Below, in pieces: positions 1 to 64,000 of a stretch of 64,000 bases of DNA; position 1 is the stretch's first letter, and the number at the start of each line of letters is the position of its first letter. The position numbers were made by a program, and so were the translations under genes. Source of the stretch: Opitutia bacterium ISCC 52. GTDB lineage: Bacteria; Verrucomicrobiota; Verrucomicrobiia; Opitutales; UBA2995. The notes beneath the pieces were generated by a model. The model was not told the origin of the DNA, made no database searches, and saw nothing but the letters and a program-made list of their open reading frames with translations. The stretch spans positions 3,615,894 to 3,679,893 of the forward strand of contig CP076040.1 of the NCBI GenBank assembly GCA_014529675.2. The letters run 5' to 3'.

Positions 1-1423
1 GGACATCTATATTACTGTTTTTCAAATGAGGAAAAAATGATTTACCGCGAACGGGGTTAACAGTCTTTCCTCGGTGCTTGCTACCGGGATGACTGACACC
101 TGCGACGTCGAGCAAAGTCGGTAATACATCTTGGACCGTCAGGTATTCTTGGCTGACCCTACCGTGGTCGTTCAATGAAAAAGCATTTACAATAGCGGCG
201 GCACGAGTGCCTCCTTCGTAAAGAGAATTTTTGACATCTCGAAAGGGAGCCATACTCGCTGATGCCCACCCACGACCGTAGACTGTAAACGAGTTGTTCT
301 GACCGAGGCTTTCCAGGGATTGATCGTAGCCTCTGGCGAGCGGAGGAGGGAAAGTCTGCGCTGCACCGTTGTCTGACATGAACAGAACGAAGGTATTCTC
401 TCGCTCACCAATCGTTACAAGATAATCCAGCACTCGACCGATGTGAAAGTCCATGTTCTCTACCATAGCCGCATAGATCTCCATCTTTCGACTAAGTAAG
501 AGTTTCTCACTCTCTAGGAGACTATTCCAGGAATCGGTCCCGGTATCGAAACGGTCCATGTTTACATTATCCGGAAGCACCCCTTGTTTCATAGCCCGCT
601 CAATACGTTGGGCGCGCAAAAAATCATAGCCTTCATCATAGTGATTCTTGTAACGCTCACGCCAATCCAGAGGAACTTGTAATGGGAAATGGGGTGCCGA
701 AAAAGCAAGGTAGGCAAAGAACGGCTGTTCACTGTCCTTGTTGCCATCGATGTATTCGATTATTTTGTCCGTAAATGTTTTCGTTGAAAAATAGTCCTTA
801 GGTAGCTCCTTCACCACATCCCAATTCTCCCGGTAAATAAAGGGTTCTGCACGAGCTATTCCGCCATGGGCACCTCCGTCTGGCGGAATTAGATGCAAGG
901 CTGTTCCCGTCAACTGAGCAAAGGATTGTTCGAACCCACGGCCTGCCGGAATGTGCTCTTGAACCAATGCCCGACCCAGGTCCCACTTGCCCGTCATATA
1001 AGTATGGTAACCCGCATCCTGAAGGATTTCGGGAAGAGCCGCCACCCGCTGACTCAAGTAGCCGGCGTACTCCGGTGTGCCGTAACCAATGGCTTCCTTA
1101 TTCGGTGCTAAGCCATTATCAAATACACGCATAAGGTGCATCGATCCCAGTCCGGCTTCATGGTGATCCATTCCCGACATGAGCATCGCCCGGGTGGGCG
1201 CACACACCGGTGCCGCATGAAAGTTTGCAAGACGTATACCCGAAGCTGCGAGGTCATCCAGATGAGGGGTTTTAATTTCGCCACCGAATGATCCAATATC
1301 GGTGAAGCCCATGTCATCGGCTACGATGAGTAAAAGGTTCGAACGTTGATCGTCTGCGTTGGCATAATTCGCAATGCACCAAACAACTAGAATCAGAAAT
1401 AATTTAACAGTCTGCATATTCAT
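1..1423 (-). CDS. Secreted type I sulfatase, C-terminal end beyond the window edge
   Basis: Formylglycine-dependent sulfatase (alkaline phosphatase superfamily) that would hydrolyse sulfate esters in the periplasm or outside the cell. The start is ATG at 1423 with an in-frame ATG two codons later. A hydrophobic signal segment covers about residues 5-23. The calcium-binding Asp pair follows in VADDMG (about 36-37), and the maturation signature C-A-P-T-R (residues 74-78) carries the cysteine that becomes formylglycine. The frame stays open through KWDLGRA and the SDNGAA motif to the left edge, so the stop codon is missing. Substrate cannot be told; the layout is that of arylsulfatase-like S1 enzymes. 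The gene is about 50 bases downstream of the ring-cleavage operon on the same strand and could be read through from it. Family certain; substrate unknown. Confidence 0.9.
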   Translation of the reverse strand, partial: MNMQTVKLFLILVVWCIANYANADDQRSNLLLIVADDMGFTDIGSFGGEIKTPHLDDLAASGIRLANFHAAPVCAPTRAMLMSGMDHHEAGLGSMHLMRVFDNGLAPNKEAIGYGTPEYAGYLSQRVAALPEILQDAGYHTYMTGKWDLGRALVQEHIPAGRGFEQSFAQLTGTALHLIPPDGGAHGGIARAEPFIYRENWDVVKELPKDYFSTKTFTDKIIEYIDGNKDSEQPFFAYLAFSAPHFPLQVPLDWRERYKNHYDEGYDFLRAQRIERAMKQGVLPDNVNMDRFDTGTDSWNSLLESEKLLLSRKMEIYAAMVENMDFHIGRVLDYLVTIGERENTFVLFMSDNGAAQTFPPPLARGYDQSLESLGQNNSFTVYGRGWASASMAPFRDVKNSLYEGGTRAAAIVNAFSLNDHGRVSQEYLTVQDVLPTLLDVAGVSHPGSKHRGKTVNPVRGKSFFPHLKNSNIDV

Positions 1424-1475
1424 ATAATAATTTAGTAAGCACGAATCGAAAGGAAATGATCCTGGGTGAATCAGC

Positions 1476-2549
1476 TCACGGAATAAATACCTCTCCTTTA
1501 CCAATAATACGAGCCGTGCGAATGGCTCCGGACTCATGAATCTCCAAACCAGACTCTTTCGGGGAGGTCTTCAGAGTCACTGCAAATTGCCCGGATGGAT
1601 GTTCCAGGGAAAAAGAGCTAGAGTCGCTTGCTTCCTCGGCAATGCCTTCTGCAATTGATCCCGGGAGTAAACCAACGGCTGCGACTGAAAATGCACCCAT
1701 AACTCCAATGGCAACATGACATTGATGTGGTATAAATGTGCGTGTGTTCATCAGGCCACCGGACCGTGGAGGTGAAAGCAAACACATCTTGGGCACGGAG
1801 AGTGATGATACATCGCCTAAGTTCATCTTCGGACCCATTTGCAAGCGGATGGACTCGAGGCGTTTCTTAAGGTCTTCATTTGTATCCAGCTCCTCCTTGC
1901 TTTCATTGCCACTTATCGCGAAATCTGATGCTCGAAGCGCTATGACTGGCATGCCGTTATCGATACAGGTCACTTGCACATTATCGACTTCGTCTAACAC
2001 GTTCCCGGTCGGTAGTAACTTTCCGCAGTTGATACCAACGGTCTCGAGGTACTTGCAAATCACAGGAGCACCCGTTCCGGGAACGCCGTCTACTTTCGCA
2101 GAGCCCTCCAATGCAATTTGAGAATGGGGCGTCTGCACAGTGACCTCGCACAAAGCGCCATTATTAACCATGTGAATGACTGCTTTGGTAGTGGGATCGG
2201 TTGGCGCAAGCATTCCGCTCTCGATCGTAAAATGTACCACGCCAGAGAGAATGTTGCCACATCCTTGCGCAGCCGAAAGACGTCCCTCTCCAATGATCAC
2301 CTGTAAAAACAAATAGTCTAGATCAGCGTCCTCGCGCTTCGAAGGACTCACCAACGCGACTTTGGCAGTGAGAGGATCGCCACCGCCCAGACCATCGATC
2401 TGTCGCGTGTCTCCAGGACCAACCCCTTCCATCGCTGCAAGTATGAGCCTATCTCTCTCCTCTACAGAATCTGGGAGATCGGCCGTATTGAAAAAGATGC
2501 CCTTGGAGCTACCGCCCCGAATTTGCATGTATGGAATTCGCGAGGCCAT
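1476..2549 (-). CDS. PrpF/GalD-family isomerase, probable 4-oxalomesaconate tautomerase
   Basis: About 357 residues of the PrpF family (diaminopimelate-epimerase fold), which includes aconitate isomerase and the 4-oxalomesaconate tautomerase GalD. Visible family features are the opening IPYMQIRGGSSKG, the loop DGLGGGDPLTAK with a lysine at about 63, and AAQGCGN with the probable catalytic cysteine at about 97. I chose ATG 2549, one base after the stop of the aldolase gene, over ATG 2561, which would overlap that gene. It is the last gene of the five-gene operon. In gallate catabolism GalD converts the keto to the enol form of 4-oxalomesaconate before hydration. The three neighbouring genes supply the other steps, which is why I favour this over a methylaconitate isomerase; no methylcitrate genes are nearby. 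Confidence 0.85.
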   Translation of the reverse strand: MASRIPYMQIRGGSSKGIFFNTADLPDSVEERDRLILAAMEGVGPGDTRQIDGLGGGDPLTAKVALVSPSKREDADLDYLFLQVIIGEGRLSAAQGCGNILSGVVHFTIESGMLAPTDPTTKAVIHMVNNGALCEVTVQTPHSQIALEGSAKVDGVPGTGAPVICKYLETVGINCGKLLPTGNVLDEVDNVQVTCIDNGMPVIALRASDFAISGNESKEELDTNEDLKKRLESIRLQMGPKMNLGDVSSLSVPKMCLLSPPRSGGLMNTRTFIPHQCHVAIGVMGAFSVAAVGLLPGSIAEGIAEEASDSSSFSLEHPSGQFAVTLKTSPKESGLEIHESGAIRTARIIGKGEVFIP

Positions 2550-2550
2550 T

Positions 2551-3177
2551 CTAGTACCCAAACTTCTTATCCCACTCGTATATCTTCAAAGATGTTTCTC
2601 CGGCCTCAAGACGGGCTCTTACAGCAGCCTCTTTCTTTTCGCGGGCATCAGCCTTTTCAATCGCTTCTTCAACTCTGTCCTGCGGGACAATCACCACGCC
2701 GTCTCGGTCGCCGACCACGATATCTCCGGGCTGAATAACTATGCCTCCGATCGTAATCGTTTGGTTTAAACTACCTTCGGGATCCTTTCCGGTTCCCTTG
2801 ATACACAGTCCACGAAAGAAGATCGGGAAACCCAATTCTTCAATCGTGTCCGAATCTCGGATACACGCATCAATAACCAGGCCAGCCACGCCTTGCTCCA
2901 TGGCCCCTGATGTGAGCAAGTCTCCCCAGTAGCCAGCATCATAGGCGCTCGAGCAGTCCGCCACAATTACGTCTCCTGGCTTCGCATAGGCGTAAGCGCG
3001 GTGCAGATTCACATTCATATAGGCCTTACACTTCACCGTGTAGGCTGGGCCACAAATACGCATCGCAGGATTCAGTGGTTTGATCTGGTAAGGCAGGTCA
3101 CCTATTTGTCCCAAGGCTTCATGGAGGGTGGCGGCTCCAAACTGCGAGAGGGCTTTTAGTTGCTCGTCGGTGATCAT
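2551..3177 (-). CDS. RraA-like 4-hydroxy-2-oxoadipate-type (HMG/CHA) aldolase
   Basis: 208 residues of the RraA/HMG-CHA class II aldolase family. These divalent-metal enzymes cleave 4-carboxy-4-hydroxy-2-oxoadipate to pyruvate and oxaloacetate (GalC/LigK reaction). The central motif WGDLLTSGAMEQGVAG (from about residue 84) and the pair R107-D108 in DACIRDSD are those used for pyruvate and metal binding in the aldolases. The C-terminal stretch GDIVVGDRDGVVIVP is a family hallmark. The start is ATG 3177, four bases after the stop of the PIG-L gene; a longer upstream frame exists but runs inside that gene. The downstream tautomerase starts one base after this stop, so the genes are tightly coupled. 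RraA proper (RNase E inhibitor) is the main alternative, but the operon context and the C-terminal length argue for the aldolase. Confidence 0.85.
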   Translation of the reverse strand: MITDEQLKALSQFGAATLHEALGQIGDLPYQIKPLNPAMRICGPAYTVKCKAYMNVNLHRAYAYAKPGDVIVADCSSAYDAGYWGDLLTSGAMEQGVAGLVIDACIRDSDTIEELGFPIFFRGLCIKGTGKDPEGSLNQTITIGGIVIQPGDIVVGDRDGVVIVPQDRVEEAIEKADAREKKEAAVRARLEAGETSLKIYEWDKKFGY

Positions 3178-3181
3178 CGCT

Positions 3182-3925
3182 TTAATCGAAATGAACGTCA
3201 GGTGCGATGGAGTCCAAAACAACAGGAACTCTACTTTGAAAGGCCTCCGCGAATTCAACTTGTTTCTTCCCGGAAATCCTTCGGGCATGATTACCACGCC
3301 TTCCACCCAGTTCGGTGTAGTAGCTTTGCAAATACGTTTGAGCTCGCATGCATGCCATCGCTGCTTTCTTTTTTTCGAATACCGAGGTGATATCAACGAA
3401 CGTGTCGGGAATGAAGCCGGACAGTTCCGGTTGATGCGGCTCAAAGCTATACCAGAGTGGAGGCGTGATGGCTTTGAAGGCTGCATCGACACCGGCACCC
3501 GCTGAAAGCAAGCGCGCTTTTTCTACGGTTTGATACGTTAGCGGATGATCGGGGTTAAAAGGATCTTTAGCGGAATGCGTCAGGATAACGTTCGGTTCAA
3601 ATTCGAGAATGATGGCCGCCAACTGCTGGACACGTTCGTCGCTCACAACCATAGGGTAGTCGCCCCAATCGAGGCAGCGGAATTCACAACCCAATATTTC
3701 GGAAGCCTCGGCCGACATTTCATGCCTCAGTTGCTTCACATCTTCAACCGAACGATTGGGGTCTTCCTTCCAGAGCACGCCCGACTCACCTCGCTCGCCG
3801 TAGGAAAGAGTCAGGTTTAATACTTCTCCGTCTTGTTCCACTGTTTTGGCAATGGTGCCACCCGCTCGCCAGACAAAATCCGCAGCATGCGCTCCGACTA
3901 CCAATAGCTTTCTTTTGGTTTCCAT
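3182..3925 (-). CDS. PIG-L family metalloenzyme, probable 4-oxalomesaconate hydratase (GalB-like)
   Basis: 247 residues with the PIG-L/LmbE fold. Zinc ligands are visible as the N-terminal AHAAD (H13, D16) and the HP-type histidine in NPDHPLT (about 127); H117 in LTHSAKD is also conserved. Most PIG-L proteins are deacetylases with AHPDDE. The variant AHAADFVWRAGG resembles what I remember of the GalB group of 4-oxalomesaconate hydratases, which use the PIG-L fold for hydration. It lies between the ring-cleaving dioxygenase (21 bases upstream) and the aldolase (4 bases downstream), exactly where a hydratase of this pathway would sit. Established: GalB of Pseudomonas putida has this fold. Inference: the same reaction here. 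A mycothiol-type or N-acetylglucosaminyl deacetylase is the alternative. Confidence 0.8.
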   Translation of the reverse strand: METKRKLLVVGAHAADFVWRAGGTIAKTVEQDGEVLNLTLSYGERGESGVLWKEDPNRSVEDVKQLRHEMSAEASEILGCEFRCLDWGDYPMVVSDERVQQLAAIILEFEPNVILTHSAKDPFNPDHPLTYQTVEKARLLSAGAGVDAAFKAITPPLWYSFEPHQPELSGFIPDTFVDITSVFEKKKAAMACMRAQTYLQSYYTELGGRRGNHARRISGKKQVEFAEAFQSRVPVVLDSIAPDVHFD

Positions 3926-3946
3926 AAAATTGATCAGGCTACCGAT

Positions 3947-4918
3947 TCAGGCATTATCCTCTGTTTCATCCGGCATGGGAGAACCACGGGTGTGAAAACT
4001 CTTAACGGTTTGCAGACCCCAGGCCTGTCCTTTTTTGCGTTCGTCCAGAGACCACACAATCGGCTTGTAATCGGGGTCCAACACAAGACGAGCGGTACTG
4101 TTTGCTATCTCCACCCGGTGGCCTCCCGGTTCATAGAGGTATAGAAAAAAGGTCTGCTGAATAGCATGCTTGTGGGGCCCAGTTTCGATGGTGATTCCGT
4201 TTTCCAAAGCGATATCCGCAGCAATCAATACTTCCTCCCGACTGTTGACTGCGTAAGTCACATGATGAAACCGGCCTCGCGCTCCTTGTAGGTGATCTTC
4301 TGTGACAGCCAAATCGTAAGACTTTGAATTGACGGAAAACCAGGCGCCCAGGACTCGGTCTTCGTCGGATATAATGGTTTCCGTCAATCGACCCCCCAAG
4401 GTGTTGAGCTGAAAGTCTTGAAAGGCACCCACATCGGGAGCCAACAAGTTAATGTGATCGAGACGCCGTACATTCATACCCCGGCCGGGAAATTTGGAAG
4501 CGGTGTTTTTAAGAGCCGAAGCGTCATCCGTGCTGGATCGGTATTTCTCTGATTCAAAATAGATTTCCGTCAACTGACCGCTTGGCATTCTGAACTGGTA
4601 GGTACGGCCCTGGCCCAAATCCCCGTCTGTCCAACCTAGGCCATGCCCACTTGCCTCTATTGCCTTCGCTTTGTGTTCCAGAATTTCGTTACTTCTTAAG
4701 CGCCAGGCGTAGTGTCCGAGATCCGCATGGGTGTGCGCCGTCAACTTCAAGGTATGATGCTCGTAATCGTCGTAGGCACGCAGATAAACAGAATCACCTT
4801 TTTCATCGCTAATGGACATCCCCATCACTTCCGAAAAAAACTGAACGCTTTCTTCCAGTTTTGGTGTCAGCAATTCCACATGCGCCATGTGGGCAATATC
4901 CCATTGGATCGTATCCAT
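3947..4918 (-). CDS. Type I (VOC) extradiol ring-cleavage dioxygenase
   Basis: 323 residues with two vicinal-oxygen-chelate repeats, as in catechol 2,3-dioxygenase. The N-terminal repeat starts at HMAHVELLTPK. The C-terminal repeat holds the iron site: H155 in RRLDHINLL, a His of RFHHVTY (218 or 219) and E270 in GGHRVEI. H251 and a Tyr of FFLYLYEPGG match the second-shell catalytic residues of XylE-type enzymes. The family uses Fe(II) and O2 to open catechols next to the two hydroxyls. It is second in an operon whose other enzymes match gallate degradation (tautomerase, hydratase, aldolase). In known gallate pathways this step uses the unrelated LigAB/GalA type II family, so either the substrate differs or this is a replacement. 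Family call secure; substrate inferred. Confidence 0.88.
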   Translation of the reverse strand: MDTIQWDIAHMAHVELLTPKLEESVQFFSEVMGMSISDEKGDSVYLRAYDDYEHHTLKLTAHTHADLGHYAWRLRSNEILEHKAKAIEASGHGLGWTDGDLGQGRTYQFRMPSGQLTEIYFESEKYRSSTDDASALKNTASKFPGRGMNVRRLDHINLLAPDVGAFQDFQLNTLGGRLTETIISDEDRVLGAWFSVNSKSYDLAVTEDHLQGARGRFHHVTYAVNSREEVLIAADIALENGITIETGPHKHAIQQTFFLYLYEPGGHRVEIANSTARLVLDPDYKPIVWSLDERKKGQAWGLQTVKSFHTRGSPMPDETEDNA

Positions 4919-4974
4919 TATTTTAATTCAGTCTCTTAATTGTTTGATGTTAGATTTAGATAATTCTTAGGGAA

Positions 4975-6387
4975 TCAAATCAAACCAAGCCAAGGTACTA
5001 CCCATAGCATCAATGCGGTAAGAACGATCACCCAAAAGACACTGATCACCAGTCCTGGCCAAAGCATGTCGGTCATTCGATAATAACCTTTTGAATAGGT
5101 GATCAATGCTACCGCATCCAACGGAATCAGAAATGCGCACGAGGCCGTAAATATAACGGGAAGGGCCAAGAGCATGGGCGGTTGGCCAATAGCGATTGAA
5201 AGGGCCACGATGGGCGGAATCATTACCGCATTTACCACAGGCCCTATCGGTACCACAAAATGAATTAGGACGGTAAAAGTACTGATCGCAACGATCAGCC
5301 AGAGAACACTTATCCCTCCAGCTCCATCGAAAATCGCGGATACTACCCAAGTTGCGAGTCCGGTATCGCGGCTAGCCAAGCCGATGGAAGTAACCGCTCC
5401 GATCATTAATAGAATATCCCAGCCAATACCTTTCGACGCCTTATCCCAGGTCGAGACACCAATTCCTGGAAGAAAAAAGACAACCGAGCCGATAAGCGCG
5501 ATCATGGTTACATCGAGCGCCTTAGGATACCAGTTACTTAGTATCCATAAAAAAATTACTATACCAAAAATAGCCATCACCTTTATTTGGGCGGTACTAA
5601 GGGGTTCCTTCGACACCTCTCTTTCTTCCGGATTTTCAGAGATGTTCGAAATTTCAGGTGGAAAGAATTTTAAGAGCACCAACCAGGAGATGGGTATGAG
5701 CAACACAACCATGGGGATCCCAATAGCCATCCACTTTAGAAATGGGACTTCTCCTCCGCCTAAATCAGAAAGCATGACCAACCCCATGATGTTGATCGAA
5801 CTTCCTGCGGGAGTAGCGATTCCACCAATAAACGCGGCGATTGTGATTCCCAGCATCAATACTTTTCCGAAATTGGAGGACCCGGGTTGCAAATTCTCCT
5901 GTTGAAGGATCCCTAAGCCGAGAGCCATCCATAGTGCGCAGGCCGGCACGTCTGACATAACCGACGATACGACCGCGGTTCCAATCATGAAAGCCAGCAG
6001 AATTTTTCGCGTATCCGTACCAGACTTGGATAGGAGCCAATGGGCAAATCGACTGTCCAGCTTGGTTTCCCTCACTACCGCCGCGAACAAAAACATGGCC
6101 AGGACAAAGAAAAATACTGGACTGATAAAGTTGCCAGCAGCCTGACGCAAGGTTGCCGATCCGACCAATGCCTGACCGCCTATGGCCAATATCGATGTGA
6201 CAGGAATCGGTATGGCTTCAGTTACCCACAGAATGAGACAAGCGATCGAGAGGGCCATTAGTCGATGCCCTTCAACACTGAGAGAGTCAGATACCGGCAG
6301 AAAAAAGACTAGCAGGAAGGCTGCAAGAGCAACCATACAAGCTTTAACCGGGCTGGTAGATTTTTGGAGAAACGTAGCATCAGTCAT
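4975..6387 (-). CDS. DASS-family (SLC13-like) sodium-coupled anion permease
   Basis: About 470 residues, very hydrophobic, with roughly eleven membrane segments, of the divalent anion:sodium symporter family that takes up di- and tricarboxylates or sulfate. Typical parts are the early LWVTEAIPIPVTSILAIGG, the first re-entrant loop GGIATPAGSSINIMG and the second loop VVPIGPVVNAVMIPP. The loops differ from the Ser-Asn-Thr motifs of the dicarboxylate carrier VcINDY, which may mean another carboxylate ligand. I chose ATG 6387 because the longer frame (from 6474) adds a leader without family character. It is the first gene of the ring-cleavage operon, 56 bases ahead of the dioxygenase, so an aromatic or polycarboxylic acid import role is likely. 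The divergent promoter region with the 6519 gene spans 6388-6518. Confidence 0.87.
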   Translation of the reverse strand: MTDATFLQKSTSPVKACMVALAAFLLVFFLPVSDSLSVEGHRLMALSIACLILWVTEAIPIPVTSILAIGGQALVGSATLRQAAGNFISPVFFFVLAMFLFAAVVRETKLDSRFAHWLLSKSGTDTRKILLAFMIGTAVVSSVMSDVPACALWMALGLGILQQENLQPGSSNFGKVLMLGITIAAFIGGIATPAGSSINIMGLVMLSDLGGGEVPFLKWMAIGIPMVVLLIPISWLVLLKFFPPEISNISENPEEREVSKEPLSTAQIKVMAIFGIVIFLWILSNWYPKALDVTMIALIGSVVFFLPGIGVSTWDKASKGIGWDILLMIGAVTSIGLASRDTGLATWVVSAIFDGAGGISVLWLIVAISTFTVLIHFVVPIGPVVNAVMIPPIVALSIAIGQPPMLLALPVIFTASCAFLIPLDAVALITYSKGYYRMTDMLWPGLVISVFWVIVLTALMLWVVPWLGLI

Positions 6388-6518
6388 TATAATTTTGTAT
6401 GGAGAGAAGAGCGGAAAGGCTGTGGCAGGCTGATTCGGATACAAGAGATAGTAACAATTGTGACTAGTTGACAAGCACCTTTCAAAATCGTCTTATTAAG
6501 CTTTAGAGCGCAACCACT

Positions 6519-7436
6519 ATGATCCGTACACTCATTTATATCACCATTTACTTTTTCGGCCTTACCTCAATCACAACGGAAGCCTTCGCCCAGCGCAGGG
6601 CTGCCGATCAGCGTCCACGAATCGAACCCACGGTTTCAGATGTGCCCTATGGTGAACACGAGCGACACGTGTTCGACTTTTACAAGGCGGAGTCCTCATC
6701 GCCCACACCTTTGGTTTTATACATCCACGGGGGTGGTTTCGTGAGAGGAAACAAAGACACCATAAATCAAGAAACGCTCAAACAACTCCTGAAGGCTGGC
6801 ATTTCGGTGGCTGCTATCCACTACCGCCTGGCTGGTGAAGTGCCGCTTCCAGCAGCCCATGAAGACGCTCAACGGGCGGTTCAGAGTTTGCGTGCTAATG
6901 CAGACAAGTGGAACTTCGACAAAACTCAGATGGGTGCCTTTGGTGGTTCCTCAGGGGCGCAGTTGTGCATGTGGTTGGCATACCAGGACGATCAGGCTGA
7001 TCCGAAAAACAGCGACCCCATTGCCCGCGAATCGACACGATTAGCCTTTGTGGCCCCGCTGAACGGTCAGATAACTAACGATTTCGATTGGTGGCTGAAT
7101 AATCTACCTGGCTACGATGAGCTCCATCGGGATAAAGCCGAAATTTTCGGAACGAATGATAAAGAAAAAATAGCGCCCATAGCGGAGAAGGTTTCGGTAA
7201 TTAATCATGTAACGGCAGACGACCCACCTACCTACATGAATTATGGAATGGCGCCTGGAGATTCGATTCCTGAAGGTGATCGTGCTACCTCCTGGAAAGT
7301 TCACCATGTTATTTTTGGAGTCACTTTGAAGGAGAAGCTAGACGCCCTGGGGGTCGAGAATCACCTCAACTATCCTAATGCCGATTCAAAGTATAAATCA
7401 GAAGCAGACTTCTTTATAGACAAATTCGGGAAATAG
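6519..7436 (+). CDS. Secreted alpha/beta hydrolase (HSL/BD-FAE-type esterase)
   Basis: 305 residues with a signal peptide (about 1-24, ending EAFA). The oxyanion motif HGGGF is at residues 70-74 and the nucleophile elbow GGSSGA at 142-147, so Ser144 is the expected nucleophile. These are marks of the esterase/lipase families that also hold carbohydrate acetyl- and feruloyl-esterases. The usual C-terminal histidine in a GHGF-like turn is not visible: the protein ends NYPNADSKYKSEADFF. So either the catalytic His sits elsewhere or activity is altered. The gene is transcribed away from the ring-cleavage operon and might release ester-linked aromatic acids for it, but this is only a positional inference. 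A GC-rich hairpin follows the stop codon. Confidence 0.75.
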   Translation: MIRTLIYITIYFFGLTSITTEAFAQRRAADQRPRIEPTVSDVPYGEHERHVFDFYKAESSSPTPLVLYIHGGGFVRGNKDTINQETLKQLLKAGISVAAIHYRLAGEVPLPAAHEDAQRAVQSLRANADKWNFDKTQMGAFGGSSGAQLCMWLAYQDDQADPKNSDPIARESTRLAFVAPLNGQITNDFDWWLNNLPGYDELHRDKAEIFGTNDKEKIAPIAEKVSVINHVTADDPPTYMNYGMAPGDSIPEGDRATSWKVHHVIFGVTLKEKLDALGVENHLNYPNADSKYKSEADFFIDKFGK

Positions 7437-7440
7437 GGCT

Positions 7441-7465
7441 CCAGAGGAATTACCGTATCCTCTGG
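7441..7465 (+). terminator. Stem-loop after the esterase gene
   Basis: A perfect 8-bp stem, CCAGAGGA and TCCTCTGG, with a 9-base loop, starts five bases after the stop codon at 7436. No run of T follows, so it is either a weak terminator or an mRNA 3'-end stabiliser. The gene on the other side (stop at 7567) converges on it. Confidence 0.4.
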
Positions 7466-7566
7466 CCTTAGCGTATGCGTATCCGGTAAATGGATTCATT
7501 GATCCATACACCCACATCTACGCATGCCCTTTCTTCATTTCCCATAAGCCTTGCAGAGTTAGAGCC

Positions 7567-9141
7567 TTATTCCCCACCTGACCACAGGTCTGTTGCAGGA
7601 TCATAATTCGGGTTGGGTGTCATCATCTGCGCATTCACATCTTTACGCCATTGATGCAGTTTCGCGGTGAGCTCTTTGGTTTTGCGGGTTTCAATTTTTG
7701 AAAGATCGTTCTGCTCTCCAATGTCCTTGGTCAGATTAAAAAGCTGAACGGTTCCGTTTTCGAAGTATTCGAGCAGCTTGTAATCACCGTCACGAATGGC
7801 TCCACCCGGGCTTTGCATCCCATGATTGCTGTAGTGTGGAAAGTGCCAATAGATAGGTCCTCGTTCCATTTTTTCGCCACGCACCAAGCGGGTGAAACTC
7901 TTCCCATCAAGGCCGCTTGTGTCATGGTCTACGCCGATCATTTCAAGAATGGTAGGGAAAAAGTCGGTACTTATAACCGGTTCATCGCTGACTGCTCCTG
8001 CCTTTCCCTGATGTGGCCATTTAACAATCATGGGGACTCTGATTCCGCCTTCGTAGAGCCAGCCCTTGGCACCACGGAGTGGCAGATTGGATGTGGAAGC
8101 ACGGGTATCAATTTTGTCGCGAGTGGTTTTGAAATGAGGCGTGCCATTCATCACGGACATGCCGCCATTGTCTGACATGAAAATGACGATGGTGTTATCT
8201 TCGAGGCCATGTTCCTTCAACTTTGCCATGAGTGTCCCCAGGCTTTGATCGACGCTTTCAACCATGCCGGCGAACTCAACATTATCTTGCTTCTGTTTCA
8301 CCTTCACAAGGTCGTTGGCGTAGGAGGTGTAGGTATCCCTGTACTCCGGCTGCTTTATCAATTCATCGAGCTCGGCCCTGCTCGGGTTGGTCGGGCTGTC
8401 CGGGTTGCCTTCGAGTATGAAATCCGGTCCGGGCTGGGGCGGCATGGCGGCCAGTTTCTTCTTATACTTTTCGACCAGGTCGGGCCGACCATGAATGGGG
8501 TCATGCACCGAGAAGTGAGACATATACAAAAGGAAGGGCCTGTCCTTGTTCACATCAATATACTTGGCGGCCAGCTCCGCCAGGCGATCGGTCACGTACT
8601 CTCCTCCATCGAGCCCGGGAATATCCTTCGGGTTATAAAATCCGAGTCGACCAAGGTTGGAGTTCACGGAATAGGGAACATGTAAGTCAAAGCCATGCCC
8701 GGTCGGAGTGGTGTTTCTTCCCAAGTGCCACTTACCAAACAGGGCGGTGGCATAGCCTTCCTTCTTCAAGACTTCGGCCAGGGTGGTCTCATCGGGATCG
8801 AGAGCCATGGCCTTGTCGGGATTCTTCAAGACCTGATAGGGTCGATCACTTCTTCCATTGAGCCAATCCGTCAGGGTCAGGGTTGCAGGGTACTTTCCTG
8901 TAAGGATGCTGGCTCTGGTCGGCGAACACACATGGCAGGCCGCATAGGCATTTGTAAAACGCATGCCTTCTTCCGCGAGTTGATCGATATGAGGCGTGTC
9001 GTAGAAGGGACTGCCGTTACAGGCGACGTCAGACCAACCCAGATCGTCCACCAAAAAGAAAACAACGTTCGGTGACTTGGCTAGTCCTCGCACACTACAG
9101 AGGAGGAAGATTGCGAGAATTGGAAAGAGTAATTGTTTCAT
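7567..9141 (-). CDS. Secreted type I sulfatase
   Basis: 524 residues from ATG 9141; the frame extends 53 codons further upstream but only this start gives a proper signal peptide (about 1-20). After processing comes VDDLGW with the metal-binding Asp pair, then C72-S-P-T-R76, the formylglycine signature. Next are TALFGKWHLG (substrate-side Lys and His) and the SDNGG loop near residue 320. The C-terminus follows the sulfatase norm with YWHFPHY and a short strand domain. It should cleave sulfate esters from a carbohydrate outside the cytoplasm; the substrate is not deducible. It is followed on the same strand by no close gene. The upstream IDS-like sulfatase ends 238 bases before it, so the two may share regulation but are not tightly coupled. 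Confidence 0.93.
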   Translation of the reverse strand: MKQLLFPILAIFLLCSVRGLAKSPNVVFFLVDDLGWSDVACNGSPFYDTPHIDQLAEEGMRFTNAYAACHVCSPTRASILTGKYPATLTLTDWLNGRSDRPYQVLKNPDKAMALDPDETTLAEVLKKEGYATALFGKWHLGRNTTPTGHGFDLHVPYSVNSNLGRLGFYNPKDIPGLDGGEYVTDRLAELAAKYIDVNKDRPFLLYMSHFSVHDPIHGRPDLVEKYKKKLAAMPPQPGPDFILEGNPDSPTNPSRAELDELIKQPEYRDTYTSYANDLVKVKQKQDNVEFAGMVESVDQSLGTLMAKLKEHGLEDNTIVIFMSDNGGMSVMNGTPHFKTTRDKIDTRASTSNLPLRGAKGWLYEGGIRVPMIVKWPHQGKAGAVSDEPVISTDFFPTILEMIGVDHDTSGLDGKSFTRLVRGEKMERGPIYWHFPHYSNHGMQSPGGAIRDGDYKLLEYFENGTVQLFNLTKDIGEQNDLSKIETRKTKELTAKLHQWRKDVNAQMMTPNPNYDPATDLWSGGE

Positions 9142-9379
9142 GGTATATCTCCTATGCGGTTCAGATAGCCGAAGTAGGCTCTCAGTGTCGTTTTGTCCTA
9201 TCTGGTGAATCAGATTTGCAGGGTAATAAGAAAGTACGATTTTATTATGCCTTGGCAAAATTGGAATCGAAGAAAGAAGCAGACTAAGAAAATACACCAA
9301 AATAGGCCCTGGATATAGTAATCGCTGGCCATTTCTTATTAGAACTTGGCCAAGCGGTTATCATGTTAGAAGCCGTTAT

Positions 9380-10786
9380 TCAGTTGGTTTGCGTTGCCAA
9401 CAATTCGTCTAGTTGCGTTCGCAACTGGGTGAGCGTTTGGCCGATGAGCAGCTTGTCTGGCTGGCGGTAAGCCAAGTTCTTCAGCTCATGGGGATCGTTC
9501 TGGGTGTCATAGAGCTCTTCTTCACCTGAAGCATAGCGTATGTAGCGCCAGCGTTCGGTTCGCAAGGCATGATGGTCGACGAAGGTGGTCCAGGCGGGGT
9601 GGTCCCAATCGGCATTCACGTTTTCCAGGAGAGGAAGGAGGGAACGACCTTCGAGTTCGTGCGGTGGATCCAGGTCGGCATAGTCCATCACCGTTGGATA
9701 GATACTGAGAAGCTCCACGGGTTTGTCGCACACGACACCAGAAGGGATTCCTGGGCCGACGATGATGAATGGCACGCGCGTAGCCAGCTCCCACAGAGTG
9801 GCTTTTCCCCAATGACGTTTCTCCCCCAGGTGATAACCATGATCGGAAAAACAAAGAACGTAGGTATTGTCTCCAAGTGGGCTTTCTTCCAGGGCATCCA
9901 ATACCCGGCCCAATTCGTGATCCATGGCCGAGGTGCTCGCCAGGTAGGCTTGCACAATGGATTTCCATTTGCCGTTGTCCTCGACCCAATCGTGCGTCCA
10001 AAGCCCAGGGGCTTCCACATCCTGTGGTCGTCGCTCCCGTTTTCCAAAATAGACCAGATCTTCGGTATCGTTTTCCACTGCTCCGATGGGTAGTTCTATT
10101 CCGTTCAGCGGATGGCGATCGAACCAGACTTGCTCGGCATACATCGGAGTATGAGGCCGGTAAAAACCACAACCGATAAACAGGGGACGGTCATGGCTAC
10201 CTAGCAGGGTGTCGATGGTATGTTGGGCAATCTCCGCATCGTGACTGGCAGCATCCTTTACCGGAGGAACGCCCCAATCGGTTAACGTCCAGCCTGCATC
10301 ATAGTTCACCTTAGGAGATTGCAAGGGCCCGTAAAAGAAAGCTTCCGATTGCTCCCACTCGTCGTCCGAGCTTCTTACCTGGTGATAAAGCTTTCCGTAC
10401 CCATGGCTCGAATACCCGTTCTGCAGCATAGTTTGTGAAAGGGTGACAATGTCCTGCGTCGATTCCTGCTCGCGAAACCAGCCCATCGGATTGGAGTGGA
10501 TTCCGGTCGTGGTGGGTCTCAGCCCTGTCCAGATCGCCGTGCGTGAAGGATTGCAAACCGGGGACACGCAATGCGCGTTGGTGAACAAAACGCCCTGCTT
10601 GGCCAAGCGATCTAAATTAGGAGTGGAGGCGTTCGGATGTCCATCCAGACTTCCCACGTAGTCATTCAAATCATCGATGGCGATGATCAGAAAATTTGGC
10701 CTTTCCTCAGCCACAAGGCCGAGCATTGAGATGAAGGCCAGAGCAACAAAAAGAGGGAATTGTCGGAATAGGTGGAACATGAACAT
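9380..10786 (-). CDS. Iduronate-2-sulfatase-like secreted sulfatase
   Basis: 468 residues with a signal peptide up to about residue 26. The metal site is AIDDLNDYVG, and the maturation signature is C78-N-P-S-R82 within SPVCNPSRTAIWTG. The DDLND opening, the CNPSR signature and the later SDHGYHLGEKRHWGKATLWE block are characteristic of the iduronate-2-sulfatase group (S1_7 type), which removes 2-O-sulfate from uronic or related sugars. The stop lies well before the next gene on this strand. The serine hydrolase gene upstream ends only 14 bases before this start, so they are probably co-transcribed. GC content is higher here than in the 30-38 kb region (38 of 60 bases G or C in the block at 9541). 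Confidence 0.92.
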   Translation of the reverse strand: MFMFHLFRQFPLFVALAFISMLGLVAEERPNFLIIAIDDLNDYVGSLDGHPNASTPNLDRLAKQGVLFTNAHCVSPVCNPSRTAIWTGLRPTTTGIHSNPMGWFREQESTQDIVTLSQTMLQNGYSSHGYGKLYHQVRSSDDEWEQSEAFFYGPLQSPKVNYDAGWTLTDWGVPPVKDAASHDAEIAQHTIDTLLGSHDRPLFIGCGFYRPHTPMYAEQVWFDRHPLNGIELPIGAVENDTEDLVYFGKRERRPQDVEAPGLWTHDWVEDNGKWKSIVQAYLASTSAMDHELGRVLDALEESPLGDNTYVLCFSDHGYHLGEKRHWGKATLWELATRVPFIIVGPGIPSGVVCDKPVELLSIYPTVMDYADLDPPHELEGRSLLPLLENVNADWDHPAWTTFVDHHALRTERWRYIRYASGEEELYDTQNDPHELKNLAYRQPDKLLIGQTLTQLRTQLDELLATQTN

Positions 10787-10800
10787 GGGTCGTAATGGTG

Positions 10801-12051
10801 TTATTCAATAATGGCCTGATAAATGGCTTTTGCAAAGTCGCTCCGCATCGAGCCACGCGGTTGTTGCAACATGATTACTGCGACCAGTTCGTTTTCAGGA
10901 TCAGTCCATGACATCGTGCCAGCAGCACCGCCCCATCCAGAGGCACCTTTCCCTCGATGGTTCATTGCAGTATCTGGATCCAGTGTGACGGCAACCGTGT
11001 ATCCGAAACCCATCCCGGCTTGTCCCTTCTTGTTACTGGTTGCATAGAGGTCGTTCACCTGGTTGCTCCCCATCATCTTCACGCTGGCTGGGCTGAGTAG
11101 GCGGTGATCAAAAAGTTCTCCACCGTTGAGCAGCATCTGTTCGAAGTGGAGATAGTCTTCCGTCGAACTGAAAACCCCCCACCCCTCTTTCTTCTTTGAG
11201 AGATCAACACCTTTGATCACGACCCGTTTTGATTGCTTGTCGCTCGGTACTCGGAAATACGAATGATTCATCTCCAGTGGATCAAAGATCCGTTTCTGAA
11301 CGTACTCCTCAAATGGGGTACCTGAAGCGATTTCGATGATGCGTGACATCACATGGAGCCCCGCTCCAGCACTGTAGCTCCACTGCGTGCCCGGTTGAAA
11401 ATCCAAGGGCGTCTTTGCCAATCTAAGAGTATAGCTTGCGCGTGTATCGTCGTCTTTTCGTCGAGGCACCGGACCGACTTTCGCCCCTAGGCCGCCGCTA
11501 ACAAGTCCGGACGTGTGAGTGAGCAAATGATGAATCGTCATAGGTGTTTCAACCGGTACAAGACGGTGCTCTGGGATCTTTCTCTTACCTTGGGTTTTGA
11601 ATTTAGACATGCTGGCTGTTGGATCTGCCAGAACAGCCACTTTCATGTTGGCAAATTCGGGGATGTATTTCGAAACCGGATCACTCGGACTTATTAGCCC
11701 TTTTTCAATCAGCATCATTGCGGCAACACCAACCACAGGTTTGGCCGAAGAGGCCATGATGAAAATAGCGTCGCGTTCCATCTCGCGCCCTTTTAAGACA
11801 TCCATTTCTCCATGGGTTGAGAAATGAACTACCTTGCCGCGTCGTGCCACAGCCGTGATCGCTCCTTGAATAGTCCCCGCCTCAATGTGCCCCTGCATAA
11901 CTTCGTCGATGCGTTTTAAGCCCCCGGTTGACACCCCGACCGACTCAGCCTTGGCCATGGGCATTTTCGTCGGCGTATGCATGGGTTGGGCCGAAGAGGA
12001 GCCGAAGGCGCCAAAGGCCAGCGCAAGAACTAAGAGTATAAAACGTTTCAT
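10801..12051 (-). CDS. Secreted beta-lactamase-fold serine hydrolase (class C/EstB-like)
   Basis: 416 residues with a signal peptide (1 to about 21). The serine beta-lactamase/D-alanyl-D-alanine carboxypeptidase fold is shown by the S-x-x-K motif at 101-104 (MASSAKPVV), the YSAG element in QWSYSAGAGLHV that replaces the usual Tyr-x-Asn, and a C-terminal HRGKGASGWGG in place of the Lys-Thr-Gly box. Members act as esterases, peptidases or carbohydrate de-esterifying enzymes; true beta-lactamase activity is unlikely. It lies 14 bases upstream of the IDS-like sulfatase on the same strand, which suggests a role with sulfated sugar use, perhaps removing ester groups. The 316 bases upstream hold nothing I can name. 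Confidence 0.87.
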   Translation of the reverse strand: MKRFILLVLALAFGAFGSSSAQPMHTPTKMPMAKAESVGVSTGGLKRIDEVMQGHIEAGTIQGAITAVARRGKVVHFSTHGEMDVLKGREMERDAIFIMASSAKPVVGVAAMMLIEKGLISPSDPVSKYIPEFANMKVAVLADPTASMSKFKTQGKRKIPEHRLVPVETPMTIHHLLTHTSGLVSGGLGAKVGPVPRRKDDDTRASYTLRLAKTPLDFQPGTQWSYSAGAGLHVMSRIIEIASGTPFEEYVQKRIFDPLEMNHSYFRVPSDKQSKRVVIKGVDLSKKKEGWGVFSSTEDYLHFEQMLLNGGELFDHRLLSPASVKMMGSNQVNDLYATSNKKGQAGMGFGYTVAVTLDPDTAMNHRGKGASGWGGAAGTMSWTDPENELVAVIMLQQPRGSMRSDFAKAIYQAIIE

Positions 12052-12367
12052 GATCGAGAAAAGTTGGGCAGTGTATCAAATGATCGATCTTAGGGTCTAA
12101 AGTAGTGAGCAAGGTAATCCAACTCTGAATTCTTACAGGGCCGAAATACTGGATGCTGGGACCTGGATGTTCGGGGCTGGTTATTAGATACGGGCAACTC
12201 AATTGATATACCGAACATAGCGGAACCAAAATAACATTTTCGCGCACTCAACACTGCATCCAAAGTGCTCCTGTAGTCCAGGTCAGGGTCAAACTGCACT
12301 TCGCAGGCCAGACTCACCATTACTACAATTCTTTGCCAGCTTCTGCGAGAAGGTTTATCCGATTCAG

Positions 12368-13798
12368 CTAAGGCTGCCCTCGCAAGCGCCCGAGATACTC
12401 ATACTGATCAAATGCTTCTCCGCCGCCAATGACTCGAGGATCCTCGTATTTCTCTAGCTCGGCAAATAGTTTTTCTTTCAAGCGATGTAACGTACCCGCG
12501 TATTCGGTACGGCCTGCGACATTATGCACCTGATAAGGATCTAGCCGAAGGTCGTATAGCTCGTCAGTCGGTCGAAGCCCAAAGGATAGCTGCCAATAGA
12601 TCTGCATATCCGGCTCGTCCTTATGCTCAATAATATAACTCTTCGTGGGACTCTCGTTAACTTCCGAATAAGTGGGGCCATAAACACTTCCATTGGGATG
12701 ACCGGATGGCCATCTCTCGGGCTTGAAGTTGTTAATATATAAAAAATGGTCGGTGCGAATGGCGCGCATGGGAGTACCTCCCCGATGGTCCAATTGAGCC
12801 AGGGTATGACGTTCCTTCCCGGCCAAGACGTATTCACGATTCGATGACACACGCCCTTCTTTTTCGGAGCGCAAAACAGGCAGCAGAGAACGACCGGTGG
12901 TGCCAGGCAGGTAGTCGACTCCGGTTGCTTCCAGAAAAGTGGGAGCAAGATCCGTGGTGCTCACAAAGTCAGTTACGACTCGGTTCTGTGGCACTTGGGT
13001 ATGCCACTTAATGGCCAGGGGAACGCGTGCACCGTGATCGTAGAGGCTGGCTTTTCCACGAGGAAACGGAAATCCATGGTCCCCCGTCATGACAAAAATG
13101 GTATTATCGGAAAGTCCCTGCGCCTCCAGGAGAGCCAGCGCTTCACCCACCTGACGGTCGAAGCGTTCCACCTCCCAGTAATAGTCAAGAATGTCTCTGC
13201 GAACGGCATCTACATCTGGAAAGAAGGGAGGCACATCAACATCCTCCGGCTTCATTCCTGCTCGGATTCCTGAATCCAAAATATAGGGTCTATGAGGATC
13301 CGAAGCTCCAAACCAGAAACAAAAGGGTTGATCTTTCGGACGTTCCTTCAGGAACGCCTCCAGGCTCCTAAACTTTTTACCTGCTACTTCTTTCCCACCA
13401 TCCGAACCCGGGCCGAATCCTTTGCGATAATGCCCCACAAAATAGCCGGCCTCCTTCAACACCTGCACATAAGTCGGAAATCCTTCCGGATAATTACCAA
13501 ACAAGGCGCTGCCTGATTTAAGTCTCCAGAAATGCTGTCCAGTAAGGATCGCATTCCGTGATGCGGTACAGGTTGGCGTGGAAACATAGGCGTTGGTAAA
13601 CAGCACACCATTGGCCGCAATGCTGTCGAAAGCAGGTGTCTTGATCACCGCATCTCCGTAAGCACTTGCATGAGGCCAACCCCAATCATCGGCAATGGCA
13701 AAAAAGATATTGGGGCGATCGCTTGTGTGATGATCGGCGAAGAGAAGTGCACCGACATTCACAGTCAGAAGAAAACAAAAGATGACGAATCGTTTCAT
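12368..13798 (-). CDS. Heparan N-sulfatase-like secreted sulfatase
   Basis: 476 residues with a signal peptide (about 1-21). The metal motif is IADDWGWPHASAYGD and the maturation signature C77-T-A-S-R81. DDWGWPHA, CTASRNAILTGQ and the later TGDHGFPFPRGKASLYDHG are marks of the sulfamidase/SGSH-like group (S1_8 type), which acts on N- or O-sulfated glucosamine-like sugars in known members. The C-terminus carries YDLRLDPYQVHNVAG. The next gene downstream on this strand, the serine hydrolase, is 316 bases away, so this is likely its own transcription unit. Family assignment is firm; the natural substrate in this organism could be quite different from heparan. Confidence 0.92.
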   Translation of the reverse strand: MKRFVIFCFLLTVNVGALLFADHHTSDRPNIFFAIADDWGWPHASAYGDAVIKTPAFDSIAANGVLFTNAYVSTPTCTASRNAILTGQHFWRLKSGSALFGNYPEGFPTYVQVLKEAGYFVGHYRKGFGPGSDGGKEVAGKKFRSLEAFLKERPKDQPFCFWFGASDPHRPYILDSGIRAGMKPEDVDVPPFFPDVDAVRRDILDYYWEVERFDRQVGEALALLEAQGLSDNTIFVMTGDHGFPFPRGKASLYDHGARVPLAIKWHTQVPQNRVVTDFVSTTDLAPTFLEATGVDYLPGTTGRSLLPVLRSEKEGRVSSNREYVLAGKERHTLAQLDHRGGTPMRAIRTDHFLYINNFKPERWPSGHPNGSVYGPTYSEVNESPTKSYIIEHKDEPDMQIYWQLSFGLRPTDELYDLRLDPYQVHNVAGRTEYAGTLHRLKEKLFAELEKYEDPRVIGGGEAFDQYEYLGRLRGQP

Positions 13799-13987
13799 GA
13801 GCTACTAGTTTACTGTGGTCCCTTTAATCCTCGGAATATTTTTCCGACAAATTCTCTGCAGTTCGAAGGCACGATACCTGTTTACTCTCCCTTCGAAAAC
13901 CCTAGCATCCAATCGACCAAATCTATCGAACTCTACGACCGCAAAACCAATCCTGAAGAAATGCATAAGCTCGTAAATAACCCTACC

Positions 13988-15151
13988 CTACTGACTACCG
14001 TCCTTGAGCTCTTCACACTCATATGGAATAAATTTGTCTGTAGAATACATAGATGAATTCGAGTGCGAGTAGGGTTCGGCCAAATAAAGGGGATCTACAA
14101 TGGTATATTCGCGGGTCAATTCAGTGCCATCCTTGCTCATGGTGAACCGTTCGGTGATTTCCATCTGGTCACTGTGCCGAATGGATGAAGTGGCACGTCC
14201 ACCAATAGCTATAAGGAAGCCAGGCTTGAAGCCTTTGGTGTGGACGACCAGCGTGTCACCCTCCCATTTTCCCAAAGAATAGCCAGTGACGCTGGGTTCG
14301 ATTTCATCAGGAAAATCTCCAACTAGATGAATGACACGAACCATATCCATAAACCCGTAAGTGATGACCAAAGCGGATCCCGTTTGTTCGATCTTATTCA
14401 TCATCTGGTCAAAGGCATAGTCGAGGATGATGTTAGTCGGCTCGCATTGAAAACGAGGATTTTGATCTTGGGTAAAGTCGTCTGCTTCTTCACGCGCAAG
14501 ATCTGTAAGCTCATAAGACGGTGGCCGGTTTTGGCTCGCTTCCTGTCCCCAACCCACGGCCTGCGGTGCAGCAACTTTTTGAGGTGACCCGTCCTTACCA
14601 AAATCAACTCCGGCTGGTGGGCCATCCGACCTTGGACTTGGGCCCCAAGGATTAGGAGCATTCTTTATCGGCTCCGTCCAATTTCCGGCCAAATTTGGGT
14701 TTCCGTCTTCCCGAACTAATTCCCGCTCTCCAACGACGATATTGCCGGAGGTATCCAGCGTGTCGTACCGTGCGACGACCGTCCCATCTTCTAAGGTAAT
14801 GGTTTCGGTATAGCAGGTTTTCGGGTCACGACGGTCGGGCGAACCAAACACGGTAATGGTGGTTCCCGGCTTAAACATATCGACGGTCCAACCCTTGCGC
14901 TTGAGCAAACTACCTGAACGCAACTCGCAGCGCCATTGCTCTTCTTTACCTGAATTGTTCTTAACCTTGAAGTAGACGTAAGCATGTGGGTTGACAAAGC
15001 GAACGCGGTTCACAGTGCCAGACACAGTCAACACTTGCTCCAGATCAAACTGCCCGGTCACACCATGGTGAGCCACTGAGGACATAGGCAAAAAGATAAG
15101 ACCAAACAAGCATGTCAATAGAGTGTGCCTCATTGATAGTTTGAACATCAT
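13988..15151 (-). CDS. DUF6152-family secreted protein
   Basis: 387 residues. A signal peptide (from MRHTLLTCLF, an alternative start) ends near SSVAHHG. The first about 100 residues match what I know as DUF6152: HHG start, the strands LTVSGTVNRVRFVNPHAYV, and a small beta-barrel ending in GTTITVFGSPDRRD. The remainder contains a proline-rich linker (GPSPRSDGPPAG) and a strand-rich C-terminal domain with LGKWEGDTLVVHTKGF. That last phrase recurs in a group of uncharacterised secreted proteins, common in Acidobacteria and Proteobacteria. No enzymatic motif or membrane anchor is visible. It stands alone, with the frameshifted 15223-15494 remnant upstream. Function unknown; a periplasmic binding role is only a guess. 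Confidence 0.75.
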   Translation of the reverse strand: MMFKLSMRHTLLTCLFGLIFLPMSSVAHHGVTGQFDLEQVLTVSGTVNRVRFVNPHAYVYFKVKNNSGKEEQWRCELRSGSLLKRKGWTVDMFKPGTTITVFGSPDRRDPKTCYTETITLEDGTVVARYDTLDTSGNIVVGERELVREDGNPNLAGNWTEPIKNAPNPWGPSPRSDGPPAGVDFGKDGSPQKVAAPQAVGWGQEASQNRPPSYELTDLAREEADDFTQDQNPRFQCEPTNIILDYAFDQMMNKIEQTGSALVITYGFMDMVRVIHLVGDFPDEIEPSVTGYSLGKWEGDTLVVHTKGFKPGFLIAIGGRATSSIRHSDQMEITERFTMSKDGTELTREYTIVDPLYLAEPYSHSNSSMYSTDKFIPYECEELKDGSQ

Positions 15152-15222
15152 GCGTCCTATGCTTCAGGAGCAAGTCAACCAACGCAATTTTGAATTTTGC
15201 GGCGCAGAGAGCCGGACACGTA

Positions 15223-15494
15223 TTATTTGGATAAAGAAAATGCCTGCCTCAAATACTCCCAGAACCACGCCAACTCCATCGCATCTATCCCATCTTTACT
15301 CGGCTTGATCTCCGCGACATTGATCTCGATCAGCTTCTGTCGCGTGGCGCCTATGGGATGCCAGTCCTCCAGAATCTTTATATCCAGCGTGCTTTCATCA
15401 AGAATCTCTTCGGTACAGAAGAGGGATTTCTCGGCGGCATGGAGCGATGTGGCGAGCGCGAACGTCAGCGCTACCAGCAGTGGGTTTTCATCAT
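15223..15494 (-). pseudogene. Frameshifted, truncated secreted-protein gene
   Basis: The minus strand starts ATG-ATG-AAA-ACC at 15494, and one base is missing just after. Restoring it gives a textbook signal peptide, MMKT followed by LLVALTFALATSLHAAE. It then reads about 70 coherent residues including LDIKILEDWHPIG and TRQKLIEINVAEI, and stops at 15223. As written, the frame from the ATG hits a stop after seven codons. The fragment ends abruptly in low-complexity sequence, so the gene is also truncated at the 3' end. The DWHPIG...TRQKL segment reminds me of the N-terminus of secreted PhoPQ-activated or esterase-like proteins of planctomycetes and Verrucomicrobiota, but I cannot confirm that. 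Confidence 0.6.
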
Positions 15495-15531
15495 AAAATG
15501 CTCCAATCGCTTCGACCTTCCTGCTGCGTAT

Positions 15532-16476
15532 TTATTTAAGAAGCTTAAGTTCGTCTGCGCTGAGCGTGAAGTGGCGGTTGTGAAACGCATAGGAATCGAG
15601 GGCATGGACTTCTTCACCCCAGGAGTGTCCGCCTTCGTGAAGGATGAAGTCGTGCTCAATATTCAGGGAAACCAGGAAGCGGCTTAGATTTTGTGCGCCC
15701 TCAAGGCCTTTGTCTTTTTTGCCGAAGACGATTCTGATGCCAAGATTTCTGCGGATCAATTCATGGTTTTTCTCAACTATCGAGTAGCCTAAATTGTCTT
15801 TCCAATACTGGGGGTCATTTCCCATCATTTTATATTTATTGCCGAAATAGGGGATCGTTTTACGGGCTTCTTCGCTGGTCGGGTCAAAATCAACTTTCAA
15901 AATGCCGCCGCTTGCAAAGTTGGTGATTGAGCTGAACATATTCGGGTGCAGAAAGCCCAATTGCGTAGCTCCGGCTCCACCCATCGAAAAACCCTGAATG
16001 GCCCGGGCGCGCGATTCAGGAATCGTTCGGAATTTCTGGTCTATATGAGGAATGAGCTCTTTTATGATCATGGTTTTTATCATCAGGCTTCCATCAAATG
16101 AATCCTGATAGCCTGAGCCCTTTGCTCCATTGGGCAGGACCATAATCGTCGGTGGAATCAGTTTATTTTGGATCGCCTTTTTAAGACCTTCAATGCGGCG
16201 CAGATTCCTGGATTCATCTCCTCCGCCACCGTGCAGTGAATAAATAACAGGATAGCGGCTTTTCGGGTTATGCTCGTAGTGCTCTGGCAGGTATATGTAA
16301 AAACCGACTTCCGCATCGTTGGCATCCGAATACAAGGTGTGGTGCTGAGCCTCGGTGGCGTTTTTAGTATCTTTGTTAATCCACTCGAATTTAGTTTGTT
16401 CACGTGCTGTTTGAGCTGCCAATGAGGACGACACAACCAGCATTATATAAATTGAAATAGGTAGAAATGAATTCAT
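15532..16476 (-). CDS. Secreted esterase D/feruloyl-esterase-like alpha/beta hydrolase
   Basis: 314 residues from ATG 16476, which gives a signal peptide (to about residue 21); an upstream extension in the same frame lacks one. The esterase (PF00756-type) fold is shown by PVIYSLHGGGGDES, the nucleophile elbow GFSMGGAG, and a late HEGGHSWGEE with the probable catalytic histidine. An acidic residue in FGKKDKGLEG is the likely third member. Relatives hydrolyse feruloyl or acetyl esters on plant or algal polysaccharides, or S-formylglutathione. The signal peptide favours a polysaccharide-side substrate. It lies downstream of the DUF1501 gene on the same strand with a 230-base gap, so it is probably separately transcribed. 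Confidence 0.85.
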   Translation of the reverse strand: MNSFLPISIYIMLVVSSSLAAQTAREQTKFEWINKDTKNATEAQHHTLYSDANDAEVGFYIYLPEHYEHNPKSRYPVIYSLHGGGGDESRNLRRIEGLKKAIQNKLIPPTIMVLPNGAKGSGYQDSFDGSLMIKTMIIKELIPHIDQKFRTIPESRARAIQGFSMGGAGATQLGFLHPNMFSSITNFASGGILKVDFDPTSEEARKTIPYFGNKYKMMGNDPQYWKDNLGYSIVEKNHELIRRNLGIRIVFGKKDKGLEGAQNLSRFLVSLNIEHDFILHEGGHSWGEEVHALDSYAFHNRHFTLSADELKLLK

Positions 16477-16707
16477 GGGCTTGGCTAAGTATTCAATGTA
16501 AGGCAGGATCAAGAGACCAGGAGTTGATCTTTGATACTTAATTTTGGCCAAAGGGAAATACAGCTCAAGGTTTAAGACCCACTCCTTTAGATGTCCTCCT
16601 CTTGTCAAAAGTACTGATCTGACGTGAATGGCACTCACCCCTCTCTCGGCCAATTCCGTTCTGTTCCATTCACATAGATCAGGATAGGTTGTGCCATCAT
16701 TGAGCTC

Positions 16708-18201
16708 TCATGCAATGAGATCATGGACGACATGCCCATGCACATCAGTTAGACGAAAATCGCGTCCTTGATACCGGTAAGTCAGCTTGGTGTGGTCCAT
16801 TCCCAGTAAATGTAATAAGGTGGCGTTCAGATCGTGAATGTGAACGGCTCCTGGCGTAAAGTGATGCTTAGACGGCTGGTGCTTTCCTACCAACGGGTTT
16901 CCATCAGCATCCGTAATATTGTATCCAAGGTCATCGGTCTGACCATAGGTAATGCCAGCTCTAACTCCACCGCCAGCCATCCACATAGTAAAGCAACGGG
17001 GATGATGATCGCGACCGTAGGCATCGGAACCGTATTCTCCCTGAGAATAAGCCGTACGCCCGAATTCTCCTCCCCAAATAACCAGGGTATCTTCGAGCAA
17101 GCCGCGACGCTTCAGGTCGGTTATAAGCGCCATGCAACCGCGGTCGACATCTTCGCACTGGGCGGGCAATTCTGTGCGAAGGTTATCGTGCTGATCCCAA
17201 CCGCGGTGGAATATTTGAATATTTCTGACGCCTCGTTCAGCCAATCTGCGCGCATTGAGGCAACAAGCTTCGAATGTCCCCGGAATCTTTCCTTTCTCGC
17301 CGTAGAGCTTCCATGTCGAATCGGGCTCCTGGCTGATGTCCATTAGTTCTGGAACGGCAGCCTGCATGCGGTAGGCCATTTCATGCTGTTCCAGACGAGC
17401 CAGTATGCTGGGGTCGCCAAAGTCCTTATATTGCTTCTGATTGATCGCAGCCAGGGCATCCAATTGGTGACGGCGATGGGTACGCGAAACGCCTGGCGGA
17501 TTATTAAGATAAAGCACCGGATCTTCGCCTCCTCGAAAAATGACGCCCTGATGATTGGAGGGCATGAAACCGCTTCCCCAAAGTCTCCCGAACAGACTTG
17601 CTCCCTGCTGAGAACCCATCGAATGCATCACCACATAACTGGGCAAATCGGAATTCTCGCTGCCCAAGCCATAGCTCAACCAAGCGCCCAGACTCGGCCG
17701 TCCCGGTATCTGGCTGCCAGTCTGGATATAGGTGACTCCCGGATCGTGATTAATCGCCTCAGTATGAACACTGTGGATAACACAGAGTTCCTTCACCACC
17801 TTGGCGGTATGAGGCAGAAGTTCGCTCACCCAAATACCACGGTCGTTATTTTCGTATTGGCTAAACGAATACTCGCTGGGCATAATCTTCAGTGCGCCCT
17901 TGGACATTCCGGTAACACGCTGACCATCGCGAATGTGAGCGGGGATTTCCTTACCAGCATGCTCCTTCATCTTTGGTTTATAGTCCCAAAGGTCGTGTTG
18001 GCTCGGCCCTCCATTCATGAACAAGTAAATGACCCGCTTTGCGCGTGGCCTATGATGAGCGGCAGCTTGATACGGAGCAGCCGAGAGAGTCGGCCCCAGT
18101 AAGCTCGCTAACGCTGCCGTTCCAATGCCTAGCCGCGCTCGCCCGAAAAACTGACGACGGGTCATCAACAATTTATGTTCGCGGATCGGATCGGTTTCCA
18201 T
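16708..18201 (-). CDS. DUF1501 Tat-secreted protein
   Basis: 497 residues with a twin-arginine signal (TRRQFFGRARLG, about residues 14-25), so it is exported folded. The DUF1501 domain belongs to the alkaline phosphatase/sulfatase superfamily: NGGPSQHDLWDYKP near the start, LEDTLVIWGGEFGRT, RDHHPRCFTMWMAGGG, and the C-terminal HDLNATLLHLLGMDH. Metal-binding His and Asp residues are kept. Such proteins are almost always encoded next to a cytochrome/DUF1549/DUF1553 protein, as here: the 18210 gene ends 8 bases upstream. The pair is widespread in planctomycetes and Verrucomicrobiota and has no proven function; polysaccharide or sulfate-ester metabolism at the cell surface is the usual suggestion. 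Confidence 0.92.
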   Translation of the reverse strand: METDPIREHKLLMTRRQFFGRARLGIGTAALASLLGPTLSAAPYQAAAHHRPRAKRVIYLFMNGGPSQHDLWDYKPKMKEHAGKEIPAHIRDGQRVTGMSKGALKIMPSEYSFSQYENNDRGIWVSELLPHTAKVVKELCVIHSVHTEAINHDPGVTYIQTGSQIPGRPSLGAWLSYGLGSENSDLPSYVVMHSMGSQQGASLFGRLWGSGFMPSNHQGVIFRGGEDPVLYLNNPPGVSRTHRRHQLDALAAINQKQYKDFGDPSILARLEQHEMAYRMQAAVPELMDISQEPDSTWKLYGEKGKIPGTFEACCLNARRLAERGVRNIQIFHRGWDQHDNLRTELPAQCEDVDRGCMALITDLKRRGLLEDTLVIWGGEFGRTAYSQGEYGSDAYGRDHHPRCFTMWMAGGGVRAGITYGQTDDLGYNITDADGNPLVGKHQPSKHHFTPGAVHIHDLNATLLHLLGMDHTKLTYRYQGRDFRLTDVHGHVVHDLIA

Positions 18202-18209
18202 CGTGGTTA

Positions 18210-20480
18210 TCAGTAAAGAAGTATAAACGGATCACTTGCCATGACCGCGACGACGACCTGAGTCCAAGCGGCGACTTCTATAGGATCGAGAGATTCGTTT
18301 CGCTGCGTTCCACCCACTTCGAGCAATGATTCAGCAAGCGAAGGATTCGCTGAATAAGCGCTTTTGGTTTTCTCGAACAGCGATGTGCATGCGGTCTTTT
18401 CCTCCAGGTTCGCTTCCCGGCCTGCCAGCGTCTCGAAGAGGCGGTCAACCAGGGCTTCGTCGTTTTCCCGAGAATCGATGATCGACTCGGCCAATTTCCT
18501 CGCAGAATAGATTCGCTGAGGTTCGTTTAGAAGTGCCAGCGATTGCAGCGGCGTATCCGTGCGAGACCTACGAGCACAAGCAGATTCGCGATTTGGCGCG
18601 TCAAATATCGTCATCATGGGATGAGGGCTGGCTCGTTTCCAGTAGACATAAATACTGCGGCGATAGACTTTGGGTCCCGTATCGGGAACGTACACACGGG
18701 TATTACTTTTCTGATGACCGATCAACTCCCAAAGTCCTGGCGGCTGATAAGGTTTCACTCCTTCGCCGCCCATGAACGGATCGAGCAAATCTGCGGCGAG
18801 GAGCGTCGAGTCGCGAATAACCTCTGCATCGAGCCTGAAGCTGGGTCCACGAGCGTAAAGCCGGTTTTCAGGATCATCGATGTCGAGCCGCATAACGGAT
18901 GACTGTCGAAACGTCCTACTGAGCACCAACCGTCGCAACATGGCTTTTTGATCCCAACCGCTGGACTGAAACTCGAGGGCCAAAAAGTCCAGCAGCTCAG
19001 GATGGGTTGGATGCTCGCCTTGAAGCCCAAACTCCTCGGGCGTTCTCACAAGCCCGACTCCAAACACCTGTTGCCAAAGTCGATTCACCAATACGCGGGC
19101 CACGAGAGGATTGTCCGGAGCCGTTAGCCATCGCGCCAGACCGAGGCGATTTCGAGGGGCGTCCTTGGGCATGCCTCCAATCGCGGCAATGACACCGGGC
19201 TGGAGAGCCGGACCCGATGGAGAATAATAATCGCCTCGCTCTAATAGAAAAGTCGGCCTTGGCTCTCCCTCTTCGGCCACCAGGGTCGTGGACATACGGC
19301 CTTCGATCTCGGCAAGCTCGAAGGCCTCCTCACCCGACAGCTCGAAACCCAGTGACTTCAGATGTTTGTGCCGCTTCCAGTCCGCAATGTCTCGCGGAGC
19401 CTTCTCAACGGGCGGAAGATCATATTTATAACCATCAAGCGGTTTCTCGGCGGTATTATTGAAGAACGCAAAGAGCTGGAAATACTCCTCATGAGTGATG
19501 GGGTCGTACTTGTGAGTGTGGCAACGGGCACACTGCAAGCTCAGCCCGAGAAACACGGTACCCAAATTCTCGACACGGTCGAAGTTGTTTTTCGCCTGAA
19601 ACTCTTCCGGTATTGACCCACCTTCATTGGTCGTCGGATTCATTCGCACATAACCGGTGGCAACCCGCTGCTCGAGCGACGGCTCTGGCAATAGATCTCC
19701 CGCCAGCTGCCAGGTAATGAACTGGTCCATCGGCAGATTGTCATTGAACGCCTGTATGACCCAATCGCGGTAGGGATAGAGTCCCCTCCGAACATCGCGG
19801 GCCAGACCCGACGTATCTCCGTATCGAACCGCGTCTAGCCAATACCGGGCACGATGTTCCCCATAATGTTCGCTTTGCAGCAACTGACCCACGTAACCGT
19901 TGAAGGCGTAAGGATCTTTTGACGACACTAGAGCCTCTACCGATTCGACGGTCGGAGGTAAGCCGGTGAGGACCAGAGACGCCCGGCGAGCCAAGGTTGT
20001 TAGATTCGCCTCCTGCGAAAAATCGATTTCATTCGCTCGCATGTCGGCCTGGATGAATTCATCGACCGAATCGAAGCGAGTATCTCTTTGAGGTTTCTCG
20101 AACGCCCAGTGCTTGGCGTACTTCGCGCCAGAAAGGACCCAGCTCTCAAGAATGTCGCGCTCCGAGTCACTCAATGGTTTTTCATCGAGCGGTGGCATCG
20201 GATCTTCTTGGTCCGAGATGCGAGCAAGCAGAAGACTGTCCTTCAGCTCATGAGGATTAATCGCCTGTATTCCGTTTCGAATTAGAACCGCTTCCTCGTA
20301 ACTGGTAAGCTTCCGCTCATCTGCTTTGGCGTCAGGCCCATGACAGACAAAGCACTTTTCTGATAGGATCGGTAGCACTTCCCGTGCGAAATCGGGTTCC
20401 GGCGTCTTTGCTACAACAGCCACCCCCGTCAGGATAACGAGAACAGAAATTGCAATGGATAACTGCCTCGCATTGATCAT
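18210..20480 (-). CDS. Planctomycete-type cytochrome / DUF1549 / DUF1553 protein, short form
   Basis: 756 residues with an N-terminal signal or anchor (about 5-24). Domain order: PSCyt1 with the haem-type motif C43-F-V-C46-H47 in EKCFVCHGPDAK; DUF1549 (PSCyt2, about 130-340) with a second CARCHTHKYDP motif; and DUF1553 (PSD1, about 430-720) with LVARVLVNRLWQ and GREANLEEK near the end. It is about 270 residues shorter than the second copy at 56747-59830, because the middle region between the two DUFs is only about 80 residues and lacks the extra carbohydrate-binding-like domain. It starts the unit with DUF1501 8 bases behind. Role: presumed redox partner or enzyme at the cell envelope; unproven. 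Confidence 0.92.
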   Translation of the reverse strand: MINARQLSIAISVLVILTGVAVVAKTPEPDFAREVLPILSEKCFVCHGPDAKADERKLTSYEEAVLIRNGIQAINPHELKDSLLLARISDQEDPMPPLDEKPLSDSERDILESWVLSGAKYAKHWAFEKPQRDTRFDSVDEFIQADMRANEIDFSQEANLTTLARRASLVLTGLPPTVESVEALVSSKDPYAFNGYVGQLLQSEHYGEHRARYWLDAVRYGDTSGLARDVRRGLYPYRDWVIQAFNDNLPMDQFITWQLAGDLLPEPSLEQRVATGYVRMNPTTNEGGSIPEEFQAKNNFDRVENLGTVFLGLSLQCARCHTHKYDPITHEEYFQLFAFFNNTAEKPLDGYKYDLPPVEKAPRDIADWKRHKHLKSLGFELSGEEAFELAEIEGRMSTTLVAEEGEPRPTFLLERGDYYSPSGPALQPGVIAAIGGMPKDAPRNRLGLARWLTAPDNPLVARVLVNRLWQQVFGVGLVRTPEEFGLQGEHPTHPELLDFLALEFQSSGWDQKAMLRRLVLSRTFRQSSVMRLDIDDPENRLYARGPSFRLDAEVIRDSTLLAADLLDPFMGGEGVKPYQPPGLWELIGHQKSNTRVYVPDTGPKVYRRSIYVYWKRASPHPMMTIFDAPNRESACARRSRTDTPLQSLALLNEPQRIYSARKLAESIIDSRENDEALVDRLFETLAGREANLEEKTACTSLFEKTKSAYSANPSLAESLLEVGGTQRNESLDPIEVAAWTQVVVAVMASDPFILLY

Positions 20481-20659
20481 TCCATTAAATCAACCAGTGA
20501 CACATAGCTAAAGACAAGTATTAACGCTCAAAGTGTTTAATCAAAAAAGGCTTCCACCGCAGAGAGGGTGAATGAGGTCAGCCCTTAATGTTTGGTGTCG
20601 ATGGGTAACCGCTTTGGCCATTCTTGACCCACCCATTTTTAAGAACCTTGCTTAGATCT

Positions 20660-21247
20660 ATGAGTTTCAGCAGACGACATTTTCTTCAAGCCAGCTTGAT
20701 GGGTGTTTCTGGTACGGCGTTGGGCTTCAAGTAATCCGCCTTGGAAAAAAATAGCATGACACCACAGAGTTCACGCATCCTTCTGCGGGGCTACTGGCAT
20801 GAAATCTCAACGGATTTCCTGTCCTACTCCGCGGCCAGGCCCCCATTTCGAATGATCGATTGTGAGTAGCTGTACCCTGCGGAAGGGACCGCCGGGAATG
20901 TTTCCTGATACAATCAATATTGGTGACATCGGGCATACGGTGGGGAATATCAACTTGATCAAAACTTACCTGCAGGAAGTTGAAATTATCCTGTGGCCAA
21001 CGAATGTTCGGCATGGGGTGAAGGAAAAGATTCTGAGGCGGTTCCCCAATCTGAAAATCGTCCTATTGAGGAGAACCTCACGCAGGTGAGTGATATCCAT
21101 TGGTTCAAGGAATTTATCGAGCTCTACGATCCAGACCAACCCACTGGAGAAATTGATTTGGGTGACAAGATAATTGAAGAGCTAAAAATTGCGGATCAGG
21201 GGGAGAGGGCTAGAGGTGCCAGGCAGTATTGGTTTTTATTTGATTAG
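20660..21247 (+). pseudogene. Decayed Tat-secreted polysaccharide pyruvyl transferase-like gene
   Basis: Three pieces of one gene seem to remain. At 20660-20734 an ATG begins a clean Tat signal, SRRHFLQASLMGVSGTALG, and stops after 24 codons. At 20898-21086 a different frame reads NIGDIGHTVGNINLI and LRRFPNLKIVLL. This matches, from memory, the NIGDIAHTPG start of secreted polysaccharide pyruvyl transferase-family proteins of PVC bacteria. From about 21060 to 21247 a third frame reads DIHWFKEFIELYDPDQ, whose origin I cannot place. Together the stops and frame changes leave no working protein. Nothing else recognisable lies between 20481 and 21327. Confidence 0.6.
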
Positions 21248-21327
21248 GATTGCTGCTCGACTTCTTTCAACGCCTAAGCTTTACCCGTAGAAGTTTCTGG
21301 CCTTAAAATCACTGACTAGACCTACCC

Positions 21328-23598
21328 GTGCCTCCTACCCAATTCGGATTTTTTATAGCTGATCGAACAGGTAACTGCAAATTTGCAGTACTGTTTACCT
21401 GCCTTGTTTCTTTATTATATCCGTTGCATGGAAACGATCACGCGGAACTCAAAACTGCAGAAGTCACCGAAATCAGTTCGCCCATAACCTTGGACGGTTT
21501 TTTGGATGAAACTGTTTGGGCTTCCGCAAACCCATTAGAAGATTTGATTCAGCGTATTCCAGACACCGGGCAAGTGGTGTCTGAAAAAACTGAGGTTATT
21601 CTATTACGGGATACGGATAACTTGTACGTCGGAGTAATCGCGTATGATTCTGAACCAGATAGGATTATCGGCACTACCATGGCGAGGGATGCCCGCCTTC
21701 GATCTGAGGACAGGGTAACTATTATTTTGGATACGTTTCGAGATCAACGTAACGCCTACTATTTCGGAACCAATCCGGTCGGATCGATGAGCGATGGATT
21801 GTTGTATGGGAGCCAGGATTTTAACAACGATTGGGATGCCATTTGGGACGTACGGACTCAACTTACTGACGAGGGGTGGACCGCTGAATTTGCTATCCCC
21901 TTCAAGAGTCTCAATTTTCCAGAGAACAACGACACCTGGGGTTTCAACATTCGACGGAGCATTCTCCGGAAAATCGAGGAGTCCGTATGGTCCGGTGCCA
22001 GCGTCGAGAGCACATTCCTCAATGTTTCAAACGCGGGTGCCTTAACAAACATGACGGGCCTTAAGCAGGGCGTGGGTCTCGATATACGCCCTTTTTTGGC
22101 GTCAAGTTGGTTGCATACTAAGAGCACGGGCGACGATGACATTGATTTTGAACCCGGCCTGGATCTATTTTACAATATCACTCCTAGTTTGAAATTATCG
22201 GGAACGATAAACACCGATTTCGGGGAAACTGAAGTGGATGCCCGGCAGATCAATCTCGACCGGTTTTCGCTTTTCTTCCCGGAAAAACGATCGTTCTTTT
22301 TAGAGGATATTGGAGTGTTTAATTTCGCCAGTACCATTCCGGAGGGCCCTCCAGGGGCTCCGGATGCCGATGCGGATATCATCCCATTTTTCAGTCGGCG
22401 GATCGGACTCTATCGAGGTGCCGAAGTACCTATTGAAGTGGGGGCAAAGCTGACAGGTAGAGTGGGCCAGACAGAGGTCGGATTTCTGGGAGTGATGTCA
22501 GGCGAAACCACCTTGGACGGCAACGGGGATCCCGTTTTGATCGAGGATAAGGAGCTCTATGTTGGACGCGTGAAACAGAATTTCTGGGAGGAGTCTTATG
22601 TCGGCGGCATTTTTACCCATGGAGATCCAGCTCCTGGTGTGTCGAGCAAGACCTACGGGGCGGACGTGATGTTGTCCACCTCTGAGTTCCTGGGGTATCC
22701 GCGCGATTTTCGTTTGAGTGGCTTCGGTCTCAAATCTGACAATGAAGGTGTCGAGGGAGATGACATGGCATTCGGTGCGGCCGCTCATTATCCGAACGAA
22801 ATCTGGGAAGGTATCCTTGCCTACAGCGAAATTGAAAAAAACTTCGATCCTGCTTTGGGCTTTGTGCAGAGGAATAATGTTCGGATGTACCGGATCGGCG
22901 GAAACTTTAATCCTCGCCCGGAGGATTTTTTAAACGTCGAAGACATGATTCACAGTGTCTATTACACCCGGTTCGAGCGCTTGGAGGATGGACAACTCGA
23001 GAGCTCAACTTTCGATGTCGATTGGTTTCATTGGCATTTCAAATCCGGTGATTCGATTCATTCCTTCATGAACTACAACCGAGACGAAGAACAGTTGTTT
23101 GAGCCCTTTGAAATCTCCGATGGAATTGTGCTCCCGGTGGGTCGGTACAAGATGGATCAATTCAGTATATTTTTGGCCTCGGCCAGGAAGCGACCCTTGT
23201 ACGCGAGTATAGGAGTGACCTTTGGTGATTTCTGGTCGGGATCAAGCGAACAAATTCGAGCCAGTTTCGTCTACAAACTTCCTCCCAGGTTTACCTTGGA
23301 AACCAGTGTCCGATATACCTTGGCCAATTTACCGGAAGGCAAGTTCTCCGCTCGCGTATTTACTACAAACTTAGACTTTTCCATATCACCCCGGCTTACG
23401 TTTTCGAACCTCGTTCAATACGATAACCGCAGCCGAAACCTCGGTTTGCAGAGCCGCATTCGTTGGACGCCAAAGCCCGGCAACGATTTATTTTTATCCT
23501 TTAACCAAGGTTGGATCAACGAATCGATGGGCAGTTTGAGGTTCGTATCTGCTGATACTAAAATTGCGACCAAGCTTCAGTATACCTACCGTTTCTGA
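21328..23598 (+). CDS. DUF5916 outer-membrane protein with CBM9-like N-terminal domain
   Basis: 756 residues from a GTG start at 21328; no better start is near. A hydrophobic segment (about 18-33) serves as signal. Residues about 45-235 form a carbohydrate-binding family 9-like domain: ITLDGFLDETVWASA, TEVILLRDTDNLYVGV, GWTAEFAIPFKSLNF. The rest is the DUF5916 region: NTDFGETEVDARQINLDRFSLFF and PEKRSFFLEDIGVF, then about sixteen amphipathic strands ending in a C-terminal aromatic residue (LQYTYRF), the sign of an outer-membrane beta-barrel. Homologues are common near polymer-degrading genes, but the function is unknown; surface binding of sugars is plausible. It is monocistronic and divergent from the cytochrome/DUF1501 unit. 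Confidence 0.88.
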   Translation: MPPTQFGFFIADRTGNCKFAVLFTCLVSLLYPLHGNDHAELKTAEVTEISSPITLDGFLDETVWASANPLEDLIQRIPDTGQVVSEKTEVILLRDTDNLYVGVIAYDSEPDRIIGTTMARDARLRSEDRVTIILDTFRDQRNAYYFGTNPVGSMSDGLLYGSQDFNNDWDAIWDVRTQLTDEGWTAEFAIPFKSLNFPENNDTWGFNIRRSILRKIEESVWSGASVESTFLNVSNAGALTNMTGLKQGVGLDIRPFLASSWLHTKSTGDDDIDFEPGLDLFYNITPSLKLSGTINTDFGETEVDARQINLDRFSLFFPEKRSFFLEDIGVFNFASTIPEGPPGAPDADADIIPFFSRRIGLYRGAEVPIEVGAKLTGRVGQTEVGFLGVMSGETTLDGNGDPVLIEDKELYVGRVKQNFWEESYVGGIFTHGDPAPGVSSKTYGADVMLSTSEFLGYPRDFRLSGFGLKSDNEGVEGDDMAFGAAAHYPNEIWEGILAYSEIEKNFDPALGFVQRNNVRMYRIGGNFNPRPEDFLNVEDMIHSVYYTRFERLEDGQLESSTFDVDWFHWHFKSGDSIHSFMNYNRDEEQLFEPFEISDGIVLPVGRYKMDQFSIFLASARKRPLYASIGVTFGDFWSGSSEQIRASFVYKLPPRFTLETSVRYTLANLPEGKFSARVFTTNLDFSISPRLTFSNLVQYDNRSRNLGLQSRIRWTPKPGNDLFLSFNQGWINESMGSLRFVSADTKIATKLQYTYRF

Positions 23599-23771
23599 GT
23601 CTTCAGCCGTCGCCAAAGGTCAAACGTAGACTCTAGAATTTTCTCTGTTTTCCCAGTACGAGACCGCACTCCTAACCACTACAAATACCTTCCGGCTGTT
23701 TCTATTTGCCACTGTCGTCATTGCTTCCTAGAAACTACGTTTGACCCGAATGGCACTGTTTCGCTACTCCA

Positions 23772-24140
23772 CTACTTTTTTTCAGCCGAAATCGGAAACG
23801 TTCGTCCGATGGTAGAAAGCGTTCCGGTAAAGGAAGCACCTTCAAAGGTTCCGCTCATGACTACAGAATAACCCCGCGTATTAAAGCCGCTGCTTTCGAG
23901 AACGCCACTTCCCATGATTATATCCACGAGAGGAACAGCCTGGTCACCCTTTCTCTGAAGCGTTCCAGAATAGCCGTCACCCTCCTTCACGATAGTAAAA
24001 ATTCCTTCAGGTTCTCCTTGGGGAAGGTTTTCGATAACGTACTGCCATTCACCAAGCACTGGATCGACCTGCGTTTGCAGACTCGCGCAAGCACCCAGCA
24101 GGATCGCAACGACCATAGAGAATACAATTTTAATTTTCAT
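23772..24140 (-). CDS. Small predicted lipoprotein
   Basis: 122 residues with a signal peptide ending in the lipobox LLGAC, so Cys18 would carry the lipid anchor. The mature part is a short beta-rich domain: VDPVLGEWQYVIENLPQGE, EGDGYSGTLQRKG, MSGTFEGASFTGTLS. The repeated G-x-W, GYSGTL and FTGTLS strands suggest a small barrel or sandwich, as seen in many proteins that follow Gfo/Idh genes. It lies downstream of the Gfo/Idh oxidoreductase (25 bases after its stop) and is probably in the same transcript. No function can be assigned. Confidence 0.7.
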   Translation of the reverse strand: MKIKIVFSMVVAILLGACASLQTQVDPVLGEWQYVIENLPQGEPEGIFTIVKEGDGYSGTLQRKGDQAVPLVDIIMGSGVLESSGFNTRGYSVVMSGTFEGASFTGTLSTIGRTFPISAEKK

Positions 24141-24165
24141 ATAGATCTTTGATTTCGTTCATTAA

Positions 24166-25458
24166 TTAAATGCTATACCCGGCGCGACGTTGATACGTGC
24201 GCAAGCTATTGGCCTCGGCGTCGTTGACGAATTTCTCCTTCTTTGGATCGAACGTAACTTTACGGCCCAGCTTCCAACTGATGGCGGCCGCGAAGCAGGC
24301 CATGTGGCCGTAGCGTACCGCGGTCGAGTTGCATACCGGTTGTTCGCGGGTCTTCACACAATCGAGGAAGTTACGCACATGGTGGACTGGATCGGTACCG
24401 TAGATCTGGTCAGCAGGCTTGCTGGCTACCAGCTTTGGATTGCTGGCTTCGATACGGTCGAAATCCCCAGCTTCTACCCAACCCTCATCGCCGACAAAGC
24501 GCACGGGGCAAGTACCCAGTCCTTCGATCCACTCCCCCACTCCATTGCGCGAAGATAGTCGCATGACCAGCTTGACGCCATTGGCGTAGGTAGCGTGTAA
24601 CAGACTATCGGATACAGCTTCATATTCAATAGGGGTCGTTCCGTCGGCATCGGCTGCCCACTGACAAAGATCAATGGTGTGCGATCCCCACTCGGGCAGT
24701 CGCCATGCGGCATAGAGTCCCTTGTGATTACGCCACTTACCTCGCACGCAATAGTCTTCGTTAAAATCAACCATGGGTGCAGGACCCACCCACTTATCCC
24801 AATTGATCTCAGATGGATCGGGCATGGGCTGAGCCGGTAAGGGCTCCAGGTATTGCTGCAATTGCAGGATGCCGGCATGCACTTCCTTCATTTGCCCCAG
24901 CTTACCCTTGCGGGCGAGGTGGGCAGCCAGTTTGAAATTGGGAACACTACGACGTTGGGTTCCGGCCTGAAAGACGCGCTCGTGCTCTTTGATGTTATCA
25001 TCTAACTCCTGACATTCCTGGATGTTCATGGCACAGGGCTTTTCGCAATAAATATCCTTACCGGCCCGTGCAGCGAGAATGGAGGCCGTGGTATGCCAGC
25101 GGTCACCCGTGGCGATGACGACTGCGTCAATGTCATCCCGTGACAGGACACCGGCCATGTCATTATAAGTTACGCAATCCGAGTTCCCGTAATGACGGTC
25201 GGTCTTGCGCTTGATGATTTCGCGCCGCTCCTTCTGAGGATCAGCGATGGCAACGAACTGACAGTCCTTATGCTTAAAGAAACCGTCCAGGACCTTGCGT
25301 CCTCGCGGACCCAGTCCAATGCCTCCCACGGTAATCCGATTGCTCGGAGCTACGGTTCCATCACTACCCAGCGCACTGGCAGGAATGATGGTGGGCATGC
25401 CGATCCCGGCAACCGCAGCGGTTTTTAAAAAGGTACGACGGGTAGATTTGGTACTCAT
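24166..25458 (-). CDS. Tat-secreted Gfo/Idh/MocA-family oxidoreductase
   Basis: 430 residues with the twin-arginine signal STRRTFLKTAAVAGIG (about 4-20). The Rossmann fold follows: VGGIGLGPRGRKVL binds the dinucleotide, VVIATGDRWH and IYCEKPCAMNIQECQ (the EKP motif with the catalytic lysine) are typical, and a C-terminal Gfo/Idh alpha/beta domain completes it. Exported members of this family carry NAD(P) tightly and act on sugars or sugar alcohols in the periplasm. The 25593 gene sits upstream with a 134-base spacer holding degenerate CTTAATC-type repeats. A small lipoprotein gene follows directly. The catalytic H and D can be seen in EWGSHTIDLCQWAAD, so the enzyme is probably active. Confidence 0.92.
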   Translation of the reverse strand: MSTKSTRRTFLKTAAVAGIGMPTIIPASALGSDGTVAPSNRITVGGIGLGPRGRKVLDGFFKHKDCQFVAIADPQKERREIIKRKTDRHYGNSDCVTYNDMAGVLSRDDIDAVVIATGDRWHTTASILAARAGKDIYCEKPCAMNIQECQELDDNIKEHERVFQAGTQRRSVPNFKLAAHLARKGKLGQMKEVHAGILQLQQYLEPLPAQPMPDPSEINWDKWVGPAPMVDFNEDYCVRGKWRNHKGLYAAWRLPEWGSHTIDLCQWAADADGTTPIEYEAVSDSLLHATYANGVKLVMRLSSRNGVGEWIEGLGTCPVRFVGDEGWVEAGDFDRIEASNPKLVASKPADQIYGTDPVHHVRNFLDCVKTREQPVCNSTAVRYGHMACFAAAISWKLGRKVTFDPKKEKFVNDAEANSLRTYQRRAGYSI

Positions 25459-25592
25459 AGGGTATTTATTTTAAACATTAGGGTAGTTTTCTGAATCTTC
25501 ATCTTACTCTAAATCTTAATCCAGTCAAACATCACGATCCGGAGAATTGGGGCATGGTTGATAGAGAGTTATTTGGGATATTAAGATTAGGA

Positions 25593-27170
25593 TTAAGAGT
25601 TTATAAAGCGCTGGAAGAGGTTGTGGGTGATTTGCTGAACACGTGGATCGACGCCTTGTTGAGCGACTCCATGTCTGACTGGAGTTTTGTGGCCCGGGGG
25701 GCTGGATAAACCATTGGCCCACCAGATGGTGGCGGCGTTGAAGACGATGTTGCCCTTGGGGCCGTCGTAAATGGTGGCGGTGTAATGGCCGGGATTTCTT
25801 CCGCTCATTAGTGTTTCGCCTTCTGCAACGATCTGCATACCGGGCAAAGACATCATGGGTGCTCCATGCCACTCCCAGCCGACGAGGCCTTCGATCGAAT
25901 CTCCCTTCTTCATGTCGGTTCCCTCGAAGAGCCAATGCTCCGGCATCGCGCAGGTCCAATCGCCGGCTCCCATGACGGGGGGAGTCGTCCGGTTCCCCAT
26001 CAATAAAGCGCCATCCGGCCCCATGACGGGTTCGAAGCCTTCCTGATTGACGTTTCGCCTGGCATCTCCGCTTCCATATTCGGGAGGAAAGAACCAACCT
26101 TCCCGGCGAATTACCCGGTTGGGCTGACCGTTTCCGGAAGGAAGCATGGGAACAACGCACAGAACGGCATTGGCGCTCAGGAAGGCCAGATTCACGCCTT
26201 CGTCACGGGCTTTGAGCACGTTCTCGTACATCTGCAAGGACCAGTACTCGTCGTGCCCCACTGAAATGAAACCTTTCGTACGTAGTAATCCCTTCGGATC
26301 GGCGTGAGTGTCGACGTTCGAAATGTAGGATATATCGTAACCGTGTTGTTCCAGCCAAAAGGCCAAGGGGAATTCCCAGGGCCGGTATTCGCCGGAACCT
26401 ACAGACGCTTTGATCTTGTTAACCGGGTGAGTGAACAAGGCATAAGGCCGGTCGAAGCTCACGGATCCACTGGGCACGCTGGTGCTGGATCGCCCTTCAT
26501 GCCGGGAATAAATCGAGAAATCGACAGGCCACCGGTTGTAGGCGGACCAGGTCAGGTCGCTGCATTGAAACAGCAAGTCGCAGGGACGGTCATCACGCAC
26601 GATGAAAATGACGTAGCTTTGTATGCCGCTGAACTCTCCCGTAAGTTTCCCCAGGTAAACTCCGCTCAACCAATCTTCGGGGATGGTCAATTCTACCGAC
26701 GGCTCCCAGTTGCATTCGTGCAGGTAGTTTTCGCCAACTTCCGGGACGGGTTGCGGAGTACCTTTGAGTGCGTCGTAACGTCGAACCAGTCGAGCGCCGT
26801 CTCCGTTGTAGTAACCGGTGCGGAAGATCTCCAATTTGAATTCGGTCTCCGGATCCGTGCTCACCATAATCTTCAACTTCTCACCCGCCCGGATGCTGTT
26901 GGCCGAGCAGTACCCTTCAATCCACGGACAACGCCCACTGGTCACGTTACTTCTCCCTATGGTCGGATCGGTGAGGGTATTGGTTAAAAGCCAGTCACGT
27001 GTTCCGGGTTTCTCGTTTTCAATCTGTATCCTGTTTTTACTTACAGAAGTTTGTCCGAAGGATTTAGGAATACCTATCGCGCCTGATGCTAGTCCGATAC
27101 CTGCCGCGGCCGCTCCTTTTAAAAGATCTCGACGATGGATGCCGGGTTTGGGGTTGTTTGAGTCGTTCAT
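25593..27170 (-). CDS. Tat-secreted N,N-dimethylformamidase large-subunit-like protein
   Basis: 525 residues with a Tat signal (GIHRRDLLKGAAAAGIGLA, about 11-29). The N-terminal half has a fibronectin/Ig-like part: EGYCSANSIRAGEKLKI and TGYYNGDGARLVRRY. The C-terminal half matches the catalytic part of the N,N-dimethylformamidase beta-subunit family, with LLRTKGFISVGHDEYWSLQMY and NLAFLSANAVLC. Exported members without a small subunit are frequent in marine and soil genomes and have no known substrate; the amidase call is by homology only. It sits between the PVC-type dehydrogenase (30 bases upstream) and the Gfo/Idh gene, apparently in one minus-strand unit, which hints at a shared amide- or sugar-linked substrate. 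Confidence 0.75.
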   Translation of the reverse strand: MNDSNNPKPGIHRRDLLKGAAAAGIGLASGAIGIPKSFGQTSVSKNRIQIENEKPGTRDWLLTNTLTDPTIGRSNVTSGRCPWIEGYCSANSIRAGEKLKIMVSTDPETEFKLEIFRTGYYNGDGARLVRRYDALKGTPQPVPEVGENYLHECNWEPSVELTIPEDWLSGVYLGKLTGEFSGIQSYVIFIVRDDRPCDLLFQCSDLTWSAYNRWPVDFSIYSRHEGRSSTSVPSGSVSFDRPYALFTHPVNKIKASVGSGEYRPWEFPLAFWLEQHGYDISYISNVDTHADPKGLLRTKGFISVGHDEYWSLQMYENVLKARDEGVNLAFLSANAVLCVVPMLPSGNGQPNRVIRREGWFFPPEYGSGDARRNVNQEGFEPVMGPDGALLMGNRTTPPVMGAGDWTCAMPEHWLFEGTDMKKGDSIEGLVGWEWHGAPMMSLPGMQIVAEGETLMSGRNPGHYTATIYDGPKGNIVFNAATIWWANGLSSPPGHKTPVRHGVAQQGVDPRVQQITHNLFQRFINS

Positions 27171-27200
27171 GTCGAGATTAAGAGTAAGAGTAAGTGGGCT

Positions 27201-29450
27201 CTATCGAGCCTGCTGCAAGTAGGCGACGATATCGTTAAGGTCGTCGGGGCTCAAAAGAGTATCAAACACTTCAGGCATGAGGGAGGTATGTGAATATTTA
27301 GCTTCGATTATATCCGCGGTCTGTATGGTAACTTCCGCTCCCGGTGATGCAGAGAGGACCATGGTTTCTTCGGTTTCATCTGTAATAACTCCGGAAAATT
27401 CGCCGTCTTTGGTTCGGACATGCACCCACTCGTAATAACGGGAAATGGAAGCGCTTGGAAAAAGGATGGCTTCCAATAAATCCCATTTGCCCCGCATGGC
27501 ACCAATGTTCGTTAGATCCGGACCGAAGTGCAGACCCTGATCTCCCATTCGGTGACAGGTGATGCACAGCGACTTGGAGGCGTCAGCGAAGACTTTCTCT
27601 CCACGCTTGGGATCTCCCTTTGTCTGGTTGAAATGTTTTCTTAGCTCACCCATGCGTTTAAACTGATGAGCTACTTTGATAGGATCGGTGTTGACCGGAT
27701 CGGCCTGGAGAATATCGGGCCGGATATTGGGATTGGGACCACTCCGGGCAACCTCTGCCATGATTCGGAGTTGTTTCGCCAGGGGATGTTTTTCGGGAAC
27801 CTCATCCGCGACGCCCATTTCAAACAGTGCGTAGGTGACAGCGTGCTTTAAAAAGGGATCGAGTTCTCCGAGGCCTGCTTCCAGCAACGCGCTAATCGAT
27901 GAGCGGTCGCCGATTCTGCCAAGCGCCATGGCGGACAGGCGGCGAATATGGAGATCCTTCGAAGTGATAGCCTTCTGCAGTGCTGGCACCGCAGCCGGAT
28001 CCCGCCAAAGGGAGGCGCTTTGGATAGCCACCGAGCGCTCGTCCGCACTGCCATGATTGATTCGTTCCCGTAAAGCTTTGCGAGCTGCAGGGCGATCGAT
28101 GCGATGGAGCGACCACAAGGCAGGCACGCCGGCCTTGGCAGATTTTAGGTCATCGATATATTCTTTCTTAGCCAACGCCTCGATAGCGCGGTTCACAACT
28201 ACTGGTCGTTCATCGGAGAGGTAAGCGATGGAGGGTTGATCCCAGTTCAGTTTATAGCCTCGCGGATCTTCCTGAATTGCTGCATCCGTTTTTCGGATAC
28301 GGTAAATACCACCGAGGACATGCGGTTTGGCCACCTGCGAGGTGGGACAACACATCAGATACCAACTTCCCGTATCTGCTACGAGCAAACTGCCGTCGGC
28401 ATCTTCAATCACATCGGTCGGATGAAAATCCGTCTGATCGCCTTCGAGAAGCACCTCCGCTTCTGAAGCAAAGGTTGATCCGGAACGACTCAAGGGGTAT
28501 CTGGATATCCTTCGCAGATTAAAGTCGGCGCAAAGTAAATCTCCCTTGAGTCCCAACGCATTATTCCGAGCCATGATTACTCCGGAAGGGGCCGCAGCTC
28601 CTGTATGCGTCATGACCGTCAAAAAGTCTCCCGTACGAGGGTGACCCGACAGGGCTGCAGGATTCTTTCTGCCGTACATCCCCCGGTAAACCATATGCAA
28701 CATACCGTCTCGCTGTCCGGGGTGAGTAGCCGGAAGGACATAAAATGTTCCGCTGAGAAATCGCTCTCCCGTTTCGCTGAAAGCCAGGCCAACCGGATTA
28801 TTCATACCCCCCGTCATGACGACTTCCAATTCACTGCCATCCGGTCGGGCTCGAAAGGCATGAGGCGCCTTTGACTGATGCAGCTTACCATTTCCTAGGA
28901 CAAAGCTCTGCTCAGCATAAGCTCCCTTGGTCCAATAGAAATAGCCGTCCGGACCGAGATAAGGTCCATGCAGGTCATTGGCACAGCGTTCTATGGATCC
29001 GCTGTTAAACCAGGACACCCGTTCATCAGCTACATGGTCGCCATCGGTATCACTGAATTTCCATATGTTGGGTGGGGCTCCTACATAAACGTCTCCTTTA
29101 TAAACCAGAATACCTTCCGGAAAGGGCACCTCCTCCGCATACACCTTCGACTCATCAAAGACCCCGTCGCCATCGGTATCGACCAGACTCAGAATGCGGT
29201 GGCTTGGTTCCGCCAGCTGAATCGGCCCCTCTCGGGTGTCGCCGGAACTATCTGTGATATACAAACTGCCATCCTCTGCGAAATACATGTGGACGGGTCT
29301 TTCGACGAGAGGTGGTGCTGCAGCAAGTTCGAGCGTGTAGCCGTCCGGCAGGGTAAAGTTGTGCGGAGGGAAAGAAACGGTTTCTCCGACCATGACCACA
29401 GGTGTAAACGCAATGACCCAAAGAGCTACAAGAATGCGAACCTGCTTCAT
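27201..29450 (-). CDS. PVC-type membrane-bound dehydrogenase with HEAT-like repeats and haem motif
   Basis: 749 residues with an N-terminal signal (about 1-22). The first about 370 residues are a six-bladed propeller of the sorbosone/glucose dehydrogenase type, with repeated GSLYITDS, DTDGDGVFD and PVGLAFSETGERFL. About 410-560 is helical HEAT-like repeat (VPALQKAITSKDLHIRRLS, ALGRIGDRSSISALLE). The C-terminal about 130 residues are a cytochrome c-like domain with C-I-T-C-H in SKSLCITCHRMGDQG and a final DLNDIVAYLQQAR. This order is the Piru_Ver dehydrogenase layout found in planctomycetes and Verrucomicrobiota. Substrate unknown; it would oxidise a polyol or sugar outside the cytoplasm. It heads the 24166-29450 minus-strand unit. 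Confidence 0.92.
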   Translation of the reverse strand: MKQVRILVALWVIAFTPVVMVGETVSFPPHNFTLPDGYTLELAAAPPLVERPVHMYFAEDGSLYITDSSGDTREGPIQLAEPSHRILSLVDTDGDGVFDESKVYAEEVPFPEGILVYKGDVYVGAPPNIWKFSDTDGDHVADERVSWFNSGSIERCANDLHGPYLGPDGYFYWTKGAYAEQSFVLGNGKLHQSKAPHAFRARPDGSELEVVMTGGMNNPVGLAFSETGERFLSGTFYVLPATHPGQRDGMLHMVYRGMYGRKNPAALSGHPRTGDFLTVMTHTGAAAPSGVIMARNNALGLKGDLLCADFNLRRISRYPLSRSGSTFASEAEVLLEGDQTDFHPTDVIEDADGSLLVADTGSWYLMCCPTSQVAKPHVLGGIYRIRKTDAAIQEDPRGYKLNWDQPSIAYLSDERPVVVNRAIEALAKKEYIDDLKSAKAGVPALWSLHRIDRPAARKALRERINHGSADERSVAIQSASLWRDPAAVPALQKAITSKDLHIRRLSAMALGRIGDRSSISALLEAGLGELDPFLKHAVTYALFEMGVADEVPEKHPLAKQLRIMAEVARSGPNPNIRPDILQADPVNTDPIKVAHQFKRMGELRKHFNQTKGDPKRGEKVFADASKSLCITCHRMGDQGLHFGPDLTNIGAMRGKWDLLEAILFPSASISRYYEWVHVRTKDGEFSGVITDETEETMVLSASPGAEVTIQTADIIEAKYSHTSLMPEVFDTLLSPDDLNDIVAYLQQAR

Positions 29451-29740
29451 GGCAAAAAGGAGTTCTTAGGGTTGAAACTGAGTGGGGTAATAAGAAGTGA
29501 ACTGAAATCCATCATAGGGAGGAATTGAAAAGACTATGCGACTGTCCAATCCCCGACCACAGTAAAATGGACCTCCTGAAAAGTGGCGAAGCAATGAAAT
29601 GGTGGTGGTGGATTTAACAATGATCGCCTATTTCGCTTCCAGTAATCAATCGGCATAATGTGCTTAAAAGGTTAATCTATCGACAATTACACTCCTTGGG
29701 AGGCCTTCTGGAGCATAAGAATGCCAGGTCGAAATAACGA

Positions 29741-30061
29741 TCAGTCACGAAAGTCCTTGCTGTCCTGAGGGACCGGGTCGTTTTCTCCAATGATTTGTCC
29801 TTCCCATACAGGCACCTTGTCATAGTAGGTCAAAATGCGCGCGCGGCTGCCAGGGGTGGGACCATTGTCGATTTTTGGGATCCACTTTCTCATGGATTTC
29901 AGGATCCCTGGTTTTTGGGAAGCGAGGTTGGTCCATTCGTGGGGATCGTTGACGATATCGTAGAGTTCCTCGGCGCCGTCTACATAGCGGATGTAGCGCC
30001 ACTGTTCATTGACGATGGAGTAATTCCCCTGATTGTGCGATGTGATGGCCGGGCGTTTTCG
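29741..30061 (-). pseudogene. C-terminal remnant of a sulfatase gene
   Basis: 107 codons in one minus-strand frame, ending in a stop at 29741, read NEQWRYIRYVDGAEELYDI and VNDPHEWTNLAS. These are the C-terminal marks of iduronate-sulfatase-like enzymes, as in the intact gene at 9380-10786 (RWRYIRYASGEEELYD, TQNDPHELKNLA). There is no start codon, no signal peptide and none of the formylglycine or metal motifs. The fragment begins abruptly next to a Sel1-repeat remnant in another frame. So about three quarters of the gene was lost, probably by deletion. The 280 bases downstream to 29450 hold no gene that I can see. Confidence 0.8.
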
Positions 30062-30062
30062 T

Positions 30063-30146
30063 GTACCACTTAACCGCTTGCTTGTAATCCTGAAGAACGC
30101 GTTTGCCTTGTTCTTAGAACCCGCCGACGTTGTACTGAGAGCGTGC
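30063..30146 (-). pseudogene. Single decayed Sel1-type repeat
   Basis: The minus strand reads A-R-S-Q-Y-N-V-G-G-F-stop-E-Q-G-K-R and then VLQDYKQAVKWYT. Aligned on the Sel1 consensus (AQYNLG, Tyr, G.GV.QDY..AVKWY) every position fits, with the stop codon TAA standing where the conserved tyrosine (TAT/TAC) should be. No flanking repeats remain. It joins the sulfatase remnant at about 30061, which suggests that a deletion fused two former genes. Confidence 0.6.
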
Positions 30147-30174
30147 AGACACTGCGCTTGTTCGCGGCGAGAGA

Positions 30175-30627
30175 TTACTGAATGGGGTAGGCGGTAAAGG
30201 ACATCGTTCCCTTGACGAGGTCCACATCGCCCTTGGCATAGATCATGTCACCATTGGAGAACTGGTCTAGGGTGTATATGGTGACCATCTTGCCGTTACG
30301 TTTCCAAATACCCTGCAGGGTGCCTGCGACCATGACGCCGTCGTTGTTAATGGTTCGAACATCTCCAGAGAAGTCGCCCTGGTTCTTGTCCGCACTGCTG
30401 CTGACAAAATCGTAGCTTAGGTAGACCTTGCCGTAACCTTCACCAACCTCGCCTTCAGCCGTCAGGGTGATGCCGTCAACGTTACTAGTCCAGCTGGTAA
30501 TATTAAAGTCCGCATCGAAGGACTCGCCGCTCACCTCAAAGGCATGGAGGGGCGCTGCGAGCGCGCTTACCAGCATGGCGAGGGTGAGGGCGACATTTTT
30601 CATTATCTTGGTCATAGAAGTTTTCAT
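30175..30627 (-). CDS. Small secreted beta-rich protein, function unknown
   Basis: About 150 residues from ATG 30627, chosen because it gives the signal peptide MKTSMTKIMKNVALTLAM and on to PLHAFE. The mature part is all strands: ITSWTSNVDGITLTAEGEV, KVYLSYDFVSS, MVAGTLQGIWKRNGKMVTIY, and AKGDVDLVKGTMSFTAYPI. The pattern of Gly-rich paired strands suggests an eight-stranded barrel of the allene oxide cyclase-like/dirigent kind, but I cannot establish that by eye. It lies 95 bases after the start of its neighbour at 30723, which is also beta-rich but lacks a signal, in the cluster that ends here. Confidence 0.65.
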   Translation of the reverse strand: MKTSMTKIMKNVALTLAMLVSALAAPLHAFEVSGESFDADFNITSWTSNVDGITLTAEGEVGEGYGKVYLSYDFVSSSADKNQGDFSGDVRTINNDGVMVAGTLQGIWKRNGKMVTIYTLDQFSNGDMIYAKGDVDLVKGTMSFTAYPIQ

Positions 30628-30722
30628 TATTGCTTTTGGATTACCGGTCATGCATCGAGCCCATTGAGAATGAAAGGAACTTCAGCTCTCCCTTGGACTC
30701 ATTTTCTTGATTCTGAGATTGA

Positions 30723-31130
30723 TTAAAGAATACTGAATTGTGCGGTCGTTTTCCCTTCCGGAGAGACGTTGTAGATGCCGACACCAGCAACTCCATTCAG
30801 GTGCTTAAATTTTTCGGAGGCTGTGTGATGATGATTGATAGTTTTGAATATCACTCCTCCATCAGCTTCCTTACCCGGGGCAGAGCCGCTCCCTTTGAGA
30901 TAGATAACCTCTCCACACTCGGTGGTTAGAACCCCGTCGCCCTGGCCGTAAATACTGCCATCATTGCGTTGCACTTGTGTGTAGGTCCAGAGAGCATTGT
31001 ATTTTGAGCTTTCTAATATCCCTTGTGTGGAAAGTGAGACTTCGTAATGGGCTCCCTCAGCATTAGGTGGCAAAACACGAACCCCAGTTACCTGACCAGT
31101 TTCATCTCTGAATTGTGGATTGTCTGACAT
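30723..31130 (-). CDS. Beta-rich protein without signal peptide, function unknown
   Basis: 135 residues starting MSDNPQFRDETGQVTGVRV, with no signal peptide. Strands of the form HYEVSLSTQGIL, NDGSIYGQGDGVLTT, CGEVIYLKGSGSA, GGVIFKTINHHH and KFKHLNGVAGVGIYNV again suggest a small barrel. The GSIYGQGDGVLTT strand pair and the Gly-Gly-Val-Ile pattern appear related in style to the 30175 protein, and may be paralogous. It is about 80 bases downstream of the 31212 gene on the same strand. No catalytic motif seen; a run of three histidines (NHHHT) could bind metal. Role unassigned. Confidence 0.6.
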   Translation of the reverse strand: MSDNPQFRDETGQVTGVRVLPPNAEGAHYEVSLSTQGILESSKYNALWTYTQVQRNDGSIYGQGDGVLTTECGEVIYLKGSGSAPGKEADGGVIFKTINHHHTASEKFKHLNGVAGVGIYNVSPEGKTTAQFSIL

Positions 31131-31211
31131 AATTAAATTTCTTTTCTAAAAATTTTGACTGAGAGCTTCGTTTCTTCTGTATGAATGATATTTATAATAA
31201 CCCTTTTGCAA

Positions 31212-31613
31212 TCATTGACTTCGGAAGCCTTTTAAGGCTTTAAAATGCTGGAAAGGCCCAGTGAAAGCGGGCGGCCAAAACCCATATTGCAACATGCGGT
31301 CTTTAGTTGCCTGAGGGGGATCGCCCAAAACCGTAATGGATGGGTTTGCTATGCCTGCCATAAACAGCTCAGTTCTAAGGTTCTCAAGATGCATTTGCTG
31401 TGTCGAATCATCAGGAAAGCATTCTATCAATGTGGCACGCTTCGGACTTGTCATATCATCAACGTAAATTTCATAGCTGCTCATCCCGTTTTCCTGCTCA
31501 ATGCCTACCTGCTTGCCGACGTAATCACGAAATTGCGCGGGGTCCGTGACATCGAAGACAACGTAACAATACCAATGTGACCCTTCTTCGTTTTGATTAC
31601 TTTTTTTATCCAT
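31212..31613 (-). CDS. ABM/dabb-like ferredoxin-fold protein, cytosolic
   Basis: 133 residues without a signal peptide. The segment HWYCYVVFDVTDPAQFRDY, then SYEIYVDDMTSP, then ATLIECFPDDST, then HLENLRTELF has the strand-helix-strand pattern and spacing of a single antibiotic-biosynthesis-monooxygenase (ABM) or dabb domain: a short dimeric ferredoxin-like fold used by monooxygenases, haem-degrading enzymes and sensors. A tail with FWPPAFTGPFQHFKAL follows. It lies between the 31704 and 30723 genes in the AT-rich minus-strand cluster. Which subfamily is meant cannot be told from the sequence; activity unknown. Confidence 0.6.
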   Translation of the reverse strand: MDKKSNQNEEGSHWYCYVVFDVTDPAQFRDYVGKQVGIEQENGMSSYEIYVDDMTSPKRATLIECFPDDSTQQMHLENLRTELFMAGIANPSITVLGDPPQATKDRMLQYGFWPPAFTGPFQHFKALKGFRSQ

Positions 31614-31648
31614 GATTGCTAGGAATTTGCTTTTGGCGGAAAGGTCGC

Positions 31649-31673
31649 GGAGACCCGCCTTGGTCGGATCTCC
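31649..31673. repeat. GC-rich hairpin between two cluster genes
   Basis: GGAGACCCG and CGGATCTCC pair with one mismatch around a 7-base loop, in a GC-rich patch of about 60 bases within AT-rich surroundings. No T tract follows on the minus strand, so it is more like a REP-type element than a terminator. It lies between the genes ending at 31704 and starting at 31613. Confidence 0.35.
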
Positions 31674-31703
31674 GGTGAAGGGGCCTCGTATGGGGCTTTT
31701 TTG

Positions 31704-32246
31704 TTAATGAACTCTTTTTATCTGAGCCTTATTCTTTGTTAGCTCTCCATCTAGCATAATCGTGGCTTCAAAGGTTATTGAATCTTTTGAGTTCATTTTC
31801 CATTTCATCTCGGTAACGAAACTTTCATGTTCGGCGTGTAAATCCACTTTTGTATTATCCAATTCGACAGACATTACCGTACCCGAAAGACCACTCACAG
31901 AAAAAACTGGCTCCGTGCCTAAGGCACAGTAGTGTCTTACTACTAATTCGCCGTTATCGTCGCTGTATGTTGTAAGCATCTCCACACCATCCTCTACTAA
32001 AGTTTCGATTATGGTGTTTCCTCCAGACGTGAGCTTGAATTCATAAAATACATCGAAAACTGCTCCCGTTGCTCCTTGAGTCATGGTACCTTCCCACTTT
32101 CCTAGTCTTTTTATAACTTGCTCAAAAGCGGCACTTTTTTCTCCAGATGCCATTTCTACTCCTCCAATTACAGCCGGCCTTTCATTTGCTATTGCTGATA
32201 TAGATAAAATTAAAGTGATTAAAATTGCCCCGATATTATTTTTCAT
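31704..32246 (-). CDS. Secreted lipocalin/nitrobindin-like barrel protein (DUF1579-like)
   Basis: 180 residues with a signal peptide (about 1-20, ending AIANE). After it comes a helix (SAAFEQVIKRL) and then LGKWEGTMTQGATGAVFDV, GGNTIIETLVED, MLTTYSDDNGELVVRHYCALG. The W-x-G start and the L-x-T-Y...HYC-x-x-G-x-P signature are typical of small beta-barrels of the DUF1579/nitrobindin-like kind, which bind haem or hydrophobic ligands. So this is a periplasmic ligand binder at most. It is the fourth gene of the AT-rich minus-strand cluster. No partner known. Confidence 0.65.
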   Translation of the reverse strand: MKNNIGAILITLILSISAIANERPAVIGGVEMASGEKSAAFEQVIKRLGKWEGTMTQGATGAVFDVFYEFKLTSGGNTIIETLVEDGVEMLTTYSDDNGELVVRHYCALGTEPVFSVSGLSGTVMSVELDNTKVDLHAEHESFVTEMKWKMNSKDSITFEATIMLDGELTKNKAQIKRVH

Positions 32247-32378
32247 AGTTACATTATTTTCTTCAGATCTTCTGGTAAAGAATCTCGATTGATTACAAAA
32301 GCGAATATAAATTCGCCCGATTGATTCTCCTATTAACCCACAAATTTTATCTCAATTTTCGTAAAGCCCCAAAATTGT

Positions 32379-34001
32379 TTAGGGAGAGAACGGAATTAAA
32401 TTTCTACCATAAAGACTTTTGGCTACCAAGTAGTCGCTATTGAATTCCTCTACTGATAAAATTTTGCCTTCCTTGAATTTAAACAGCCATGAATAATCAT
32501 TATTGTACGGACCGTACTTACCCTTGGCTTTTCCTTTCTGCCTTACAGCCACTCCATTTTCATCCGCAATAATATCAGTGGTTTTTAATTCTATTCCGTC
32601 TGGCACGAGTTTCGGGATATGGCCAAGCCAATTGGCTAAAAGCGACTTCGTGTCATAAGGAACCCCGTAAGGAAGTAATGTATCGGGGATTTTTCCCATG
32701 TAAGTAAATGCAAAGTCTTTGTGTAGTATCGGCTTTAGCGCTTCAGGTTCGGTGAGTAACTTATTAAAGAACTCGAGGGCCATTTTCTTGTTTTTTATAG
32801 CTCTTTCCATCGCCGACTGCTCATTGAGCACAGGTTCGGAAGTTTTTTCGTACCGAAATATACGGTCAGAAGAAAACGCGACTCCTGAATACTCGTACCA
32901 AATTTCGTCTTTTACCCTGAATGGTATAGAAAACAGACTTTCACCATCGTTTCCATAGACCGTGAATTTAGGAGTCTTATTTACTATTTCAACAGAGATC
33001 GGCTTAATCTGCCTACCCTTAGATTCGCCATCTTTTTTGAAGTACTCTATTCTTTCAGTGAAAGGGCTTATCGTTTTGGTTCGGTACCCATCATTACTCG
33101 GAGCTGTCCAGCTCCCCTCTAATTGCTCCCACAACTTAGAAACCGCATTTTTGCCTCGATCAGTCATGTATATAACGTCGAACGTAACCCTTTGCATTTC
33201 CCGCAACTGCCCAAAATTGAGACCCTCTGGCAATGGCCCTGCTAAGTCACGAGCCTTTCGCCATAGCCCTTGTCGCTCATCATCTGACTGATTAACATCA
33301 ATCCTAAAAATATCGACCGTGCGAAGCGCTGCCTGGGGTGTGTCGCCCATACTAGATACTACTTCCTGGAGTTCCCAACCCAAGAAGCGAGGATCCAATT
33401 CAACCTTGGCTTGTTGCCATGGCTGGATGTGTGCTTTTTCGGCCGCGATGTAAGCGGACCTATTCCCCGCGGATGGAGTCATGAAATTCCAGTTAAAGGC
33501 AACAGAAGAAGGCTCTGGAAAAATAGAATCGATAGTATAATCGCTTAAAGCTAAAATCTCCCGACCCTTGATCCTGCGAGATTTTTGCGTGATATTTTTT
33601 AGTATTTGAAAATCTTCCGCTCCAAGCCAATTTTCAATCTCAGCCATATCGTATAAACCGTTTAAGTCGTCCTGAGACTGGACGTGCTTCCACGTAATAT
33701 AGTCAATTCCGAGATCGTTCTCCCTAGCCTTGGCAAGACCCCATCCAAGAATCCTTCCATCGCTTGCCAATTTTTCGTGCACCTTCAACCAAACTGACTC
33801 TGCTTTAACATAGTTTTCCTCCTGCCCAGAGAAAACCTCCATAAAATCAACCCCTACATAATTATATGGTTTTTTGGCCGCCTTGAAGCCTGGCTCCATT
33901 TTCTCTCCATGTGACGCAGAGTGATGAGCCGCTTGCGATGTGCAGACCAGTACTGCCAATAATACTAAGTAGAGTGATTTCGTATACCATTTCTTTCTCA
34001 T
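32379..34001 (-). CDS. Secreted multidomain protein: two ferredoxin-like domains, barrel and NTF2-like domain
   Basis: 540 residues with a signal peptide (about 1-24, ending SQAAHH). Residues about 45-150 (VGVDFMEVFSGQEENYVKAE, WLKVHEKL, ILGWGLAKA) and about 165-270 (FNWNFMTPSAG, KAHIQPWQQAKVEL, RFLGWELQEV) look like two ABM-type ferredoxin-like units. About 290-385 is strand-rich and starts LEGSWTAPSNDGYRTKTI. About 395-530 is NTF2/SnoaL-like (ALEFFNKLLTEPEAL, HKDFAFTYMGKIP, LFKFKEGKILSVEEF). I know no named family with this order. It lies 66 bases before the start of the 34068 gene's downstream end, so co-transcription is likely. Largest protein of the cluster; role unknown. Confidence 0.65.
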   Translation of the reverse strand: MRKKWYTKSLYLVLLAVLVCTSQAAHHSASHGEKMEPGFKAAKKPYNYVGVDFMEVFSGQEENYVKAESVWLKVHEKLASDGRILGWGLAKARENDLGIDYITWKHVQSQDDLNGLYDMAEIENWLGAEDFQILKNITQKSRRIKGREILALSDYTIDSIFPEPSSVAFNWNFMTPSAGNRSAYIAAEKAHIQPWQQAKVELDPRFLGWELQEVVSSMGDTPQAALRTVDIFRIDVNQSDDERQGLWRKARDLAGPLPEGLNFGQLREMQRVTFDVIYMTDRGKNAVSKLWEQLEGSWTAPSNDGYRTKTISPFTERIEYFKKDGESKGRQIKPISVEIVNKTPKFTVYGNDGESLFSIPFRVKDEIWYEYSGVAFSSDRIFRYEKTSEPVLNEQSAMERAIKNKKMALEFFNKLLTEPEALKPILHKDFAFTYMGKIPDTLLPYGVPYDTKSLLANWLGHIPKLVPDGIELKTTDIIADENGVAVRQKGKAKGKYGPYNNDYSWLFKFKEGKILSVEEFNSDYLVAKSLYGRNLIPFSP

Positions 34002-34067
34002 ATCAGTTTTTAGCTTTCTCTTTTTGGCTGGGGAACTTTGACGCGAGCACTTGGAAGGCCTCGAACC

Positions 34068-34832
34068 TCACCTCGCGTGAGCTACGAGGCGATAGAGGTG
34101 TCTTTTCACTTTTTTATGAACCTTCCCAAACTCAGAAAGATCAGGCATTTCTATTCCTTCATCGAAGTGCGGGTCCAAAGCTTCAGCCAATGATCTGAAG
34201 CCGTCGACGGTAACTGCGTCGTAAGGCCTTTCTGATCCACCTGGCTCAATCACTTGCCCAAGGTACCAGCTTGCTATACTAGTACTTCCCTTTTCAATTT
34301 GCCCAGCGATAAAGGGTCCCCATACTTCATTCTCCAGCCGCAGATATTCGCTCAAAGTGCCTGGAGCCTTTACGAAATTAATTCGAATTATTTCAGGTAT
34401 CTCAACCGATCCTGCTGAGACCATATTTACCAAAGGCTTCTGATATAAGTAGGCCTTGGCTTCGAACAAGTCTCTCACTGATATGTCAGAAAACTTTTTA
34501 TCGGGGAATACCTTTTTCCACGCTGGTGCCCCGCTGCCATATAGCTCTAGGTCACTAGTCTTATCGAATTCAGCATAGATCAGTATATTCGGCTCTTCGT
34601 CCATATTGAAACCGCCTATTCTTTGCCAGACAGACCAAACGGACATACGCCCCTCCTCTATCGCTTTTTCAGCGATTGGCTTCCAATAGTCTTGTTCTCG
34701 CTGTATATATTCCGCCATGTCCTCTCTTTCGACGAAACGGTGAGCTACGCTCGCTATTTCCTGAGCTCTAGCAACATCCACCGAGATTGCCAACGGAGCG
34801 AGGATAGATAATATTAATTTTATCAGATTCAT
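34068..34832 (-). CDS. Secreted tandem ABM-like protein
   Basis: 254 residues with a signal peptide (about 1-23, ending VARAQ). Two similar halves can be seen. Half one: VAHRFVEREDMAEYIQREQ, YWKPIAEKAIEEGRMSVW, then a strand ILIYAEFD. Half two: RINFVKAPGTLSEYLRLEN, VWGPFIAGQIEKGSTSIA, then YDAVTVDGF. Each has the shape beta, helix ending in E...W.P, G, W or Y, beta, as in the ferredoxin-like ABM fold. The same E..(Y/W)W.P...G....W signature appears in the 32379 and 34945 proteins. It is the second gene of the minus-strand cluster. No catalytic or cofactor residues can be named. Confidence 0.65.
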   Translation of the reverse strand: MNLIKLILSILAPLAISVDVARAQEIASVAHRFVEREDMAEYIQREQDYWKPIAEKAIEEGRMSVWSVWQRIGGFNMDEEPNILIYAEFDKTSDLELYGSGAPAWKKVFPDKKFSDISVRDLFEAKAYLYQKPLVNMVSAGSVEIPEIIRINFVKAPGTLSEYLRLENEVWGPFIAGQIEKGSTSIASWYLGQVIEPGGSERPYDAVTVDGFRSLAEALDPHFDEGIEMPDLSEFGKVHKKVKRHLYRLVAHAR

Positions 34833-34944
34833 TTTTGTTTTTCAGTTTAGAATTTATATTTGTTTCCTTATTCGGAGCAGCCGATCCGTCGATGCACGGA
34901 CCGCCCACAATAGTTTTCCTGGCTATGGAAAACTCTGCAAAAAA

Positions 34945-35676
34945 CTAAAGGTTCCCCGTGCTCATTTCCTCTTCGAATCTTAAAACGTACCTATCAACAT
35001 CTCCTTCGAAAAACTCGTGATATCCCTCCAATAATTGGCTTCTCTCATCCTCTGGTAAGTCCAGTATCGGCTCGTCTAGCTCCGCCCAGGAATCTATAAA
35101 ACGCCCACTGGCGATAGTTAGGTGGTTACCTCCGTACAAAAGTCTGTCCCAAACCCTACCATTGCTCCCGCTCTTTTGCACAGCTGGGATGAATTTATTC
35201 TCAACCCAATCGAGGTATTCGGAAATTCTGCCAGGTCGGATCGTTCTTTGGGTAACCACAACGAAATTAGGCCTATCGTCCGCTGGGATCGCCAACTCTC
35301 TCCTGAAGGTGGTCAGTTCCCTGCTCTTAATAGTCTGACTCATAGCGCCCAACCACAGATCCCAATGAGCCTGATCCATTACTTCCTGGCCGCTTTCCCT
35401 TTCGGCGAAGCTATCGCTTTCGGTTATTATGTGAAACGTGTGCGTTTCGCCATATACTCGTCTCCAAACCCAGCGTCTGCCTCTCCCAGCATTCTCGTAT
35501 GCCTCAGACATTTCCTTCTGCAACGCTGTGAACTCATCTATTTTATCGTGCTTAACCGCGATTTTTCTTACGATAATTAATCGGTCAGTTTGTTGCGAGT
35601 AGAGATTCGCACTACCGGCTAGAAAAACTGCCAATATTAACGATATTCTGAATTTTGGTGATACATTTCTGATCAT
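34945..35676 (-). CDS. Secreted tandem ABM-like protein, first gene of the cluster
   Basis: 243 residues with a signal peptide (about 1-27, ending NLYSQQ). Two ferredoxin-like halves are visible: IIVRKIAVKHDKIDEFTAL, RRWVWRRVYGETHTFHII; and VVVTQRTIRPGRISEYLDW, ENKFIPAVQKSGSNGRVW, then HLTIASGRF. The helix-W-strand signature resembles that of the 34068 protein. It would be secreted. It is the upstream-most gene of the minus-strand cluster, and its 5' end faces the divergent TetR gene, about 500 bases away. The promoter of the cluster should lie in 35677-35900, where the sequence is AT-rich, but I see no convincing -35/-10 pair. Function unknown. Confidence 0.65.
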   Translation of the reverse strand: MIRNVSPKFRISLILAVFLAGSANLYSQQTDRLIIVRKIAVKHDKIDEFTALQKEMSEAYENAGRGRRWVWRRVYGETHTFHIITESDSFAERESGQEVMDQAHWDLWLGAMSQTIKSRELTTFRRELAIPADDRPNFVVVTQRTIRPGRISEYLDWVENKFIPAVQKSGSNGRVWDRLLYGGNHLTIASGRFIDSWAELDEPILDLPEDERSQLLEGYHEFFEGDVDRYVLRFEEEMSTGNL

Positions 35677-35905
35677 TGGGGCATGAAATTCAACCCCACA
35701 GAGGTTTTGTCAATAATTATTTAACTAAAGATAAAAAATTTGTGCATTGCTGCACAAGTTCTGGATGACCATACTACTCCAATAAAATTGGATTTACGCT
35801 AGTTTTGTTTGCAACCACCTGTCCTTTCCGAGAAGTATATCTCTTAGAGCTTACCCTCCCATACCGATTATCAATCCATTGGCATCCCAAGGGGATTTGG
35901 CAATT

Positions 35906-36007
35906 ATGATAGAGACCTTTTGGCAACACTGTTACGACGGCACCAACATTACTCTACTTGAATCGATGACAGGTTTAATTGCTAGCTTCCTCACCGATAT
36001 CAATTGA
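35906..36007 (+). CDS. Possible small protein or leader ahead of a terminator
   Basis: An ATG at 35906, with AAGGGG about 11 bases upstream as a fair ribosome binding site, opens 33 codons (MIETFWQHCYDGTNITLLES and on to FLTDIN) with a stop at 36007. A strong terminator begins 14 bases later. The gene is too short for a family call. It could be a true small protein, a leader peptide, or just the 3' end of a small RNA gene. Confidence 0.3.
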   Translation: MIETFWQHCYDGTNITLLESMTGLIASFLTDIN

Positions 36008-36020
36008 TGAGTTTTTATAC

Positions 36021-36051
36021 AAAAACCTCTGCCCACAAGGCAGGGGTTTTT
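36021..36051. terminator. Bidirectional intrinsic terminator
   Basis: AAAAACCTCTGCC and GGCAGGGGTTTTT form a 13-bp stem with one T-G wobble around a CACAA loop. The run of A on one side and of T on the other makes it usable in both directions. It lies between the 34945 and 36191 genes and would isolate the TetR gene from the short ORF upstream. Confidence 0.8.
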
Positions 36052-36190
36052 ATGATGAATGTCAGCAAAAAATGCCAACCTAGAAAAAGACCAATGCGAT
36101 TTAAATCCTGAGTCAATTAAATTTTAATGATCATTGCATATTCTGATTGGATTTGTTGACTTCGTAACCGAAATGTAACAATCTATCATA

Positions 36191-36808
36191 ATGTCCCAAT
36201 CCATCAAAACGAGAACAGTCGGAAGACCGCGTAAATTCGATCGTGACAAAGTCATCGATCAAGCACTAAAAGCCTTTTGGATGCATGGATATGAAGGGAC
36301 TAGCATGCGCATACTCGTATCAGCGACGGGCCTAGAAGCGCCGAGCATATACGGTGCATTCGGCAACAAAAAGCAATTTTTTGAAACGTGCATTGAAAGT
36401 TATGCGAAAAAATCTCGGCCGTTCCACGAAAAAGCAATAAGTCAACCAGATTCGCGCCTTGTAGCTAAATGTTGTCTAGAAGGTGTGGTTGAAATCATGA
36501 CATCTGAGGGTTATCCTGAGGGTTGCCTTGTCATTTTGGGAGCAGTTGTATCTAGCCCTCAATCCGACTCTGTCAGACATTATTTGTCTGATAAAATGTC
36601 TGACCTTACTTTGCGTTATGTTAAGCGATTCGAAAGATCAATAGAAGAGGGTGATTTGCCAAAGAATGCAGCCCCGTCAGCACTCGCAAACTACCTTATG
36701 ACAATCGATCGTGGACTCGCCCTACAAGCAAAGGCAGGCCATACAAAACCCGATCTTTTAAAGACCGTTTCGATGGCCTTAAGTAATTGGCCATTCTGCG
36801 ATCGCTAG
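36191..36808 (+). CDS. TetR/AcrR-family transcriptional regulator
   Basis: 205 residues. The N-terminal domain (about 15-65) is the TetR helix-turn-helix: KFDRDKVIDQALKAFWMHGY, TSMRILVSATGLEAPSIYGA, FGNKKQFF. The ligand domain includes MTSEGYPEGCLVILGAVVSS, which resembles the C-terminal part of the TetR_C group with the conserved GCL. Such regulators bind small hydrophobic or aromatic effectors and usually control neighbours. Two groups are candidates: the divergent ABM cluster at 30175-35676 and the symporter remnant and sulfotransferase downstream. An inverted repeat overlaps its stop codon. The effector is unknown. Confidence 0.9.
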   Translation: MSQSIKTRTVGRPRKFDRDKVIDQALKAFWMHGYEGTSMRILVSATGLEAPSIYGAFGNKKQFFETCIESYAKKSRPFHEKAISQPDSRLVAKCCLEGVVEIMTSEGYPEGCLVILGAVVSSPQSDSVRHYLSDKMSDLTLRYVKRFERSIEEGDLPKNAAPSALANYLMTIDRGLALQAKAGHTKPDLLKTVSMALSNWPFCDR

Positions 36809-36823
36809 TTCGTTTGCTAGCGA
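36802..36823. promoter_or_regulatory. Inverted repeat at the end of the TetR gene
   Basis: TCGCTAG, an 8-base spacer and CTAGCGA form a perfect 7-bp inverted repeat, the first arm containing the TetR stop codon. The symporter remnant starts with GTG four bases later. With no T tract it is more likely an operator or an mRNA hairpin than a terminator; TetR dimers bind palindromes of about this size. Confidence 0.3.
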
Positions 36824-36826
36824 ATT

Positions 36827-37491
36827 GTGACTGTTTATACGATAACGATTCTTCTCAGCCTTCTGGCCTATGTAGTGGTTGGGAATTACGTGGGCCGCAA
36901 AGTAAAAGGAATCGAAGATTACTTCGTGGCGGGCCGGCGAGCCCCAGTGTTTCTTATAGTGGGAACGCTCGTCGCCAGCTTTCTAAGCTCCAATGTTTAT
37001 ATCGGCCAGGCTGGTTTCAACTACGCCGCAAATGCCGCCATTATTCTGATTTCTGCAGTTGTTTTGTGTGGATATATTTGGGTGCTGTGTACTTTGGCCG
37101 CTTCATTCGCCGCAGCCGTACTCTAACAGTCGCTGAGTATTTCGGGCAACGATTCAAAAGCCGTCCCGTTCGAATCATCGCCGGGCTGACAGTAATCATA
37201 GGTCTCGGATTCTATTTGATCGCCGTGACCCAAGGTACAGCACTGATCATCTCGAGTGTAACTCCTCTGTCCTACAGTCAGTCTCTGGTCATCAGTTGGG
37301 CAAGCTATACTTCTTTTACGTTCTTCGCAGGATCCCGTGGGATTATCATAACCGATACGATGGTCTTCGTGTTTTTCTTGGTAGTCACGTTTGCAGCTAT
37401 GTATGAGATCATCGCCGCCCAAGAAGGCTGGTTCGAGGCTATGGATAAGCTATTGCAGTTAGAGGGAAAAAAGTATTACCTAAAGATATGA
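36827..37491 (+). pseudogene. Broken sodium/solute symporter (SSS family)
   Basis: The frame from GTG 36827 reads the start of an SSS transporter: VVVGNYVGRKVKGIEDYFVA, GRRAPVFLIVGTLVASFLSS. After GYI near 37075-37085 it shifts by one base into the frame GAVYFGRFIRRSRTLTVAEY, and continues through GFYLIAVTQGTALI and GSRGIIITDTMVF to a stop at 37491. A complete member has about 500 residues, so this keeps only the first third and has a frameshift. The last residues (KKYYLKI) are not transporter-like and overlap the start of the sulfotransferase gene by four bases. Confidence 0.8.
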
Positions 37492-38333
37492 AAATCTCGA
37501 CTATTTTCAAGGCGATGATGAATCCGGCTCATGCAATTTATTCGGACACCGTCATAGAATACATTGTCCCTAAAAAGAGAAAGCACGCTGCTTTGATATC
37601 CGCGCCTAAATCAGGATCGACTTGGCTCAGCTCAATACTGATGTCCTTACTTGGCTGGCAAGTTATGCATCTACTTCCTCATTTTGGGAGAAGAGAGCAA
37701 GAGCTCGACATTCATCGTCTCCTTTTGACTAAGCGCAGCAATAACATCGTTACCCCGGGCGTCCATACACGTTATAGTCGCGAAACTACCAAATTGTTGA
37801 AACTCAGCAATGCCCACACAATTCTTCAGTTTCGTAGTATTTTTGATATAGTCGTGAGCTTTAAAGACCATATGAATAATGAAAGCGTCAAATGGCCTAT
37901 GGCTTACATGGATACTGATACTTGGAAATCCTTTAACGAAACCGAGCAGCTCGATTTTGTCGTGGATATGGTAGTGCCTTGGTATTTTAACTTTTATTCC
38001 GGTTGGATGAATTCTGATTTCATAAAAGACAAGGAGCGCGCACTTATCGTCACCTATGAAGATATGAAGCAGGATATCTTGGCTGTTGTCTCAAAGACCT
38101 GCAAATTTTTGGGAGAGCCAAAATCCGATGACGAAATTCGAGCTGCCATAGAGCTTTCCAAAAGATTGCAAACCCGCAAAAACAAGGGAGTTGTCGGACG
38201 GGGAAAATCACAACTGAATGACAAGCAACGCCAGCGTATCGTTTATTACACCCGATTTTACCCAAACATCGACTTTACCATCCTTGGAATTCCCGATGAA
38301 ATGATTCCTTCACGACTGACCGCGGCCAAGTAA
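37488..38333 (+). CDS. Cytosolic sulfotransferase (PAPS-dependent)
   Basis: 281 residues of the sulfotransferase family. The 5'-phosphosulfate loop is ISAPKSGSTWLSSI (about 37-50). The 3'-phosphate-binding strand-helix is seen at about 115-128 in QFRSIFDIVVSFKDHM, and the end has KGVVGRGKSQLNDKQRQRI with a RKGxxGDW-like end region. It would transfer sulfate from PAPS to an alcohol or amine on a small molecule or glycan. The ATG at 37488 overlaps the stop of the symporter remnant by four bases, so the gene may have been joined to a transporter by rearrangement. A second sulfotransferase lies at 46084-46897 but is frameshifted. Confidence 0.87.
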   Translation: MKISTIFKAMMNPAHAIYSDTVIEYIVPKKRKHAALISAPKSGSTWLSSILMSLLGWQVMHLLPHFGRREQELDIHRLLLTKRSNNIVTPGVHTRYSRETTKLLKLSNAHTILQFRSIFDIVVSFKDHMNNESVKWPMAYMDTDTWKSFNETEQLDFVVDMVVPWYFNFYSGWMNSDFIKDKERALIVTYEDMKQDILAVVSKTCKFLGEPKSDDEIRAAIELSKRLQTRKNKGVVGRGKSQLNDKQRQRIVYYTRFYPNIDFTILGIPDEMIPSRLTAAK

Positions 38334-38746
38334 AATCCTTGCTTCCTTGATCCATATTTTTTTCAGAAACTTGGATCGATTCCAATATGGTTCATTCAAT
38401 TTCAAGTTTCGGAAATCCTATCTAATACCAGGTTGTGGAAAACTGAATTTCGAGCAAAAAACGATCGCTCCTCATTCACTAACACTTACTTCCTTGTTCT
38501 GACAAACAAGCAAATGTTCTTTGTAAGTCGTTGATTATAATGATGGAGTTGAAAGGATTCGATTTCAGTATTTGGATACGGCCAGATAAGACGTAATGAT
38601 TCTCTATTCATTCGCAGGTATTAAAGGCTTTAAATCGTAGTTTTCATACTTGAATCTCGAGAACCTAATCGCCTCATTCCGTTGGACCTGCAAAAAAGTC
38701 ACCCCTGAGTTCATAAAAGTTTGCTTCCCGTAAAAGCACTGTTTTC
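38334..38746. other. Non-coding stretch, nothing recognised
   Basis: About 410 bases between the sulfotransferase and DUF3127 genes. I found no coding pattern, tRNA-like cloverleaf, terminator or direct repeat; the sequence is AT-rich. Confidence 0.5.
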
Positions 38747-38755
38747 TTGAGGACC

Positions 38756-39103
38756 ATGGCATACGAATTAAACGGAACCGTAAAAGAAATTTTCGACACT
38801 CAAACTTTCGATAGTGGCTTTAGCAAACGCGCGTTTGTAGTCACAAGCGAAGCTGATAAATATCCTCAGGACATTCAGTTCGAGTGCCTTAAGGAACGTA
38901 TCGAATTGATTGATAGTCTAAACAAAGGCGACAAAGTCACCGTAAGTTTCGATATCAATGGCCGGGAATGGAACGGAAAGTATTTCGTGAACCTGGTAGC
39001 GTGGAAGATCGATAGTAAGAGCAGTGGTTCAGCTAGCGCAGACGACGATACTCCACCCATGGCGGATCCGGACGAAGACTTCGACGACGAGCCACCGTTC
39101 TGA
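38756..39103 (+). CDS. DUF3127 OB-fold-like protein
   Basis: 115 residues from ATG 38756; TTG 38747 is a possible start three codons upstream. The first about 85 residues match DUF3127: [63 protein letters not shown]. The fold is OB-like, similar to single-stranded-DNA-binding proteins and common in Bacteroidetes and Verrucomicrobiota. The tail is acidic and ends [10 protein letters not shown], strikingly like the acidic C-terminal tip of single-stranded-DNA-binding protein, which docks repair proteins. A role in DNA replication or repair is inferred from that. It stands apart from its neighbours. Confidence 0.85.
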
Positions 39104-39112
39104 GGATTACAA

Positions 39113-40084
39113 TTACGTTACGGGCAATCCGTGAGCCACGCGTAAGGTCGGATCCTGCTTGAGTAGATCGAGGCCTCGTTGAGCCAAGGAGATGAATTCC
39201 TCTTCATCCAAAGCATCAACCCGCCGAAACGTTTCGAGCAATTGATCGAGGTGCTCCATGGTGTTCACACCCACCACAGCGGTAGAGAGCCCTTTCAAAC
39301 TCAAGGTGTAACGAATGGCCATTTCATAGTCTTCCTTCGGGAGACGAAACTCGTTATTAAGGTTTCCTCCCAGCACCTTCATCGAGACCAGACCAATATT
39401 TTTCTCTAATGCGCGACCCCAGATTTTGTTTTCAAAGTCGTAGGTGTGCTGGTTGACGTAGTTGACGGCGTGCATCATGACATCGATCTCGCCTGAATCG
39501 ATCGCGTAATGAAACCGGCTGGGATGCAAGTGACCGCTAGCGCCGATGAAGCGGATCTTGCCCTGCTCTTTCGCTTTGCGCAATGCACCCATGGCACCTT
39601 TCTCGCTGAATGCAAAATCGAGATCACTCCAACGGTCCAAATGACCCAGGTTGTGCAAGTGGACCAGATCGACATGATCGGTTTGAATGTGCCGCAGGCT
39701 GTTTTCCAATAATTCCATCGTACCTTCGTAGGTATCGGCCTCCGTCTTGGTCACTATAAAGACCTTGTCTCGCCTACCCTTTAAGGCATGTCCCAAGCGA
39801 CGCTCCGCTTCTCCCTTGGTATAGTTCGGCGCGGTATCCATGTAATTGATGCCTTCGTCGATGGCTTTGGCGATGATGTCATTCACCTTTGGAATATCGG
39901 TGTTGGGCCGCCCGAGAGGGGCCGTGCCGATACCCAGTTTTGAAACCGGCACATCCGTACGTCCTAGTGGATTGTATGGCATCGCTTCGTTTGGCGCCGC
40001 CCAAGCTGAAGGGCTGCTATTCTTCAGGGCAAATAGTCCACTGCCTGCGAGGGCCGAATATTTAAGAAAATCTCTCCGTTCCAT
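39113..40084 (-). CDS. Tat-secreted aldo/keto reductase
   Basis: 323 residues with a Tat-type signal (MERRDFLKYSALAGSGLFA, residues 1-19). The aldo/keto reductase barrel shows the full tetrad: D83 and Y88 in YMDTAPNYTKGEA, K113 in FIVTKTE, and a His at about 142 in DLVHLHN. Such proteins use NADPH; why it is exported is not obvious, but several PVC genomes export this and Gfo/Idh enzymes with their cofactor bound. It converges with the DUF3127 gene (10 bases apart). The 240 bases to the next gene hold a GC-rich palindromic element. Substrate unknown; likely a sugar or aldehyde. Confidence 0.9.
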   Translation of the reverse strand: MERRDFLKYSALAGSGLFALKNSSPSAWAAPNEAMPYNPLGRTDVPVSKLGIGTAPLGRPNTDIPKVNDIIAKAIDEGINYMDTAPNYTKGEAERRLGHALKGRRDKVFIVTKTEADTYEGTMELLENSLRHIQTDHVDLVHLHNLGHLDRWSDLDFAFSEKGAMGALRKAKEQGKIRFIGASGHLHPSRFHYAIDSGEIDVMMHAVNYVNQHTYDFENKIWGRALEKNIGLVSMKVLGGNLNNEFRLPKEDYEMAIRYTLSLKGLSTAVVGVNTMEHLDQLLETFRRVDALDEEEFISLAQRGLDLLKQDPTLRVAHGLPVT

Positions 40085-40180
40085 AATATTTCAAGGGTTG
40101 ATGAGTAAAACGAGTTTGAGATTATAACCTATGCGCATGAGCTCCGTTTTGCAACTGGAAGATTGCAAACAACCATGAAG

Positions 40181-40250
40181 GCGGCCCGCTTGGCAATCGG
40201 GCCCTACCTAATCGAGCTAAAGACAGGGCGGGATCGCCGAGCACACCGGG
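40181..40250. repeat. GC-rich palindromic intergenic element
   Basis: The segment GCGGCCCGCTTGGCAATCGG is followed by GCCCTACC, then after about 25 bases by GGGCGGGATCGCCGAGC. A closely similar GCGGGCCGCC...GGCCCCTACC segment lies at 56670-56705, also between genes. Element size and distribution are not known from one window. Confidence 0.4.
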
Positions 40251-40326
40251 ACTTAATTTTCCCAAAAAGAAAGCCCGCCAGACTTTCGTCCAACGAGCTT
40301 TCCCACAGGTTAAACTCTATTACTAC

Positions 40327-43300
40327 TTAATTGTGCGGGTGCATTTCAAGTATTTCCTCAACCATATAAAAACCGGCCTTATCTTTGACTTCCTCGCGCA
40401 CACGAGCGACATCGGCTGGATCAACGATTTTTGAGAGGACTTTCTTATTACCAAACTGGATGCGGGTATAAGTGATAACGGCGGCAATTTCCTCATCGGT
40501 TAAAATGCCTTCAAATCCTGTCATGGGCGGCAATCCCTTGGTCGGGTCATATTGCTGGCCAGCTACTTCAATCGGTCCCCAGAGGCCTTTTAGGACTATC
40601 TTGATCAAACGATCTTCATTGCCCATCACCCACTCATTATCACTGAGTGGCGGGTAGATATCTTGAATCGCCCCTTTCCCATTTTCACCGTGGCAGGTCG
40701 CACAATGCGCATCCCGATTGAAGACTTCCTGCCCCAGGTTATAAACTTCAAGAGCGGCAGCCGGGATGTTGGTTTGCGGAATATTCTTTGCGTTCCCCCT
40801 TTTGGATTTGTCGTAAAATTCCAAAGTTCCGGCGAGATAGGATTTGAGGTTATCGTTTCCAGAAATGTTCAATTCTCCAAGCAGAGCCATAGACTCAATA
40901 CGATCACCTAGGGTCCACATGATCGACTCGTAGGCAGGTCCCATCCATTTGGTTATGGGTTTCTTCAGGCCTTCGGCAGCGATGCGGGCACCGATGTCAT
41001 TGTCCATCCAGGAAGCAGCCACTACTGACTCAAGACGCACACGAGGATGCTCATCCACCGCAGCTTTCATAAACAGGGCTTCGTAACCATCGATTTTCCG
41101 GTAGGCATAACGAAGCACACGAACGGCAGCCGAGCGAAGATCGTAACTTTTGCTGTCCAAGCATTGTTGGAGTAGCTTTTCATCCACCTGGTTTTGTCCC
41201 CAAGTCACCCAAAGCGCTTCCAAGAGGTGACGATTGTAATCAGGATCCGATTTCTTCAAACGGGCGGCCCACTTCTTAATCGCAGGCAGAACTTTGTCGG
41301 CATCATGACTACGAATCTCACGGCGGGTACGGTAGCGGGTGCGATATTCATGAGCCTTAAGATTTTCGAAGAGTTTCGATAGAGACGCTCCATCAATCTG
41401 GGCCGGTTCGAGCAGTGGTCGTGACGGATAGGTGATCCGATAAATACGGCCGTGGTCGTTGTCCCGGTTCGGGTCACGAGCGGAGTGCTGCATATGCCCG
41501 ATGAGTGGGTTGTGCCAATCGATAACATAGAGCGATCCATCGGGGGCGGTTTCGATATCGACTGGACGGAAATTCGGGTCGTTCGAATAAATCATATCCT
41601 GCCGAAGCTCACCGGTGTAGCCTGCGCCATCTTCCCAGACCTTGTGCTGCTTGATTCCGAGAAAACCGATGGAGTTGGCGATCAGAAAATCACCTTGTAC
41701 TTCATCAGGGAAATGCCGCGAATACATAAACTCGGTTCCAGAGGTGGGACGAACCCTATGCGTGGTAAACTGCTCAACTTTTTCGACTTCCATTCCGTAG
41801 GGAATCTTAGCGGATAGTGGTAATGACCACCAATTGGCACCGCCCGAAGCATCGGACAAAAAGTTTTGTCCCCACTCGTTGAAGGTGATCCCCCAAGGGT
41901 TGGAAACGTCCGTTTGCATAAAGCGTTCCAAACGCCAGCTATTGGGATCGAAACGCCAGTTGCCTCCGTCGGTGCAACGCTCAGGTCCGTAGGGAGTTTC
42001 AACTTGGGAATGAAGGAAACGGCCTTCGCTCATGTAAAACGCACCGGAGGCATCAGCACTGTAGGCGGAGATCGCATGGTGGGTATCATGCGAATCAAAT
42101 CCGTGCAGCAGCAGCTCCATACGATCAGCTCGATCGTCCCCATCGTCATCAACGAGCAATGCGAGATTCGGTTCCTGAGAAAGGTAGACACCTTCCGGTG
42201 CGATCTCGAACCCGATAGGCAGGTGAAGCCCATCCGCAAATACGGTCTGTTTGTCCGCACGACCATCACCGTCGGTATCTTCGAGAATCAGAATCTTGTC
42301 ATTGGGTCGTTCATCTCCCGGTTTGTAGTGCGGGTAGGAAGGAAGAACAGAGACCCAAAGGCGGCCCTTGTTATCAAAAGCGGTTTGCACCGGATTCTGC
42401 AGGTCAGGGAATTCTGATTCGGAGGCAAACAAGTCGATCTTGTAACCTTCGGGCAGGGTGAATCCTTCCAGAGCTTTATCCACATCGAGAAACTCAATGG
42501 GGAAATCAAAATTCGTTTCAGTCGGACTAAGCTCAATGGTCTTGGAATCATCCACACTAAGGTTTTCCGTTTTACCCTGCGCAACTTCGTGAATCTTCTT
42601 ATCACGAAGCACCGTCATCTCGCGGATCTTTTGAATTTCCTCCGGGTAATTCTTGTCACCGTAGGGTTTGTACCGACGACCATAGACGTGAACCCCATTC
42701 AACATGCGGTAGTCATTAAACCAGAACCAGTTTTTGTCGGCTACAGCTTCATAAACGAGCGCTTCATTTGCGAAGGAATTGGAGCTGGATTCACCGTAGA
42801 GTTCATCGGCCAGGATGGTTGCCAAGTTGGCATACCCTTCGTTGGACAAGGCAAAACCGTTGATCGTTTGCGGGTTCTTTTCGGACGTGTAGAGTTTACT
42901 GGTCGGTGTGAAAAGATCGATAAATCCGACTTTGTTATCACGTGCTGCTCGTTTCATAGCAGCGGTGTAGGCGGCCAGGCGTTTGTTCTCCTCTACCCCA
43001 TTGGGTAAATCCATGGTGTCGGACAAGTCCTCGTAGGCTGTTGGAGAAACCAGGACCAATCGAGGTGCTGATTTTCCATTATACTTTTGAGTCAGGGTAT
43101 GTTTCACGAACGCATCCAGCTCGTAGTAAAAGCGGTCTGCTTGCTCAATACCATCGAAGGATTCGTTGTAGCCAAAGAATGCCAGGATCGTGTCAGCCTC
43201 CAGCATGGTCAGCCACTCATCCGGATAAGGATAATGTCCGATACCGGTGTGAATCTGATGGTGCGGATGAAATGCCTCTGCTCCAGGAAACGCCCATTGT

Positions 43301-43554
43301 GTCTCGCGGGACGGATGGGGACGAAATCCAGGAGTATCTCCCGGATGACTTATATTTCTGACAACCAGGTTTTTATCAGTAAAACGCTGCTGCAGCTGAG
43401 TCTCGAAGTATGGGAAGTAGACCATACGCTCTCCGAGGCCGTTACCGATAATAACCAGGTTTTCGCCTTTTTTAACTTTAAGCGGTAGCGGGTTTCCCAC
43501 CACGGCGGTTGTGCATGCCAACAGTGCGGCGGCAATGAATAGTCGTTTGAACAT
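40327..43554 (-). CDS. Fusion: SGNH/GDSL hydrolase, PVC-type dehydrogenase, HEAT-like repeats, cytochrome c
   Basis: 1075 residues with a signal peptide (about 1-20). Residues about 25-270 are an SGNH esterase-like domain: GENLVIIGNGLGERMVYFPY, ILAFFGYNESFDG, and SPTAYEDLSD. About 350-720 is the propeller dehydrogenase: FTLPEGYKIDLFASESEFPD, EDTDGDGRADKQTVFADGL, SPNPWGITFNEWGQ-like blades. About 740-900 is helical HEAT-like repeats, and about 950-1050 a cytochrome c with C-A-T-C-H in RDAHCATCHGENGKG. So a hydrolase is joined to an exported electron-transfer dehydrogenase. The ThuA gene lies 31 bases upstream on the same strand. The order of domains is typical of large PVC-group proteins of unknown substrate. 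Confidence 0.9.
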   Translation of the reverse strand: MFKRLFIAAALLACTTAVVGNPLPLKVKKGENLVIIGNGLGERMVYFPYFETQLQQRFTDKNLVVRNISHPGDTPGFRPHPSRETQWAFPGAEAFHPHHQIHTGIGHYPYPDEWLTMLEADTILAFFGYNESFDGIEQADRFYYELDAFVKHTLTQKYNGKSAPRLVLVSPTAYEDLSDTMDLPNGVEENKRLAAYTAAMKRAARDNKVGFIDLFTPTSKLYTSEKNPQTINGFALSNEGYANLATILADELYGESSSNSFANEALVYEAVADKNWFWFNDYRMLNGVHVYGRRYKPYGDKNYPEEIQKIREMTVLRDKKIHEVAQGKTENLSVDDSKTIELSPTETNFDFPIEFLDVDKALEGFTLPEGYKIDLFASESEFPDLQNPVQTAFDNKGRLWVSVLPSYPHYKPGDERPNDKILILEDTDGDGRADKQTVFADGLHLPIGFEIAPEGVYLSQEPNLALLVDDDGDDRADRMELLLHGFDSHDTHHAISAYSADASGAFYMSEGRFLHSQVETPYGPERCTDGGNWRFDPNSWRLERFMQTDVSNPWGITFNEWGQNFLSDASGGANWWSLPLSAKIPYGMEVEKVEQFTTHRVRPTSGTEFMYSRHFPDEVQGDFLIANSIGFLGIKQHKVWEDGAGYTGELRQDMIYSNDPNFRPVDIETAPDGSLYVIDWHNPLIGHMQHSARDPNRDNDHGRIYRITYPSRPLLEPAQIDGASLSKLFENLKAHEYRTRYRTRREIRSHDADKVLPAIKKWAARLKKSDPDYNRHLLEALWVTWGQNQVDEKLLQQCLDSKSYDLRSAAVRVLRYAYRKIDGYEALFMKAAVDEHPRVRLESVVAASWMDNDIGARIAAEGLKKPITKWMGPAYESIMWTLGDRIESMALLGELNISGNDNLKSYLAGTLEFYDKSKRGNAKNIPQTNIPAAALEVYNLGQEVFNRDAHCATCHGENGKGAIQDIYPPLSDNEWVMGNEDRLIKIVLKGLWGPIEVAGQQYDPTKGLPPMTGFEGILTDEEIAAVITYTRIQFGNKKVLSKIVDPADVARVREEVKDKAGFYMVEEILEMHPHN

Positions 43555-43585
43555 AATCAGGGCAGAAAAATATTAAGGCTACAAC

Positions 43586-44677
43586 TTACTCAAAGTCGGT
43601 TACATTTATGATGTTTTCATCAAAGTAAGGATCATTGTGGAAACCAAACATCGTAGGGCTGTAAGTTCCAACGACATCCACCTTGGCTCCATCAGTTGGG
43701 ACAGAAATGCCGAGGCTCCAAAGGACTCCATTTACAATCATGCGGCAGGTGCCTTCGACATTGATTTCATTGGAAGCTCCCATGGTCGTGCAAAAGGCTT
43801 TTCCTTTTTTGCCACCCGGCAATTGGTAGGACTTGGTCCAGGCAACTGGCATCATGGGATCATTCTTGTGAAAACCTTGGTGCTTTCCGTAACCGGGCAC
43901 TTTCTCGTAGGGACCAGGGCCCATGGCAGGACTATCTTTTTCCATGCCCGCCAGCACTTGTCCCATCACAACTGGAACACAGTCATTATCAGCAGGCCAG
44001 GTGACTCCATACACATCGGTCGGTCCCCAGATGTCGCCCTCGCCGATACCATTATTAATTTCATGGTTTCCTACGGTAATCCCTCTCGTAGCTTCCTGTT
44101 TATGCCATCCATGGTGGGAAACCCAAGTCGTTCCCAGAACCAGCTGGCCGAAGCCATTCTTCCATTCGGTTTTAGGTCCGTCGTAGTTGAAGCTGTAGTG
44201 TTCGTAAGCAGACCCTTCGGGAACATTGAAAGCGTGAGTGGCGGTCCGCATTCCTACAACTGGTTTTCCAGCCATCAGAAAATCGTCGACGTTTTTCATC
44301 TGGTCATGAGCCAGGTTACGGAAGCGCGTTCCGATAATCATAAGATCTGCATCAGCGAGCGCTTCGGTATTAGGAATATGCGTCTGGTGGTTCGGGTCAA
44401 CGATACCTGGTTTCTCAGGATCCTGAGAAAAGAGCACGGTGCACTTGAATCCATGGTGGATGGATAAAATCTTAGCCAATTGAGGCATGGCCTCCTCGGA
44501 GCGATACTCTTCGTCGCCGGCGATCAGAACAATGTGTTTACCCTTTCCTACTCCGGAAGATCCTTCGAATTCCAGCCATTGCTTTGGACCAGAAGGAGCT
44601 TGTTCAGAGGCGGACTCTTGGGAACATCCAAATTGAAGACTCATAACCAGAAGAGATAGAAAAACAGTCAGTTTCAT
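43586..44677 (-). CDS. ThuA-domain lipoprotein
   Basis: 363 residues. The lipobox LQFGC at about residue 18 shows lipid attachment. The ThuA-like (trehalose utilisation, class I glutamine amidotransferase-like fold) region starts KHIVLIAGDEEYRSEEAMPQ and includes DLMIIGTRFRNLAHDQM, FLMAGKPVVGMRTATHAFNV and YGVTWPADNDCVPVVMGQV. The characteristic conserved histidine is seen in GNHEINNGIGEGD. It is 31 bases upstream of the SGNH-dehydrogenase fusion gene, so the two are probably expressed together and act on the same compound. The biochemical role of exported ThuA proteins is unknown; a sugar-binding or isomerising activity is suggested by context only. Confidence 0.85.
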   Translation of the reverse strand: MKLTVFLSLLVMSLQFGCSQESASEQAPSGPKQWLEFEGSSGVGKGKHIVLIAGDEEYRSEEAMPQLAKILSIHHGFKCTVLFSQDPEKPGIVDPNHQTHIPNTEALADADLMIIGTRFRNLAHDQMKNVDDFLMAGKPVVGMRTATHAFNVPEGSAYEHYSFNYDGPKTEWKNGFGQLVLGTTWVSHHGWHKQEATRGITVGNHEINNGIGEGDIWGPTDVYGVTWPADNDCVPVVMGQVLAGMEKDSPAMGPGPYEKVPGYGKHQGFHKNDPMMPVAWTKSYQLPGGKKGKAFCTTMGASNEINVEGTCRMIVNGVLWSLGISVPTDGAKVDVVGTYSPTMFGFHNDPYFDENIINVTDFE

Positions 44678-44878
44678 AGTAAGGGATTTTATCCTTGGGT
44701 GAAGAAATTCGAGATCATCAGCAGTAAGCTGTCTCGGGTCAACTCAGGAACCTGAGCGATTTATTATAGCGCCTAAGCGTAATGAGAAAGCCGCATTCTG
44801 GCAATGTCACGACCTCAGCCAAAGATGGACAAACATGACCGAGACCGGTCTCAATAACTCTTCTACTCCAAGGAGATC

Positions 44879-45895
44879 TCAGGAACTACAATCAATTAAA
44901 TACTTAATCCCATCCGGATTGGCCTCGATGGTTTCAAAACTCTCTTGCACGTCATCAATGGAGTTTATCTGCGTAATCAATTTGTCGAGGTGCAGATTAC
45001 CGGAGGCGGCCAGCTCAATGGCTTCATCGAAGTCCTGTTCTTCGTAAAGGCGAGCGCCGATCAACTTGAGCTCAGACCAAAAGAATTTAAACAGATTTAC
45101 GGGTCTTGGCTCAGGATGAATGGCTACCATCACTATGCGGCCACGCACATTGGGCAATTCGGTCATGACCTCAACACCCGGTTCTGATCCTGAAACTTCA
45201 AACACACAATCGGCCATCGATCCATCGGTGGCAGAGCGAACCGCTTCGACCAAATCGTCTTTGATTGGATTCACCACACCTAGGCCAAGAGAAGCAGCCA
45301 GATCCAAACGCGATTCGTTTACTTCGGATAGAATCACCTGCGCACCTTTATCTTTTGCGACGAGGGCAATGAGAAGACCAATGGGCCCACCACCAATCAC
45401 CACACAGGTCTCGCCAGCCTGGACCTCTCCCAAGCGGACGTCGTGACAAGCCACGGCCGCCGGTTCAATCATAGCACCCTGTTCCAAGCTAAGACTTTCA
45501 GGCAGTGCGTGTAATGTATAGGCGGGCACGGTCCAAGAGGACTGCATACCGCCAGGCAAATCGATGCCAATAAATTTAAGGTTCTTGCCTACATGAAGAT
45601 TCCCTTTGTCAAAATCAGAAGGTGCTCCAAACTTTAAAGGTCGCACTGCGACGCGATCGCCCACCGAAACCGTTGTTACGCCCTCTCCTGTTTGAGCAAC
45701 CGTGGCTGAGACTTCATGCCCAATGGCTAAGGGTGTGCTGACCCGCTGATCCATGTGACCATGAAAGATATGTATATCCGTCCCACAAATTCCACAATAG
45801 GCCACGTCGAGCCTGACCTCGCCTTTGGTAGGGGCAATTATTTGACTGCTTCCAACACTGATTGTTCGGTTACCTTGATAAAGCGCTGCTTTGAT
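44879..45895 (-). CDS. Zinc-type (MDR) alcohol/polyol dehydrogenase, start codon abnormal
   Basis: About 338 residues of the medium-chain dehydrogenase family: CGICGTDIHIFHGH (catalytic zinc Cys), GHEVSATVAQTGEGV, then VIGGGPIGLLIALVAKDKG (nucleotide binding) and NVRGRIVMVAIHPEP. The N-terminus IKAALYQGNRTISVG is clearly family-like, but the codon where the usual ATG should be is ATC (45895-45893). A stop lies in frame just upstream, and no ATG, GTG or TTG occurs before GTG 45805. Starting there would lose the first strands but keep the zinc site. Either ATC is used, or the start is lost and the gene is silent. No structural zinc Cys cluster is visible. Substrate unknown, polyol likely. Confidence 0.7.
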   Translation of the reverse strand: MKAALYQGNRTISVGSSQIIAPTKGEVRLDVAYCGICGTDIHIFHGHMDQRVSTPLAIGHEVSATVAQTGEGVTTVSVGDRVAVRPLKFGAPSDFDKGNLHVGKNLKFIGIDLPGGMQSSWTVPAYTLHALPESLSLEQGAMIEPAAVACHDVRLGEVQAGETCVVIGGGPIGLLIALVAKDKGAQVILSEVNESRLDLAASLGLGVVNPIKDDLVEAVRSATDGSMADCVFEVSGSEPGVEVMTELPNVRGRIVMVAIHPEPRPVNLFKFFWSELKLIGARLYEEQDFDEAIELAASGNLHLDKLITQINSIDDVQESFETIEANPDGIKYLIDCSS

Positions 45896-46083
45896 TCTAG
45901 CATTGCTGCATCATTTGGCGGAATTGACCAGTCTCTGTTTTAAGTATTCCCGATTGGCCCCTCTAGTAACTCTGCGTTCAGTTCATGGACTAGGACTGAG
46001 CAAGTACTCAACTTGGCGTTTACTGGCTTCTTTCAACAAACGAAGATCCTCCACTCAAACCCAGCGGATGGATTGACAAAAGA

Positions 46084-46897
46084 CTACCAGTTAAAGTCTT
46101 TGTTGAGCAAATCGTACAACCTTTGATTAGGTTCTGAATAATAGTTATTCAAATAATCGTAGACCTCATCATCCACCTTCTTTTTGGTTTCCGCAACGTG
46201 CCGCGGCTTTACGTCCTCAATGACGACGCTATTGTCAACGCCCACGAAATCAAAAATTTCCTTCAACGTTCCGTGCACGTCTTCCCGCAACTGCTTCATA
46301 CTTAAGATAAGGATCTGGTCTTTGCTAAAATGTTTGTAGTAGGCCTCAATCTGTTCCGCATAGTGCCCTCTCAACTTGTAGGAGAATGTCACATAATTAG
46401 GATCCAAATAATCCTGGTTTTTATGAGCATACTCTAAACGCTCTTCCTCAACTTTGAGCGCTTCCATAAGCCCCAGTGTTTCCCTACCCCCCCTTTTTCA
46501 TGTGGTTGTAATGCGAGATCGCTCGTTCCACGGGGTTCCTTAAAATAGCAATGAGTTTTACATCAGGATTAAATTTATGAATCCGTTCCGGAACCAGGGG
46601 ATTGAAAATATAACGAGGAGAAGCCTCATACGTTAATATCTCATTGGATACGATTGGAAAACGTGCCCGGTACCAACGATGATTATTTTCCCGGTAGTTT
46701 GGAGAATCAAAATAATGAAGCTCTTTATACACCGAGGACTTCAACTGGTGATGCTGATTCAGATAGCTGAACAAACTGGTAGTTCCAGCCTTCATGGCTC
46801 CAATGATTATGAAATCAGGAAGTCTCCTTTTCCACACAGTCAACCGTCGGAATCCAGCTATTCCTTTAGCACCCATTCGTTGTAGCGGTGTGCTCAT
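46084..46897 (-). pseudogene. Sulfotransferase gene frameshifted in a run of seven G
   Basis: Start ATG 46897. Residues 29-45 hold the PAPS loop IIIGAMKAGTTSLFS, then ILRNPVERAISHYNH, the 3'-phosphate-binding region. The frame then stops at HMKKGG-stop, exactly at a run of seven C on the plus strand (46487-46493). One base fewer there gives KKGGRETLGLMEAL and continues to 46084 through YAEQIEAYYKHFSKDQILIL and LKEIFDFVGVDNSVV, the usual C-terminal half. So one base change in a homopolymer decides whether a whole sulfotransferase of about 270 residues is made. It could be an assembly error, a true mutation or a reversible switch. Confidence 0.85.
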
Positions 46898-47120
46898 GTT
46901 AGTTTAATTGTGTTTTGGATGAGATGATGGATAGGAGATAGAAAAGGAGACAGTTAATGCCTAGCTCTCAAGGCCGGTCTACGGCTTTATACCAAATCCA
47001 TTTTCAATTGATATGCTTTTTACATTTTTTAACTTAGCAAGACAGAACCACCAACCTCAGAGGAATACTATCCACATTTACACCTTGCCGAATGTAGGCC
47101 AAACCAGCTTTAGTTAAATC

Positions 47121-48764
47121 GTGTTGCGACTCTACCCTATTCTTCTTTTCAGTATTCTAAGCTCTGCTTTCACCCTGGTCGCACAGGATCCAGGAATAAG
47201 CGTGCCACCAGGCTTCAAGGCCACGGTCATTGCTGACAATATTGGAACGGCCAGAGGCATAGCCATACACGAAAACGGGGACATGTATATTTCCTTAAGG
47301 CAAGGCATCGACCTGAATTATCTGGTTGCCCTTCGTGACACCAATCAGGACGGAAAAATGGATATCATAAAATACTTCGGTGAAGTGGGAAGTATGGTTA
47401 AAAGTATCCGCATCCACAAAGGCTACCTCTATGTAGGAGCTACTACGCAAGTCGTCCGTTATAAGCTCGATGACGAAGAACTCCTGCCCCAAGACCTTTA
47501 TGAGGTTGTCGTCACTGGCTTTCCCCCACCCCGCTCGCACCGCAGTAAGAATATCGCTTTTGACGATGCCGGAAACCTGTATGTGTCGGCCGGGGCACCC
47601 AGCAACTCCTGCCAGAAAGTTGACCGCACCAACGGTTCACCTGGAAAGATGCCCTGTGACGAACTCGAATGGGGAGCCGGTGTTTGGCGCTTCGACGATG
47701 ACCGATTAAACCAAAAACAACTGGTCGATGGTCAGCTCGTCGCTACTGGAATTCGAAACGCAGTAGGCATCGATTGGGATCCCATCAAGGGAGAGCTCTA
47801 TACCGTTTCCAATGGCAGGGATGGCCTCATGCAAAACTGGCCCGACTACTATGATGAGAGGGAGAGTGCAGAGAAACCGGCCGAACAATTCCAGCTGATT
47901 GAGGACGGTAAGGACTTCGGTTGGCCCTATGTTTACTTTGATCACGAACGGGACGCTCATTTGATCAATCCAGAGTATGGCGGAAATGGAAAAAAGGCCG
48001 CCGAGGAGGGCAAATACGATAAACCCGCCTACAGCTTTCCAGGGCACTGGGCACCTGTCGGCTTACAGTTCTATAACGACGATCAATTTCCTGAAAAATA
48101 TCGAGGAGGCGCCTTTGTCGTCTTTCACGGATCCTGGAACCGTGCCCCACTTCCCCAGCAAGGTTACAATGTAGCCTTTGTCCCGTTTGAAGGCAAACAC
48201 CCGTCGGGCGATCACGAGATCTTTGCAGATGGTTTCAAAGGAGCGGATCTATTACTAACACCCGCTTCGGCTACCTATCGCCCCACCGGAATTGCCGTTG
48301 GGCCAGACGGATCGCTTTTTGTTTCTGAAGATACTGGAGGGCGGGTATGGAAAATCGAATACACCGGCAATATCGCTTCCCAATCAACAACGACTTCGTC
48401 AGCAGCCACAGTAACCGCCACCTCAGCGGCACCCCAGGTGGAGCTCGATCCGAAAGGACTGCAACTCTACAATCAATATTGCATGGCCTGCCACCAGGTC
48501 GACGGCAGCGGGGTTCCCAATATGCAGCCCCCCTTGATAGCTTCATCCAAACTAGCCGATGATGAACACCTCCTGAAGCTCATGCTTCTGGGCAGTGATT
48601 GGATGGATGATCGAGAATACACCAACATCATGACCACTTTTTCGTACCTAGCGGACGCCGACATTGTCACCGTTCTCAATTACACCAAAGCTCGCTTTGG
48701 TCAGGAAGCATCAACCATCACAGAAGAAAAAGTCGCAGAGATGCGCACCAAACTCACTCCATGA
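47121..48764 (+). CDS. Sorbosone/glucose dehydrogenase-like propeller protein with C-terminal cytochrome c
   Basis: 547 residues from GTG 47121 (TTG 47124 also possible); signal peptide about 1-21 (ending TLVAQ). The six-bladed PQQ-type propeller covers about 25-420: RGIAIHENGDMYISLRQG, DTNQDGKMDIIKYFGEVG, NAVGIDWDPIKGELYTVS, PTGIAVGPDGSLFVSEDTGG. A short Ser/Thr/Ala linker (about 425-445) leads to a cytochrome c domain with C-M-A-C-H in YNQYCMACHQVDGSG. It would oxidise a sugar or polyol in the periplasm and pass electrons to the haem. The cupin gene overlaps its stop codon by four bases, so they are translationally coupled. Confidence 0.9.
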   Translation: MLRLYPILLFSILSSAFTLVAQDPGISVPPGFKATVIADNIGTARGIAIHENGDMYISLRQGIDLNYLVALRDTNQDGKMDIIKYFGEVGSMVKSIRIHKGYLYVGATTQVVRYKLDDEELLPQDLYEVVVTGFPPPRSHRSKNIAFDDAGNLYVSAGAPSNSCQKVDRTNGSPGKMPCDELEWGAGVWRFDDDRLNQKQLVDGQLVATGIRNAVGIDWDPIKGELYTVSNGRDGLMQNWPDYYDERESAEKPAEQFQLIEDGKDFGWPYVYFDHERDAHLINPEYGGNGKKAAEEGKYDKPAYSFPGHWAPVGLQFYNDDQFPEKYRGGAFVVFHGSWNRAPLPQQGYNVAFVPFEGKHPSGDHEIFADGFKGADLLLTPASATYRPTGIAVGPDGSLFVSEDTGGRVWKIEYTGNIASQSTTTSSAATVTATSAAPQVELDPKGLQLYNQYCMACHQVDGSGVPNMQPPLIASSKLADDEHLLKLMLLGSDWMDDREYTNIMTTFSYLADADIVTVLNYTKARFGQEASTITEEKVAEMRTKLTP

Positions 48765-49249
48765 GCAGCATACCCCACAACCCTTTCCAGGTCGAGGACC
48801 TGGTCATCGACACCATGCCCGAGGACGACCGTCTCTGGGTACCACAGACCGACACCGTTTCGTTCAGACCGATCCTGTTTAACGTCTCTAATGGCTATTG
48901 GATCAACCTACTCAAAGTGACCCGAGCAGGCATCTTGAACCGCCACCTCCACCCTGCCCCCGTTTTTGGGTACGTGATCAAAGGTTCCTGGCGATACCTC
49001 GAACACGACTGGGTGGCCAAAGAAGGCAGCTTTGTCTATGAACCACCGGGTGAAGTTCATACCCTCGTGGTCGATGAAGACGTGGAAGAAATGATCACCC
49101 TCTTCCACGTGCAGGGCACCTTGATCTACAAGGATGAAGCCAACAATACGGTCGGCTACGATGACGTGCATACCAAGCTGGAGCTTTGCCGGAAGCATTT
49201 TGAGAAGGTGGGGCTGGGCGCGGATTACGCTGAGCAGTTTATCAGGTAA
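48761..49249 (+). CDS. Cupin protein, 2,4'-dihydroxyacetophenone dioxygenase-like
   Basis: 162 residues, cytosolic. The start ATG lies inside ATGA, overlapping the stop of the dehydrogenase gene. The ChrR/DAD-like cupin core shows ILNRHLHPAPVFGYVIKGSW with two histidines, then YEPPGEVHTLVVDE with a third and an acidic residue, together the metal site. The fold and length match 2,4'-dihydroxyacetophenone dioxygenase, which cleaves a C-C bond next to a carbonyl with iron. Coupling to a carbohydrate-type dehydrogenase makes an oxygenase for a keto product thinkable, but a non-enzymatic or sugar-related cupin is as likely. Confidence 0.8.
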   Translation: MSSIPHNPFQVEDLVIDTMPEDDRLWVPQTDTVSFRPILFNVSNGYWINLLKVTRAGILNRHLHPAPVFGYVIKGSWRYLEHDWVAKEGSFVYEPPGEVHTLVVDEDVEEMITLFHVQGTLIYKDEANNTVGYDDVHTKLELCRKHFEKVGLGADYAEQFIR

Positions 49250-49256
49250 TCGCAAA

Positions 49257-49318
49257 TCGGGACCCAGGCCCCTCCTGCATTCAAAATCATGATCTCACCA
49301 ATTCTGTAGGAGGTGGCT
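49257..49318. repeat. REP-like palindrome, copy 1
   Basis: CGGGACCCAGGCCCCTCCTG begins the element and TGTAGGAGGTGGC closes it; the arms GCCCCTCCTRCA and TGTAGGAGGTGGC are near-complementary around an AT-rich loop of about 24 bases. It matches the copy at 49902-49970 in the same orientation. The two copies bracket the transposase gene. Confidence 0.75.
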
Positions 49319-49377
49319 GTTATTCATCGTTTCACTTGTAGATGTGTCCTCACTCCGTTCGTCGGTAGCCGCCGATT

Positions 49378-49890
49378 TCACCCCATTGGATGGTTACTCA
49401 ACCATTCAGGATAATCCATATCTTCGGACACCATACTCCTAAGCCAGAGCCATTCCTCTTTTCGACATCGAAAGTTTTTGCCAGGCGTCGAAGGATTATT
49501 CCACATGCAGAACAAAATGGGCGCCAGATCTTCATCTCCTCTAAATTTGCGGTCAAAAAATCCTGCCTGCCATACCGACCCAGAACGGTTCAGCAGTGAG
49601 TTAATTTCACGAGCAGACATACTTTTATATATGCACAAGGATTCTGCCAACTCTCCCTCAATCAACCTAACTACGGCATGTGTATGGTCAGGCATTCTGA
49701 CAAGAGCGACCAAATCAATTTTCGAACCAAGCTTCTCAAAGTGATCGAATAGCTTCGCAGGTATTCCATTTTCGCAAAGCAATGATGTCCGGTTCACAGT
49801 GCAACAGGTAATAAAATACCGTGCATTCAAAATAGATACGCGACCCTTTCTCAACGCACAGTATCCTAGTGACCGTCGTTCGTTCCTCAC
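49378..49890 (-). CDS. REP-associated tyrosine transposase (RAYT, Y1_Tnp)
   Basis: About 170 residues of the IS200-like single-strand transposase family that mobilises REP palindromes. Start of GTG 49890 gives RNERRSLGYCALRKGRVSIL and NARYFITCC; a longer TTG start at 49911 lies inside the repeat. The HUH motif is PDHTHAVVRL (H-x-H), and a conserved tyrosine in CIYKSMSAREINSLL is the nucleophile. The tail FFDRKFRGDEDL and WNNPSTPGK match the family core. It is flanked by two similar palindromes at 49257-49318 and 49902-49970, as typical of RAYTs that act on their own REPs. The protein looks intact, so the element may be active. Confidence 0.9.
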   Translation of the reverse strand: MRNERRSLGYCALRKGRVSILNARYFITCCTVNRTSLLCENGIPAKLFDHFEKLGSKIDLVALVRMPDHTHAVVRLIEGELAESLCIYKSMSAREINSLLNRSGSVWQAGFFDRKFRGDEDLAPILFCMWNNPSTPGKNFRCRKEEWLWLRSMVSEDMDYPEWLSNHPMG

Positions 49891-49901
49891 AAAACTGATT
49901 T

Positions 49902-49970
49902 TCGGGACCAAGGCCCCTCCTACAATTAAAAAGAGTCCCCCTCCATAAATGTAGGAGGTGGCTTGCCGCC
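49902..49970. repeat. REP-like palindrome, copy 2
   Basis: CGGGACCAAGGCCCCTCCTA begins the element, and TGTAGGAGGTGGCTTGCCGCC closes it, with a perfect CCTCCTACA/TGTAGGAGG stem and an AT-rich loop. It lies at the 5' end of the transposase gene; the first copy lies at its 3' end. Confidence 0.75.
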
Positions 49971-50064
49971 GATCCTAATCTTATGATGCCCAAATACAAT
50001 TTCTCCCTTCACAATTTCGATTCAGCCCTCATCCTTCAATTTTCTACCTTTGAAATTACCCTGA

Positions 50065-51624
50065 ATGAATCGCTTAATTATTACTCTGGGAATCTTTGTC
50101 GCTTTTTTAGTAGGACTCTGTGCCCAATCAACGGTGACAACCAAAACCGATGAGGGAACCATCCGCGGCCGTCCGAACATCATTTGGATCTATGCCGATG
50201 ATCATGCCTTTCAGGCCATAACAGCCTACCACGATCGATTTGCGAACTTCGCGCCGACTCCGAATATCGACCGCATCGCTCACGAAGGCGCCTTGTTCAA
50301 GCACAGCTATGTGGTGAACTCGATTTGCGCACCCGCCCGGGCCAATATCCTGACCGGTGTTCACAGTCACAAGAATGGCGTTTTGGACAACCGCATCCCC
50401 ATCAGCTTCGATCAGCCTACCTTCCCTGCCATCCTAAGAGAAAACGGCTACACGACCGGTGTGTTTGGCAAGTGGCACATCAAGACCAAGCCAGAAGGAT
50501 TCGACGATTTCAAAATCCTCATTGGTCAGGGCCAGTATTTTAATCCGGACTATCGCATAAAAGATGGCGCCGGTGAAAAGACCGTTCAATTAGAAGGCTA
50601 CTCCACAGACCGAACCACGACGGAAGCGCTCGACTTTATTGAAGCCAACAAAGACTCGGGGAAACCGTTCATGGTTATGTGCCAATACAAGGCACCCCAC
50701 GGTCCCTGGTCACCGGCCTTCCGCAATATGGAATTACTGCGCGATGTGGAAATCCCAGAACCACCTACCTTCAACGACGGCTACCGTGGCAGAAAGGCAG
50801 CGGCCATGTCCAAGATGACAATTCTGGGCAATTTCGTCGGCGAGCGATTTGACAGACTTCTCAAAGGGAAACCAGCCAGCTCGCATTATGGCCGCCTATC
50901 AGAAGAAGAACTTCAACGAGCCAACAATTTCTTTGGCTATGAAAATCGCAGGATTATCAAGGGTGATTTGCGGGAAACGGCCCTGAAAAAAGAAAAGTAT
51001 CAGCGCTACATCCATGACTACCTGCGCACCGTTCAAGGGAACGATCAAAACGTGGGCCGCATTCTCGATTACCTGGACGAAAGCGGACTAGCTGAGAACA
51101 CATTGGTTTGCTACTCAAGTGATCAAGGCTTCTACCTCGGAGAACATGGCTGGTACGACAAACGATTCATGTACAACGAATCGTTCTTCACCCCACTGCT
51201 CATGCGCTGGCCGGGACACATCGAGCCCAACACGGTGGTAGAAGAACTCGTGCAAAATATCGATATGGCACCCACCTTCTTATCACTGGGGAAAGCCCCG
51301 GTTCCGGATGTTATGCAAGGAGAAGACATCACACCCCTGCTCTACGGCATCAAACCTCAGCAATGGCGCAGCCATGTCTATTACCACTTCTACGAATCCT
51401 ACGATAGCACTCACGAAGTCCCCAAACACGAAGGCGTATTCGATGGTCGGTATAAGCTCATCCACTTCTACGAACTCGGCGAATGGGAGTTCTTCGACTG
51501 CACTTCCGATCCTTACGAAATGCACAACCGCATCAACGACTCCAGATCACGAAGCAAAATCGCTGAACTCAAAGCCGAGCTTGCCCGCCTGAAACATGAG
51601 TATGAAGTGGAGGAACCAAGCTAG
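50065..51624 (+). CDS. Secreted sulfatase, N-acetylglucosamine-6-sulfatase-like
   Basis: 519 residues with a signal peptide (about 1-21). IYADDHAFQAITAY holds the first metal Asp pair, and C88-A-P-A-R92 in NSICAPARANILTG is the formylglycine signature. CAPAR with DDHAFQAI and SDQGFYLGEHGWYDKRFMY is the pattern of the S1_11-type group that removes 6-O-sulfate from glucosamine or galactose in known members. The C-terminus has FFDCTSDPYEMHNRI. It is the first gene of a plus-strand run: sulfatase, sulfatase, DUF1080 protein, terminator. Its substrate would be an algal or animal sulfated glycan, by inference from the family and from the sulfatase-rich setting. Confidence 0.93.
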   Translation: MNRLIITLGIFVAFLVGLCAQSTVTTKTDEGTIRGRPNIIWIYADDHAFQAITAYHDRFANFAPTPNIDRIAHEGALFKHSYVVNSICAPARANILTGVHSHKNGVLDNRIPISFDQPTFPAILRENGYTTGVFGKWHIKTKPEGFDDFKILIGQGQYFNPDYRIKDGAGEKTVQLEGYSTDRTTTEALDFIEANKDSGKPFMVMCQYKAPHGPWSPAFRNMELLRDVEIPEPPTFNDGYRGRKAAAMSKMTILGNFVGERFDRLLKGKPASSHYGRLSEEELQRANNFFGYENRRIIKGDLRETALKKEKYQRYIHDYLRTVQGNDQNVGRILDYLDESGLAENTLVCYSSDQGFYLGEHGWYDKRFMYNESFFTPLLMRWPGHIEPNTVVEELVQNIDMAPTFLSLGKAPVPDVMQGEDITPLLYGIKPQQWRSHVYYHFYESYDSTHEVPKHEGVFDGRYKLIHFYELGEWEFFDCTSDPYEMHNRINDSRSRSKIAELKAELARLKHEYEVEEPS

Positions 51625-51694
51625 ATATCGGTGTTCAGTAATCAGAGGTCGGTAATCAGTTTTTCTGAAACCAACCCAAACTTCAAAATTCAAT

Positions 51695-53458
51695 ATGAAA
51701 CTCTTCAAACGACTACTACTCTTAGCTCTCTGCTCCGGACTCTTTGCATCCGCCTTAGCGGACCGCCCGAACGTCATCGTCATCCTTACCGACGACCAGG
51801 GCTGGGGCGATTTGAGCGTCCACGGCAACACCAACATCAGCACGCCGAATATCGACCGGCTGGCCGCGCAAGGCATGGAGCTGGAGCGCTTCTACGTGTG
51901 CCCCATTTGTTCACCCACTCGCGCCGAGTTTATGACCGGTCGCTACAACCCACGGACTGGAGTCAAATCTGCCAGTCGTGGCGAAGAGCGCATGGACCTC
52001 GATGAAACCACTATTTTTGAGTCCTTCAAGGAAGCGGGCTACAACACGGCCGCATTTGGCAAATGGCACAATGGTATGCAGCCTCCCTATCATCCCAATG
52101 CTCGCGGCATCGATGAGTATTACGGATTTTGCAGCGGACACTGGGGTCACTACTATTCACCTATGCTCGAGCACAATGGCGAGATTGTGACCGGCGAAGG
52201 ATTCGTAATCGACGACTTCACCAACCGCGCCATGGATTACATTGAGGAGAAGAAAGACGAACCCTTCTTTGTTTACCTCCCCTATTGCACCCCACACTCA
52301 CCCATGCAAGTTCCAGAACCTTGGTGGGTGAAATTCGAAGACAACGATCTACCCCTGAGGGCTCGCGACGATCAGCAGGAGAACTTATCTCATTCCCAAG
52401 CTGCATTGGCGATGTGCGAAAACATCGACTGGAATGTAGGGCGCTTGATGAAGAAGCTCGACGATCTGGAAATAGCAGACAACACGATCGTCATCTACTT
52501 CTCAGACAACGGCCCCAACGGTTATCGCTGGAATGCCGATATGAAAGGCCGTAAAGGCAGTGTCGAAGAAGGCGGTGTTCGTTCGCCTTTCTTCATTCGC
52601 TGGCCCAATAAAATCAAATCAGGCACCAAGACTGATACCATTGCCGGAAGCATTGACCTCAAAGCTACGTTAACTGATTTAGCGGGTATTAAGAATACGG
52701 GTACGCTTCCGATGGACGGCATCAGCCTGAAGCCCCTACTTATGCAAACAGGTGAGGACTGGCCGGATCGGCTCTACGTGAATCACTTCAAAGAAAAAAC
52801 TAGTGTGCGCAGTCAACGTTTCAGACTAGGATTCGAAGGACGGTTGTTTGACATGGAGAACGATCCTGGTCAGCGCATCGACGTGCGGGACAAATTCCCA
52901 AAAGTTTACAAGGAACTCGTTGCGGCCCAAAAGCAGTTTGACCGTGAAGTGGTAGGCGAACTACCACCTGGCGCGGACCAACGCCCTTTTATCATCGGAC
53001 ATCCCGAGCTTACCTTCACCCAACTCCCGGCTCGAGACGGCATTGCTACCGGCGACATCCAACGATCTGGAAGAGCACCGAATTGTTCATTTTATATGAA
53101 CTGGACAAACAAAGACGATACCATCTATTGGGACGCCGATATTCAAGTGGCAGGAAACTACCAAGCTCAAGTTTACTACACCTGTGCCGAAGAAGATCTG
53201 GGAACGGTACTAGAACTAAGCTGTGGTGACTCTGCCATTACTAAAGAAGTCACCGTGGCCAATGATCCACCTTGGGTCGGAGCCGATGATGATCGATCTC
53301 TCCGCAAAGGAGAGTCCTACGTAAAAGATTTTATCCCCATGGACCTAGGCACCATCCGATTAGACAAGGGGAAAAGCCGACTCACTCTTTCAGCCCTTGA
53401 AATACCAGGTAAAGAATCCATCGAAATGCGACTGGTCATGCTGAATCGAGTACCATAA
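51695..53458 (+). CDS. Secreted sulfatase with C-terminal beta domain
   Basis: 587 residues with a signal peptide (about 1-22). LTDDQGWGDLSVHGN and C72-S-P-T-R76 in CPICSPTRAEFMTG mark the active site; AAFGKWHNGM and YFSDNGPNGYRW the other ligands. Residues about 440-587 are an extra strand-rich domain (DDTIYWDADIQVAGNYQAQV, LELSCGDSAIT, TIRLDKGKSRLTLSALEI) that looks like a carbohydrate-binding or jelly-roll module. Such tails are often found in large bacterial sulfatases. It lies 70 bases after the first sulfatase and 24 before the DUF1080 gene, so one transcript is likely. Confidence 0.93.
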   Translation: MKLFKRLLLLALCSGLFASALADRPNVIVILTDDQGWGDLSVHGNTNISTPNIDRLAAQGMELERFYVCPICSPTRAEFMTGRYNPRTGVKSASRGEERMDLDETTIFESFKEAGYNTAAFGKWHNGMQPPYHPNARGIDEYYGFCSGHWGHYYSPMLEHNGEIVTGEGFVIDDFTNRAMDYIEEKKDEPFFVYLPYCTPHSPMQVPEPWWVKFEDNDLPLRARDDQQENLSHSQAALAMCENIDWNVGRLMKKLDDLEIADNTIVIYFSDNGPNGYRWNADMKGRKGSVEEGGVRSPFFIRWPNKIKSGTKTDTIAGSIDLKATLTDLAGIKNTGTLPMDGISLKPLLMQTGEDWPDRLYVNHFKEKTSVRSQRFRLGFEGRLFDMENDPGQRIDVRDKFPKVYKELVAAQKQFDREVVGELPPGADQRPFIIGHPELTFTQLPARDGIATGDIQRSGRAPNCSFYMNWTNKDDTIYWDADIQVAGNYQAQVYYTCAEEDLGTVLELSCGDSAITKEVTVANDPPWVGADDDRSLRKGESYVKDFIPMDLGTIRLDKGKSRLTLSALEIPGKESIEMRLVMLNRVP

Positions 53459-53482
53459 ATTAAATTAACAATCAGGAAACTC

Positions 53483-54145
53483 ATGAAAAACTACCTAAGA
53501 TCACTAATATTACTCGCTACCCTATGCGTGGCTACTTCGACATTCGCAGCCTCTCACGGCAACCATGGCTGGAAGCCCCTTTTTGATGGGGAAACCCTCA
53601 AGGGCTTTGGCGTCGTCCAAGGATTTGCAAACTATTATGTAGAAGACGGAGCCATACTGGGCCGCACAGCTGAGGGAAGTAACAATACTTTCCTTCACAG
53701 CTATAACCACTACTCAGATTTCGAACTGAAATTCGAAGTGAAGGTCGATGCAGACCTGAATTCAGGTGTTCAGATTCGTTCCCATACCCGCGACTTTGGC
53801 AGCCGCCGTTATTTCGGTACCCAAATAGAGATCGAACACAAAAATGGCTACTCAGGGTTTGTCTATGGAGAAGGCTTAAACACCGGGTGGATCTCTCAAG
53901 AGCCCCAAGACGAAAAGGCGCACAAACACATGAAAAAAGGTGCTTGGAACGAATTTCATATCATCGCCAAGGGCCCACATATCACAACTTATATCAACGG
54001 TAAAAAAGTGACCGAAATGAAATTGCCCAATAACATCTACCGCGAAGCTCCTTCCGGAAGCATTGGCTTTCAAGTTCACGGCATCAAAGCCGGAACCGGT
54101 CCTTACGAAGTACGTTGGCGCAACATCCAGATCAAAGAGCTTTAA
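53483..54145 (+). CDS. Secreted DUF1080 (3-keto-disaccharide hydrolase-type) protein
   Basis: 220 residues with a signal peptide (about 1-24, ending FAASH). The DUF1080/3-keto-disaccharide hydrolase domain, a concanavalin-like sandwich, is shown by GWKPLFDGETLKGFGV, NHYSDFELKFEVKV, SGVQIRSHTRDFG, WNEFHIIAKGPHITTYINGK and APSGSIGFQVHG. Homologues hydrolyse 3-keto-glycosides made by sugar oxidation in the Bacteroides type of pathway. So an oxidative step by the Gfo/Idh or propeller dehydrogenases could feed it. It is the last gene of the 50065-54145 unit and is followed by a strong terminator. Confidence 0.88.
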   Translation: MKNYLRSLILLATLCVATSTFAASHGNHGWKPLFDGETLKGFGVVQGFANYYVEDGAILGRTAEGSNNTFLHSYNHYSDFELKFEVKVDADLNSGVQIRSHTRDFGSRRYFGTQIEIEHKNGYSGFVYGEGLNTGWISQEPQDEKAHKHMKKGAWNEFHIIAKGPHITTYINGKKVTEMKLPNNIYREAPSGSIGFQVHGIKAGTGPYEVRWRNIQIKEL

Positions 54146-54168
54146 GGCCCACTTCCATCAAATCTTTC

Positions 54169-54198
54169 AAAAGGCCCGTCGCAAGACGGGCCTTTTTC
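54169..54198 (+). terminator. Intrinsic terminator of the sulfatase/DUF1080 unit
   Basis: AAAAGGCCCGTC and GACGGGCCTTTTT form a 12-bp GC-rich stem with the stable tetraloop GCAA, followed by a T-rich tail. It starts 23 bases after the DUF1080 stop codon. Confidence 0.92.
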
Positions 54199-54262
54199 TT
54201 TGGAATCAACCAACAAATGCTTTGGACGCACATCGGACACATACTCCATATTATCTTTTCTC

Positions 54263-55006
54263 ATGAAAAGACTTACCCTGATTCTCACATTTATCTGGCT
54301 AGCGGCCAGCCAACTCACCGCCGAGCAATTCAACGCACTCATATTCGCCGATGCACACGATACCTGGCACTATCCAAACGTACCGGTTGCAAGAGAATCA
54401 TTCGAGGCCTTGGCGGACAAACACTTCTTCAAACACACCTTTGTCGATACAGATAAACAATTTGCTCAACAGAAATTCGCCGACTTCGACCTCATCGTTT
54501 TCATCAGTGCCAACCCATGCGAACTGAACGAGAAAAAGCGCAAGGAATTCCAAGCTTACATTCACAACGGAGGTGCCATCGTTGGGGTGCATTCTGCTTC
54601 AGCCACCCAAAACGAACCCAATCGTTGGCTCTGGTGGGAAGATGTGATGGGACGTGTCTTTCGCAAACACCCGGTCAAACAAACGGGTGTCATGTCGGTG
54701 GTAGATAAAGATTTCCCGGCTTGTTATCACCTGCCGGACAAATGGCTTTGGACCGACGAATATTACGAATTCGACACCCCTTTCCCAGATCACCTGAACG
54801 TGCTCCTCACCGTGGACGAGAAAACCTATGAACCCAGTAAAGAACACGCCATGGGTGACTACCATCCCATTGCATGGTATCACGAATTTGAAGGAGCGCG
54901 TGTCTTCTACACAGCCATCGGTCATGTTGCCGAATCCTACCGTGATGATACCTTCCTCCAGCACATCTACGGTGGAATGGTCTGGGCGGTTGGACAGCAA
55001 GAGTAG
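54263..55006 (+). CDS. Secreted ThuA-like protein
   Basis: 247 residues from ATG 54263, which provides the signal peptide (about 1-20, ending QLTAE); an upstream extension of the frame has none. ThuA-like fold: FNALIFADAHDTWHYPNVPV, KFADFDLIVFISANPCELNE, YIHNGGAIVGVHSASATQ, and GDYHPIAWYHEFEGARVFYT, with the conserved histidine in AIGHVAES. Thus it is a shorter, soluble relative of the ThuA lipoprotein at 43586. It is separated by a terminator from the sulfatase unit and converges on the DUF1501 gene, so it is probably transcribed on its own. Confidence 0.88.
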   Translation: MKRLTLILTFIWLAASQLTAEQFNALIFADAHDTWHYPNVPVARESFEALADKHFFKHTFVDTDKQFAQQKFADFDLIVFISANPCELNEKKRKEFQAYIHNGGAIVGVHSASATQNEPNRWLWWEDVMGRVFRKHPVKQTGVMSVVDKDFPACYHLPDKWLWTDEYYEFDTPFPDHLNVLLTVDEKTYEPSKEHAMGDYHPIAWYHEFEGARVFYTAIGHVAESYRDDTFLQHIYGGMVWAVGQQE

Positions 55007-55076
55007 AACCTAAATGCGTAAAGATTGGAGAGCCTCTCAGTTTAAAAAATAGAAACGGCGATCCACCCCTACCCTT

Positions 55077-56552
55077 TTAATTCAGAATATCCTGAATGAC
55101 TTTCCCAGCCACATCCGTGAGTCGCATTCGTCGACCGTTGTATTTATAGGTTAGTCGTTCGTGGTCCATCCCAAGAAGGTGCAAGATGGTGGCGTGAAAA
55201 TCATTGATGTGGACGGGATCGCTTCCGACCTGGTGACCGAGTTCATCGCTCTCGCCGTAGGAGGTTCCCGCTTTGACTCCGCCACCTGCCATCCAAACAG
55301 TCATGGCATGAGGATTGTGGTCGCGGCCGGGATTTAAGGTACCTATTTGAGCGACAGGAAGACGGCCGAACTCGCCACCCCAAATGACAAGAGTGTTGTC
55401 GAGCATGCCGCGTTGTTCAAGGTCCGTGAGCAAGGCCGCTATGGGTTTATCGGTTTCGCCAGCAAACTGACTGTGGTTGCCCTTGATGTCGATGTGACCA
55501 TCCCAGGCTCTTTGATTAGCCATACCGCCTGAATAGATTTGGATGAACCGTGTGCCACGTTCCAGAAGACGACGCCCCATCAAGCACTGACGGGCAAAGT
55601 GAGAGCACTGCGAATCGTCGAGCCCGTAGAGTTCCTTCATCGATTCTGACTCCGATTGCACATCGAAGGCTTCAGGTGCTGCGGTCTGCATGCGGTAGGC
55701 CAATTCGAAACTTTCGATGCGTGCTGAGAGCTCGGCATCTGCAGATTGTTGTTCCATGTCGTGCCGGTTGAGCTGACCAATTAAATCCAACTGAGCCCGT
55801 TGTTGTGATTCAGACAGAGACTCGGGTCTTCGAAGATTGAGAATGGGGTCTCCTTTCTGACGCAGTAAGGTTCCCTGATACACGGTCGGTAAAAAACCAG
55901 AACTCCAGTTGGTCCGGCCACCCTTGGGCAATCCACGATCGAGAGGATCTCCCATCACCACAAATCCGGGAAGATCCTGATTCTCTGTTCCCAAACCATA
56001 AGTCACCCACGACCCTACACAGGGAAATCCCGTTCTGGGCAGCCCACTATTCATCATGAACAAGGCAGGAGAATGATTATTCGAGTCGGAATAGAGCGAA
56101 TGAATAAACGCCATCTTATCGACATGCTCACCCAAGTGAGGAAAAATCTCAGAAACCATTTTCCCTGACTCTCCCTTGGGTGAAAACCCAAAGGGGGATT
56201 GCATAATGGAGCCCACTTCCTTGGAGAAGAATCCAGTGAACTTATCGAAGCCTTCCAACTCCTTTCCGTGGTACTTTGCCAACGCAGGTTTGTATTCCCA
56301 GGTATCCATATGACTGGGGCCGCCGTTAATGAATAACCAGATGACGCGTTTAGCCTTTGGAGCAAAGTGCGTAGGTTTGGCAGCAAGAGGTCCACTCGTC
56401 GAAGCTAACAAACCTTCCTGTTGCAAGAGATTGGAGAGTCCTAGCATTCCGAGTCCCATACCACAACGCTTGAGCATCTCACGCCGTGTCATTGACATGA
56501 GCGAGTCGTGATGCTCGGGGCCGCATTGGCCGTATGGGTTGTGAGTGGTCAT
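55077..56552 (-). CDS. DUF1501 Tat-secreted protein, second copy
   Basis: 491 residues with a Tat-like signal (SMTRREMLKRCGMGLGMLG, about 20-38). DUF1501 features: NGGPSHMDTWEYKPALA, MLDNTLVIWGGEFGRLP, RDHNPHAMTVWMAGGGVKAG, and INDFHATILHLLGMDHERLT. It is clearly related to the 16708-18201 protein and has the same partner type upstream (56747-59830), but the spacer between partner genes is 194 bases rather than 8 and holds GC-rich repeats. So transcription may be interrupted or differently regulated here. Function as for the first copy: unproven. Confidence 0.92.
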   Translation of the reverse strand: MTTHNPYGQCGPEHHDSLMSMTRREMLKRCGMGLGMLGLSNLLQQEGLLASTSGPLAAKPTHFAPKAKRVIWLFINGGPSHMDTWEYKPALAKYHGKELEGFDKFTGFFSKEVGSIMQSPFGFSPKGESGKMVSEIFPHLGEHVDKMAFIHSLYSDSNNHSPALFMMNSGLPRTGFPCVGSWVTYGLGTENQDLPGFVVMGDPLDRGLPKGGRTNWSSGFLPTVYQGTLLRQKGDPILNLRRPESLSESQQRAQLDLIGQLNRHDMEQQSADAELSARIESFELAYRMQTAAPEAFDVQSESESMKELYGLDDSQCSHFARQCLMGRRLLERGTRFIQIYSGGMANQRAWDGHIDIKGNHSQFAGETDKPIAALLTDLEQRGMLDNTLVIWGGEFGRLPVAQIGTLNPGRDHNPHAMTVWMAGGGVKAGTSYGESDELGHQVGSDPVHINDFHATILHLLGMDHERLTYKYNGRRMRLTDVAGKVIQDILN

Positions 56553-56599
56553 AAAATCTTTATCTTTCTCTTACTCTTAACCTTAATCCTAATCTAAGC

Positions 56600-56730
56600 G
56601 GCAGAGCGAGGACGCTCTTGCCCTACCCTTTTCGGCGTTGTCACCAAGGCCGCTACATTTTCCTCTGAGAGGCGGGCCGCCCCGGCGGTCGGCCCCTACC
56701 TTTTTCGACGGTGTATCCACCGTTGCTGCA
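56600..56730. repeat. Two tandem GC-rich intergenic repeat units
   Basis: The units read CCCTACCCTTTTCGGCGTTG and, after about 70 bases, CCCTACCTTTTTCGACGGTG, each preceded by a GC-rich palindromic part (GCGAGGACGCTC; GCGGGCCGCCCCGGCGG). A similar GGGCCCTACCT lies at 40200. The stretch separates the second cytochrome and DUF1501 genes. It is flanked on the DUF1501 side by degenerate CTTAATCCTAATC repeats. Confidence 0.45.
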
Positions 56731-56746
56731 TTGAGATTGGGATTGC

Positions 56747-59700
56747 TCATCTTACATACAAAAATTCGTTTAGGCTAAATAGGGACTGACAGTAGTCGAC
56801 CCATGCACGGCTCAATTCGTACCCGTCATTCAGGTACGAGGTGCCTTGGGATTCAATAAATTGAAGCGCAAGGTCGATTTCCGTTTCCGTGGGGAAACGA
56901 CTGAAGGCCAATTGGTAGGCTGCCTTGATCTTAGATTGATCGGAGGGGTACTTGTTTAATTGATTGGCGAAACCTTCTGCATACCGTCGGGTTTGAGGAC
57001 CATTTAAAAACTGTAGGGCCTGAGGCGCAATGGTGGTGCTTACTCGATTCCCCAAACCAACCAGGTGCTCTGGCCAATCAAACAACAACATCTCAGGAAT
57101 CAAGGCGGACCGCTTGAGGAAGAAGTAGACACTGCGGCGATTCATTGAGGGATCGCGAGTGCCCAGACCGAAGGGAGTCGTATCTAACAAGACTGAGACT
57201 TGCAGCATGGAATCGCGAATCACTTCCGCCTCCACTCGGCGAGGAGAAAAACGCCACAGGTATTTGTTATCAATATCCGGCTCAGCCTTCGAAGCATCGT
57301 AGTTGGAATTCTGCTGGTAGGTCGCGCTCATCATAATCTGCTTCTGCAGACGCTTTACATTCCAACCATGCTCAACGAAATCATGAGCCAGCCATTCGAG
57401 TAACTCAGGATGACTGGGATCGCCTCCCTGTTTTCCAAAATCACTCGGCGTTGCAACCAGTCCTCGACCAAAGTGGTAATGCCAGACTCGATTAACAAAG
57501 ACTCGAGCCAATAAACTACCCGCCCCATTCTTAGTATCGGTTAACCAGGCGACGAGTGAGCTCCGCGGACGGCCTAAAGGAGTACTGCTCACCCCTGCCG
57601 GATTCAAGACTTGCAGAATCCCGGGATCCATTGCCTCCCCTTTCTGCTCCACATCTCCACGCTCCAGATAATAAGTATCTTTGTAAAAGGAAGGGAACCC
57701 TTTTTGTGCACTGCGGTGCCAGGCAGGTGTAACGGAATCACTACTGACCATGATTCGAGTTTTGGTTGGGACAGACCTATTCCACTGATGTGCTTTCAGC
57801 TGATCGCGCAATGCAAGCCATTCCGCATTTCCTTTGGCGAATGCTTTTCGAAGGCCGTTTCGCTCGGACAGCGTTAACTTTTCCACATCCATGCCAACCA
57901 ACAGCTTAATGAGTGCTTGGTAAGCTAAGGCCGGAATCCCTTCGCTCACTTCAACCGGAGCGCGAGGATCCAGGGTGACTGAAAAACGAGGACGACCCAC
58001 CATCTGTTGGATATTATAACCGCTGGAGACTCGAATACGAAATCGCGTTCCCTCTGCAAAACCAACCGGCTCTGCAAACCGAACCACGATCGCCTGATCT
58101 TTACCAAAAGCGTCCCTTTCGATCGACCATCCCTGACTGACACCACTGAGCACTGCTCCGGCTCCCCAGGATCCATCATTTTCCTGGGCCGTGGCTTCTG
58201 CAGATGCTAATTCCACTGGTTGCCACTTATCTTTATCCGTTCCGGCTTTCTGAATACTCACCGCAATGCCTCGAATGGTGAATCCACCTTCATGGTCTCG
58301 TCCTGGCCCAAAGCTTGGAAGGGATGGATGAGTCAGCGTTTCCATGCGCAAACCCTTGATATCCTGAAGGCCCACTTCCGCCTGGATCAATAAGTTCTCA
58401 TTTTCCTGTTCAAGATTTTGGCCTGAAACCAAGAGTGATTGATCCCACTGCTCTTCCAATACCTCACCCTCAACCGAATGGTACTTGTCGGGATCCAAGA
58501 CCAGCCAGCGCTCGAGGGGTATTTCAAAGGAGCCTTCTTTCAACCAAGCCTGAAAGGCTGGCTCGAGTTGGGTTTCCTCAAACTGTTCTAGCTCTTGCCT
58601 GAGTCGGTCGTTCTCAAATTTCCAAAATGCTAAATCGTTTTCGTAGCTTTCCTTTTCAGGATCAAGATCGACATAGCCTCGAACGGTTCGGGTAAAATTG
58701 GAAGCCAGATGATAGTAGTCTTTCTGCGGAATAGGGTCGTATTTGTGATCATGGCAGCGAGCACACCCAATGGTTGTACCCAAAAGTGAGGTACCCATGG
58801 TATTAACGATGTCGTCGAGCTCATCATAGCGAGCAGATTCGAATTCTCTTTCCGTCAAAACAGATGAGAACGGTCCTGCTCCAAGGAAACCTGTTGCCAT
58901 TAAGGCCAAGGGATCGCTCGGCATCAATTCGTCCCCAGCAATCTGCCAACTCACGAATTGATCGTAGGGCATGTTCCGATTGAAAGCCTTGATGAGAAAA
59001 TCCCGGTAGTGAAATGCGTATGGGCGATCAAAATCGATTTCGAAACCGGTGCTTTCCGCATACCTGGCGATATCCATCCAATGGCGAGCCCACCGTTCCC
59101 CGTAATGCGGAGATTCGAGAAGCCGATCAATCATCCGTTCGTAGGCCCCCGGCTGCAGATCATTGACAAAGGTTGCTACTTCCTCCGGCGAAGGAAGAAG
59201 ACCGATCGTATTCAAGTAAGCCCGGCGAATCAAGGTGCGACCATTGGCTCGGGCGTTTGGACCAAGGTCATTCTCTCGATGGGACTGAGCGATAAAGCGG
59301 TCAATTCCATTGAGCGCCCAACCGTCCCTTCGACTACGAGGCACCGATGGTTTGCTGAGCGGACGATAAGCCCAATAATCGCGATCTCTGCCACTGACGA
59401 CCATCGGTTCCTCATTGAGTAAGCGAGAACTATCTGCGAGTGGCTTGTCATAGGGCGCGCCCAGATCAATCCAACGCGCGATGGCCTCAATTTCCTCTTC
59501 CGAAAGTTTATCTCTTTTATGAGGCATATAGGGTCCAAAGGTATGTTGGATCGAGTCCATCAAATCACTCGCCTCAGAAGAATGGGAGACCAAGCCGCTA
59601 GCGAGTAGTGAATCCCGATCCGACATGTCGAACTCACCTTCAATCTCGTCCCCTCCATGACATTCGAGGCAATTGTTCTTCAAGATATCCCGAACCGAAG

Positions 59701-59830
59701 ATTTGAAGAGCTCAAGACCTTCTTTCATTTGGGCAGCATGACTCGCTTCAACTGCAGCCGGTATTTGCGCATGGGTCGAACAGGCCAATGCGCCTGTGAG
59801 AAGACCAACTATTAAAACAGAAAGACGCAT
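56747..59830 (-). CDS. Planctomycete-type cytochrome / DUF1549 / DUF1553 protein, long form
   Basis: 1027 residues with a signal peptide (about 1-21). PSCyt1 carries C54-L-E-C57-H58 in NNCLECHGGDEIEGEF; DUF1549 (about 180-380) ends at GCARCHDHKYDPIPQKDYY. Between about 420 and 640 there is an extra domain with LASAEATAQENDGSWGAGAV and FAEPVGFAEGTRFRIRV, resembling a carbohydrate-binding jelly-roll. DUF1553 (about 720-1000) has SLLARVFVNRVWHYHFGRGL and GNRVSTTIAPQALQFLNGP. The short copy at 18210 lacks the extra domain. The NTF2-like gene ends 3 bases before its start, so the two are coupled. Presumed envelope redox or sugar-processing role. Confidence 0.93.
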   Translation of the reverse strand: MRLSVLIVGLLTGALACSTHAQIPAAVEASHAAQMKEGLELFKSSVRDILKNNCLECHGGDEIEGEFDMSDRDSLLASGLVSHSSEASDLMDSIQHTFGPYMPHKRDKLSEEEIEAIARWIDLGAPYDKPLADSSRLLNEEPMVVSGRDRDYWAYRPLSKPSVPRSRRDGWALNGIDRFIAQSHRENDLGPNARANGRTLIRRAYLNTIGLLPSPEEVATFVNDLQPGAYERMIDRLLESPHYGERWARHWMDIARYAESTGFEIDFDRPYAFHYRDFLIKAFNRNMPYDQFVSWQIAGDELMPSDPLALMATGFLGAGPFSSVLTEREFESARYDELDDIVNTMGTSLLGTTIGCARCHDHKYDPIPQKDYYHLASNFTRTVRGYVDLDPEKESYENDLAFWKFENDRLRQELEQFEETQLEPAFQAWLKEGSFEIPLERWLVLDPDKYHSVEGEVLEEQWDQSLLVSGQNLEQENENLLIQAEVGLQDIKGLRMETLTHPSLPSFGPGRDHEGGFTIRGIAVSIQKAGTDKDKWQPVELASAEATAQENDGSWGAGAVLSGVSQGWSIERDAFGKDQAIVVRFAEPVGFAEGTRFRIRVSSGYNIQQMVGRPRFSVTLDPRAPVEVSEGIPALAYQALIKLLVGMDVEKLTLSERNGLRKAFAKGNAEWLALRDQLKAHQWNRSVPTKTRIMVSSDSVTPAWHRSAQKGFPSFYKDTYYLERGDVEQKGEAMDPGILQVLNPAGVSSTPLGRPRSSLVAWLTDTKNGAGSLLARVFVNRVWHYHFGRGLVATPSDFGKQGGDPSHPELLEWLAHDFVEHGWNVKRLQKQIMMSATYQQNSNYDASKAEPDIDNKYLWRFSPRRVEAEVIRDSMLQVSVLLDTTPFGLGTRDPSMNRRSVYFFLKRSALIPEMLLFDWPEHLVGLGNRVSTTIAPQALQFLNGPQTRRYAEGFANQLNKYPSDQSKIKAAYQLAFSRFPTETEIDLALQFIESQGTSYLNDGYELSRAWVDYCQSLFSLNEFLYVR

Positions 59831-59833
59831 GGC

Positions 59834-60316
59834 TTACTGAAAGGGTTGCCCGACCCCAATCTGATCAAAGATTCCCTGAGGTGCTCCACCCGGCACCGGG
59901 TCGGGTTTAATCTCGGTCAATTGATTATTTCTGACCTTATAGTAGAAAAAGTGCTTGGGGAGTCGGACGTAAACTTGAGTCGGCTCAACCGCATCAAATC
60001 CTGGGAATTCGAGTCGACCGGTATGGGTTCCTCCTTGCTTCCACTTAACCGCATACAGCTCGTCCCCCAACTTCTGTGGAGGCTCATGATCGTAGGTCCA
60101 ATCAGGAAAGGCGCGATAAAGGGCTCCCAGGAAATCCAAAACCTGCTCGCGACCAGCCGTCCAGGCCGGAGTAACGAAGCGAATGTAGTCCGCAAATGTC
60201 GATCCAATGAGATGAATGTCGTGAGTCTTGAGAACTTCCATATAAGTGAGGAGGGCTTCAGGAATGACTGTGTCTTGCGGTACCATTTCGAATATGCCTA
60301 AATGCCATTTCTTCAT
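59834..60316 (-). CDS. NTF2/SnoaL-like protein
   Basis: 160 residues, no signal peptide (start ATG 60316; ATG 60286 would avoid overlap with the divergent gene). The fold is seen from the helix EALLTYMEVLKTHDIHLIGS, then FVTPAWTAGREQVLDFLGAL, YRAFPDWTYDHEPPQKLGDE and AVKWKQGGTHTGRLEFPGF. It is a SnoaL/ester-cyclase-like cone, often a ligand-binding domain or a small dehydratase or cyclase. It is the first gene of the minus-strand unit with the long cytochrome/DUF1553 protein (3-base gap) and DUF1501. This addition is absent from the first such pair, so it may be specific for the substrate handled here. Confidence 0.75.
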   Translation of the reverse strand: MKKWHLGIFEMVPQDTVIPEALLTYMEVLKTHDIHLIGSTFADYIRFVTPAWTAGREQVLDFLGALYRAFPDWTYDHEPPQKLGDELYAVKWKQGGTHTGRLEFPGFDAVEPTQVYVRLPKHFFYYKVRNNQLTEIKPDPVPGGAPQGIFDQIGVGQPFQ

Positions 60317-60331
60317 TCCTCAACTAAAACC

Positions 60332-62458
60332 ATGAGATCCCTAAGACACATTTGGTTCCAATGTTTCCCCTTTGCATTGGTGATACTTACATATCATTCG
60401 CTTTCGGCTATCGCTATCCACCAATCGGACTTTAGCGCGGGTAATGGCTTCCAGCTGAAAGCCCAAGAAAACGGACTTCGCTTCGACTGGCAAACAGCGG
60501 ATGGCACGGCCTTTATCGAACTGCAATTCCTCCAACGTCGCGGCGGCAATCCACGTCCTCCCCTGATTAAGGCATTCGGGGTAGATAATCAACCCGTCAT
60601 AAAGAGGGTCGATCCGCATTACTTATTCTGGGTAGGAGATCGGGACCTGGAGAAACGAGAAGACGGTTGGATGATCTTTTTTGATCGCGTGCCGACCCGG
60701 CCGTATTCGTTAGAAAGTGGATTTCTGGATGCAGAAAATGTGACGGTTAGCCGGCAAAACAACCGAGCCACGATCGAAATCGATGGACTTAAGAGCCACC
60801 ACTTTTCGGGGTGCCTGGCTTTCATTTTCTATCAGGGCAGTCCTTTTGTCCATATGGAGGCACGCGTTTCCACCGAACGGCCAGCCACGGCCTTCCTCTA
60901 CCATGTAGGTTTGAGAAAACCAGACACAGACGGACACCGATTGAACGGGATCGATGCAAGGGGCAATCCATGGAATAAACCGGTGAGTTCAGGAACAGCT
61001 CAAGTCTACCAGACACGCTACCGGTCTCTGGCGCTCAGTTCTCCTTCTGGCTCGCTCGCCATCTCGCCCTTCCCTCACCAGTTTCTCTATCCCTTGGATT
61101 TTGCCGATAACTTTGGTTTCAATTGGGCCGGTGATGAATACCAGGACATGATCGACGGATTCTCGTTTGGGGTTCGCCAACCACCAATGGGTGATCGACG
61201 CTATGTGCCTTGGGTCAATGCGCCTCCAGGCACTATTCAAAAACTGGGAGTACTGCTATTTCCTTCCAACCAATCCGGTCACCAGAATTTGGATACTGTT
61301 CGACAATACACACGGAATGACAGCTTCAAGCCCTTGCCAGGCTACAAGACTTTTACTAGTCACTATCACGTCGAGCACTCCCTCGACTACATCGCCAAAC
61401 AAGAAGAACAAGGCACGGATGACATTCCTCTCGGACTACAGAATCCGGAATTCGTCGATGTGTTTCGAGACATGGGTGTCGATATTGTTCACCTGGCGGA
61501 GTTCCACAATGGAAGCACTCCCAGGATGGCAACTGACCAACGCCTGGCACAACTCCAGGTCATGCACGACGAGTGTGCCCGTTTATCCGGAGACGGGTTT
61601 CTCCTACTCCCGGGCGAGGAACCGAATGTTCATTTCGGAGGTCACTGGATCAGTTTCTTTCCCAAGCCCATAAACTGGGTTCTGAACCGAAATGAGGGTC
61701 AACCCTTTGTTCAAGAGATGAAGGGTTACGATACGGTCTATCACGTAGGCAGTCCCGAGGATGTTCATGAACTACTCAAACGAGAAGGTGGCCTTGCCTG
61801 GACCGCACATGCACGGGTCAAAGGTTCGACCGGCTTCCCAGATGCTTACAAAGAAACGCCATTTTTCAAAAGCGATCGCTTTCTAGGAGCAGCCTGGAAA
61901 GCTATGCCCGCTGATTATTCGCGAGACACCCTGGGCTGGCGAGTGCTCGACTTACTCGACGACATGGGCAACTGGGGAGATCCCAAATACGTGATGGGCG
62001 AGGTGGACATCTTTAAGATCTTTAAAGACTACGAACTCTTTGGAGCGATGAACATCAACTACCTAAAGCTCGATGAAGTGCCCGAGTATAAGGCTGGTTG
62101 GCAACCGGTATTGGATACCCTCCGTGCAGGACAGTTTTTCGTCACCACGGGCGAGGTCCTGATAACCGACTGTAGCTTCAATGGCAAAGAAAGCGGCGAA
62201 ACGCTCTCAAAACGTTCTCTGAAAGCAGTACCATTGAAAGTATCTCTTGAATGGACCTACCCGCTTTCCCATCTCGAGGTGGTATCCGGCGACGGTGAAA
62301 AAATCTATCGCAAGCGTATCGATCTATCTGATACTTCAGAATTTGGAAGCAAGGACATCCAAATAGACTTGGACCTTTCCAATCGCACGTGGGCAAGAAT
62401 TGAAGTTTGGGACATCGCCAAGAATGGTGCCTTCACTCAACCTGTGTGGATCGATTGA
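60332..62458 (+). CDS. Secreted CehA/McbA-like metallohydrolase (PHP-type)
   Basis: 708 residues from ATG 60332 with a signal peptide (about 1-25). The first about 300 residues are strand-rich (GNGFQLKAQENGLRFDWQ, TVSRQNNRATIEID). From about 320 the sequence resembles the CehA/McbA branch of PHP hydrolases: VDIVHLAEFHNGSTPR, LLPGEEPNVHFGGHWISFF, HELLKREGGLAWTAHARVKG and GQFFVTTGEVLITD. The HXE/H-rich segments would bind metals, though the canonical start D-x-H-x-H is not plain. Relatives hydrolyse phosphate or carbamate esters; function here is unproven. It is divergent from the NTF2/cytochrome/DUF1501 unit and may share its regulation. Confidence 0.65.
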   Translation: MRSLRHIWFQCFPFALVILTYHSLSAIAIHQSDFSAGNGFQLKAQENGLRFDWQTADGTAFIELQFLQRRGGNPRPPLIKAFGVDNQPVIKRVDPHYLFWVGDRDLEKREDGWMIFFDRVPTRPYSLESGFLDAENVTVSRQNNRATIEIDGLKSHHFSGCLAFIFYQGSPFVHMEARVSTERPATAFLYHVGLRKPDTDGHRLNGIDARGNPWNKPVSSGTAQVYQTRYRSLALSSPSGSLAISPFPHQFLYPLDFADNFGFNWAGDEYQDMIDGFSFGVRQPPMGDRRYVPWVNAPPGTIQKLGVLLFPSNQSGHQNLDTVRQYTRNDSFKPLPGYKTFTSHYHVEHSLDYIAKQEEQGTDDIPLGLQNPEFVDVFRDMGVDIVHLAEFHNGSTPRMATDQRLAQLQVMHDECARLSGDGFLLLPGEEPNVHFGGHWISFFPKPINWVLNRNEGQPFVQEMKGYDTVYHVGSPEDVHELLKREGGLAWTAHARVKGSTGFPDAYKETPFFKSDRFLGAAWKAMPADYSRDTLGWRVLDLLDDMGNWGDPKYVMGEVDIFKIFKDYELFGAMNINYLKLDEVPEYKAGWQPVLDTLRAGQFFVTTGEVLITDCSFNGKESGETLSKRSLKAVPLKVSLEWTYPLSHLEVVSGDGEKIYRKRIDLSDTSEFGSKDIQIDLDLSNRTWARIEVWDIAKNGAFTQPVWID

Positions 62459-62613
62459 GTCGAGTAGATCACGGGTGGCTTGAATATGTTACCCTTTCAT
62501 TGGTTTAAATAGAAGAATCACTATTAATAGCAAAGGAGTAAAAGGCAGTACCCCCCCAGAAGAACCGCATGGCGTAGCTGAGTCGCCAAAGAAATAGACA
62601 TGATTTAAGATCA

Positions 62614-62658
62614 GGCCGCATGAGTCCGCTACAATGGCGGGAGGATGCGGCCTTTTCT
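62614..62658 (+). terminator. Stem-loop terminator downstream of the PHP-like gene
   Basis: AGGCCGCAT and ATGCGGCCTTTTC pair as a 9-bp stem with a 23-base loop and T-rich tail, 155 bases after the stop at 62458. The distance leaves room for a small RNA, but I see no separate gene for one. Confidence 0.6.
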
Positions 62659-62720
62659 TAGCCTGGCTTTGTCAGTTGATTAAAGCTTTTATACACTTGA
62701 ATGAAAAGAAGTGCTAACCA

Positions 62721-62999
62721 TTGGAGAACATAGAAGCTTACATAGGGCAGGCATCTCGTACAGAGCGTCGCAACGCATTTAAAATGCGAATCAGCGAGCT
62801 ACCAGAAGATGTAGAGCTCAGCGAATCGTTTGGCAGCTACTCACTCCATTTTGAAGTCAAGGATAACACGATATTCGTCAAGCGCTCAATTAAGCTGCAA
62901 TCCCAACGCGTCACTTTGGAAGACTATTCCGTTCTTGAATCTTTTTATCAGAAACGAATTAAGGCCGATCAATCAACCGTCGTGCTGGAACGCTCATAA
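62721..62999 (+). pseudogene. C-terminal remnant of a DUF3857/transglutaminase-like protein
   Basis: 92 codons from a TTG at 62721, with an in-frame stop just upstream. The reading contains ISELPEDVELSESFGSYSL, HFEVKDNTIFVKRSIKLQ and EDYSVLESFYQKRIKADQ. This matches the last domain of large DUF3857-containing transglutaminase-like proteins, where ELPE...FGSYSL precedes strands and a helix E(D/E)Y..L..F. The rest of such proteins (over 500 residues) is missing. It also overlaps the end of the 62969 gene on the other strand by about 30 bases. So it is a decayed leftover rather than a working gene. Confidence 0.6.
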
Positions 63000-63778
63000 G
63001 GTTCATCTTGTGCCAAGTTCCCCATTTCCTCTGCGTAGATGGGCAATTCGAAAAAGCTCGGATCAATCTCGCGATTGATGACCAGTTCAGTGATGGTTAA
63101 CTCGGCCTCGTAGGCAGGATTGAGATACCGAATTTTTCGAGGGAAACGAAAGCCTTCCTCCTCTTCAAAATCGTAGTAGCGCTCAGTCGCTTCAAATTCA
63201 CTTTCGGGGCCCGCTGAAACCAAATGTATCTTCTGGAAGAGATCACCGTTCGATTTAAAATACCAATGCTCTTCCTTTCCATCTTGATCGGTGAAAATCA
63301 ACTGAATGGTCTCATTGCCTTCGATGATTTCCGGAGGCCCTAAACGGATGCTTGAATATTCACCTCGCAAGTTGAGATCTCGCTGAAGATTAGCATCGTT
63401 CAGGAGCTCATCAACTTCTGTGTAATGAAGGGGTCTCTCACCTGCGATCGGATGCCATTCCCAAGCTTGGTTGCCATTGAGAGCATTCCTTATTTCTCCC
63501 AATACAGGGAAGTGTTGTATGGAGTATACCCTGTCCGGCGCTTGCATTTTTTGGGCCATAGGAATCCTCAACCCTTGCGATTCGAGCTTCATGATTCCAT
63601 CTACTTCAATACTGGTAATTGTCAGGAGTCGGTCTCGCCCCCCTTGAGAATCCACATAGTCCTGCAACACCGCATCGACCTTCTCGTCCTCCTCTAAAGC
63701 ACTTGAAGCAATGAGACCTTGAATGACAAACAGTCCAGCCCAACCGATCAGGAATATCCGGCTAGGCTGCATCCTCAT
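62969..63778 (-). CDS. LolA-like outer-membrane lipoprotein-sorting-type protein
   Basis: 269 residues with a signal peptide (about 8-25). After it come a helix and alternating strands: DAVLQDYVDSQGGRDRLLTI, SIEVDGIMKLESQGLRIP, VYSIQHFPVLGEIRNALNGN, YFKSNGDLFQKIHLVSAGP, GFRFPRKIRYLNPAYEAEL, and a closing NREIDPSFFELP. This order and the final 'I-D-x-x-x-F-x-x-P' are typical of periplasmic LolA/LolB-fold proteins without a fixed function. It follows the S41 protease gene with a 17-base overlap, so both are one unit. Lipoprotein sorting is not implied; a role in binding hydrophobic ligands is possible. Confidence 0.7.
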   Translation of the reverse strand: MRMQPSRIFLIGWAGLFVIQGLIASSALEEDEKVDAVLQDYVDSQGGRDRLLTITSIEVDGIMKLESQGLRIPMAQKMQAPDRVYSIQHFPVLGEIRNALNGNQAWEWHPIAGERPLHYTEVDELLNDANLQRDLNLRGEYSSIRLGPPEIIEGNETIQLIFTDQDGKEEHWYFKSNGDLFQKIHLVSAGPESEFEATERYYDFEEEEGFRFPRKIRYLNPAYEAELTITELVINREIDPSFFELPIYAEEMGNLAQDEPYERSSTTVD

Positions 63779-64000
63779 CCTCCATCCGCTGTCGATTCAT
63801 CCACTCCAAAGCTTCTGTCATGGGCAGATCGACTCCTTGTTCTAATTGATCGAAACTGGGAACCAACACTTCATCTGGAACCACTCCATTTTTCTCAATT
63901 CGATAGCCACCCGGGGTATGATAGTCACCTACCGCGTACTGAAATAAATCCCCACTCGGCAACTTTTTGAACAACGATGGCAAGGACTGCCCATCGAAGA
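63762..64000 (-). CDS. C-terminal end of an S41-family (C-terminal processing) peptidase
   Basis: The open frame enters from the right edge and ends at 63762. It reads SLFKKLPSGDLFQYAVGDY, HTPGGYRIEKNGVVPDEVLV, then an acidic end WMNRQRMEDEDAA. The GD..Y.VG.Y.TP.G..I...G..PD stretch is the C-terminal part of the tail-specific protease domain, after the catalytic Ser and Lys, which lie outside the window. Relatives are periplasmic. The LolA-like gene overlaps its 3' end. Confidence 0.75.
   Translation of the reverse strand, partial: FDGQSLPSLFKKLPSGDLFQYAVGDYHTPGGYRIEKNGVVPDEVLVPSFDQLEQGVDLPMTEALEWMNRQRMEDEDAA

Follow-up and report, generated by a model that had tools for sequence, protein, structure and literature searches.

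A six-gene unit in Opitutia bacterium ISCC 52 places a VOC-fold ring-cleavage dioxygenase ahead of GalD-, GalB- and GalC-type enzymes and is probably a horizontally acquired gallate catabolic unit

The closest described counterparts of the locus considered here are the galABCD system of Pseudomonas putida KT2440 and the DesB plus LigU/LigJ/LigK system of Sphingobium SYK-6. In both, the ring is cleaved by a type II enzyme (GalA or DesB) of the LigB superfamily, in which gallate dioxygenases have been placed (PMC4250580; DesB, PMC3962378); gallate is not among the VOC substrates named in the AromaDeg text. Downstream of ring cleavage, in the Nogales 2011 pathway as relayed in PMC10512348, 4-oxalomesaconate is handled jointly by GalD, GalB and GalC. 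The unit that we describe shares with both systems the families of the last three enzymes, the lack of any redox step, and the predicted end products pyruvate and oxaloacetate. It differs from them in that its candidate ring-cleaving enzyme is a VOC-fold protein, and in the addition of a DASS permease and an arylsulfatase. Because a type II GalA/DesB-type dioxygenase is absent, it is not a strict GalABCD operon, although it could function as one.

The unit lies at the left end of the window (the whole 64,000-nucleotide stretch of DNA that was analysed), with all genes on the minus strand:

4975 to 6387, minus strand: DASS/SLC13-type anion permease, 470 aa; first gene of the unit
3947 to 4918, minus strand: two-domain VOC (type I) extradiol-type ring-cleavage dioxygenase, 323 aa
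3182 to 3925, minus strand: PIG-L/GalB-type 4-oxalomesaconate hydratase, 247 aa
2551 to 3177, minus strand: RraA/GalC-type 4-carboxy-4-hydroxy-2-oxoadipate aldolase, 208 aa; ATG start within a longer ORF
1476 to 2549, minus strand: PrpF/GalD-type 4-oxalomesaconate tautomerase, 357 aa; ATG start, MASRIP
1 to 1423, minus strand: PAS-type arylsulfatase, sixth gene, 549 aa in all; signal-like N-terminus; runs off the left end of the window

The five genes between positions 1476 and 6387 are separated by 56, 21, 4 and 1 nt in the ORF list; ORF coordinates and profile matches confirm the arrangement, spacing and family assignments of the original prediction. That prediction had confined the unit to these five genes, and in this respect it must be revised: the arylsulfatase, which starts at position 1423 (52 nt after the isomerase gene) and has its stop codon approximately 226 nt to the left of the window, is also part of the conserved unit. 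The evidence comes from the one other carrier that we found, G355, a genome from a different family of the same taxonomic order, in which the five genes and the arylsulfatase recur together. BLASTN of the region against G355 returns a single block of 81.7% identity, from window position −225 to 6387, the ends of which are the sulfatase stop codon and the DASS start; outside this block nothing is conserved. As the arylsulfatase is co-conserved with the other five genes in a block that spans exactly six, the unit has six genes. A divergently transcribed BD-FAE esterase (6519 to 7436) was considered as a further member and rejected, since conservation with G355 ends at 6387. At the protein level, identities to G355 are 90% for the DASS permease, 93.5% for the dioxygenase, 92% for GalB, 87% for GalC, 82% for GalD and 84% for the sulfatase, and dN/dS values of 0.04 to 0.11 indicate strong purifying selection. 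Given this selection, and given that the same gene set occurs in several phyla (see below), the gene arrangement is, on comparative sequence grounds, not a matter of chance. The association of a sulfatase with a gallate-type unit is seen in two genomes, that of the window and G355.

The PrpF-, RraA- and PIG-L-type proteins had been equated with GalD, GalC and GalB, and profile and structure searches bear this out. GalD scores 452 bits against NF033377 (4-oxalomesaconate tautomerase), over the cut-off of 440, and matches the solved GalD structures 6p3j, 6p3h and 6p3k with E values of 1e-96 to 3e-95, retaining a Lys that is Met in 6p3h. GalC scores 191.3 bits against PRK09262 (4-carboxy-4-hydroxy-2-oxoadipate aldolase), over the cut-off of 179; its best solved structure is 3noj (E 4e-39), and the RD motif is retained. 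For GalB the searches gave a PIG-L Pfam match but none to a dedicated NCBIfam model; among solved structures it is closest to the 4-oxalomesaconate hydratase 5cgz (E 4e-56, next match 3e-11), with which it has the motifs AHxAD, GERGES, DHPL and FEPHQPE in common; it matches this hydratase far better than it does deacetylases.

For the dioxygenase, a profile search finds Glyoxalase/VOC domains, and an AlphaFold2 model (mean pLDDT 78.2, pTM 0.83) gives fold matches to 3lm4 (Z 39.5 over 310 residues), AphC (38.7), XylE 1mpy (36.3) and the homoprotocatechuate 2,3-dioxygenase HPCD (32.9). The fold and two VOC modules are common to this protein, to the catechol 2,3-dioxygenases XylE (1mpy) and AphC (7q2a), and to HPCD. 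Alignment with HPCD predicts an iron site of the same 2-His-1-Glu type formed by H155, H219 and E270, residues that are invariant in 27 sequences; the second-shell residues N157, H251 and Y260 are retained as well. The fold and the predicted iron ligands, all of which are kept, support the earlier assignment of the protein to the type I (VOC) extradiol enzymes. In these comparisons the dioxygenase does not group with a non-aromatic VOC family, nor do the three downstream proteins group away from their Gal counterparts. The protein differs from HPCD in that the second-sphere acid-base His200 position is occupied by Tyr201, and in that Thr246 stands in place of Arg243, which binds the carboxylate in HPCD. 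The genomic setting also differs, with the dioxygenase gene of the unit sitting among galBCD-type genes, and those of the XylE/AphC/HPCD type with a semialdehyde pathway.

The tyrosine is found in all 27 aligned sequences, whereas 3lm4 and 7q2a have His at this position as HPCD does. HPCD variants at the His200 position show altered cleavage behaviour. On a vicinal triol, the product is the same whether the ring is opened in extradiol fashion beside one pair of oxygens or in intradiol fashion between the adjacent pair, so that with gallate an enzyme could relax its extradiol specificity at no cost. We nevertheless rejected Tyr201 as a signature of gallate cleavage: 9wgj, deposited as a catechol dioxygenase (and not among the fold matches of our model), has Tyr as well, and the residue is therefore not specific to GalBCD-linked members.

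The two accessory proteins are less easily tied to a particular compound. The permease matches PF00939 (157 bits, cut-off 27) and falls barely under the cut-off for TIGR00785 (197.3 against 198.6). Both substrate-binding SNT motifs of VcINDY are replaced in it, aligning with SDV and a PIGP region; this loss would fit an unusual anion, without naming the cargo. A same-genus genome that lacks the dioxygenase carries an 86% identical DASS gene next to a different sulfatase. The original prediction had called a DASS importer unusual in this setting, and indeed relatives of the unit use aromatic-acid MFS, TRAP or ABC systems. Among solved structures the arylsulfatase is closest to PAS of Pseudomonas aeruginosa (1hdh), a full-length match (E 3e-133 over 521 residues) that ranks far ahead of the listed polysaccharide sulfatases. 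It likewise carries a sulfatase signature (CAPTR, the CxPxR formylglycine motif); in contrast to PAS, it adds a hydrophobic, signal-like N-terminal segment and belongs to a unit for aromatic catabolism. The coastal halophyte Frankenia laevis is reported to contain gallic acid sulfate as well as 3-O-methylgallic acid 5-O-sulfate (PMC9148066), which points, indirectly, to a natural source of substrates for a module joining an arylsulfatase to gallate breakdown.

The combination of VOC dioxygenase, GalB, GalC and GalD is not particular to the window: it is widespread in sequence databases, recurring in Bacteroidota, Alphaproteobacteria, Gammaproteobacteria and Acidobacteriota. A genome scan and neighbourhood survey found the closest dioxygenases in Bacteroidota (66 to 76% identical), where the VOC gene has GalB nearby at 21 of 21 loci, GalC at 18 and GalD at 16 (all three at 16 of 21); four of the five loci lacking GalD lie at a contig end, and the fifth, L018, has none in the 9 kb read. 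The same four genes are found on plasmids of Agrobacterium vitis, A. tumefaciens, Rhizobium, Thioclava and Pantoea. Across these plasmid-borne and Bacteroidota clusters, annotated as separate genes only, the four catabolic enzymes are the same and the dioxygenases are 53 to 76% identical; they differ from the window unit in usually adding a DUF1932 oxidoreductase (present in most Bacteroidota operons), a LysR or AraC regulator, and ABC, TRAP or MFS transport. The Pantoea cluster has an annotated aromatic acid/H+ symporter, and an MFS gene of this type is present in many Bacteroidota loci (one checked by profile). A PF07519 tannase adjoins the cluster in A. tumefaciens, and carboxylesterases are also found beside such clusters. 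No homologue of the unit arylsulfatase was seen at the Agrobacterium, Thioclava, Rhizobium, Pantoea and Bacteroidota loci examined. LigB matches occur in 15 of 26 genomes with the VOC plus GalBCD set, all in frames of only 279 to 334 aa, which fall short of the approximately 420 aa of a fused gallate dioxygenase.

Closer to the host, the dioxygenase is absent from all 131 close relatives, and searches of 388 genomes of the phylum and 373 of the order (overlapping draws) found it in a single other genome, G355. In a likelihood tree (quick method, with SH-aLRT support and no bootstrap) the window dioxygenase falls within a Bacteroidota clade of 22 rows (SH-aLRT 100), where it stands beside a Saprospiraceae MAG. 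The simplest reading is therefore that the unit was acquired horizontally, with Bacteroidota as the probable source.

Taken together, we consider it probable that the unit is a horizontally acquired gallate catabolic unit, with sulfated gallate probably among its substrates. The arylsulfatase would be exported and would strip an aryl sulfate, and the DASS-type permease would import the resulting aromatic acid. The VOC dioxygenase would then open a vicinal triol to yield 4-oxalomesaconate, which GalD would tautomerise; GalB would hydrate the product to 4-carboxy-4-hydroxy-2-oxoadipate, and GalC would split this into pyruvate and oxaloacetate. Several observations point indirectly to gallate: GalD, GalB and GalC handle 4-oxalomesaconate, a vicinal triol needs neither dehydrogenase nor lactonase (neither lies in the unit, and for the DUF1932 oxidoreductase of relatives the host genome has only a weak 28% match elsewhere), tannase or esterase genes neighbour the cluster in relatives, and a gallic acid sulfate exists in nature. 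Other observations weigh against it. The nearest curated model for the dioxygenase is that of catechol 2,3-dioxygenase, though below its cut-off; the DUF1932 oxidoreductase of the Bacteroidota operons is superfluous to a gallate route; and the host has no PF07519 tannase over the cut-off, only a sub-cut-off fragment match.

Two features of the host genome, each established by single family or protein searches, bear on the substrate. A type II ring-cleavage enzyme elsewhere in the genome was considered and rejected, as no PF02900 (LigB-family) protein was found in a search whose controls matched; a PF07746 search was also empty, but no control matched either, and we do not use it as proof of absence. 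Outside the unit, a pobA-pcaHGFBDC-pcaIJ cluster at locus L118 (PobA, PcaH, PcaG, PcaF, PcaD, PcaC and PcaIJ over curated cut-offs, PcaB barely under) encodes an ortho cleavage route for 4-hydroxybenzoate and protocatechuate. With no LigB-type enzyme present and protocatechuate already served by the ortho pathway, the proposed ring cleavage is best explained with a gallate-like triol as the substrate.

These observations also bear on the main alternative, that the unit performs 4,5-cleavage of protocatechuate, with the VOC enzyme producing a semialdehyde that an unlinked dehydrogenase and lactonase convert to 4-oxalomesaconate for GalD, GalB and GalC. Some members of the dioxygenase family may cleave protocatechuate, given the neighbours of the Thermus and Roseomonas relatives (PobA or ring-hydroxylating oxygenases, and lactonase-like proteins): the Thermus oshimai relative (59% identical) lies near PobA, a ring-hydroxylating oxygenase, DUF6282, an oxidoreductase, PIG-L and an aldolase, and the Roseomonas copy near an amidohydrolase related to 4-sulfomuconolactone hydrolase. 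In the host, however, PobA adjoins protocatechuate 3,4-dioxygenase and the remainder of the ortho pathway, so that meta-cleavage of protocatechuate is not needed, and neither a CHMS dehydrogenase nor a PDC lactonase is encoded by the six genes of the unit in the window or in G355, such that the LigC/LigI absence noted in the original prediction holds for the unit. We have accordingly set protocatechuate aside as the main substrate and consider this reading unlikely.

A second alternative, to which we give similarly little weight, is that the true substrate is a triol that is methylated or carries some other substituent (3-O-methylgallate, a pyrogallol-type compound or a sulfated intermediate) and whose products feed the same three enzymes. 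The unit's arylsulfatase does imply a substituted phenol as the starting point, and 3-O-methylgallic acid 5-O-sulfate occurs in a halophyte (PMC9148066), but the unit has no O-demethylase gene. Ring cleavage of pyrogallol itself would yield 2-hydroxymuconate, a compound without the carboxyl group that 4-oxalomesaconate carries. That the enzyme is an ordinary catechol 2,3-dioxygenase of some other pathway, lying beside GalBCD-like enzymes by coincidence, is very improbable: its best curated model is indeed TIGR03211 (catechol_2_3), but the score of 303.9 bits is under the curated cut-off of 320.2, none of the six genes encodes a muconic-semialdehyde hydrolase or dehydrogenase, an oxalocrotonate tautomerase or a decarboxylase, and GalB lies near the dioxygenase in 21/21 Bacteroidota relatives, with the same set recurring in distant lineages.

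Returning to gallate, a bolder form of the reading can be put forward tentatively, and we regard it as possible rather than probable: that the six genes are a self-contained, horizontally spread module for sulfated gallic acid (desulfation, import by a DASS protein without the usual dicarboxylate motifs, ring opening by a VOC enzyme with Tyr in place of the catalytic His, then GalD, GalB and GalC), and that gallate dioxygenases of a second class, unrelated to the first and in use across several phyla, begin with this VOC enzyme. The original prediction of an undescribed variant of the gallate pathway stands in part. A partial literature search, covering few subscription journals, found no description of a VOC gallate dioxygenase or of VOC plus GalBCD clusters (we claim no priority), but the variant is not unique to the window; the putative replacement of GalA by a VOC enzyme ahead of GalBCD is common in other bacteria and appears to be undescribed.

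If the gallate assignment is true, two unrelated folds would catalyse the same ring opening and feed a common set of later steps. Gallic acid is a unit of plant tannins, and the breakdown of both would have been overlooked in Bacteroidota, rhizobia, agrobacteria and the host lineage, because the known enzyme is GalA and annotation pipelines label the VOC enzyme 'catechol 2,3-dioxygenase' or 'VOC family protein'. The link to an arylsulfatase suggests, in addition, a route by which the carbon and sulfur of sulfated phenolics from coastal plants may be used.

Most of the other bacteria that carry the VOC dioxygenase together with GalB, GalC and GalD genes also have a DUF1932/NAD-binding oxidoreductase gene with the set (for example L013, 1399-2283, and L021, 11357-12121, among many more). 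This oxidoreductase is absent from the window's unit and from the Jiulongibacter locus (L028).

Other genes and loci, in the window and elsewhere, include the following:

Window, 6519-7436, + strand: hydrolase resembling BD-FAE/feruloyl esterases, whose N-terminus is signal-like; oriented divergently to the six-gene unit
Window, 7567-13798: three additional sulfatases and a serine beta-lactamase-like protein (the latter at 10801-12051, assigned by eye)
L112 (G355 region), 16775-17098: IS3-like transposase fragment, identified by eye
L118 (G000:C1:1694000-1710000, same genome as the window), 483-8088: pobA-pcaHGFBDC-pcaIJ ortho-cleavage cluster
L120, 1495-2349: further intradiol dioxygenase, catechol/hydroxyquinol-like, scoring under all cut-offs
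L010 (Thermus oshimai plasmid), 7956-12622: VOC dioxygenase, DUF6282, PIG-L, aldolase and oxidoreductase

The hydrolase is not kept with the unit in G355, the other carrier, but clusters of relatives also have flanking esterases. Beyond it, this part of the window is rich in sulfatases. A DASS gene 86% identical to that of the unit adjoins a sulfatase in a same-genus genome that lacks the dioxygenase operon (L101/L113, G003:C63). In G355, the transposase fragment lies ~6 kb past the DASS end of the conserved block.

Within the ortho-cleavage cluster, pcaI and pcaJ are fused in a single ORF, and a MarR-like gene adjoins the cluster. The L120 dioxygenase is flanked by apparent TRAP permease and HMGL-like genes.

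On the Thermus oshimai plasmid, PobA and a ring-hydroxylating oxygenase are encoded close to the VOC dioxygenase cluster. These genes may form a meta-cleavage route for protocatechuate, in which DUF6282 is possibly an unrecognised lactonase.
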